Assembly: GCA_014376785.1 (NCBI GenBank) | Contig: JACMQW010000046.1 | Coordinates: 1 to 33,396, forward strand | DNA length: 33,396 nucleotides | DNA from: Oligoflexia bacterium | GTDB lineage: Bacteria; Bdellovibrionota; UBA1018 | Reading direction: 5' to 3' | Part shown: positions 1 through 33,396 of the stretch, in pieces | How the letters are laid out: every line of letters begins with the position of its first letter | Position numbering within the stretch: position 1 is the stretch's first letter | Translations under genes and position numbers: made by a program | Notes under the pieces: model-generated | What the model saw: the letters and a program-made list of their open reading frames with translations, nothing else | Database searches by the model: none | What the model was told of the DNA's origin: nothing

Positions 1-249
1 AAATTCTCTGAGCGCCGTCCGGTCGAACTCAGGCCCATGACGAAAGCCGGGCGGTCTGAAATTTTCCGCGCCGCTTTCCGGTTTGCCGACTTAAGGACAT
101 CGTCTTCTAAGACGCCCGGGTGGGATGTTACCTCGCTCGTTTTGAAAGGCGAAATGGACACCGTTTTTTTAGTGAGAAGCGAATCGGATCCCGAAGCACG
201 CCGGAAATGGCGGGAAATGCTGAACGCGTTTAATCTTGCTCAGCGGTAG
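1..249 (+). CDS. C-terminal part of an unknown protein (5' end outside window)
   Basis: The frame is open from the first base to a TAG at 247-249, giving 82 residues. An internal ATG at 37 is available, but the frame continues upstream without a stop, so this is more likely the tail of a longer gene. The segment is charged, with an Arg-rich end (EARRKWREML), and has no signal peptide or membrane segment. I do not recognise a family. Treating it as a real coding end is an inference from the open frame and the promoter-like sequence that follows it. Confidence 0.4.
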   Translation, partial: KFSERRPVELRPMTKAGRSEIFRAAFRFADLRTSSSKTPGWDVTSLVLKGEMDTVFLVRSESDPEARRKWREMLNAFNLAQR

Positions 250-336
250 GAAAATGAGGGGAGTCGCCGAAGATGTGTTTTATTTGACACGGCTTTTTTT
301 AGGTTTATCTGAACATCTGAGTCAAAAACGCCACAG

Positions 337-364
337 TTGTCTTGTTTTAAGAGAAGTCTATACT
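337..364 (+). promoter_or_regulatory. Putative sigma-70-type promoter placed for a leaderless transcript
   Basis: TTGTCT at 337-342 and TATACT at 359-364 are separated by 16 bases. A start site about seven bases after the -10 falls at 371-372, which is the ATG of the next gene. No Shine-Dalgarno sequence lies before that ATG. The hexamer matches are seen; promoter activity and leaderless translation are inferred. Confidence 0.4.
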
Positions 365-371
365 GAAGTTA

Positions 372-977
372 ATGAAAAATATTTTCACTTCGACAGAATC
401 CTCACGTTTTCCTGTTTTAGCGGGGTTTCTCCCGGTTGTACTTTTCGGAATGATGGGCATTGCGAATGCGAGTCCACCGCAGCAACCGAGAATTGATCGT
501 GGCTGTTTGAATACCGCAGGTTCAAACACCACTCCCGACAACGGAGAAAACACAAACCTTTGGCTTCTGAAGATTCGTTCGGTCGAACTCACTCTCGATC
601 ATTTGGTGATCGTTGGAACCGATAATATTTACTGCTCTTCAGCGATTGCGGCGACCACGACCCAGTGGTCTCGGCAAAAAACCAGTAAGCCTCTCATCGT
701 TCGCATTCCATTGAATCCATCCAACCCCACGGAAAAAATGATGGTGACTGAGTGCTTGAATAATGCGCGGATCGCATTAACGACGGGTGTGGGGTTAAGT
801 ATTTTCGGAGACTTTAATCTGAGTGCTGCTCCTGCAAATGAGTCATGGAACAATACATGCCAGGCCTTTCCTCCGGCAAATCCGACTTCCGCAGTTCTTT
901 CGGGGTGCGGCCTCCGAAACGATCTCCTAACAGAGAAGTCGAAGTGGGACACCGTCTCGCTTCCATGGACCCCTTAA
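372..977 (+). CDS. Secreted protein of unknown function
   Basis: The gene encodes 201 residues. The N-terminus is a short polar stretch with few charges, then a hydrophobic core (about residues 14-30, VLAGFLPVVLFGMMGIANA), which fits a Sec signal peptide cleaved after ANA. The mature part has about six cysteines (for example near GCLN, IYCSS, TECLN, NTCQAF and SGCGL), which suggests a disulfide-bonded periplasmic or external protein. No family is recognised. The ATG at 372 has no Shine-Dalgarno sequence but sits just behind a -10-like hexamer. The stop is one base from the stop of the convergent pentapeptide-repeat gene, and no terminator is visible between them. Confidence 0.6.
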   Translation: MKNIFTSTESSRFPVLAGFLPVVLFGMMGIANASPPQQPRIDRGCLNTAGSNTTPDNGENTNLWLLKIRSVELTLDHLVIVGTDNIYCSSAIAATTTQWSRQKTSKPLIVRIPLNPSNPTEKMMVTECLNNARIALTTGVGLSIFGDFNLSAAPANESWNNTCQAFPPANPTSAVLSGCGLRNDLLTEKSKWDTVSLPWTP

Positions 978-978
978 G

Positions 979-2169
979 TTACCTCAGTCTCATCGACCGA
1001 CGCATTCTGTGCGGGCGATAAAAAGTGGGATGGTTGCGCCGGCGAAAGTTTCTTTGAACTCGAACGCAGAGTACTCTTAGTGGATCCTCATGCCAGAAAA
1101 CTTGCATCGTGCCGGTATCAGAGCGGTAGGCATAATAATGTTCCCTGTAAGTAGGGTCCGTACTTTCTGATGTCCAAAAGACATTCCTGGATCTTCTGAG
1201 CGAAGGGAGTACCTGCGCAAGGCCCTGAAGGTGAGCTCTGCTGTAATCCTGAGGAGTGGGCACCAGAGAAGATTCCTTTTCGCAATAAGCGCCGACCGCT
1301 CGGGCAGGCATGACTGTATTGGGAAATTCGTCGGACCAGATCCGGCCGTTTTGATCATCGAGCCAACTCGTGCGCTTCAAGTTATCGACGGCGGTGAGAA
1401 TCCAGAAGGATTCCCCACCCCCGGGTGAAAGGAGATGAATGGATGCGTCTTCTCGGTAGAGGTTCGCGCATTCAGACTCCGATGCGCAGGCGCCCAAATC
1501 AAAATCTAATCTGAGTCGCCCCGGAAACGGCGGTTCGAATCGATCTTCGCTCGTCGGAGGTGGGTCCATTTCGGCCGAAATCATTCCCATGCGGTCTGCG
1601 GTTTCGAACGAAAAAGGCAGCCGCGATTTCGAGTTGTAGATGGCGCCTTTCCAATTGCAGTTCTTGCAATCGATCGATCGAAAGTCTGCGAATCGGAGAT
1701 CAGCTCCCATAAAGTCGGCGAGAACGAAAGTGGCTCCGAGAAATCGCGAGTTTCGAAAATCTGCATCGTTAAAAGAGATGGGGCGCGCCTGACCCCGAAC
1801 GAGAAATGCAGCATCACTGAAATCTGCTTTTTGAAAATTAACCCCTTTATACGAGCCGTTGATGAACTCGCCACGGATGGCCTTCACTCCCCGAAAGTCA
1901 GAGTAATCGAATGCGATGTCGTCTTGCGGATTTCGCGTGATCGGCGAAAGGTCAGCTCCCATCAAGTGGGACTCAAAAAGATTCAACGTGGTTAAGCGCG
2001 TGGACGTCAAGTCGCCACAAACGCCAATGAAATCCGGATTCAATCCGAGTTTTCCCGCCGAGTTCCGGCACTCGTTTCGAAGGGCGTTATAGCGAAACCC
2101 TAAGTCGCGCGCGAACGCGGTGGCTTGAATGGAGAGGATGGCGAAAAGGACGACGGCGAAAGATTTCAT
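979..2169 (-). CDS. Secreted pentapeptide-repeat protein with a C-terminal FISUMP/DUF1566-like domain
   Basis: The product is 396 residues from the ATG at 2169, chosen because MKSFAVVLFAILSIQATAFA then forms a clean signal peptide; an ATG seven codons upstream is possible. About residues 60-175 carry pentapeptide-like repeats of the A(D/N)LXX type, such as LMGADLSP, VNFQKADFSDAAF, FNDADFRNSRFLGATF and FMGADLRFADF, which build a right-handed quadrilateral helix. The C-terminal third has an FWTSESTD ... YYAYRSDTG ... RVLCVRV pattern resembling the Fibrobacter major-domain/DUF1566 type seen in surface proteins. A basic tail (NFRRRN ... RRSMRLR) follows this domain and looks unlike the rest. The domain reading is mine; the function is unknown. 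Confidence 0.7.
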   Translation of the reverse strand: MKSFAVVLFAILSIQATAFARDLGFRYNALRNECRNSAGKLGLNPDFIGVCGDLTSTRLTTLNLFESHLMGADLSPITRNPQDDIAFDYSDFRGVKAIRGEFINGSYKGVNFQKADFSDAAFLVRGQARPISFNDADFRNSRFLGATFVLADFMGADLRFADFRSIDCKNCNWKGAIYNSKSRLPFSFETADRMGMISAEMDPPPTSEDRFEPPFPGRLRLDFDLGACASESECANLYREDASIHLLSPGGGESFWILTAVDNLKRTSWLDDQNGRIWSDEFPNTVMPARAVGAYCEKESSLVPTPQDYSRAHLQGLAQVLPSLRRSRNVFWTSESTDPTYREHYYAYRSDTGTMQVFWHEDPLRVLCVRVQRNFRRRNHPTFYRPHRMRRSMRLR

Positions 2170-2298
2170 GCAGTGAACGTTCCCCTGCATGGGCTTGCGG
2201 TCAACCCAGGATTGGCAATACTTCGGTGTGAAAGTGGGGGAGAGAGTGAAATTTCAACAAATCTGAGCCAGAGTTCGAGCTTCTGCGTCGCATCATGC

Positions 2299-2327
2299 TT
2301 GACGGTGAGACCGACTCCGCTTAATAA
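2299..2327 (+). promoter_or_regulatory. Putative promoter of tRNA-Val
   Basis: TTGACG at 2299-2304 is a near-consensus -35. A TTAATA/TAATAA stretch at 2321-2327 lies 16-17 bases further. The predicted start near 2335 is about 30 bases before the tRNA, a normal 5' leader for RNase P processing. The -10 match is only moderate. Confidence 0.4.
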
Positions 2328-2364
2328 ATGAGGAGCTGTTCGCTGCAAAGCGGTCAGCGTTTGT

Positions 2365-2439
<75 letters not shown>

Positions 2440-2475
2440 TTTGTCAAACTATTCGAACCCAGTTCGAGTGAAAGA

Positions 2476-2514
2476 AAGGCCCCCGGCTTATAGCCGGGGG
2501 CCTTCTTGCTTTTA
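2476..2514 (+). terminator. Rho-independent terminator after tRNA-Val
   Basis: A 13-bp perfect stem (2476-2488 with 2492-2504, aaggcccccggct and its complement) closes a 3-base loop and is followed by a T-rich run (cttgctttt). It ends the tRNA-Val transcript 36 bases after the CCA. Confidence 0.85.
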
Positions 2515-3026
2515 GAGGTTTCCGCGCCACTGTTCTCTTTCGACGGCGCGTTGATACGGCTTTGGCTCTACCCCGAAACGGTGGACTGACAGATTTGCCA
2601 ATAGACGTATTCGCGTGCCCGGTTGGGTCTCTGGAATAGCTCCGCGGACGCCGGGGAATAGCGTTTTTTAAGACCAAACCAGTGCGCACCGCTGTCTAGA
2701 TTTCTTAGTCTTTCCGAAGATTGAATCACGTTTTAATGGTATAGAATGGAGTTTAAAACTCCCTTGCTAACCAACCCGCTTTGTTCGAATTTTGACGAAG
2801 AGGCTTCGTGCCGTTCCGTCAAAACCAGAAAATCCTCCTGCCTGATTCGAGTGCTCATACAGGTTCATCCTTGCTTCATTTGAAGCTTACGAAGATTCCG
2901 CTCTCGGTAACGCCGTATGAAGCAACGACCACACACCACATTTCTGGAGTGCCTCAGCTTGTTGCCATTCTTTTTGAGGGGACTTGTGGGCGCTCAATTA
3001 ATCTCTTGGATTACCGAAAAGTGGTG
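2515..3026. other. Gene-poor stretch with two inverted repeats
   Basis: No convincing gene is seen in about 500 bases between the tRNA terminator and the mobile-element scar. Two structured spots stand out. One is ggagttt-a-aaactcc at 2748-2762, a 7-bp inverted repeat around one base, just after a TATAGAAT stretch. The other is ttttgacg (2790-2797) pairing with cgtcaaaa (2817-2824), enclosing a smaller acgaag/cttcgt hairpin. They could be an operator and a decayed element end or terminator; neither is assigned. Confidence 0.3.
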
Positions 3027-3158
3027 ATGACTACTACCAATGCAAACGTACTGGGATTCAAATTATTACTGAGTTTGATAGTCATCGCAATTCCGGGCGT
3101 TCACGGTGGAGAAATTGCTGAAAGTTGGGGATTTGAAGAAAGAAGCATAGCGACGTAG
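3027..3158 (+). CDS. Short ORF with a signal-peptide-like N-terminus, probably a gene fragment
   Basis: From ATG 3027 the frame gives 43 residues. A hydrophobic core, FKLLLSLIVIAIPGVHG, looks like an export signal, and then the frame ends after about 18 residues at a TAG (3156-3158). The stop lies just before sequence that looks like the leader of the IS256-family remnant. I read it as the 5' end of a secreted-protein gene cut by an insertion. It has no good Shine-Dalgarno sequence, and it could be non-coding. Confidence 0.3.
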   Translation: MTTTNANVLGFKLLLSLIVIAIPGVHGGEIAESWGFEERSIAT

Positions 3159-3214
3159 CCTCGGGTTGGACCACCAACACAATCGCCCCGGCAAGGGCGA
3201 GAGGAAACATCGCT

Positions 3215-3474
3215 ATGCATCCCAAATTGATTACCCGAACTACGTCCAGTTCCCAAGTCTCGTCCGAAAACTCTGTCACTTTGCTCGATGAAATAGCCCG
3301 CGAAGGGGCGCGTCGAATGCTGGTGGAGGCGCTTCATCTAGAATCCCGGACTTAGATTGAGAAGTTCCGTAGCGAGCGAAGCCATGAGGGACTCTCGTTT
3401 GTCACCGGAAATGGAAAAGCTCGCGAGCGGAGTGTCACCCTCGGATGCGGAACAATTCATGTGGAAGCACCTGT
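3215..3474 (+). pseudogene. Decayed N-terminal part of an IS256-family (mutator-type) transposase
   Basis: From ATG 3215 the frame encodes a stretch with LLDEIAREGARRMLVEAL, typical of the N-terminus of IS256-family transposases. An in-frame TAG at 3353-3355 interrupts it. The same frame then continues with IEKFRSER ... TGNGKARERSVTLGCG and ends in HVEAP, again matching the order expected in this family. The stop replaces a position where relatives usually have an aromatic residue before IEKF, so a point mutation is likely. The copy is then cut at 3474 by the end of the IS3-family element. The DDE catalytic region is absent. The family assignment is from motif memory, and the decay is seen directly. 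Confidence 0.75.
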
Positions 3475-3485
3475 TGTAGTTGCCC
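3475..3485 (+). repeat. Terminal inverted repeat of the IS3-family element (orfB side)
   Basis: tgtagttgccc is the exact inverse of 4741-4751. It lies five bases from the orfB stop. Confidence 0.8.
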
Positions 3486-3489
3486 TTAT

Positions 3490-4371
3490 TTAAACGGACA
3501 AATCCTCGGTTGATTGAACGGCTTCTCGGTACTCCAGAGGCGACTTCATTTTCAAGCCCGAATGCGGATGATTACGATTATAATCCGCAAACCATTCAGG
3601 CAGACGACGAAGTACCGATTCCGCCGTCCAAAGCTCATTCACATAAACGTAATCTCTTTTAAAAATCTTCACGAACGCTTCTGCCATTCCGTTGCTCTCG
3701 GGAGAGTATGCAGGCGTATTGCACATCTTAAATCCCCAGGCAGAGCCGTAGGCGACGGTTTGCAGTGCCATGAACTGCGGACCGCGGTCAGATAACCTCT
3801 GAATCTCGTGCGGAAGCTTCTCGATAAATTCCCCAAACCGGTGGGTCACCGTCTGATCGATCAACCGAATGATATCGCCGTGAAATAAAGGCCGCTTTTC
3901 CGCTACGTAACTCATCGTCTCGCGGTCGTGGCAATCGAGCGAGAACGCGACAAAAACTTTCTCGCCGTTCCAGCACTTAAATTCCAGAATATCTGTGCAG
4001 TACCGGATGTTTGATTTAATTGTGATCACTTGGCCAAGATGCGGACGTTTCGGGAGCGGTGAAGCTGACTTCTGTAAGGTTAACTTATTGATCTGCATTA
4101 CGCGTAAAATCCTCTTTTTATTCCAAGACGTGAGGTCTGAAAGTCTTCGCTCACGGTTAATAAGCGCGGAAACTCGCGGGTAACCGTAAGTGCCTCGGTC
4201 TTTAGTCACATCTAGTATTGATTTTAAAACCACGGGACCATCGCGACGTTTATAGCGCTTCGGCCGGGGCTTCCTATTCTCGTACTGATTAGAGCGAGAA
4301 ATGGAAAGCACCCGGCAGACGCGTGCTATTTTAAATTTACCTCTCCGAATTACTTCGCGGGCGAGATCCAC
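3490..4371 (-). CDS. IS3-family transposase OrfB (DDE integrase)
   Basis: The frame is 293 residues and begins at a GTG at 4371. It has the helix-turn-helix-like start (RVCRVLSISRSNQYENR), the HTH_21-type linker with GTYGYPRVSALI, and an rve integrase core. Catalytic residues are visible: D in YCTDILEF, D in LSDRGPQF and E in SPESNGMAEAF, the last two 35 residues apart, as expected for D-D-(35)-E. The C-terminal FKRDYVYVN ... HPHSGLKMKSPLEYR block is typical of the IS2 group. It overlaps orfA by 22 bases and is most likely made as an OrfAB fusion by -1 frameshifting. No internal stop is seen, so the element may still be active. Confidence 0.9.
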   Translation of the reverse strand: MDLAREVIRRGKFKIARVCRVLSISRSNQYENRKPRPKRYKRRDGPVVLKSILDVTKDRGTYGYPRVSALINRERRLSDLTSWNKKRILRVMQINKLTLQKSASPLPKRPHLGQVITIKSNIRYCTDILEFKCWNGEKVFVAFSLDCHDRETMSYVAEKRPLFHGDIIRLIDQTVTHRFGEFIEKLPHEIQRLSDRGPQFMALQTVAYGSAWGFKMCNTPAYSPESNGMAEAFVKIFKRDYVYVNELWTAESVLRRLPEWFADYNRNHPHSGLKMKSPLEYREAVQSTEDLSV

Positions 4372-4697
4372 TTTTTTTTAACCGCGATGTCGTGCGCTTC
4401 TTTCAGAATATCTCGGTCAAGAGTTGCGCTTACGAGCGATCGACGGAGGTTCTTAATCTCCTCGAGTGCTTTTTTGTATTCAGCTAACGGGACCGTTTCT
4501 TCGGCTTTGGGCTCGTGAGATTTGCCGAGCACGGCGCTTTGTTCCAGCTTCTTCCACTGGATGACATTTTGGGTTGCGATCCCGTATTGCCGACCTAGCT
4601 GAGACGCCGTGGCGCCCGCCCTGAGCTCCTCAAGAATCTTTTGCTTAAACTCGGATGGGAAAATTCGTTTGCCCGCGGCATTAACTTGAAACTGCAT
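4350..4697 (-). CDS. IS3-family transposase OrfA
   Basis: The product is 115 residues. The first half contains the helix-turn-helix of IS3-type OrfA (FPSEFKQKILEEL ... ASQLGRQYGIATQNVIQWKK), which binds the element ends. The second half is a coiled-coil/leucine-zipper stretch (LAEYKKALEEIKNLRRSL) used for multimer formation, then DRDILKEA, which in the family leads into OrfB. The ATG at 4697 lies 44 bases inside the right end of the element, so transcription probably starts within or outside the terminal repeat. Alone, OrfA normally represses; fused to OrfB it forms the active transposase. Confidence 0.9.
   Translation of the reverse strand: MQFQVNAAGKRIFPSEFKQKILEELRAGATASQLGRQYGIATQNVIQWKKLEQSAVLGKSHEPKAEETVPLAEYKKALEEIKNLRRSLVSATLDRDILKEAHDIAVKKKWISPAK
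4371..4377 (-). promoter_or_regulatory. Programmed -1 frameshift site A_AAA_AAG
   Basis: On the minus strand eight A residues are followed by G (4379-4371). In the orfA frame the codons are AAA AAA AAG TGG. Slipping back one base reads AAA AAA GTG GAT and enters orfB at its first codons. A_AAA_AAG is the classic slippery heptamer of IS3-family elements. Confidence 0.8.
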
Positions 4698-4740
4698 GGT
4701 GGACCCCTTTTAACATAGGAGAACTGTCCGGTCCAATTGG

Positions 4741-4751
4741 GGGCAACTACA
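4741..4751 (-). repeat. Terminal inverted repeat of the IS3-family element (orfA side)
   Basis: gggcaactaca is the exact inverse of 3475-3485. The base after it, 4752, begins the hisE codons in frame. Confidence 0.8.
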
Positions 4752-4877
4752 AAATCACTCATCGAAGAATCCGCTGATTTGGTCTTTCATTTAATGGTGC
4801 TTCTCAGAGCAAAAGAAATCGCTCTCGATGAGGTCGTTACTTTACTTCGTGAGCGGCATGAGAAATCCCTAGTATGA
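4752..4877 (+). pseudogene. hisE: 3' remnant of hisE (phosphoribosyl-ATP pyrophosphatase)
   Basis: The frame starting exactly at the element end reads KSLIEESADLVFHLMVLLRA and continues to RERHEKSLV with TGA at 4875-4877, 41 residues. EE(S/A)ADLxxHLxVLL followed by a short helix and LxxRH is the C-terminal signature of HisE, or of the HisE half of HisIE, which hydrolyses phosphoribosyl-ATP in histidine synthesis. The 5' half is missing: the other side of the insertion sequence holds transposase sequence. The piece has no start codon and is almost certainly dead. Assignment rests on the motif pattern and its position at the protein end. Confidence 0.75.
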
Positions 4878-5068
4878 TCGCTCACTGAGGAATGATCTGA
4901 ATTCTTCTCTATCCATGGACTTCAGAGTGGTTAGGACGATGAGGTGAGTTGAAGCTATGAGCGCTTTATTCTCTCGTACAAGATGTCCGGATCCAGTTAA
5001 AAAAGGCTAAGGAATAACTTCCGAAAACTTCTGTTGGTGAGCAACGCCGCTCAAGTTACATTTGTATT

Positions 5069-5608
5069 ATGAATTTAAAAGCCCGGATGACCCTCGTTGC
5101 TTTCATAGGAATATTTCTGCTGAAAGGACACGAGGCTCAAGCTCGCGATGGAGTCGTGCAGCTGAACATCAATAAAGTTCATCTCAACCTATTTCAACCT
5201 TATCCCCTTCCACTGAAATTTTTTAGCAATAAACAATTCTCGGGAGCGCCGCTCCTCGAACTGAATTCTCGAGGTCTTCTATTGAGGGGGCGTGAGCTTT
5301 GCGGGTGGCCGAATAAAAAATATGACGAAAAATATTCATCAAACATGGTGCTGGGTTATTCGAGTTTGGCATTTTTGACTGGGGGAAAGGTTGCCTACCA
5401 ACCCTGTTCTATCGACCAGCCCGTAAAGTCGACGTGGGGGGACGGCGGCACTGGACCTGCGGCCCTTTATATCGAATTAGAAAAAAGTTCTGCCGATTGG
5501 GTCGAAACGAGAGTGCAAGGGGTGGTTGCGTTTTTGCCTTTAAAGCCAATGAACGCTCAGTATCGGATTGAACCTGCAAAAACCTTGTCGAATGAACCCG
5601 GCGATTAA
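5069..5608 (+). CDS. Secreted protein of unknown function (179 aa)
   Basis: The N-terminus MNLKARMTLVAFIGIFLLKG followed by HEAQARD is a Sec signal peptide with probable cleavage after AQA. The mature part begins with a beta-rich stretch (GVVQLNINKVHLNLF) and contains only two cysteines (ELCGWP, YQPCS). No family is recognised. The start has no Shine-Dalgarno sequence. The gene is the first after the mobile scar, about 190 bases past the hisE remnant, in which I see nothing clear. It is convergent with the 854-residue gene, 23 bases apart. Confidence 0.65.
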   Translation: MNLKARMTLVAFIGIFLLKGHEAQARDGVVQLNINKVHLNLFQPYPLPLKFFSNKQFSGAPLLELNSRGLLLRGRELCGWPNKKYDEKYSSNMVLGYSSLAFLTGGKVAYQPCSIDQPVKSTWGDGGTGPAALYIELEKSSADWVETRVQGVVAFLPLKPMNAQYRIEPAKTLSNEPGD

Positions 5609-5631
5609 ACTTTAAAATCTTTCTTTTATCT

Positions 5632-8196
5632 CTACCAATTCTGAGTATTTTTTTCTAAAGGCGCGTTCTGCGCTGGAATTACGTAAGCCGCACCGGTGCG
5701 AAACGAAGTGCCTGAGAATGCGCCGTAAATCTTTGCATCCCGTGAATAAGAAACTTGGAAGAGGTAAGCACGGTCGTGCTTTAGCGCAGTAGAGAGGCGA
5801 TAGGCAAGATCGACATCTGAGTTCGGATCTAAGATCAGAGTGTTAGGACCTTTGTGAAAAAGAGGCTCCCTTTTTCCCGACGGCGAAATCTGATTAGAGT
5901 ACACCACTTCAGTCAAATCTCGCGCGCCCATGACCTCTTTCGGTCGAGAGATTCTAAAGAAAAGTACCTGGGCGTCTTCTTTCAAATTGAATCGGATACG
6001 GATAAATCCTTCCGACGTTTTATCTGCCGTGAGATCAGTAGTGATCGCTTCGGCGTCGCTATTTTGATATTTAGAATATCCTTCGAATCCCATCGCCTTC
6101 TCGGTGAGTATGAGGATCTTATCCACGGAAGTCTGCGCCAGGCCGTGTTCCTGAATGCGGCCGAAAGAGGCGTTCGAAGCGGTAACAAAATAATCCAGGG
6201 GCCGCTCGGCAAGGCTGGCTCGCAAAAGAAGCATGAGTGACCGACCGATCGATCGATCACCGAAGAGCACCTTCAGTGCATAGAAGATTTGTTCAGGATT
6301 TTTTTCAAGGTGGGCACGGGCCGCAGCTTCCCACTGTTCTAAGACAAAGGAGCGCTTGCCACTACGGATGAGTCGTTCCACGAGGGCCGCGCGTTGTTCA
6401 GGGCGAACCTCCAGAAATCGTTCGACATCGGGTCTCTGAAAATGGAATCCCCAGTAAAAAGAGCTTCGCCCGAAGGTGGCGCGTTTCAGCCTCTGTGAAT
6501 TAGGTTCGCCATTCGATCTCGGTATAAACGGTGAGACCTCGGGAAATAAACTCGGTTTTCCTGTAAAATTTTCGATTTCGGCGATGTTTCCCATGAGGGC
6601 TTTTCCACTGGTGGCAGAATCGTCATACTGCGTTTCGCCGATGATAAAGAGAGAGGCGGGATCTTTTTTTTCATAAAGATTGGCATCTAAAACGACCGAG
6701 ATTTTACGTGAAATTTTTTCGTCATTTGTGCTGAGCCAAGTACGCAGTCGATCCTGCCGTTCAGCGACACTGCGGAAAACGTGATGTCTACCGTCGGGAA
6801 GCGTGATCTCCGCGTCGATCATGTTCAGCTTCCGAGTGTGGTCATATTTCATAATCAAGGCGATGTCTGCGCTCTTCCGGTGTTCTTCCTCATTGGTTTT
6901 TGCTTTACGTTCGAATATTTTTTCTACGGATGGGCACGGCTTTCCGGCATCACGCGACGCAAATTCCTCTGATAAGCTAAATGTTCCGGACATCGCGCGG
7001 TCATAGGCTTCAGCGCCGTCGGGCGAGTCCAGGTCGTAACGGTATCCGATATCGAAGAGTCTTCCTCTCAGGGAAACATCATCGAATTCGTAGGGAACGA
7101 GGTTTAGATTTTGGGCGAGGAAGCTTTTTTGTTCGAAACGCGTTCCTTTCAGGACGAGAACCCCCTTGAAAGCATCGCGCTGCGCGAATCCTGATGTCAT
7201 CCGGTTGTGAAGACCGACCCGCTTAACGGTCGAAAGTTTTACTTTTGCATAATGGGCGTTCTCTCTTAAAACAGAAATTCGGAATCCTCCGTCACCCACG
7301 CCGGTGAGTCGGTAAGATACTCCCGCAGTCTGAAGGCCTGGATTTGGAAGGAATTTCCAACCCACTTCCGCTCCGACTTCGACTCGTCCGGCGAATGACC
7401 AGGAAATGACTTCTCCATCTTCCATTTTATTTTGGACGGCTTTTACTGAAAGAGGAGTGCGGAGGGGAAAGGTCCCGATGTTTAGAAAACGGGAAAACCG
7501 CGCGCGAATCGATGGATCGATGTAGAAGATGGGAGTGTAAGGATTTACTTCGTTTACCGCAGGATCTGGGGCGGGAGGACTCGATTTCTTCTCGTCGTCG
7601 GATTTGATGGCTTTACTCTTAATGGTCTGATAGCCGCCATTCAGTTTTTCAAGGAGCGCATCCCGTTCCATCGTCAGGATTTCCAGCTTGTGCCGCTCGT
7701 CGAGTTTCGGAAAGTGGCGTGCGGTGACTTGCCGAACGTCTGACCATTCGAGGTTAAGTTGCGGCTCGAAAATGAAACTGGCGTAGGGGCTTCCTAGGCC
7801 CGTGGTGGATGAATCTTTAAAGGTGGTCCACATGCCGAGGGGTGCACCGTCCGCTCGAATCCGTGCACGGTCGATGACTGTCCATGTTCCTAAGACGTCT
7901 GAATTATCGAAGACTTCTCGTTCGAGATGAATGCCCGCGCGACTTCGGTCTCCCAGGCGAACGGAATAAAGATCGTAACTCCCAGCGCTCGAGAAGACTG
8001 AGCTGATGACCGAGGTAATTCCTTGATTCACGGATGACTGGAGCGCCGTCCAAATTTCACCAGGCCAGCTCTGGAGGCTGAGTGGCCCTCCCGGTTCCTT
8101 CCCGCCGGCAGCGCTGGGCTTCGACGTGGCTAAGAGACTGATCGTGAGGATCAGGCAAAAGCGGAGGCTATTGCAGGTGGGAAAGGTTCTTCGCAA
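5632..8196 (-). CDS. Large secreted protein of unknown function (854 aa)
   Basis: The gene starts with TTG at 8196; the nearest upstream ATG (8216) is out of frame. AAGAGAG lies about six bases before the TTG, which supports this start. A signal peptide (LRFCLILTISLLATSKPSAAG) is followed by a long soluble protein with few cysteines. About residues 170-215 are charged and possibly helical. A beta-rich middle (about 240-400) holds segments such as GRVEVGAEVGWKF and YRLTGVGDGGFRISVL. The last 250 residues include helical and beta parts. It ends in NTQNW. I recognise no domain. Size and export suggest a periplasmic or outer-surface role. It is divergent from the histidine kinase across about 200 bases that hold the kinase promoter. 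Confidence 0.75.
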   Translation of the reverse strand: MRRTFPTCNSLRFCLILTISLLATSKPSAAGGKEPGGPLSLQSWPGEIWTALQSSVNQGITSVISSVFSSAGSYDLYSVRLGDRSRAGIHLEREVFDNSDVLGTWTVIDRARIRADGAPLGMWTTFKDSSTTGLGSPYASFIFEPQLNLEWSDVRQVTARHFPKLDERHKLEILTMERDALLEKLNGGYQTIKSKAIKSDDEKKSSPPAPDPAVNEVNPYTPIFYIDPSIRARFSRFLNIGTFPLRTPLSVKAVQNKMEDGEVISWSFAGRVEVGAEVGWKFLPNPGLQTAGVSYRLTGVGDGGFRISVLRENAHYAKVKLSTVKRVGLHNRMTSGFAQRDAFKGVLVLKGTRFEQKSFLAQNLNLVPYEFDDVSLRGRLFDIGYRYDLDSPDGAEAYDRAMSGTFSLSEEFASRDAGKPCPSVEKIFERKAKTNEEEHRKSADIALIMKYDHTRKLNMIDAEITLPDGRHHVFRSVAERQDRLRTWLSTNDEKISRKISVVLDANLYEKKDPASLFIIGETQYDDSATSGKALMGNIAEIENFTGKPSLFPEVSPFIPRSNGEPNSQRLKRATFGRSSFYWGFHFQRPDVERFLEVRPEQRAALVERLIRSGKRSFVLEQWEAAARAHLEKNPEQIFYALKVLFGDRSIGRSLMLLLRASLAERPLDYFVTASNASFGRIQEHGLAQTSVDKILILTEKAMGFEGYSKYQNSDAEAITTDLTADKTSEGFIRIRFNLKEDAQVLFFRISRPKEVMGARDLTEVVYSNQISPSGKREPLFHKGPNTLILDPNSDVDLAYRLSTALKHDRAYLFQVSYSRDAKIYGAFSGTSFRTGAAYVIPAQNAPLEKNTQNW

Positions 8197-8356
8197 AACG
8201 GCTCTCTTTCTTTCATGGTGGTAAATGCAGACAGTGTGCCGAAAGTTCCTCGTAAATCGGGCGATGAAACTTATTAAGGCCTGGGTGAGGTGAGAGCACT
8301 GTCTAAGTTTTCGACACTTGAGGGATTTCGGCCGGGGAATGCGGGAGGCTTAAAGA

Positions 8357-8385
8357 TTGAGTTTAGGCTGAGAAGTTGGTTTAAT
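8357..8385 (+). promoter_or_regulatory. Putative promoter for a leaderless histidine kinase mRNA
   Basis: TTGAGT at 8357-8362, a 17-base spacer and TTTAAT at 8380-8385 make a good sigma-70-type pair. The expected start, 8391-8394, coincides with the ATG at 8394, and there is no Shine-Dalgarno sequence. Activity is inferred. Confidence 0.5.
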
Positions 8386-8393
8386 TTTGTGGC

Positions 8394-9548
8394 ATGGAAG
8401 AAGCTCATCTAAACGCTCGCGAATACGAATCTTCTCAATACGGAAGCGTTCTCGATAACGCCCTTGATTGCGTCGTGGTCATGAACGAACGAGGGGAAAT
8501 CGTTCATTGGAATAAGCAATCGGAGGGCACGTTCGGATGGGCGCACGATGAAGTGATCGGGAAAGTGATGTCTCAGGTGATCGTTCCCGCGCAGCACCGG
8601 CAGGCGCATGACCGCGGGCTTCAGCATTTTTTACGTTCCGGCGAGGGGCCCGTTTTAAATCACCGCATAGAGATCACCGCACTTCGAAGAGACGGAATGG
8701 AGTTCCCGGTGGAGTTGACGATTACTCCGGTGCGAACCGAGAAAGGAGAATTCCATTTCTATTCATTCCTGCGAGACATTTCCGCAAGAGAAGACGCGGA
8801 TCGGAAACATCACGATTTATTAATGAGTTTAGAAAGCGCTCTTTCTGCGAGAGATGAATTCATCGGCATTGCGAGCCATGAATTAAAGACTCCGCTGACT
8901 TCACTTCGACTGCAGTTCCAAATGGCGGAACGTCAGATGGCCGCGGGTGACCTTCGTGCTTACAGCCAAGAGTCAGTGCAGAAGCGCATCGGGGTGACCA
9001 ATCGTCAAATCGACCGAATGCTCCACTTGATTGATGGGATGTTGGATATTTCGCGAATCGCTTCGGGGAAGTTGCATGTCGCGCTATCAAACGTGGATCT
9101 AAGCTCCGTGGTGAATGAACTCGCCGAGCGATTCTCGGATCAGTGGTTGCTTGCAAGATCATCTGTGACGCTCGATATCGAGCCGGAAGTTTACGTTCGA
9201 TGTGATGTCTACCGGATGGAGCAAGTCGTTTCGAATCTGATTACGAACACGATCAAGTACGGCGCAGGCCGACCTGTGCATCTCTGCTTGAAGAAAGATG
9301 CCGAAACTGCAGAATTCTCAATCCAAGATCAGGGAATGGGAATTTCGAAGGAAGATCATGATCGAATTTTCAATCGGTTTGAGCGTGCGGTTCCGTGTAG
9401 CTCTGTCAGTGGGCTCGGTTTAGGGCTCTACATCACCCGCCAAATATTAGAGTCGCAGGGCGGGTCGATTCGAGTGGAAAGCGAAGTGGGTAAGGGCTCG
9501 AATTTTATTTTTCGAATGCCGCTTGTTTTGCCCGGCTTAGAGACCTGA
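8394..9548 (+). CDS. PAS-domain sensor histidine kinase, soluble
   Basis: The protein has 384 residues. A PAS domain spans about residues 15-128 (VLDNALDCVVVMNERGEI ... GWAHDEVIG, then the PAC-like FHFYSFLRDIS). The HisKA dimerisation helix carries the phospho-acceptor H162 in SHELKTPLTS. The HATPase_c domain has the N box at N281-N285, G1 DQGMGIS at 312, F box FNRF at 326 and G2 GLGLGLY at 340. No transmembrane segment or signal peptide is present, so it senses an internal signal, possibly through a PAS-bound ligand; no heme or flavin ligand can be assigned. No response regulator is nearby, so its partner is elsewhere. The 3' end overlaps the convergent OmpA-like gene by 12 bases. Its mRNA may be leaderless. 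Confidence 0.93.
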   Translation: MEEAHLNAREYESSQYGSVLDNALDCVVVMNERGEIVHWNKQSEGTFGWAHDEVIGKVMSQVIVPAQHRQAHDRGLQHFLRSGEGPVLNHRIEITALRRDGMEFPVELTITPVRTEKGEFHFYSFLRDISAREDADRKHHDLLMSLESALSARDEFIGIASHELKTPLTSLRLQFQMAERQMAAGDLRAYSQESVQKRIGVTNRQIDRMLHLIDGMLDISRIASGKLHVALSNVDLSSVVNELAERFSDQWLLARSSVTLDIEPEVYVRCDVYRMEQVVSNLITNTIKYGAGRPVHLCLKKDAETAEFSIQDQGMGISKEDHDRIFNRFERAVPCSSVSGLGLGLYITRQILESQGGSIRVESEVGKGSNFIFRMPLVLPGLET

Positions 9549-10655
9549 AGCGTCACCGTCTCTTGCTTCGTCGTCCGTGGCTTGGTTCACTCCGTCGACG
9601 ATCAAGTCCAAGTCTTGTACTCCCGTGAATTCGAATTCCGCGCGTCGATTTTTCTGCCACGCGATTTCATTGTGAGCGAGATCCACCGGTTGGAGTTCGC
9701 TGTACCCGCGGGCTTCAATTTTTTCACGAGGAATGCCTTCGCGGATGAGGGCGTTTTTCACGCTCAGCGCTCGTCCATCAGAGAGTCTTTGGTTGTACTC
9801 GACGCTTCCTCGTTCGTCGGTGTGTGCACCGATTCGAAGGAGTTGCCAATTATCGCCCTTCGCAAATAAAAATTGTCCGAGGCGCGCTAACCTTGCGGCT
9901 GCTTCGGGGCGTAACGTCGTTTTATCGTAATCAAATTCAATTCGACGAGCGTCGAGAATCATTCGCACACGCTTTAGACCTCGGTCTTTTTGCACAATTT
10001 GAATTCCCGGGCGCCTCACATATCGGACGCGTGAAGTGGGAGCGTCTCCGGTAATCGGCCATCCAAACTCGATCCCGGCTTGGAAGATATTTTCTTTACG
10101 AGGGGCGATGTTCATCGAAGTGAGCCACCGTGCTCCGACTCGTACGCGGTGATTGGTTTCTGGCCACTCGTAGAACACTTGCGCGCCCACGCGAATCGGC
10201 TTTACGCCTTGGGACTCGATGAGTTGTCCATTTCCAAGCCCGATATCACCCACCATGTTTGCAGTCATTACCGGACCAAACTGCCATCCGCTCCAGTTTC
10301 CATACCGAAGCGACGATTCGATGTAGCTTCCGCGCGTGATGACCTTTGTAAATCCGCCCGGCGCATTTTCGCCCGCCCGCTTACTGAATTGCCACCCACC
10401 GCCTAAGTCGAAAACCCACTTCTTCATAAAATAAACAGAACCGAGAGCCTTCAAATCAAACTGCACTCCACTTCGGTCTCCTTCGGGAACCGCGTAGGGA
10501 CTCACGGATCCGTAACCGATATCCGACCCCACGAACACATGAAGCGGGAGAGGTTTTTCCGCAAACGCGCTGGCAGACGTGAGACCGATCAGGACGGAGA
10601 AAAAGGAAAGTGACGTTTGAAAGGTTCTTTCGATGCCAGAGCATGGGTTCATCAT
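9537..10655 (-). CDS. OmpA-family outer membrane protein (beta-barrel plus peptidoglycan-binding domain)
   Basis: The product is 372 residues with a signal peptide ending near SASAFAE (about residue 32). Residues about 35-210 are beta-strand rich and aromatic (HVFVGSDIGYGS, WVFDLGGGWQFS, RVRVGARWL), as in an outer-membrane barrel. About residues 230-345 are an OmpA C-like domain: IEFDYDKTTLRPEA, then GAHTDERGSVEYNQRLSDGRA with the Asp and Arg that bind diaminopimelate in peptidoglycan, then KNRRAEFEF. An acidic tail of about 25 residues follows. The ATG at 10655 overlaps the TGA of the upstream DUF1853-like gene (ATGA), so translation is probably coupled. A second ATG follows directly. Confidence 0.9.
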   Translation of the reverse strand: MMNPCSGIERTFQTSLSFFSVLIGLTSASAFAEKPLPLHVFVGSDIGYGSVSPYAVPEGDRSGVQFDLKALGSVYFMKKWVFDLGGGWQFSKRAGENAPGGFTKVITRGSYIESSLRYGNWSGWQFGPVMTANMVGDIGLGNGQLIESQGVKPIRVGAQVFYEWPETNHRVRVGARWLTSMNIAPRKENIFQAGIEFGWPITGDAPTSRVRYVRRPGIQIVQKDRGLKRVRMILDARRIEFDYDKTTLRPEAAARLARLGQFLFAKGDNWQLLRIGAHTDERGSVEYNQRLSDGRALSVKNALIREGIPREKIEARGYSELQPVDLAHNEIAWQKNRRAEFEFTGVQDLDLIVDGVNQATDDEARDGDASGL

Positions 10656-11635
10656 TTAAGTCTACCCAGATGGCGCATGCTTTCCAAGGCTCGTTCTGCT
10701 TTTGCAAGCCATCCATCCGGAACACAGAAAAACCGGATTTCTTCGCCTCTGCTTCCGCCTCTGCCTTCACATTGGTGTCCATTGCTCCGGACGTAGGTTC
10801 CTTGGAAGGGTGGGAATTTGAGATCCATTTCCAAATCGGCTTTCGAGGGGCGCGATAGGCGCGTTTCGATTAGAAGATTCGGACCATTCTCGATGATTTC
10901 GGTAAAATCGTGAGTCCGGATCCAATCATTGCGCTCTGTGAAGTAAAAAAATTTTCCATCCGGTGATTTTGCCTGCAGGCTTGATTTGAAATCCGCCAAC
11001 TCGCTTTCTTCCACCCAGAATCCTCTGGAACCCACGGGATTTAATCCCGGTGGCGCGAACTGCTCGCGCTGGAGTTTCTTCCAGGGCAAAAAAAGGATTC
11101 CCCTAACGTAGGGCGCGGCGATCACCGAGTCTTCTTCCTGAATGCCAATGAGGCGCCTCATTTCCGGCTCGTTTAGAATGGTGAGCTGCTTTTTGAAAAT
11201 GGTTCTTGCCTTAATTCCGAAAGTATCTCGAAGCGTCGGACCGATCCAACGATCTGGATCTTCGGACCCCTCTTGGTCGAGGGCAAGGTAGAACTTCACC
11301 GCGACTTCCCAGTGAAACCAGACGTGGGGGAGAGACGTTATTTTTTGGAGAAGATCGATCTCGGTCCTCCCCGGGATAACGATTCCTGCCCGAAGTTCTG
11401 AAGTAGCTGGATGAGCGCGAAAAAGGGCTTCTTGAATTCGCTCAAACCGAAGTCCGATTCGAGACGATTTCAAAAGCCCGAGACGCTCCGTCAAAAAATT
11501 GGCAGCGAGGGTTAAGTCGATGTTTTCGAGTGGGGAACGCAAAAATTCGCGTGCCGGCGCAGGAAATGAGGGAGGAGGAAGCAAAAGGAGCGGGGTTTTC
11601 CAACCCCACTCCCATTCTTTCGAATAATTTTGCAA
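10652..11635 (-). CDS. DUF1853-family-like protein
   Basis: The frame is 327 residues and starts at TTG 11635; no in-frame ATG exists near the N-terminus. The region LRFERIQEALFRAHP, then GRTEIDLL, WFHWEVAVKFYLAL and DPDRWIGPTLRDTF follows the order I know for DUF1853, an uncharacterised cytoplasmic family, and its D...E...K pattern could fit a nuclease-like fold. That last point is a guess. The C-terminal part has FFYFTERNDWIR and a Cys pair near the end. No signal peptide is present. Its stop overlaps the start of the OmpA-like gene. The upstream lysine-rich gene ends 27 bases before it, so all three may share a transcript. Confidence 0.65.
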   Translation of the reverse strand: MQNYSKEWEWGWKTPLLLLPPPSFPAPAREFLRSPLENIDLTLAANFLTERLGLLKSSRIGLRFERIQEALFRAHPATSELRAGIVIPGRTEIDLLQKITSLPHVWFHWEVAVKFYLALDQEGSEDPDRWIGPTLRDTFGIKARTIFKKQLTILNEPEMRRLIGIQEEDSVIAAPYVRGILFLPWKKLQREQFAPPGLNPVGSRGFWVEESELADFKSSLQAKSPDGKFFYFTERNDWIRTHDFTEIIENGPNLLIETRLSRPSKADLEMDLKFPPFQGTYVRSNGHQCEGRGGSRGEEIRFFCVPDGWLAKAERALESMRHLGRLK

Positions 11636-11662
11636 ACGATGAATGCTGAGGTCGCTGATTGC

Positions 11663-12007
11663 TTAATATTCAGTGTGCTTTTTTTTCTTCTTTTTCTTTT
11701 TAGAATGCTTCTTCCCTTTGTGAGCCTTTTTTCCAGCTTTTTTCTTCGCGTGTTTCCGAGCGCGATGGGTCGGTTCAGGAGCCGGCTCAGCTGCTGTAGG
11801 CGCAGGAGCGGTCATTCCACCCATGTCCGGTGCAGGAGCGGGCACGTCGGCTGTGGCCGGTGGTGCGAGGCCGGTCTCTTCTGCTCCCGCAAGCGGAGCA
11901 AACATCAGAACCGAGGCCAGAGCGAGGGCTGCTGCATGGCCGAAAGTTTTTCGGGCGATTGATTTTCTATTTGCGAGAGACAAAACGTGTTTCAGTTGAG
12001 CGATCAT
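11663..12007 (-). CDS. Secreted lysine-rich protein with Ala/Pro linker
   Basis: The start is ATG 12007, preceded by GAGGAAG at good spacing; the frame extends 27 codons further up but without a comparable signal. The product is 114 residues. A basic N-terminus and hydrophobic core (HAAALALASVLMFAPLAGAEE) make a signal peptide. Then comes an Ala/Pro-rich stretch (ATADVPAPAPDMGG ... AAEPAPEPTH). The last 32 residues are mostly Lys, Ala and His, ending in a run of eight lysines and HTEY. Such a tail could bind polyanions such as lipopolysaccharide, nucleic acid or acidic wall polymers; this is inference. It resembles histone-H1-like tails in composition only. Confidence 0.75.
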   Translation of the reverse strand: MIAQLKHVLSLANRKSIARKTFGHAAALALASVLMFAPLAGAEETGLAPPATADVPAPAPDMGGMTAPAPTAAEPAPEPTHRARKHAKKKAGKKAHKGKKHSKKKKKKKKHTEY

Positions 12008-12105
12008 GGTCTTTCTTCCTCGTTGATTGGACTTATGTAAAATCGTAGAGCAAAATCGATCGGAAATCACTAGATCGATTCGTGCCACTCGAAGGAATAA
12101 ATGAA

Positions 12106-12675
12106 ATGAGTAAAGCCTTCACAAAAGAGGACGACCTTCCGAACGAACCCGAGGCGGACGAAGACGACGTGGGCCCCGTTCCTGCGGGGAGTAAGAACTA
12201 CATGACGTGGGAGGGAGCGGAGCGTCTAAGAACCGAACTTCGGGGTTTATTAAATCATGATCGACCCGAAACGGTTCGGGTGGTTTCTTGGGCGGCCGGA
12301 AACGGCGATCGTTCTGAAAATGGCGATTACATTTACGGAAAGAAAAAGCTCCGCGAAATTGACCGACGAATTCGTTTTCTTCAGCGCCGGCTGGACGTCG
12401 TTGAAATCGTCGAGAGTGAAAAAAACGAGACGAATCAGATTCTGTTCGGCGCCTGGTCGCGGCTCCGAGATGAAGCAGGGTTAGAGCGGACTTACCGAAT
12501 TGTGGGCGTGGATGAAACGGATCCGCGGCGCGGCTTTATTAGCTGGCTTTCTCCGATGGCAAAAGCCCTGCTCCAGTCGAGGGTGGGTGACGCGGTTACG
12601 GTTCGCACTCCACGCGGGGACGAGGATTTAGAGATCCTCGAAGTTTGGTACCGAGCACGTCCCGACCACGCTTAG
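12106..12675 (+). CDS. greB: Transcript cleavage factor GreB
   Basis: GreB rescues backtracked RNA polymerase by stimulating cleavage of the 3' RNA end. The start is ATG 12106 with AAGGA about nine bases before it; an ATG at 12101 stops at once. The 189-residue product has the N-terminal coiled coil with YMTWEGAERLRTEL, then GNGDRSENGDYIYGKKKLRE, whose Asp and Glu form the acidic tip that enters the polymerase channel, and IDRRIRFLQRRL. The C-terminal FKBP-like domain has YRIVGVDETDP ... GFISWLSPMAKALL. DYIYGKKKLREIDRRIRFL favours GreB over GreA. An unusual acidic extension of about 30 residues (EDDLPNEPEADEDD) precedes the conserved part. Confidence 0.92.
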   Translation: MSKAFTKEDDLPNEPEADEDDVGPVPAGSKNYMTWEGAERLRTELRGLLNHDRPETVRVVSWAAGNGDRSENGDYIYGKKKLREIDRRIRFLQRRLDVVEIVESEKNETNQILFGAWSRLRDEAGLERTYRIVGVDETDPRRGFISWLSPMAKALLQSRVGDAVTVRTPRGDEDLEILEVWYRARPDHA

Positions 12676-12687
12676 TTCATACACGGG

Positions 12688-14151
12688 TTATTTTCCTAGG
12701 CACGCATCCACGCGCGATTCCAGAAAGCTCCCATAGTTCGACGCTTCGGATGTGGGGAGCGAGAGCAAGGTCATGCTGGCGCGAAAGTCGTAGTGGTATT
12801 TTTTCTTGTCCAAGATGGCTTTCGCAAGGGAAAGTTCGCCGTGTGGATGGATGTAAATTTTCGTGTCGCGGTACATGGGTTTAGACAGGATGGCTTGGAT
12901 GCGGGCGTAGGCCTTTTGATCCTGATCGGTTGCATTTCGAAGGCGGTAAGTTCCGGCGATGATCGCGTCTGAATTTTTTGTAGCGGTGATTTGATCGTAG
13001 GGTAACCACTCGGATTCACTGTCGTAACTTTCGCCGGGTTTCAAGTAAGTAAGCCAAGCCATGTTTTTTGTGATCTCGTCGGAATCATTTTTCAACTGAG
13101 TGAAATCTTGATCAGCCGAGGTGGCTCCGCCGGGCGACGCGAGCGACGCAAATTCTTGCGCCCCTTCTTTAGAAGTGGAAATCACGATTGCATTGCTATT
13201 CAGTTCCGTGACGAGGGCCTGCGAAGTGCGCCCGGCGGCTAAGTCTTGTTGGGATTGCCTCTGGTAGTCTTGGTTCGTGCTCAGGCCGATCCGAAATCCT
13301 GTCATTCCGTATTCGCCGAACCGACTATTTTTCCTGACGTCGGTGGCTTTTAATTTCGCGTTCGATCCGAAAAAGGGGCTTTGAGTGCCTTGAATTCCGT
13401 AATTCGGATCGGAAGTAAAAGGTCCCACGGCAAGATTCGGATACTCGCGGTTAAACCGAGCCGCTTCCTTTTCATCCATGATTCCATCGGCGCCTGCGAA
13501 GAGTTCGTAAGCACCTAGGTTGAGTAAGTTAACCGCTCCGCCTCCGCACTCCAAGCGACATTCTTCGCCGTAGAAGCATTGCATCGCGGCCGCGCTATCC
13601 CCGTTCGAAGCCACGCAGTAGGAGCCTTTCAAACCCGACCAAAGCTTTTGAAAGCCCGGACCAGAAACGCTGCAGAGGCGATTTTTTTTCACGTCGTCTT
13701 CGGTCAGAAATCCGTATTTGGGATTTCTTTTTAATTTTAGCGCCGCTCTTTCGAGAGCCTTTGCGAGCTGCTTTTTATACTCACAATAGGCGGGGGTGGA
13801 CCAAAGCCAATCGACTCGTTTTGATTCGTTCTTTAAATCTTCCGCTGACGCAATATTTGCGACGAGGGGGGGCGTGTCGGATGAGCACGGGTAGGCGGAT
13901 CCGGGCTGGCGAGGGTTCGTCGCGGGCGCACCGGACCTGAATTTGATCTTCATTTCTTTTTCTAGAATGCGGTAGTGACAAATCTCATCGTCGCTTGCAC
14001 CCGCTAGAATCTGGGATCTCATGGCGGGTGGTAATCCGAGTAAGAGGTCATCAGAGCGGGGCTTCGCGGCGAGAGCCGAGAGGGAAAAGAGTGTGACCGC
14101 CGCCGTGAGCAGTATTCGGACAACGGAGATTAGGAAGGGAAGACGCGCCAT
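12688..14151 (-). CDS. Secreted cysteine-containing protein of unknown function (487 aa)
   Basis: The ATG at 14151 has AAGGAGAG just upstream. A signal peptide runs to about residue 29 (LLTAAVTLFSLSALAA). The mature protein has about ten cysteines, clustered in AYCEYK, RLCSVSG, SYCVAS and QCFYGEECRLECGGGA (about 110-205), which suggests disulfides in the periplasm or outside. A later region (about 280-420) is rich in Asn, Asp and Ser, and the end has YIHPHGELSLAKAIL and a last Cys (DACLGK). No family is recognised. It converges on greB with 12 bases between stops. Upstream, about 90 bases separate it from the divergent cysE. Confidence 0.75.
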   Translation of the reverse strand: MARLPFLISVVRILLTAAVTLFSLSALAAKPRSDDLLLGLPPAMRSQILAGASDDEICHYRILEKEMKIKFRSGAPATNPRQPGSAYPCSSDTPPLVANIASAEDLKNESKRVDWLWSTPAYCEYKKQLAKALERAALKLKRNPKYGFLTEDDVKKNRLCSVSGPGFQKLWSGLKGSYCVASNGDSAAAMQCFYGEECRLECGGGAVNLLNLGAYELFAGADGIMDEKEAARFNREYPNLAVGPFTSDPNYGIQGTQSPFFGSNAKLKATDVRKNSRFGEYGMTGFRIGLSTNQDYQRQSQQDLAAGRTSQALVTELNSNAIVISTSKEGAQEFASLASPGGATSADQDFTQLKNDSDEITKNMAWLTYLKPGESYDSESEWLPYDQITATKNSDAIIAGTYRLRNATDQDQKAYARIQAILSKPMYRDTKIYIHPHGELSLAKAILDKKKYHYDFRASMTLLSLPTSEASNYGSFLESRVDACLGK

Positions 14152-14239
14152 GCTCTCCTTATGATAAAGAGGAAACTCTCATAAATGAACTGTTTAAAGG
14201 CTGTGGATCTTTTGACGATTCCACGCCAAACTCATTTGC

Positions 14240-14785
14240 ATGCTAAAGCTTCTGCGAGATTACCGACGTTACGACCCCGCTGCTCAGAGCATCCTCGAAA
14301 TATTGCTATTTTATCCTGGGATTAAGGCGATTCTGTTTCACCGAATTGCCCATTTTCTCTTTGATTTAAGAATTCCCCTGCTTCCCAGGTTTGTCTCGGA
14401 ACTATCCCGGTTTCTGACCGGCATCGACATTCACCCCGGAGCTCAGATGGGCGCCGTGATCATCGATCACGGAATGGGCGTCGTGATCGGGGAGACCGCG
14501 ATCGTCGGGAATGGCGTCATCATCTATCAAGGAGTGACTCTCGGTGGGACGAGTCTGAGGCGCGAGCGGAGGCATCCGACCATCGGCGATAATGTCGTCA
14601 TCGGAGCGGGGGCGAAAGTTTTAGGTGCGATCGATATTGGAGCGGGGACGCGAATCGGATCGAATTCGGTTGTGGTTGAATCTGTTCCTCCGAATTCCAC
14701 GGTGGTGGGAATTCCCGGTAAAGTGATTCGACGCGGAATTCGTGAAGGTGAAGAGCTCAGTCACGAGCAAATTAAGGACGCGTGA
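14240..14785 (+). CDS. cysE: Serine O-acetyltransferase (short form)
   Basis: The enzyme acetylates L-serine with acetyl-CoA to O-acetylserine, the first step of cysteine synthesis. The 181-residue product has the alpha-helical N-part ([16 protein letters not shown]) and then the left-handed beta helix of hexapeptide repeats from [11 protein letters not shown]. It carries [16 protein letters not shown] and IYQGVTLGG, including the catalytic Asp-His region, followed by [18 protein letters not shown]. It lacks the longer N-terminal domain of the E. coli enzyme and matches the short Bacillus/cyanobacterial type. No cysteine synthase is next to it. No clear Shine-Dalgarno sequence precedes the ATG. 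Its stop overlaps the start of the next gene. Confidence 0.93.
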
Positions 14786-15309
14786 TGATGATTTGTGAGC
14801 CTGGTACTTTTTTACTCAAATGGGTGACGGTTTTCTCGATCCTGGCTTTCAGCACTTTGCCGGCGCAAGCGTACGGGCAGAGGGAGTTTTTCATGAACTC
14901 CGCCGGTATTGATTTCCTCGGGGGTGCGAATCGTTTTTCACTCGCTCCTGGATTTAATTTCGGTCTTTTTTCATGGATGCAGGTTGGTGGTTCGATCGGA
15001 TATCAGAGCTTGGCTTTCGGGAGTGATAGCGTGAACACCACCACCTACACCGTCGGACCGACGTTCAATTTAGGCGGCACCGGCTCTTACCTCGTCTCCG
15101 ATTTTATCTTCGTGGGTTACGCGATTCGGAAAGGGAGCGGACACGTCAGTGATCCTTTGCAGGATCCTGCAGGAAGTGGCTTCTCCCTCTTCTACGGGAA
15201 ACGGATTCCGTTTTTCGGAACCTTTGCTTACCGGCCGAGCGTGGGAGTTCAGATGGCAGGACGAACGACGGTGGTCTTAAACTTACTGGCTGCTTCTTAT
15301 TTTTTTTAA
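14785..15309 (+). CDS. Small outer-membrane beta-barrel-like protein
   Basis: The ATG at 14785 shares its A with the stop of cysE (TGATG) and has AAGGA six bases before it; GTG 14782 and ATG 14788 are alternatives. The product is 174 residues: a signal peptide (WVTVFSILAFSTLPAQAYG), then alternating hydrophobic strands (FSLAPGFNFGLFSWMQVGGSIG, TYTVGPTFNLGG, LFYGKRIPFFG) and an aromatic C-terminus (AASYFF), as in outer-membrane barrels of about eight strands. The function is unknown. The coupling to cysE is tight but gives no obvious metabolic link. Confidence 0.75.
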   Translation: MMICEPGTFLLKWVTVFSILAFSTLPAQAYGQREFFMNSAGIDFLGGANRFSLAPGFNFGLFSWMQVGGSIGYQSLAFGSDSVNTTTYTVGPTFNLGGTGSYLVSDFIFVGYAIRKGSGHVSDPLQDPAGSGFSLFYGKRIPFFGTFAYRPSVGVQMAGRTTVVLNLLAASYFF

Positions 15310-15346
15310 GCGGTTACGCCGAGTTGATTCGAGAGTCTCTTAGTGT

Positions 15347-16948
15347 TCAATAGAACCATTTCAAATCGTAATCCGAGTAAGTCGTGTCGTACCGAGTACT
15401 CGTCCCAGGTTTCATGGCTGTTCTTTCTGCGGCACCATTGAGTTGGCAAGCGAGTAGTTTTTTTCGAACATCCGTTTTATTCGCGTCCCAGTACTCGTAA
15501 AAAGATTTAAGTTGTTTGCAGTAATCGGCCCTAATTGTCGGAAGTGTGGCTTTGTCGAGCGCGCATTGGATGACGTGGTTTCCACGGTGATTATTTCTAG
15601 CGTCGGTCGGATCGATATAATCTTGGTCACGCTGTCCAGTGCGAATCATTTCGCAACTCGGATTAAATTTTTTCGCCATGCACGCAGCAAATTGGGTCGC
15701 TGTCATATCCGGAGAAATAAAACCGGACAGGTATGCTAGGTAACTCGTTAAATACCCTCTACCATTTGCGGCTGGATAATGGGTTTGGATTTGGGAATGT
15801 AGAAAATCTTGCAATCCTTCTTTTACCGCTGCGCCACCTGGAGCGAACGCGGGAAAAGCATAAAGTTCGGAAGCTTTGCCAAAGATTATTTGGGTGCGGT
15901 CCTTGAATGTGTAACTTTTGAGTTGGATGTCTTCTGCTTTCATGTCGGCCGCGGTTTTGTCCGGGTGCGTGCCAGGACGGCCGGGAACGCTCGTCGTGAG
16001 TTTTCCTGAGGGCGCGCGCGGTAGCTTCACTGCATTTACGTAATTCCAAACACCTTTTTCAGCACTGAAATTGTCAGCGCTCGCTAAATTACAAGCCATT
16101 AGAAAAACGGTTTTCAATCCGGAAAGTAGGGTTTTTCCTGAAGTGGCACCGGGAGTGCCGGGATAATCATCGGTCCGAATTCGGTCGGATCCAGTGAAAG
16201 AATTCCCACAAACTTCTCGTGTCCTCACGAGCTGGGAAAGCTGAAGCCTTGGGCCGAAAAAATCTGTGGAGGAACTAGGTAGTTCAGTTGCTCGCCGATT
16301 CAAGGTCGAAGAATTATTTGCCCAAACTTTTGGGAGATTATCCTCATAGTTGTAAAATTCATTGGAGTAAATGAACTGATTTCTTTTCACGCAATAACCG
16401 TAACCGCAGTTGCCTGCAGTATCGTCTTGTCGGTATTGCACCGGAACTCCACCTTGCATGCCCGTTGTCATGCCGTTTGAACCCATGTTTCCGAAGTCAT
16501 GGTGGCCGGAGATGATCAACGCATCACAGGTTCTTCCAGGGTAGCCTGCAATTTCACCTTCCAGCATTTCTTCGTGCCACGGATAGCTGTTTCGAGCGGA
16601 ATTATACCTACCCCCGACGGGGTCCTTTGGTAGGCGCTGAGGTCCGTAAGCGTCGACGTTGGCAGTCGCATTCTTTTCGAGACGAACGTACTCGTGGAAC
16701 AGAATGCAGCCATCCGCACTGCGAACGTCATTGGTGCGGTCGGTTGGAGTTCCGATCGCATCAACCGGAACTCCTGCTTCGGCTTTGAAAACATCCAGTT
16801 CGGTTTCGCTGCCGATGGTGACCGAGCAAAAAATATAGGGGGCTGGATCACTGAGCGGACATTGCGCTCCGTATGCCGACAATGCCATGAAAAAAATCGG
16901 CGCTAAAGTCGCTTGAGCGATGGTGAAAGTTTTGATCGTTTTTTTCAT
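15347..16948 (-). CDS. Secreted protein with a possible clan-CD cysteine peptidase core
   Basis: The product is 533 residues with a signal peptide ending at SAYGA (about 28). Two features recall caspase/gingipain-type (clan CD) peptidases. One is a hydrophobic strand ending in His, CDALIISGHHDFG, with H149/H150. The other is a hydrophobic strand ending in Ala-Cys, KTVFLMACNLASADN, with C286. A later IIFGKASELYAFPAFAPGG would fit the loop that follows the Cys strand in relatives. The His-Cys distance of about 136 residues is long, so a large insert would be needed. Many other cysteines suggest disulfides. AGAGG lies about ten bases before the ATG. It is 65 bases downstream of the next secreted gene and may share its transcript. 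The catalytic reading is inference. Confidence 0.7.
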   Translation of the reverse strand: MKKTIKTFTIAQATLAPIFFMALSAYGAQCPLSDPAPYIFCSVTIGSETELDVFKAEAGVPVDAIGTPTDRTNDVRSADGCILFHEYVRLEKNATANVDAYGPQRLPKDPVGGRYNSARNSYPWHEEMLEGEIAGYPGRTCDALIISGHHDFGNMGSNGMTTGMQGGVPVQYRQDDTAGNCGYGYCVKRNQFIYSNEFYNYEDNLPKVWANNSSTLNRRATELPSSSTDFFGPRLQLSQLVRTREVCGNSFTGSDRIRTDDYPGTPGATSGKTLLSGLKTVFLMACNLASADNFSAEKGVWNYVNAVKLPRAPSGKLTTSVPGRPGTHPDKTAADMKAEDIQLKSYTFKDRTQIIFGKASELYAFPAFAPGGAAVKEGLQDFLHSQIQTHYPAANGRGYLTSYLAYLSGFISPDMTATQFAACMAKKFNPSCEMIRTGQRDQDYIDPTDARNNHRGNHVIQCALDKATLPTIRADYCKQLKSFYEYWDANKTDVRKKLLACQLNGAAERTAMKPGTSTRYDTTYSDYDLKWFY

Positions 16949-17013
16949 TGAGGAAATGCCTCTCGGTCAGTGGAAGACTAAACTCATTGTTACGGGTTCA
17001 TTCGTGAGCAGCT

Positions 17014-17925
17014 TTAGGGACAGATTCGACGTTCTACGCGAGGACCGCGCTTTTCCTGTTTGTAGAGCGCTTTTTCCCCTGATCCAACCAACGCGAAAGA
17101 GGGGGGAGAAGCGACTTTTTCGAAAGCTGAGTAGCCCTCAGTCATTTCTCGGAATTTTGCCCGGCTGGACTCGTCTAGCCTGCTATCGCTTTTCATGGTT
17201 TCCAGATTTGCTACGTTCAAAGGAAATGGAAAGCTATGGTACGGCACCGAATAAACGCTCTCGCTTTTATCCGATTTGCGAATGCAATTGCTGTTGAGAG
17301 CCGTGAACAAAATGAGTTGGATTTCATCGAAATCCGATTCGCTCACACTCAATTCATTTAATTTTCCGCAGTCGCTTCCCAGCGTCGGAGTTCCGCCTGG
17401 AGGATCATATCCACCCTTAGCTGACTTGAGTTGATCCGGGCCGAAAGAATAAAATCCCATGGGTAAATTTTTGGAACTTCCGCAAAGGCTGTATCGACTG
17501 AAGAGGATGTAGTTTCCCGATTCCCCCTCTAGCCAGAGTTCGAGAACACCCATTCCGTCAGTTTCTTCCGCTTTCATTTTTTTAAAGGAGCGCAGAAAAG
17601 CAGGCGCTCCATAAGTTAGGCCTTTTGCGGCCAGTTTTCGGCTGACCGCGAATGCCCTTTCCGTCGACCATAAACTCGACGGCCGGAAGTCAGAAGTGAT
17701 TTGGGTCAGGCATGCCGGCCACTGGGCTGAAGGTGCGCCGTTCGAATTTGAATTCGCTGGAATTCTCGCAAGGAGAGACGCCTTCTTCAGATGGAGCCAA
17801 TTTTCGTATCGGCTTTCAGTGGGGCGAAGTGACTTTGCCTGAAGGGTCGAACTGGAAAAAAGAGTAGGGGTTAAAAGAGTGATTAAAATTAATGGGCTGA
17901 AGTGAAGATTTCCCGTCTCTCTCAT
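17014..17925 (-). CDS. Secreted protein of unknown function (303 aa)
   Basis: The N-terminus (LILITLLTPTLFSSSTLQAK) is a signal peptide with likely cleavage after LQA. The mature part has five or so cysteines (PACLTQ, SLCGSS, SDCGKL, SNCIRK, RRICP) and no recognised domain. Segments such as GVLELWLEGESGNYILFSRY look beta-rich. The final GPRVERRICP is basic. It is followed after 65 bases by the peptidase-like gene on the same strand, so the two could be co-transcribed. The Shine-Dalgarno sequence is weak. Confidence 0.65.
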   Translation of the reverse strand: MRETGNLHFSPLILITLLTPTLFSSSTLQAKSLRPTESRYENWLHLKKASLLARIPANSNSNGAPSAQWPACLTQITSDFRPSSLWSTERAFAVSRKLAAKGLTYGAPAFLRSFKKMKAEETDGMGVLELWLEGESGNYILFSRYSLCGSSKNLPMGFYSFGPDQLKSAKGGYDPPGGTPTLGSDCGKLNELSVSESDFDEIQLILFTALNSNCIRKSDKSESVYSVPYHSFPFPLNVANLETMKSDSRLDESSRAKFREMTEGYSAFEKVASPPSFALVGSGEKALYKQEKRGPRVERRICP

Positions 17926-18038
17926 TCATCTAGAATGACACTGAGCCGAAGCATTATCAATGAGGTTAGCGGGGCACTTATCCCTGTCAAAAACCTCACG
18001 CCGGCCTTACCCCCTTCGTTTCCCAGTCAGCTCCCGCC

Positions 18039-18980
18039 TCAGCTTCGAAACAAAAAAGGCAGCGTGATTCGACTCACTTTTTCCGAGGGCGGAAACCTTG
18101 CGGAATCGAGCGCTTCGGCGATCGTGCGGATCGCGGACAGTGCGGTCGTATTTTCGTCTGGGTCTGAAATATTTAACAGAGTGTGAGTGAGAAGCTCTTG
18201 CTTCCCTGGTTTTCCGGCCGGAGAAACCGTCACCCGAATCGAGAGGGTTCCCTGGAGTTGATCGAATTCGCCTAGTTGAATTGCCAGCGGTTCTAAAATC
18301 GAATTCAGGATTTGTACGGTTTTCTTGTTTTTTCTCAATCCGCCTTCGATGAATGGCCTCGGTTCGACGAACCACCCATGAATGACGAGTCTGCCTTTCA
18401 GGGGTTCTCTCGTCCCTCGCACTTCTTTCACTCCATGCGGGAGTCGTGGATCGAAAACGGTGAGCTGATTAAATTCGGCCGGGATGGATTCGAAGAGGTC
18501 ATCGAATTCAATTCCACGGTCATTTCTTCCGTCAGACTTAAAATTCGGCCAAAAATTCAGCAGGGCGTTTTTCGCTAGTAAGGTTTCGCCTCCTCTAAAA
18601 ATCCGTTCGGCCCAAGGGGTGAGTGAATAAACATACGCCCATGGTCCGTGGGGCGAGTCCGCATGAAAATTCTGAAAACTTCCGTCCACGTAAAGGCTGA
18701 GCCAAGGATCGGAAATTCCGTTACAGCCGAGTTTCGTTTGGCCATAGGTTTGAAGGTCGCGTTCGAACTGATCAAATAATTTTTTAGGAAAATAGTGGCG
18801 AGCCGGAGTCCTGAGCACACTGTACTGATTTTCAATGTGCCAGTAATCCCAGACGAATCGGTCTGATTGGGTGTTTCGAGGGTCGACAAATTTTCGCTCA
18901 AACGCCTGGCGGAGGGGCTTTGCCGCTTTTGTAAAATTTTTTTCAATGTGGAGGGGGTGAGGAATCAGGGGAACTGCCAT
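18039..18980 (-). CDS. 2OG-Fe(II) oxygenase with a C-terminal TonB-C/AgmX-like domain
   Basis: The start is ATG 18980, in preference to a TTG five codons up. The 313-residue protein has no signal peptide. Residues about 85-205 form an Fe(II)/2-oxoglutarate dioxygenase core: H106 and D108 in NFHADSPHG, H182 in RLPHGVKE, and R197 in GRLVIHGWF, which would bind the 2OG carboxylate. GGETLLAKNALLNFWPNF gives the middle of the jelly roll. From about residue 235 a second unit (GTLSIRVTVSPAGKPGKQEL ... NTTALSAIRTIAEALDSARFP ... ITLPFLF) resembles the C-terminal domain of TonB and AgmX/PglI proteins. The substrate is unknown; a protein, lipid or small molecule are all possible. It is followed at a distance by the secreted gene at 17925. 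Confidence 0.8.
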   Translation of the reverse strand: MAVPLIPHPLHIEKNFTKAAKPLRQAFERKFVDPRNTQSDRFVWDYWHIENQYSVLRTPARHYFPKKLFDQFERDLQTYGQTKLGCNGISDPWLSLYVDGSFQNFHADSPHGPWAYVYSLTPWAERIFRGGETLLAKNALLNFWPNFKSDGRNDRGIEFDDLFESIPAEFNQLTVFDPRLPHGVKEVRGTREPLKGRLVIHGWFVEPRPFIEGGLRKNKKTVQILNSILEPLAIQLGEFDQLQGTLSIRVTVSPAGKPGKQELLTHTLLNISDPDENTTALSAIRTIAEALDSARFPPSEKVSRITLPFLFRS

Positions 18981-19050
18981 AGCGTTTCGTAGCAATCACT
19001 GCTCGCCGAGTCAATTCGAGCTGATGTTCGAGTGGCGATGCTCGAAAGAC

Positions 19051-19545
19051 TTAATGGGGCAAAGTGAATTTTTCGTGCTGTTCGGGCTTGTACCGCTTTC
19101 CAGTCAGAATGGCTTTCGCGAAACCGGCGAGTTGGATCACTTTGGAAGCCGGGGTTTCCCAGTATTCTGCTTTCTCGACGCTCACTTTCAGTAGCGCGAT
19201 GTTCGGATCCTCCAGACCCTTCGGGAACCACGCATGGTAAAGCGGGTTCCAGCGTTTTTTCATCTCTGCCCGATCGAAGACCAGGGAGGCGTTTCCGGAA
19301 ACGGAGACAAAGAGTTCGCGTTTGGGTTCTGAATAAATAACGTTTACGCGCTCCTCTGTGTCGATTTCTTCGGCTTTTCCAGAGTTTGCTTCGGTAAAGA
19401 ACCAGAGAGTTCCGTCGAAGTCTTCCATCTGAGTTCCCATCGGACGTGAGTGCAGTGTGCCATCTTTAGCGACGGTGACCAGCATCGCAATTCGAATTTC
19501 CTCGATCAGTTCACCGAGTTTTTGAATGTCATTGGGGTGTTTCAT
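19051..19545 (-). CDS. Pyridoxamine 5'-phosphate oxidase-like (general stress 26-type) flavoprotein
   Basis: The ATG at 19545 follows GGAGAGGAG closely; the upstream frame start lacks a signal. The 164-residue protein matches the split-barrel FMN-binding family of general stress protein 26: MLVTVAKDGTLHSRPMGT, then GTLWFFTEANSGKAEEI, VNVIYSEP and VSVSGNASLVFD. The C-terminal KKRWNPLYHAWFPKGLEDPN and VEYW-like KAEYWETP are typical of this subgroup. Such proteins bind FMN or FAD and are linked to oxidative or general stress; the substrate is not known. It is a single gene with the tRNA-Leu divergent behind it. Confidence 0.85.
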   Translation of the reverse strand: MKHPNDIQKLGELIEEIRIAMLVTVAKDGTLHSRPMGTQMEDFDGTLWFFTEANSGKAEEIDTEERVNVIYSEPKRELFVSVSGNASLVFDRAEMKKRWNPLYHAWFPKGLEDPNIALLKVSVEKAEYWETPASKVIQLAGFAKAILTGKRYKPEQHEKFTLPH

Positions 19546-19657
19546 AGGGAATCTCCTCTCTCCAAACAAGCAGAGTTCATGCCGAGGAGAAATGGTGCTG
19601 GAAATTCATGAAAGATCCGTTAAGTTAAATTCCGTCATCCGAATGATTTCCTCGCGG

Positions 19658-19744
19658 GGTCCCCTGGTGGAATTGGTAGACACAAGGGACTTAAAATCCC
19701 TCGGGCGTAAGCCTGTGCCGGTTCGATTCCGGCGGGGACCACCA
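19658..19744 (+). tRNA. tRNA-Leu (anticodon TAA)
   Basis: The acceptor stem is ggtcccc (19658-19664) with ggggacc (19734-19740). The anticodon stem is aggga/tccct around cttaaaa, anticodon TAA. A long variable arm (cgggcgtaagcctg) marks a class II tRNA. The T arm is gccgg-ttcgatt-ccggc. CCA is encoded at 19742-19744. The sequence after it lacks a clear terminator and runs into a truncated barrel gene. Confidence 0.95.
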
Positions 19745-19829
19745 TTTTTCTCATACTTTCGGTTCTGGCTCGGGCACGCATTCGAATGGGGTTCCGCTCA
19801 TTTGGGAAACCTGCCTGTCTGACGACTGA

Positions 19830-20354
19830 AACCTCATTTGGTTCCCCATCCCGGTTGGGGTTTCTCATCAGCTTTCAAACAATGAAAGTGTTCGAAGTGG
19901 AATCTCTCTCTACACGGGATTCAGCTACAGTTCAGTGACTGGCTTTCGCATGACCCCGACGCTCACGTATGCGCTTCGGCTGAAATTATCCCCCGATCTG
20001 GCGTTTGAAACCGCTCCATCGCTTACACCCGACATCGCTCTGAAGAGAGGAAAGGATTTTGTCTGGTCTGCCAGCATCAATGCCGGTCCTCTGTTCCAAT
20101 TAAGCCCTCTCTTCAGCTTGAAACCGAGCGTGAGTTTCGAAATGGATCACGGTAGGTCTGTAAACGTGCTGAGTAATTTTAACGACATCGACTTGCCGCT
20201 CGAAACGAACACTTCGTTTGGGGTGGGGGCATCCGCGATTTGGAGCTTTCATCGCCAATGGGGCTTTAAGCCCGTTTACCGCTACTCCGGCATCGGATCG
20301 AAAAACGATTACTCCGCCCATGTTTTGACGGCCGACTTCGTCCATTTTTGGTGA
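19830..20354 (+). pseudogene. 5'-truncated beta-barrel outer-membrane protein gene
   Basis: The frame is open from just after a TGA (19827-19829) to TGA at 20352-20354, but has no ATG near its beginning and no signal peptide. A GTG at 19935 would start in the middle of a strand (SGISLYTGFSYSSVTGF). The protein is a series of amphipathic strands (TYALRLKLSPDLAFE, SASINAGPLFQLS, SLKPSVSFEMDHG, SFGVGASAIWSF) ending in ADFVHFW, the aromatic terminus expected of a barrel. I read it as the C-terminal half of an outer-membrane protein whose 5' end was lost next to the tRNA-Leu gene. A very short intact barrel started at GTG is less likely. Confidence 0.55.
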
Positions 20355-20498
20355 GTTTGCCCGGTTCAACTCTGACGATTTTGTTTCTGGTCTCTTCGAT
20401 TCTGACGATAGAATTGAGGAAGCCGGCATAAAAGCGAGGTCTTTTTCTGGCCAGCCTTCATGGGGGCTTTGGAACATTGATCGTCGGGAGGACATCGC

Positions 20499-21215
20499 GT
20501 GGGTTTTCAATTGAACAAATTATCGGCAGCTCTGGTTACGGTCATGGTTTTTGGAATTCCAGTTTCCTGGGCCGCGAATAAAATTCCTCCGAATTGTCAA
20601 AAAGTTTTCAACCAAGCATTGGTGAAGAGGGGGATGGGGCCTCTGAATGCCCTCTCAAAATGCGCAACTTCGAGTTCTGCAGTGTTTTCCGCAGATGCTT
20701 TCGCCGAACAGGTCATTCTTGCTGGATCGACGGTGCAGTTTCACAAGCGGGAGGCGTCGACTAGTAATGGTTCGCCTTACACTGTTGAGGTGACTGAGGA
20801 TTCGCCATTGGCGATGGGCGGGAACATGAGCAAAGAGATCAAGATGGATTCGGATTGTAAGTTAACCGGCATGAGCTATCAGCGAAACGATGCGAATTCA
20901 AAAAGCCCTGAATACTCCGTGACGACGCAAGTATGCAACTCTATGGCGGGCACGATCAAAGAATACAATTCGACCATCAACGCACACGTTTCTACTAAAA
21001 GTGAAATCGCTACTCGAGATCATAACCTCCAGGCCGTGATCGATCAGGGGAAAAAGAATTTTGGGCACGGCGATCTTAAAACTTGGGAATACCGTCTCGC
21101 ACTTTGTGGCGAGTTAAAATCTTACGAGACGCTCGTGAATGGCGCACCTACTGGCCCGGTCGGAACAGTCGGTGTTTCGTCGAAATCATCTCAGACTTCA
21201 GCCGAAGGTCGTTGA
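20499..21215 (+). CDS. Secreted protein of unknown function (238 aa)
   Basis: The gene starts with GTG at 20499, supported by GGGAGGA about seven bases before it. The signal peptide is [19 protein letters not shown] with cleavage after SWA. The mature part has a few cysteines (NCQK, SKCATS, DCKLTG, QVCNSM, ALCGEL) and a beta-rich middle ([14 protein letters not shown]). The C-terminus is Gly/Ser-rich and low complexity ([20 protein letters not shown]). No family is recognised. The formaldehyde dehydrogenase gene begins 53 bases after its stop with its own strong ribosome site. Confidence 0.7.
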
Positions 21216-21268
21216 GTCGGAGTTTCCTTCGCGCTTCTTTCGGACTAGGATCGGCTGAGGAGAATCCT

Positions 21269-22390
21269 ATGAAATCGATTGCCGCTGTTGCTTGGGAACC
21301 GAAACGTCCGCTTGAAATTGAAGAAATAGACGTCGAGGGACCGAAAGAAGGCGAGGTTCTCGTGCGAATGGTCGCAACCGGAGTTTGCCACACGGACGCG
21401 TTCACGTTATCGGGCGAAGATCCGGAAGGTGTTTTCCCCTGCGTGCTTGGTCATGAAGGGGGAGGCGTAGTCGAGGAAATCGGCAAGGGCGTGACTTCGC
21501 TCAAGGTCGGGGATCACGTGATTCCGCTTTACCTCTCTGAATGTAAGCAGTGTCAGTACTGCTTATCCGGTCGCTCAAATCTTTGCGATGCGATCGCCGA
21601 AACCGAGTGGTCTGGGTTGATGCCAGATGGAACCACTCGGTTTTCAAAAAACGGCAAGAAAATTTTTCACTACATGGGTACTTCTACTTTTTCGGAATAT
21701 TCCGTGATTCCGGAAATCGCATTGGCGAAGATCAATCCACTCGCACCGCTTGAAAAAGTTTGTCTTCTCGGCTGCGGAATCACGACCGGCATCGGAGCGG
21801 TTTTAAATACTGCGAAAGTCAGGCCCGGATCGACCGTGGCAGTCTTCGGACTTGGCGGGATCGGCCTCAGTGTCGTCCAAGGTGCCGTGATGGCGAAAGC
21901 CAGTCGAATCATTGTCGTCGACATCAACGAAGAGAAATTCATTTTAGCGAAGCAACTCGGCGCGACCGATTTTATTAACCCAAAAAAACACGCGTCGCCC
22001 ATTCAAGAAGTGATCGAGGAACTGACCCACGGAGGAGTCGACTATTCCTTTGAGTGCGTCGGTAATGTCGACCTGATGCGGTCGGCACTCGAGAGCTGCC
22101 ACATGGGGTGGGGCGAGTCGATCATCATCGGCGTAGCCGGCGCAGGAAAAATGATTCAGACACGGCCCTACCAGTTGGTGACCGGCCGGATTTGGAAAGG
22201 CAGTGCGTTTGGGGGAGTGAAGGGAAGGACCGAGCTTCCGGGTTACGTTGAAAACTACATGGCTGGAAAAATCGAGATCGATCGGATGATTACCCACACC
22301 ATGGGGATCGAAGACATTAATCAAGCGTTTGATCTCATGCATTCCGGGAAAAGCATTCGAACAGTCATTCATTACGGAAAAAAATCATGA
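21269..22390 (+). CDS. frmA: S-(hydroxymethyl)glutathione dehydrogenase (class III alcohol dehydrogenase)
   Basis: The enzyme oxidises S-hydroxymethylglutathione, formed from formaldehyde and glutathione, to S-formylglutathione with NAD+. The start is ATG 21269 with GAGGAG before it; the frame runs further up but over the previous gene. The 373-residue length fits the family. Catalytic zinc ligands are C40 (GVCHTDAF), H62 and E63 (GHEGGG) and C169 (LLGCGITTG). Structural zinc cysteines are C92, C95, C98 and C106. The Rossmann motif is GLGGIG at about 194. The C-terminal [14 protein letters not shown] is typical of class III enzymes. Its stop overlaps the esterase start by four bases. Confidence 0.95.
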
Positions 22391-23277
22391 CGGGAAAAAT
22401 GGACCTGACTCGGGAGCATAAGCAATTCGGCGGAATGAACCGCTTTTACACTCATGAATCGAAAGCTTGTAACGGGCCGATGAACTTCGCGGTTTATTTA
22501 CCTCCGGCCGCAGTCGGCTTATCGCCTAGCCGGAAGTTTCCAGTCCTCTATTGGCTGTCGGGACTGACTTGCACCGAAGAAATCTTCATGACCGAAGGCC
22601 AAGTTCAGGCTTACGCAAGCCAACATGAAGTGATCATTATCGTCCCCGATACGAGCCCTCGAAGGACTGGCATTCCGGGTGAAGACGATCGCTACGACCT
22701 CGGCTCGGGTGCGAGCTTCTATGTCGATGCCACCACCCCGAAGTGGAAACCCCACTACCAGATGGACACCTATATCACGCAGGAACTTCGAGAGGTCGTG
22801 GAATCTGAACTCCCGATCGATCAAAATCAGCGGGGGATTTTCGGCCATTCGATGGGCGGACATGGAGCGCTGGTGTTAGGTTTGAGAAATCCAGAACTCT
22901 ATCATTCGATTTCTGCCTTTGCTCCGATTGGTGCCCCGATGAAAGCCCCTTGGGGGATACTCGCGTTTTCAGAATATTTAGGAACCGATCAGAAAGCGTG
23001 GGAGGGATACGATGCGTGCCACTTACTGCGTAGAGTTTCCGCATCGGGAAATCTAAAAAATTTAGCCCCGCTACTGGTCGATCAGGGGTCGGACGACGAG
23101 TTTTTTGAAAAGGAGCTTTTCACCGAAGATCTAAAATCGGCGATCAAAGAGACGGGGTATCCAGGAAAGGTTCGGGGTCAAGGTGGCTACGATCACAGCT
23201 ACTTCTTCATCTCTTCTTTCATGGAAGAACACATCCTCTTTCACCTGAAGAATTTTCAATCAGCGGCAAAGGCTTAG
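22387..23277 (+). CDS. frmB: S-formylglutathione hydrolase
   Basis: This serine esterase splits S-formylglutathione to formate and glutathione, finishing the step begun by the upstream dehydrogenase. The 296-residue product has the alpha/beta fold with [12 protein letters not shown], the nucleophile elbow [10 protein letters not shown] (S155), an acid in DQGSDDEF and the catalytic His in [11 protein letters not shown], all typical of the family. The [19 protein letters not shown] block is also diagnostic. The ATG overlaps the upstream stop (ATGA), so translation is coupled. No FrmR-type repressor gene is seen, so regulation may be constitutive or act through another regulator. Confidence 0.95.
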
Positions 23278-23315
23278 CTCGGGAAATTCTAAAACTTCTA
23301 GAAAGCATGAGCGAA

Positions 23316-24287
23316 TTAGCAGCCGTTTCGTTCATTCCACCGAGTGGCTGCGTCTGCACCGGCTTTAGTTTCAGGATGGATTCCGGTGAGCGCGATCACC
23401 TCAGCCCCAGTCAGAGGATCGTCCTGTCTGAACTTCTCGAGTTCCTCGTTAGGGTGGGTTCCTTCCGCGGGGAGTAGTCGGTTCACTCGGTCCATGATGG
23501 AGAGCGTGAGGTTTGGGAAAAGGGCAAAACCGAGTCGAGCAATTTTCGCATTCAGCCCGATCACCGCAAATAATTTCCGACGGTCTCCCGCTCGGACGAT
23601 CGCTGCAGCCACACTCTCTGCTGATTTACTGAGAAACGGATAAGTCGATGCGACCGTAAACCAATTCATTTCCTGTTTGGTTTTGCCTTTGAAAAGCGCG
23701 TGCAGGTACGAGCCGGTTCGGATCAATGTCGGACAAACCGTCGTCACCGAAACGTCGAAACGTTTGAGCTCTAGTCCGAGAGATGTAGAAAAACCGACCG
23801 CTCCAAACTTCGACGTTCCATAGGCAAGAAGGTGGGGAACAGGAACCACTCCGCCAATCGACGCGACGTTAATGATTCTGCCTGCCCTCCTTTCGGCCAT
23901 TTTCGGTGCAAGCGCCATAGACGTGTGGATCATACCGAGCAGATTTGAATCCATCGTCGATTTCATATCCTTCACCGAGGTCGCGAGCGCAGGTGCAGAA
24001 ATGATCACGCCCGCATTATTCACCAAGATGTCGATGATTCCGAAATCGTGCGAAATTTTCTCGAGTAGGGAGAGGACTTCCTCTTCATTTCCGACATCGC
24101 AAACATAACCCTTCACCTTAATTCGGGGTGAAAAGGGCAAAAGATGATTGACCGCTTTATCTAGATCGACTTCGGTGCGGGAGCAGACCGCGATGTTCAT
24201 CCCGCGCTTTGCGTAGATTTCAGCAATCGCAAGTCCGAGTCCCCTTGTTCCACCAGTGATTAAGACCGTTTCATTTCTCTTTGTCAT
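23316..24287 (-). CDS. Short-chain dehydrogenase/reductase
   Basis: The 323-residue protein is a classical SDR. The cofactor motif TGGTRGLG is at 11-18, NNAG at 90-93, and the catalytic S143, Y156 and K160 lie in NVASIGG and AYGTSK. The arginine after the second strand (CSRTEVD) favours NADP(H). The C-terminal extension, about 60 residues past the usual core (LFPNLTLSIMDRVNRLLP), may contact the membrane or a lipid substrate, as in some SDRs acting on long-chain compounds; this is inference. AAAGG precedes ATG 24287. The start lies 17 bases inside the end of the upstream membrane-protein gene, so they form an operon. The substrate is unknown. Confidence 0.9.
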   Translation of the reverse strand: MTKRNETVLITGGTRGLGLAIAEIYAKRGMNIAVCSRTEVDLDKAVNHLLPFSPRIKVKGYVCDVGNEEEVLSLLEKISHDFGIIDILVNNAGVIISAPALATSVKDMKSTMDSNLLGMIHTSMALAPKMAERRAGRIINVASIGGVVPVPHLLAYGTSKFGAVGFSTSLGLELKRFDVSVTTVCPTLIRTGSYLHALFKGKTKQEMNWFTVASTYPFLSKSAESVAAAIVRAGDRRKLFAVIGLNAKIARLGFALFPNLTLSIMDRVNRLLPAEGTHPNEELEKFRQDDPLTGAEVIALTGIHPETKAGADAATRWNERNGC

Positions 24288-24849
24288 GCCTTTGATGAAG
24301 CAAGATGGAAGCCACCAAAACGGAGGCCACTGTTACCAGGGCGCGGTCTAAGCTGAGGAGTGGGGTCGCAAGCCCGGCCAATGCGGTCCACAAGAGCGGT
24401 CGCTTCGTTTGCCAAGCCAGGCCCAAAAAGACCCAGAAGCTGATCAATGAAACGATCGATGCAATGAGAGCCGAAGGGATCGCATTCAATAGGACGACGC
24501 CCGTCGGTTGCCAGAGAGAAATCAGAAGGATGCAGGGAAGAGGGAGGGAAAGGAGGAGTGTGAGATCGGGATTAAATCGGAGCGATTTCAGGAGCCGATT
24601 GCTAAAAATCAACACAGCGCTCACCGCCGCGATCAGGACGGCATCTGCGAAAAGGGTCGTCCCCGGTCCACCGTCGACAAAAATCCAGGGCAACCCCAGA
24701 CCGTGCTTCATGAGAAAGTTCCCTAAGACTGGAATCGCCATATTCCTTTCCAGCCAGACGAGAAAAAGCAGGATAAAGGGGCATGAGACGAGAACGAGGA
24801 GCGTCATTGGCGCCGTTTTCATTTTTTCCATGGGGTAGGATCGTTTCAT
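24271..24849 (-). CDS. Polytopic membrane protein of unknown function
   Basis: From ATG 24849 the product has 192 residues; ATGs at 24831 and 24822 are alternatives, and none has a clear ribosome site. Five or six hydrophobic segments are visible: MTLLVLVSCPFILLFLVWL, FADAVLIAAVSAVLIF, LTLLLSLPLPCILLISLW, IPSALIASIVSLISFWVFLG, LWTALAGLATPLLSL and LVTVASVLVASILL. The short C-terminus is basic and charged (HQRHDKEK). No family is recognised. It overlaps and probably co-expresses with the SDR. It is divergent from the alpha/beta hydrolase, with 24 bases between the starts. Confidence 0.65.
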   Translation of the reverse strand: MKRSYPMEKMKTAPMTLLVLVSCPFILLFLVWLERNMAIPVLGNFLMKHGLGLPWIFVDGGPGTTLFADAVLIAAVSAVLIFSNRLLKSLRFNPDLTLLLSLPLPCILLISLWQPTGVVLLNAIPSALIASIVSLISFWVFLGLAWQTKRPLLWTALAGLATPLLSLDRALVTVASVLVASILLHQRHDKEK

Positions 24850-24873
24850 GAGGAGTGGTAGGCTAAAAGGGAA

Positions 24874-25965
24874 ATGAAAACTCGCGCGCGTGTTTCTATA
24901 AAAGGTGGCCCTCAAGCGGAATCAGCTCCGAAGCGCTCTCGATTTCGTTTGGGTGGGAAAATCGGCCTTCCGGCGAGCGTGAAGAATTTTATCGGGCCGA
25001 AGCCCGTGATCCGCTACTCGCATTACACGGCATTAAAAGTGTTCGAGAAAATCGGGTTTCGTTTCGAAGTGCGCCGCCTCGGTGAAAGCAGGCTAGGTTT
25101 GCTTCGTTGGCCGCTCAGAAAAGTTGCGGCTGGAAAAACGGCACGGCGCTTGGTCATGGTTCCTGGATTTGGCGATACACCCCTTGCTTGGTTGAGTGTG
25201 CTTGCGGGACTGAAGCCCATTTTAAAGCGTGAAGTCGATGAGGTCGTGTTGGTGGACTATCCCGGTTATTCGGGCTTTCTGCACGACGAACCCGCGTTCC
25301 ATTCGATGGACGAGCTGCTCAGAAGTTTTAATGAAGTGCTGCACACTTTGAAGCCGACCATTCTCATGGGGCATTCTCTGGGGGGATGGTTAGCGGCAGA
25401 TTACGCGATCCAAGACGGAAAAGGCGCAGGCCATCTAAAAGAACTCATTTTAATCGATCCGGGTGGTTTAGTGGGAACTGAGCAAGAAAAGGCGAATTAC
25501 CAATCCCTTTTCGTTCGAGCCGTGCAGGACGGTTCCCGAGATCTGCTTCCTCATATTTTTGCGAAAATGCCCTTCTGGCTGCAGTTTTTTGAAGAAGAGT
25601 TTTCAGGTTTTCTGAAAGCTCCCGAAATTCGTGAATTCATCGAATCCTTCGGTGATCACCACTTGTTAGAAAGCCGCGTCGGAGAAATCCGCGCGAAGAC
25701 CACGGTGATCTGGGGAGAGCGCGATACTCTCACGCCGGCTACATGGATGAACCAATGGATGGCGCTTTTGCCTGCGTCGGCAAATGCAGTGGGCATCCTC
25801 ATCAAAGGTTCCGGCCACTCCCCCCAAATCGAAAAGCCCGGAATTTTGGTTGCGCTCTTCACGCAGATTTTTCTCGGTCGCGCGCCGCTCGACTTCCAAC
25901 TCTTTCCATTCTGGAAAGTCGTTCGGCCTGCCGCGCACCTAGACGATCAGCGCCCGGCTGTTTAG
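24874..25965 (+). CDS. Alpha/beta hydrolase
   Basis: The 363-residue protein has a basic N-terminal extension of about 90 residues and then an alpha/beta hydrolase fold. It has the oxyanion-loop motif VMVPGFGDTPLAW, the nucleophile elbow GHSLGG (S168), the acid D284 in WGERDTLTP and H315 in GSGHSPQIEKP. The cap region (about 205-265) is helical. The arrangement fits lipase or esterase types acting on hydrophobic esters; the substrate cannot be read. No signal peptide is evident, though the basic start could bind membranes. GGGAAATG precedes the start. It faces the SDR/membrane-protein operon, which may hint at a shared lipid theme. Confidence 0.88.
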   Translation: MKTRARVSIKGGPQAESAPKRSRFRLGGKIGLPASVKNFIGPKPVIRYSHYTALKVFEKIGFRFEVRRLGESRLGLLRWPLRKVAAGKTARRLVMVPGFGDTPLAWLSVLAGLKPILKREVDEVVLVDYPGYSGFLHDEPAFHSMDELLRSFNEVLHTLKPTILMGHSLGGWLAADYAIQDGKGAGHLKELILIDPGGLVGTEQEKANYQSLFVRAVQDGSRDLLPHIFAKMPFWLQFFEEEFSGFLKAPEIREFIESFGDHHLLESRVGEIRAKTTVIWGERDTLTPATWMNQWMALLPASANAVGILIKGSGHSPQIEKPGILVALFTQIFLGRAPLDFQLFPFWKVVRPAAHLDDQRPAV

Positions 25966-25993
25966 TCCTTCCGACGGAGTATTCAAAACCTCT

Positions 25994-26080
25994 AGCTACC
26001 GGGCAGGTAGCGTCCAGAATTCAAGCTGCCTTGCAGGTAGCGTCCAGAAGCCCGAGCTACCTTGCAGGTAGCGTCCAGAA
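25994..26080. repeat. Three tandem hairpin repeats between convergent genes
   Basis: A 26-base unit, agct(a/g)cc-4-aggtagcgtccagaa, occurs at 25994-26019, 26024-26049 and 26055-26080, with spacers of 4 and 5 bases. Each copy can fold through gctacc/ggtagc arms; the second has one mismatch. The third copy encodes the end of the minus-strand gene (FWTLPAR and stop), and all three copies could encode FWTLP in the same orientation. They may work as bidirectional terminators or RNA-stabilising ends, or belong to a dispersed family. Confidence 0.8.
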
Positions 26081-27178
26081 ATAATGCCGCATTTTTCCGT
26101 AAGGATCACTCGCATATCCTTTTTCAAACGGCACGAGGCCGGGCACGTTTAGGATGCGGTCGACGCCGAACATTCCGGCTGTAAAACCTCCGTACATGTC
26201 CTTCATTTTCCATTGAATACGCCCATCTTTGAGGTCGATTTTTTCCGGACGTGGGTGAGAAAATGGCCAGCTTTCGGGATCAAGGTCTTGGAGAAGATAT
26301 TCGGTGTTGAAAAGGAAAGGAATGAACGCGCCCAACCGATTTCCATAACCATCTTGCTTCAGTTTTTTCGCCAAATACGCCATCGGGTAAAAGTGATAGA
26401 TGAGCGGGGTCAATTCCCGATCGAGTTTCGCAACACTGGGATAAAGGGTGAGCCACGGCCCTGATTTGATTTTTGCCAAATTTTCCGCCGAAAGAAAAGT
26501 GGAGAGTTCGCTAAGTAGGAAAATCGCACGCTTGGTCGCCGCATTGTATCGACGGGGTCCGGAGACTTGGTCTAGGTAAGCGATCTGAATTTGAACGCCA
26601 CTCGTGTCTTGCAAAAGAACGGACAACCACTCGAGCGCTTTTTCTGTATCGCCATTTTCTTGGATGAGAATGTAATCCCAAAGGTTAAATTTCGACTGAT
26701 TTTTTTCTGCCGTTTGGAGAGTGCCTAAGAGAAGACTGATTTCTTTTTGCACCTTCGGCGTGGTGATCATTCGCGACAGTTGTTCGGTGAAAATCACCGG
26801 CAAACTGTAGGTCGCTCCGTCCACTACGACATCGATGCGCTCAAGCCCGAGTCGGTTCACAAAATCCGCCGCGGAAAAGGTGCAGCCGTACGCGGTGAAG
26901 GGAAACGTGTACTGGTTACAGCGGTAAGTCAGAAGGCCCAGTAAGCAGGCCTTACTCCATTTTTGCGTGTGACAGAAAAGAAGGTTCTCGTCTCCGCGAC
27001 CAGAGTCCGTCTCCATGAGCGAATGTAATTCGAGCGATTGAGGTTCACCGCTTCGGTACGTGTCGATGGAGCTCGGAAGTCCATCGATGCTCGCAAGCGA
27101 GAGGCTAGAGCCGAATAAAAAGGGGAGGAGAGCGAGTGAGCGGGTTCCGAGCAGGGTATGGAAAAAGGAGCGCTTCAT
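26057..27178 (-). CDS. Secreted protein of unknown function (373 aa)
   Basis: The ATG at 27178 begins a signal peptide (SLALLPFLFGSSLSLAS). The mature protein has cysteines only in the first 100 residues (LFCHTQ, KACLLG, YRCNQY, YGCTFS). After them the sequence is helical and Leu-rich, including ALEWLSVLLQDTSGV, LSELSTFLSAENLAKI and TPLIYHFYPMAYLAKKL. I recognise no family; the late part (AFIPFLFNTEYLLQD) is hydrophobic but not clearly membrane-spanning. No Shine-Dalgarno sequence is present; a promoter-like pair sits right upstream. The last seven codons and the stop lie in a tandem hairpin repeat. Confidence 0.65.
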   Translation of the reverse strand: MKRSFFHTLLGTRSLALLPFLFGSSLSLASIDGLPSSIDTYRSGEPQSLELHSLMETDSGRGDENLLFCHTQKWSKACLLGLLTYRCNQYTFPFTAYGCTFSAADFVNRLGLERIDVVVDGATYSLPVIFTEQLSRMITTPKVQKEISLLLGTLQTAEKNQSKFNLWDYILIQENGDTEKALEWLSVLLQDTSGVQIQIAYLDQVSGPRRYNAATKRAIFLLSELSTFLSAENLAKIKSGPWLTLYPSVAKLDRELTPLIYHFYPMAYLAKKLKQDGYGNRLGAFIPFLFNTEYLLQDLDPESWPFSHPRPEKIDLKDGRIQWKMKDMYGGFTAGMFGVDRILNVPGLVPFEKGYASDPYGKMRHYFWTLPAR

Positions 27179-27185
27179 GCGAGGG

Positions 27186-27214
27186 GTTGTAACGACTGTG
27201 GTGGCCCGCGTAAA
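27186..27214 (-). promoter_or_regulatory. Putative promoter placed for a leaderless transcript
   Basis: On the minus strand TTTACG (27214-27209), 17 bases and TACAAC (27191-27186) precede the ATG at 27178 by seven bases. Both hexamers match four of six consensus positions. It is weak on its own, but like 337-364 and 8357-8385 it puts the start site at the initiation codon. Confidence 0.3.
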
Positions 27215-27243
27215 GTCCGATGTCGCGTCGACTCGTTTAAGCC

Positions 27244-28584
27244 CTAACCGTGAGAGTTTTCGTCAAATCTAAAGAGGTGGTAACTCTTTTTTCCCTTGCG
27301 AACGACCACGCAGACCGCGGCAAGGAGGTCTTTCTCGAAGACTAAGGTCGCAGGGTCCTCGACTCGAACGTTGTTCAGGTAGATGCCGCCTCCTTGGATG
27401 TCTTTCCTGGCGGCTCCCTTGGAGGCGCAAAGTCCCGATTCGGTGAGGAGGTCGGTAATCGAAATTCCGGCTGTGAGCGTCGCGCGCGGTTTAAGGGTGG
27501 TCGGTGCGCCCGCAAACGCGTCGAGGAGCACATCTCTCGATAGCGAACTGATTTCTGCTCCGAATAGTGCTTTGGTCGCTTGGAGGGCATTTTCAAGCGC
27601 ATGATCCCCGTGAATCAATTTCACCATTTCACGCGCGAGCACGAGTTGCGCCTCTCGCTTACCCGGTTCATTTTTTACGCAGTCGTCGAGTCTGCGAATT
27701 TCATCATGCGTGAGAAACGTGAAGTAGCGAAGCAGAGTGCCGACATCAGCATCGGAAGTCCCGACGAAAAATTGGTAAAGTTGATAAGGCGAGGTGCGGT
27801 CGGCCGTGAGCCAAACTGTTCCTGATTCCGATTTTCCAAACTTCGTTCCGTCGGCTTTCATCACCAGCGGCTGGGTCAGTCCGAATACGGATTCTTTTTC
27901 TTCGGAGTCGGATTTGTCTTCAGCGCGATTTTCTCGGTGAGCTCGGATTCGGCGAATGAGTTCGACTCCGGCGGTGATGTTTCCCCATTGATCACTTCCC
28001 CCGATTTGGAGATTGCAACCCTCTCGTTCATTCAGAACGACGTAATCGTAAGCCTGCAGCAGCATGTACGAAAATTCGGTGTAAGAAATTCCGTGATCCC
28101 GATCTTCTAGCCGCGCGCGAACCGATTCTTTCGCCATCATGTGGTTCACGGTAAAGTGTTTACCGACCTCGCGGAGAAACTGGAGGTATCCGATTCCTTG
28201 GAACCAGTCGTAATTATTCACCAGAGTTGCCTGGTTCTCGCCATCCGTCTTTAAAAAGTGCTCGATTACCCGACGGATCCCGGAGACGTTTTCTTCAAGG
28301 ATGCGCCCGGAAAGAAACGTCCGCTCTTGAGATTTTCCCGTGGGATCGCCGATCATGCCGGTCGCTCCGCCGACGAGAGCGATCACTCGGTGTCCCGCAT
28401 TTTGAAATCGTTTCAAAGTCAAAATCGGAAGCAGGCTTCCGACATGAAGAGAGTTTGCCGTCGGATCAAACCCTGCGTAGAGAGTGAGCTTTTGTTTCTC
28501 GGCGAATTCTTGGAGATCAGGCGAGGTGCTTTGTTTGATAAGGCCGCGAAATTCCAGATCTGAAAAAAGAGAAGAACCGTTCAT
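27244..28584 (-). CDS. tyrS: Tyrosyl-tRNA synthetase
   Basis: The enzyme charges tRNA-Tyr in the cytoplasm. The start at ATG 28584 (446 residues) fits the family; the frame extends 24 codons further up. The class I signature is HVGS at 47-50 (in SLHVGSLLP), with GGATGMIGDPTGKS just after, the tyrosine-binding and substrate segments YDWFQGIGYLQFLREVGKHF and QIGGSDQWGNITAG, and KFGKS at 248-252 for KMSKS. The C-terminal S4 RNA-binding domain ends the protein (ASKGAARKDIQGGGIYLNN). A charged insertion of about 18 residues (ENRAEDKSDSEEKES) lies before the KFGKS region, where E. coli TyrRS is short. It is a single gene. Confidence 0.97.
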   Translation of the reverse strand: MNGSSLFSDLEFRGLIKQSTSPDLQEFAEKQKLTLYAGFDPTANSLHVGSLLPILTLKRFQNAGHRVIALVGGATGMIGDPTGKSQERTFLSGRILEENVSGIRRVIEHFLKTDGENQATLVNNYDWFQGIGYLQFLREVGKHFTVNHMMAKESVRARLEDRDHGISYTEFSYMLLQAYDYVVLNEREGCNLQIGGSDQWGNITAGVELIRRIRAHRENRAEDKSDSEEKESVFGLTQPLVMKADGTKFGKSESGTVWLTADRTSPYQLYQFFVGTSDADVGTLLRYFTFLTHDEIRRLDDCVKNEPGKREAQLVLAREMVKLIHGDHALENALQATKALFGAEISSLSRDVLLDAFAGAPTTLKPRATLTAGISITDLLTESGLCASKGAARKDIQGGGIYLNNVRVEDPATLVFEKDLLAAVCVVVRKGKKSYHLFRFDENSHG

Positions 28585-28682
28585 GGAATCCACTCTAATG
28601 AAACCGAGTGTGAAAGGGAACTCTCGGATAAACTCTTTATAGCTTCGCATATCCAAAGCGACTGCCCTCCTTCGCGAACGGA

Positions 28683-28714
28683 AAAGCCCGCCTCGAGACG
28701 CCGAGGCGGGCTTT
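28683..28714 (-). terminator. Rho-independent terminator of the 121-residue protein gene
   Basis: A 13-bp perfect stem, aaagcccgcctcg (28683-28695) with its complement (28702-28714), has a 6-base loop. On the minus strand it ends in gggctttt and lies 22 bases after the stop at 28737. Confidence 0.85.
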
Positions 28715-28736
28715 CAAATAAGAGGCTTGAATAGGA

Positions 28737-29102
28737 TTACTTCGATACCGGAGCGGCAACCGGGGCAGAGACCGGGACAGATCCAACCGATTTCACGCCG
28801 GCGCTTTTTGCTTCTTTTTTAGCTTCGCGTTTTGATTTCTTCTCTTTGCACCCGTTCACCACTTCGGGCGAGACGGTCACCCCGGCGACGGTTTCGCCCG
28901 TCATGATTTTTTGAACGCAGTCTTTGTAGAGGCCTTTGAATTCATTTTTCTTAGGCTTGTGTCCGCCCTTGGTGAATCCCGCTGATTCGCATGCCGTGCG
29001 AATTTCGCGGCAGGGACCATTTTCAGCGGCATGCACGTTCGCAGCGACAAGAGCAGTACCGATCAGAGCGAGGGTCAGAGCGACTAAAGATTGATTTTTC
29101 AT
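28737..29102 (-). CDS. Small secreted cysteine- and lysine-containing protein
   Basis: The start is ATG 29102 with AGGAGA eight bases before it; a TTG two codons up is less likely. The 121-residue product has a signal peptide (LVALTLALIGTALVAANVHA). A conserved-looking core has four cysteines: PCREIRTACESAGF, KDCVQKIM and VNGCKEKKSK. A lysine-rich stretch and a Val/Pro/Ala tail (SVPVSAPVAAPVSK) follow. I recall similar small exported proteins with REI-AC-AGF-KGG and KDC patterns in other Gram-negatives but know no function for them. The gene ends in a strong terminator and stands alone. Confidence 0.75.
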   Translation of the reverse strand: MKNQSLVALTLALIGTALVAANVHAAENGPCREIRTACESAGFTKGGHKPKKNEFKGLYKDCVQKIMTGETVAGVTVSPEVVNGCKEKKSKREAKKEAKSAGVKSVGSVPVSAPVAAPVSK

Positions 29103-29180
29103 AAACAAGGTCTCCTGTATTTGAGATTAGCTGTGCACTTTTAAAAGGCAATCCAGCGAATTGCGACAGGTGATCTCATT

Positions 29181-29210
29181 TTAAGTGCCTGAATCCGTTC
29201 AGGAACTTAA
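29181..29210. repeat. Inverted repeat between two minus-strand genes
   Basis: ttaagtgcctgaa (29181-29193) pairs with ttcaggaacttaa (29198-29210) around tccg, with one mismatch. It lies 21 bases past the stop of the adenosyltransferase gene and could be its terminator, though no strong T run follows. Confidence 0.45.
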
Positions 29211-29230
29211 AGCGAGAAAAGCCGACTGCC

Positions 29231-29803
29231 TCATTTTGCGGCAGGTCCGGGGGCGATCCAGGGACGGTCGGCAACTTTTGCAGAGAAATTCGCGTGCCTC
29301 GATGCGACGAAAAGGTAGTCGCTCAGGCGATTCAGGTACTCGAGTGCGCCGGGTCTCATCGTTTCCGAATGGTGCAAGATCACCAGTTCGCGTTCGGCTC
29401 GCCGGCAAATCGTGCGAGCGAGATGGAGGGTTGCGGATAATTTTGTTCCACCGGGAAGGATAAAGGTTTGCAGAGCAGGGAGGCCGGCTTCCATTCGGTC
29501 GATGCTCATTTCAAGGGCTCTGGTTGCTTCCGATCCCAGAAGTGCGGTTGAAACTTTTATTCCGTTGGGGGTAGCGAGTTCCGCGCCCAATTGGAAAATC
29601 TCGCCTTGAATCCGAATCAGTTCCGGATGGAGTGCGGAGACCTCGACTAAATGACTTTCCATTTCTGTCACCGCCATTCCGATCGAAGCGTTTAATTCGT
29701 CGAGGGTTCCATAGGCCTGGATGCGGAGGTGATCTTTCGGGACGCGAGTCCCACCGAAAAGTGCAGTCTCTCCCTGGTCACCGTGTTTTGTGTAGATCTT
29801 CAT
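29231..29803 (-). CDS. Cob(I)alamin adenosyltransferase, PduO type
   Basis: The enzyme transfers adenosine from ATP to cob(I)alamin or corrinoid to make adenosylcobalamin. The 190-residue product has the ATP-binding start YTKHGDQGETALFGG, then DHLRIQAYGTLDELNASIG, FILPGGTKLSATLHLARTICRRAERE and YLNRLSDYLFVASRHAN, in the order expected of the trimeric PduO/MMAB family. No B12-dependent enzyme or cobalamin synthesis gene is nearby, so it most likely salvages imported corrinoids for an enzyme encoded elsewhere. No cobalamin riboswitch is seen in the short upstream space. It is divergent from the tRNA-Gly unit. Confidence 0.95.
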   Translation of the reverse strand: MKIYTKHGDQGETALFGGTRVPKDHLRIQAYGTLDELNASIGMAVTEMESHLVEVSALHPELIRIQGEIFQLGAELATPNGIKVSTALLGSEATRALEMSIDRMEAGLPALQTFILPGGTKLSATLHLARTICRRAERELVILHHSETMRPGALEYLNRLSDYLFVASRHANFSAKVADRPWIAPGPAAK

Positions 29804-29876
29804 TTAGGTATCTTGCGGCATGACTCTGCGCGCAGGAAGGGTCAAAAAAAGGCGACTGAATTCTCCCGAATCTTTC

Positions 29877-29905
29877 TTGACCCATTTAGAGAGTCCGGCT
29901 ATCAA
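29877..29905 (+). promoter_or_regulatory. Putative promoter of tRNA-Gly
   Basis: TTGACC (29877-29882), a 17-base spacer and TATCAA (29900-29905) predict a start near 29912, about 18 bases before the tRNA. The -35 matches five of six consensus bases. Confidence 0.6.
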
Positions 29906-29929
29906 GAGAATCTCTTCGAGTTTGGGTGT

Positions 29930-30006
29930 GCGGGAATAGCTCAGTTGGTTAGAGCGCCACGTTGCCAACGTGGAGGTCGAGAGTTCGAGTCTCTTTTCCC
30001 GCTCCA
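29930..30006 (+). tRNA. tRNA-Gly (anticodon GCC)
   Basis: The acceptor stem is gcgggaa (29930-29936) with ttcccgc (29996-30002). The anticodon stem is ccacg/cgtgg around ttgccaa, anticodon GCC. The T arm is gagag-ttcgagt-ctctt. CCA is encoded at 30004-30006. It forms a single-gene unit with its promoter and strong terminator. Confidence 0.95.
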
Positions 30007-30017
30007 AAACTTAAAAA

Positions 30018-30080
30018 AAACAAACGGCCCTCTTTTCCGAAGCGAAATGCTTATCTGAAAAGAGGGCCGTTTGTTTTTGT
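30018..30080 (+). terminator. Strong rho-independent terminator after tRNA-Gly
   Basis: A 20-bp perfect stem (30018-30037 with 30057-30076, aaacaaacggccctcttttc and its complement) closes a 19-base loop and ends in a T run. Its A/T flanks are symmetrical, so it may also stop the minus-strand pgsA transcript. Confidence 0.9.
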
Positions 30081-30159
30081 CTTAGGTCGAACTTCTCATG
30101 TGGAACTTTGAGGAACGGAATGGCTCAGATAACCTAGCTGAGTGCTCGATTTCCGTGAC

Positions 30160-30846
30160 TCATCTTTTCGACTTCGATTGGAGCTTGCGCGCGAGTCGGG
30201 CTTCTTTTTTTCGCTGCCGCTTTTTCCGAATGGCGCGGAAAAATTCCACGATGTAATCCTTCGCGCTCCAGAGGCTGATCGCGAGCGAAATGTAGAGCAG
30301 AGCTTGGCCGATTTCGTAGACGGGGATGCCGAGAACGTCTCGCTTCAGCATGAGGAAAGGAATGGCCGTCATTTGGGTCGCTGTTTTCCACTTCGCGGAA
30401 TTCGATGCGCCAATGATCAGGCCTTCGCTGGATGCCAGCGCCCGCAGACCGGTGATGGCCATTTCTCGGCAGATGAGGAGAATCACGACGACCGGGTGGA
30501 TGCGGCCTAGTTCCTGGAGCATGCAAAGCGCAGAAACGACCAGAAATTTATCTGCCAACGGATCCATCAGCTTGCCGAAAACGCTCTCACTGTTTTGTTT
30601 TCGGGCGAGGTAGCCGTCGAAGTAGTCCGTAATCGCCGCGATGGTGAAGGCCAGTGCGGCAAAGAAATCCATGAAAGGAGTGCGGCGAAACAGCAGTGCA
30701 ATCACAATCGGAACGAAAACAACTCGAGAGGTCGTTAGGATATTCGGCGCGGTTGCGAAGGTTAAGTCGTCTTTCAGCGTCGAAGATTCGGGTGCAGGCG
30801 TAGGTTCTTGCAAAGCCGGGTCCGGGGTGTTTTCGTTTTCTGTCAT
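30160..30846 (-). CDS. pgsA: CDP-diacylglycerol--glycerol-3-phosphate 3-phosphatidyltransferase
   Basis: The enzyme makes phosphatidylglycerol phosphate, the first committed step to phosphatidylglycerol and cardiolipin, in the inner membrane. The start is ATG 30846 (228 residues); a TTG four codons up is possible. The CDP-alcohol phosphotransferase signature DG-AR-G-D-D is complete in DYFDGYLARKQ followed by GKLMDPLADK. Several membrane helices follow (VVVILLICREMAITGLRAL, PVYEIGQALLYISLAISLW). An acidic, Pro-rich N-terminal extension of about 25 residues and a Lys/Arg-rich C-terminus (RKKRQRKKEARLARKL) lie outside the usual core. It stands alone, divergent from glpX. Confidence 0.93.
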   Translation of the reverse strand: MTENENTPDPALQEPTPAPESSTLKDDLTFATAPNILTTSRVVFVPIVIALLFRRTPFMDFFAALAFTIAAITDYFDGYLARKQNSESVFGKLMDPLADKFLVVSALCMLQELGRIHPVVVILLICREMAITGLRALASSEGLIIGASNSAKWKTATQMTAIPFLMLKRDVLGIPVYEIGQALLYISLAISLWSAKDYIVEFFRAIRKKRQRKKEARLARKLQSKSKR

Positions 30847-30931
30847 CTCAGTTTTCAAGCTATGGGCTGGTCGGGCCTCTGTCCACGTTTATCGGCCTGT
30901 CCGCTTAAGTAGACCTTGATTGAGTCCGTGC

Positions 30932-30960
30932 TTGAAAAACTCGGCCGCAATTGGTCTAAA
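30932..30960 (+). promoter_or_regulatory. Putative promoter of the glpX operon
   Basis: TTGAAA (30932-30937), 17 bases and TCTAAA (30955-30960) precede the glpX ATG by 26 bases. The short leader keeps the AGAGGA ribosome site. Confidence 0.45.
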
Positions 30961-30986
30961 TTCATCAAAGGTTAGAGGATTACCCT

Positions 30987-31943
30987 ATGAATCGAAACTA
31001 TGCTCTCGAGTTCGTTCGTGTCACCGAAGCAGCCGCATTGGCTTCCGCTCGTTTAATGGGACGGGGAGACGAGAAAGCGGCGGATCATGAAGCGGTCGAA
31101 GCGATGCGCATGGCTCTGAACACGATCGAGTTCGACGGAAGAGTCGTGATCGGAGAAGGAGAGCGCGACGAAGCGCCGATGCTCTACATCGGTGAAAAGG
31201 TTGGGAAAGGGACGGGTACCAAACTCGACTTGGCACTCGACCCGCTCGAAGGCACGACGATATGTGCAGTGGGCGGGAATAACGCCCTTTCCGTGATCGC
31301 GATTGCGGAGAACGGAAATTTTCTCCACGCCCCTGATACCTACATGTGGAAAATCGCAGTCGGTCCTGATGCGAAGGGTTCGATCGATTTAAATCGCACG
31401 CCCCTCGAAAACTTGCATTCGATTGCCGCAGCGAAAAAAGTTTCGGTCGATCAGCTGACCGTGATCATTCTCGATCGTCCCCGTCACCAAGAGTTGATCG
31501 CGGATGTGCGCGCAGCCGGGGCTCGGATTTGGCTCATCGGCGATGGGGACGTTTCGGCTGCAATTGCCACCGCGCGCCCCGGAAGCGGCGTGGATGTTCT
31601 GATGGGTTCGGGTGGGGCGCCCGAGGGTGTGATCGCTGCGGCCGCTTTGCGCTGTCTGGGGGGCGATTTTCAGGGGCGACTCATTTTTAGAAATGACGCA
31701 GAAAAGGCGCGCGCGCGTCCGATGGGAATCACCGATTTCGATAAAATCTATAAGATGGAAGACCTAGCCCGCGGGAATGTCATGTTCTGCGCCACGGGAG
31801 TGACTCAGGGGCCATTTTTAAATGGCGTCCGGTTCGTGAAGGGTGGGGCGTTTACCCACTCGATCGTCATGCGTTCTGAAACCGGAACGATTCGCCACAT
31901 CGAAGCCGAACACCGCTTCGAAACCAAACCGAATTATAAGTAA
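30987..31943 (+). CDS. glpX: Fructose-1,6-bisphosphatase class II
   Basis: The enzyme hydrolyses fructose-1,6-bisphosphate to fructose-6-phosphate in gluconeogenesis and needs divalent metal. The 318-residue protein keeps metal and catalytic residues at the E. coli GlpX positions: D33, E57 (VIGEGERDEAPM), D85 and E88 (LDPLEGTT), and E213 (GGAPEG). The GRxxx-like FRNDAEKARARPMG and FCATGVTQGPFLNGV blocks complete the family pattern. AGAGGA precedes ATG 30987. It is the first gene of a three-gene unit: the SRPBCC gene starts 12 bases after its stop. In some bacteria GlpX also acts on sedoheptulose bisphosphate; no Calvin-cycle gene is here. Confidence 0.97.
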   Translation: MNRNYALEFVRVTEAAALASARLMGRGDEKAADHEAVEAMRMALNTIEFDGRVVIGEGERDEAPMLYIGEKVGKGTGTKLDLALDPLEGTTICAVGGNNALSVIAIAENGNFLHAPDTYMWKIAVGPDAKGSIDLNRTPLENLHSIAAAKKVSVDQLTVIILDRPRHQELIADVRAAGARIWLIGDGDVSAAIATARPGSGVDVLMGSGGAPEGVIAAAALRCLGGDFQGRLIFRNDAEKARARPMGITDFDKIYKMEDLARGNVMFCATGVTQGPFLNGVRFVKGGAFTHSIVMRSETGTIRHIEAEHRFETKPNYK

Positions 31944-31955
31944 AGGAAACCACCC

Positions 31956-32390
31956 ATGGCCACCGCAACCTTAACGAAGGTGCTCGATATTCCCCGCGAT
32001 AAACTTTTTGCCGCGATTGCAAAATTTGAGGATTACCCCCAGTTCGTCACCGGAGTGAAGAAAACTGAAGTTGAGCGAAAGGCGCCGGGCCATGCCCGAG
32101 TGAAATATTTTGTGAATATGCTCGGAAAAGACCTTTGGTACCTGCTTGAGCACACCGAAGATGCGGCCAGCGGCGACCTCACATGGAAGTTGATCGAATC
32201 CGACTTGCTGAAGAAAGACAGCGGCACATGGAAGCTTCGCGATGCGGGCGAAGGAAAAACTGAAGTCACGTACACGATCGATATCGAATTTAAAATTTGG
32301 ATTCCGGGTCCCATTTTGAAAGGTCTTACGACGACTACGCTCCCGACTCTGATCGGTGAGTACGAGAAGCGCGCAAAGGCGGTGGGCTAA
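31956..32390 (+). CDS. SRPBCC-superfamily (COQ10/polyketide-cyclase-like) lipid-binding protein
   Basis: The 144-residue protein has the START/Bet v1-like pattern: LTKVLDIPRDKLFAAIAKFE at the start, DYPQFVTGVKKTEV typical of COQ10-type proteins, alternating strands (VKYFVNMLGKDLWYLLEHTE, GKTEVTYTIDIEF) and a last long helix (TLPTLIGEYEKRAKAV). Such proteins hold hydrophobic ligands such as quinones in a deep pocket. AAGGAAA precedes the ATG. It lies between glpX and a small acidic-N-terminus protein, whose ATG overlaps its stop by one base. The ligand is unknown. Confidence 0.85.
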   Translation: MATATLTKVLDIPRDKLFAAIAKFEDYPQFVTGVKKTEVERKAPGHARVKYFVNMLGKDLWYLLEHTEDAASGDLTWKLIESDLLKKDSGTWKLRDAGEGKTEVTYTIDIEFKIWIPGPILKGLTTTTLPTLIGEYEKRAKAVG

Positions 32391-32773
32391 TGAGTGACGT
32401 GAACGAGAGAGATGGCGACGAAGCTCCCGAATCCGATTCTCATGAATCCAAGCTCGGAACAAAGGCCGGCGATTTACTTAAAAAAGCAATTACGGTGGGC
32501 ATCGGTGCTGCTTTTCTGACCGAGGAAAGCATTCGTGCCGTGGTTGGCGAAATGAAACTGCCAAAGGAATTGGTCGCGAATCTCCTCTCGCAGGCGAATT
32601 CCACTCGTTCGGAGTTTCTCGGGAAATTTTCGCATGAAGTTCTCGAGAGAATCCAATCACGCATTAATCCAGTCGACTTGATCACGGAAGTCCTTCGGAA
32701 AAACGATTTCGAATTGACGATCAAGATCAAAGTGAAGCCAAAGAGCGAAGATAAAGCGAAAGGCGAAGAGTAA
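32390..32773 (+). CDS. Small conserved-looking helical protein of unknown function
   Basis: The product is 127 residues without a signal peptide. An acidic N-terminus (NERDGDEAPESDSHESK) is followed by a short hydrophobic stretch (LLKKAITVGIGAAFL), then amphipathic helices (ESIRAVVGEMKLPKELVANL, RSEFLGKFSHEVLERIQSRI) and a beta-like basic end (NDFELTIKIKVKPKSED). The arrangement recalls phasin-like or membrane-edge proteins, but no family can be named. Its ATG overlaps the SRPBCC stop (TAATG), so it is the last gene of the glpX unit, and a terminator hairpin spans its stop codon. Confidence 0.7.
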   Translation: MSDVNERDGDEAPESDSHESKLGTKAGDLLKKAITVGIGAAFLTEESIRAVVGEMKLPKELVANLLSQANSTRSEFLGKFSHEVLERIQSRINPVDLITEVLRKNDFELTIKIKVKPKSEDKAKGEE

Positions 32774-32786
32774 ACTCTCCGCCTTT
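32759..32786 (+). terminator. Terminator hairpin overlapping the stop codon
   Basis: aaaggcgaagag (32759-32770) pairs with ctctccgccttt (32775-32786), with one mismatch, around taaa, which holds the stop. A T-containing stretch follows (ccaatttt). It ends the glpX unit. Confidence 0.65.
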
Positions 32787-32828
32787 CCAATTTTGGCGAA
32801 TTTTCGGATTCAGATCACCGAGCGTCCA

Positions 32829-33396
32829 TTAGCGTCGATCCAGAGAGCCCCGGGCGCCGAAATAATCGGTCATCATGTCGGAGCGCTCGACCGTCGTGTG
32901 TCCGATCGTTTTTGCGGCATCCTCCAGACCCTGAAGCAGGATCTTAAGACGCTTATCTGAATTTTCTTTCAGACGATTTCGAATCGCCGCCGCTTGTTTC
33001 ACGTCGAATTTCTCAGCGGTGAGATTTTTCACGTAGAGGGCTCGAAGCTTTAAAGACTCGTCTACTCCCGCATCGAGATCACGGCGCAAGCGAGCCCCCA
33101 CTTCGAGGATTTTCGATTTCTCGTCTGCGCTGAGAACCGTCGACGCCCGGATTTCTGCATCGGCCGTTGCCCGGAAGTTCTCTGCAGAACTCGGAGTGGC
33201 TTCCGCTTGTAAGGCCTTGTCCAGTTTATGATTTTCTGCGGTGTGCGCGCAGCTGAGCGTCCCTAGCGCAGCGAAGAGCAAGGCACCAGTGAAGCGACCA
33301 GTGAAGCGACCAGTGAAGCGACCAGTGAAGCGACCAGTGAAGCGACCAGTGAAGCGACCAGTGAAGCGACCAGTGAAGCGACCAGTGAAGCGACCA
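32829..33396 (-). CDS. Lipoprotein with repeat-derived N-terminus (5' end outside window)
   Basis: The stop is at 32829-32831 and the frame is open to the window edge. Reading back, the mature part (about 140 residues) starts at a lipobox-like GTLSCAHTAEN, so the Cys would be lipidated after cleavage. Before it lies a hydrophobic core (GALLFAALGTLSC), then nine copies of a 12-base unit that read Arg-Phe-Thr-Gly repeatedly. A TTG at 33281 could start translation, but would leave a signal peptide without its basic part. So the true start is probably within or beyond the repeat. The mature part is helical (ADEKSKILEVGARLRRDLDAGV ...) and of unknown function. Confidence 0.65.
   Translation of the reverse strand, partial: GRFTGRFTGRFTGRFTGRFTGRFTGRFTGRFTGRFTGALLFAALGTLSCAHTAENHKLDKALQAEATPSSAENFRATADAEIRASTVLSADEKSKILEVGARLRRDLDAGVDESLKLRALYVKNLTAEKFDVKQAAAIRNRLKENSDKRLKILLQGLEDAAKTIGHTTVERSDMMTDYFGARGSLDRR
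33286..33396. repeat. 12-bp tandem repeat, nine copies, running off the window
   Basis: The unit ccagtgaagcga repeats perfectly from 33286 to 33393, plus three bases to the edge. On the minus strand it reads Thr-Gly-Arg-Phe in frame with the lipoprotein. Twelve bases keep the frame, so copy number can change without breaking the gene. The array ending at the window edge may also mark an assembly break. Confidence 0.95.

Follow-up and report, generated by a model that had tools for sequence, protein, structure and literature searches.

Gene and predicted protein

The window, the 33,396-nt stretch of DNA analysed here, belongs to a draft genome (3.2 Mb, 96.6% complete) whose closest relatives in the tree are Bdellovibrionota MAGs. 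An ATG-to-stop open reading frame (ORF) of 313 codons occupies positions 18980..18039 on the minus strand. It is one complete ORF whose ends agree with those in a preliminary description of this DNA, which named no strand and had read the gene as a 2OG-Fe(II) oxygenase fused to a TonB-C/AgmX-like domain. The features of the locus are as follows.

18039..18980, minus strand: oxygenase/TonB-C-like gene, 313 aa, ATG start (ORF and full-length homologs)
18342..18953, minus strand: catalytic domain, residues ~10-213, distorted double-stranded beta-helix of prolyl-hydroxylase type (AF2, Foldseek, Pfam)
18657..18665, minus strand: HxD iron ligands H106 and D108, motif HxDxPHGPW (invariant, 78/78)
18435..18437, minus strand: distal iron ligand H182, motif FDPRxPHGV (invariant, 78/78)
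18390..18392, minus strand: R197, the 2OG-binding arginine by position, motif RLVIHGWF (invariant, 78/78)
18042..18341, minus strand: TonB-C/AgmX-tail-like domain, residues ~214-313, alpha-beta-beta-alpha-beta (AF2, hhalign, Foldseek, hmmsearch)
19051..19545, minus strand: pyridoxamine 5'-phosphate oxidase-like flavoprotein, upstream neighbour, 70-nt gap

The reading frame was supported by a homolog in 27 of 58 related genomes; most of these aligned over the full length and all lacked internal stops. This conserved single ORF rules out a frameshift or assembly artefact. No signal peptide or membrane helix was found in the 313-residue protein, and neither it nor any of 81 homolog ORFs has a hydrophobic N-terminal segment, which bears out the earlier remark that a signal peptide is missing.

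The AlphaFold (AF2) model of both domains together reached a pLDDT of 94.9 and a pTM of 0.92. Such a pTM for a two-domain chain means that the relative orientation of the domains is predicted confidently, and it speaks for an accessory domain in rigid packing rather than on a loose tether. The model thus implies a fixed arrangement, in which the C-terminal tail seems packed on the catalytic core. We regard the two-domain architecture as practically certain.

Catalytic domain

The complete HxD...H...R set of the preliminary description was recovered in full: H106, D108, H182 and R197 were each present in 78/78 sequences of the family alignment (78 homologs). The protein has the features of the 2OG-Fe(II) oxygenase superfamily, namely the HxD...H triad, the 2OG arginine and a predicted DSBH fold. 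Searched alone against Pfam, the window protein matched 2OG-FeII_Oxy_4 weakly (E 0.055); family members matched 2OG-FeII_Oxy_4 in 71/78 and 2OG-FeII_Oxy_3 in 52/78 cases, with a best E of 1.9e-10.

Foldseek with the full model returned, at E 1e-8 to 1e-6, PiuC (9qn0), 3dkq from Shewanella, human OGFOD1 (4nhx), the P. putida P4H (PpP4H, 4j25), PHD2 and Tpa1. The top match was PiuC 9qn0 (E 3.6e-8), at 10-12% identity and an rmsd near 11 Å over the chain. The small-molecule oxygenases PolD, SnoN, PrhA, WelO5 and AviO1 were also matched. The family profile searched against PDB sequences gave OGFOD1 as its best match, which is confined to the H...R region at a weak E of 0.04-0.05 and is therefore a lead, not membership; a single-sequence PDB search with the window protein gave nothing useful. 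No characterised prolyl hydroxylase resembles the protein in sequence above noise level. The catalytic half resembles the prolyl hydroxylases PiuC, P4H, PHD2 and OGFOD1/Tpa1 and is a member of none.

The closest comparison is with OGFOD1/Tpa1/Ofd1, the uS12 prolyl 3-hydroxylases (2OG-FeII_Oxy_4, PF13661). They have the same catalytic fold, an RLxIxGWF motif around the 2OG arginine (RLVIHGWF at R197 aligns with RLSISGWF of OGFOD1) and likewise a second, non-catalytic C-terminal domain. However, this second domain is another DSBH in OGFOD1/Tpa1/Ofd1 and TonB-C-like in the window family, so the tandem DSBH of OGFOD1/Tpa1 is absent, and the sequence match between the two groups is at noise level. 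The OGFOD1 subfamily has been described as eukaryote-only, and a role in substrate or partner recognition has been suggested for the catalytically inactive C-terminal domain of OGFOD1 (PMC4396695). PPHD, the P. putida P4H that hydroxylates EF-Tu (4j25), likewise has a prolyl-hydroxylase-type DSBH and is bacterial and cytoplasmic, but it is a single domain without a TonB-C tail.

C-terminal domain

The window protein alone matched NCBIfam myxo_SS_tail, the AgmX/PglI C-terminal domain, over residues 238-312 with an E of 0.077, which is below the curated cut-off. Across the family, myxo_SS_tail was found in 57/78 members (E<=0.1; best 1.2e-5) and tonB_Cterm in 8/78 (best 1.7e-3). The 78 family tails were aligned by hhalign with 18 genuine AgmX tails drawn from genomes of relatives, giving a probability of 98.2% and an E of 5.5e-14 over 88 columns. 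Modelled alone, the domain folded as alpha-beta-beta-alpha-beta (pLDDT 93), and its top 15 PDB matches in Foldseek were all C-terminal domains of TonB, HasB, FusB or TolA (best E 1.2e-3; TM 0.42-0.58). In an hmmsearch of the tail profile against PDB sequences, TonB came first (E 1.4e-4) and the top 7 were TonB chains. Profile-profile comparison, fold search and PDB-sequence profile search thus agree on the TonB-C/AgmX-like domain proposed earlier, and a predicted fold unlike TonB-C, which would have spoken against it, was not obtained.

The tails of AgmX/GltJ-PglI (myxo_SS_tail, NF033768) and TonB_C (PF03544) share this alpha-beta-beta-alpha-beta fold and the pattern G-x-[LV]...G-x-V...FP...V-x-x-P-x-x-F with the window family. 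We conclude that the domain and the periplasmic tails of the AgmX-like proteins in these bacteria are homologous. Those tails are periplasmic, stand at the ends of long proteins and carry two invariant cysteines, whereas in the window family the tail comes after an oxygenase, the protein has no signal, and the Cys pair is absent. Two or more cysteines occur in 18/18 AgmX tails versus 5/78 tails of the oxygenase family, and tail-only matches of the full-family profile in other genomes were mostly the ends of long proteins (415-632 residues). The rarity of a Cys-containing tail and the length of only 313 aa set the protein apart from AgmX/PglI. Nor does it have the architecture of a TonB energy transducer: an N-terminal membrane anchor is absent from the 81 ORFs, and the N-terminal part is an oxygenase. 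The lack of a hydrophobic N-terminus and of the Cys pair fits a cytoplasmic location of the C-terminal domain. Mean column identity was 32% in this domain and 64% in the catalytic part; the lower value is as compatible with a structural role as with partner recognition.

Distribution of the fusion

Relatives of the protein were encoded at 133 genome loci, of which 80 were kept. Related predatory and soil bacteria with the two-part gene number well over a hundred; one ortholog is that of Bdellovibrio sp. qaytius. Across Bdellovibrionota and Myxococcota, the two phyla in which the preliminary description had proposed to search for the two domains, both recur together in a single gene that is present in one copy. 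Within the phylum, 67 of 290 genomes carry the gene (74 matched, minus 7 tail-only). No intact tail-less copy was found among these 67 carriers; apart from copies truncated at a contig end, all had the C-terminal region. In the most divergent copy (G041, 320 aa), the tail has its proper length and a degenerate pattern. Shortened versions of 274 and 267 aa keep the tail and lack a catalytic-domain loop.

Outside the phylum, Myxococcota carry the gene, as do a few MAGs whose labels, taken as given, are Planctomycetota, Pseudomonadota or Actinomycetota. The tree mostly tracks taxonomy, and Myxococcota form one clade with one Pseudomonadota-labelled MAG. This and the lack of any plasmid or viral relative led us to reject a recent mobile origin. 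Full-length homologs in many genomes rule out a chance or single-genome fusion.

As the preliminary description had supposed, no curated family in Pfam or NCBIfam has the oxygenase and TonB-C order, and nothing on this domain combination was found in open-access papers. The domains are known; the combination is widely conserved and apparently undescribed. The same description had allowed that the C-terminal region might be a normal part of a known oxygenase family. Half of this held: the tail is a fixed part of its own oxygenase family, and that family is uncharacterised. With the tail fixed throughout, this is a long-standing design of the family and nothing peculiar to the window.

Genomic neighbourhood and alternative functions

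A comparison of neighbours in other genomes, as proposed earlier, showed that the genes beside the oxygenase gene differ between clades, so context does not decide the substrate. No conserved substrate-protein or partner gene was found beside it. The pairing with the pyridoxamine-oxidase-like neighbour of the window was not seen in other genomes, and a same-genus MAG has only wider synteny in common with the window.

Several other features of the window were recorded. About 2 kb from the oxygenase gene, at 21269-23277, a zinc alcohol dehydrogenase gene (class III/formaldehyde-dehydrogenase-like by eye) is directly followed by an esterase-family gene (S-formylglutathione-hydrolase-like by eye). 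This pair is probably for formaldehyde detoxification, and it was not seen beside the oxygenase gene in the same-genus relative. Three minus-strand ORFs (303, 533 and 487 aa) at 12688-17925 have hydrophobic N-termini and no Pfam match, and two minus-strand ORFs at 3490-4697 resemble by eye an IS3-type transposase pair (orfA/orfB). A perfect 12-nt tandem repeat at 33285-33396 (9.3 copies of ACCAGTGAAGCG, 100% matches) reaches the contig end, and the contig may have broken within this array. Translated in one minus-strand frame, the repeat gives successive GRFT tetrapeptides ahead of ORF 33281..32829.

In one Pseudobdellovibrionaceae clade, an FAH-family hydrolase gene lies directly upstream of the oxygenase gene at 13 loci. 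Twelve of these loci have a gap of -4 to 38 nt, with a 4-nt overlap in several; the thirteenth has a longer overlap with an uncertain start. The maiA gene (TIGR01262 equivalog) lies 2-3 genes upstream of FAH on the other strand; these loci also contain an outer-membrane barrel gene and, downstream, genes for OxyR- and OsmC-like proteins. FAH and HPPD genes also occur within about 10 kb in a clade of Kofleriaceae-like Myxococcota. Of all carriers of the oxygenase gene tested for HPPD, 16/17 have it. The occurrence of FAH in two separate clades, picked after the fact, is suggestive. It points to a small-molecule oxygenase of aromatic-amino-acid or related catabolism, in which the TonB-C-like domain is a structural or dimerisation module, and the fold family does contain small-molecule enzymes. 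We consider this explanation somewhat unlikely, as the neighbours in other clades are unrelated (rpsB-tsf-pyrH-frr, an acyl-CoA dehydrogenase or a putative methyltransferase gene) and the window's own neighbourhood has no FAH/maiA/HPPD-type gene. Association with classical homogentisate dioxygenase (HGD) was also lacking, since 17 of the 290 genomes share both genes and about 16 were expected.

The idea that the oxygenase replaces HGD was weakened by this chance-level co-occurrence and by a divergent HGD-like gene in genome G167. The latter (L138, G167:C1, around 3070658-3072792) encodes a 375-aa protein (PF04209, E 6.9e-7) that adjoins HPPD in a Bdellovibrio-like genome without classical HGD. 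In at least one FAH-linked genome, a divergent HGD-like gene thus lies beside HPPD and the oxygenase is not needed for that step, which also counts against the small-molecule explanation. Genus g42 has the oxygenase gene without classical HGD and genus g66 the reverse; the HGD search gave no match in several g42 genomes. Genera within one family are split between classical HGD and a divergent or undetected form.

A ribosomal or translation-factor hydroxylase with an OGFOD1-, YcfD- or PPHD-like target is a sub-case of protein hydroxylation that we hold to be quite unlikely. In Myxococcaceae/Archangiaceae, rpsB-tsf-pyrH-frr lies directly downstream of the oxygenase gene, and the best PDB sequence match is a uS12 prolyl hydroxylase. 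However, only related Myxococcota show the rpsB linkage, OGFOD1 is a weak match, and most carriers have other neighbours.

PiuC/CciO/YbiX proteins include the top fold match and are iron- and 2OG-dependent, a dependence that is predicted for the window protein, but they lack a TonB-C tail and, unlike the window family, are encoded beside a TonB-dependent transporter gene. An iron-homeostasis oxygenase of this kind, whose TonB-C-like domain interacts with TonB-dependent uptake, would fit that fold match and the functional tie of CciO, the Caulobacter homolog of PiuC, to a TonB-dependent transporter (PMC12004947), but it is very unlikely given the low identity and high rmsd of the PiuC alignment, a protein predicted to be cytoplasmic while TonB acts in the periplasm, and no TonB-dependent receptor recognised by eye among 442 long-ORF neighbours within three genes.

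Proposed function

Four points are established computationally: both domains are present, the active site is conserved, the fusion is fixed in two phyla, and a signal peptide is lacking. We propose that the protein is a cytoplasmic protein hydroxylase of prolyl-hydroxylase-like fold with a TonB-C-type accessory tail, a statement to which, taken whole, we give slightly less than an even chance. Protein hydroxylation as the predicted activity is about equally tentative: against it stand the noise-level similarity to characterised prolyl hydroxylases, the small-molecule oxygenases of the same fold, and the FAH/maiA context of one clade and FAH/HPPD context of another, which could mean a small-molecule substrate.

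The proposed hydroxylase would be an Fe(II)/2-oxoglutarate dioxygenase of P4H/PHD/OGFOD1/PiuC-like fold, with iron held by H106, D108 and H182 and 2-oxoglutarate by R197. It would hydroxylate an amino-acid side chain, most likely prolyl, of a cytoplasmic protein. The last ~100 residues would be a TonB-C/AgmX-tail-type domain that became a permanent accessory of the catalytic core, packed against it. This domain may bind the substrate protein or stabilise the enzyme, like the extra C-terminal domain of OGFOD1/Tpa1. A TonB-C-like module that guides the oxygenase to a partner protein, as first suggested for this gene, is possible. If the TonB binding mode is kept, a beta strand of the domain would pair with an extended peptide of the partner. 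A bolder version, which we consider unlikely, is a new bacterial class of two-domain protein hydroxylase, whose module from the periplasmic AgmX/TonB repertoire now captures substrate in the cytoplasm by beta-strand pairing.

As a prolyl hydroxylase, the protein would represent a widespread bacterial exception whose second domain comes from a quite different source, and it would show a TonB-type domain working inside the cytoplasm. A sizeable set of unannotated genes of Bdellovibrionota and Myxococcota gains a testable activity.
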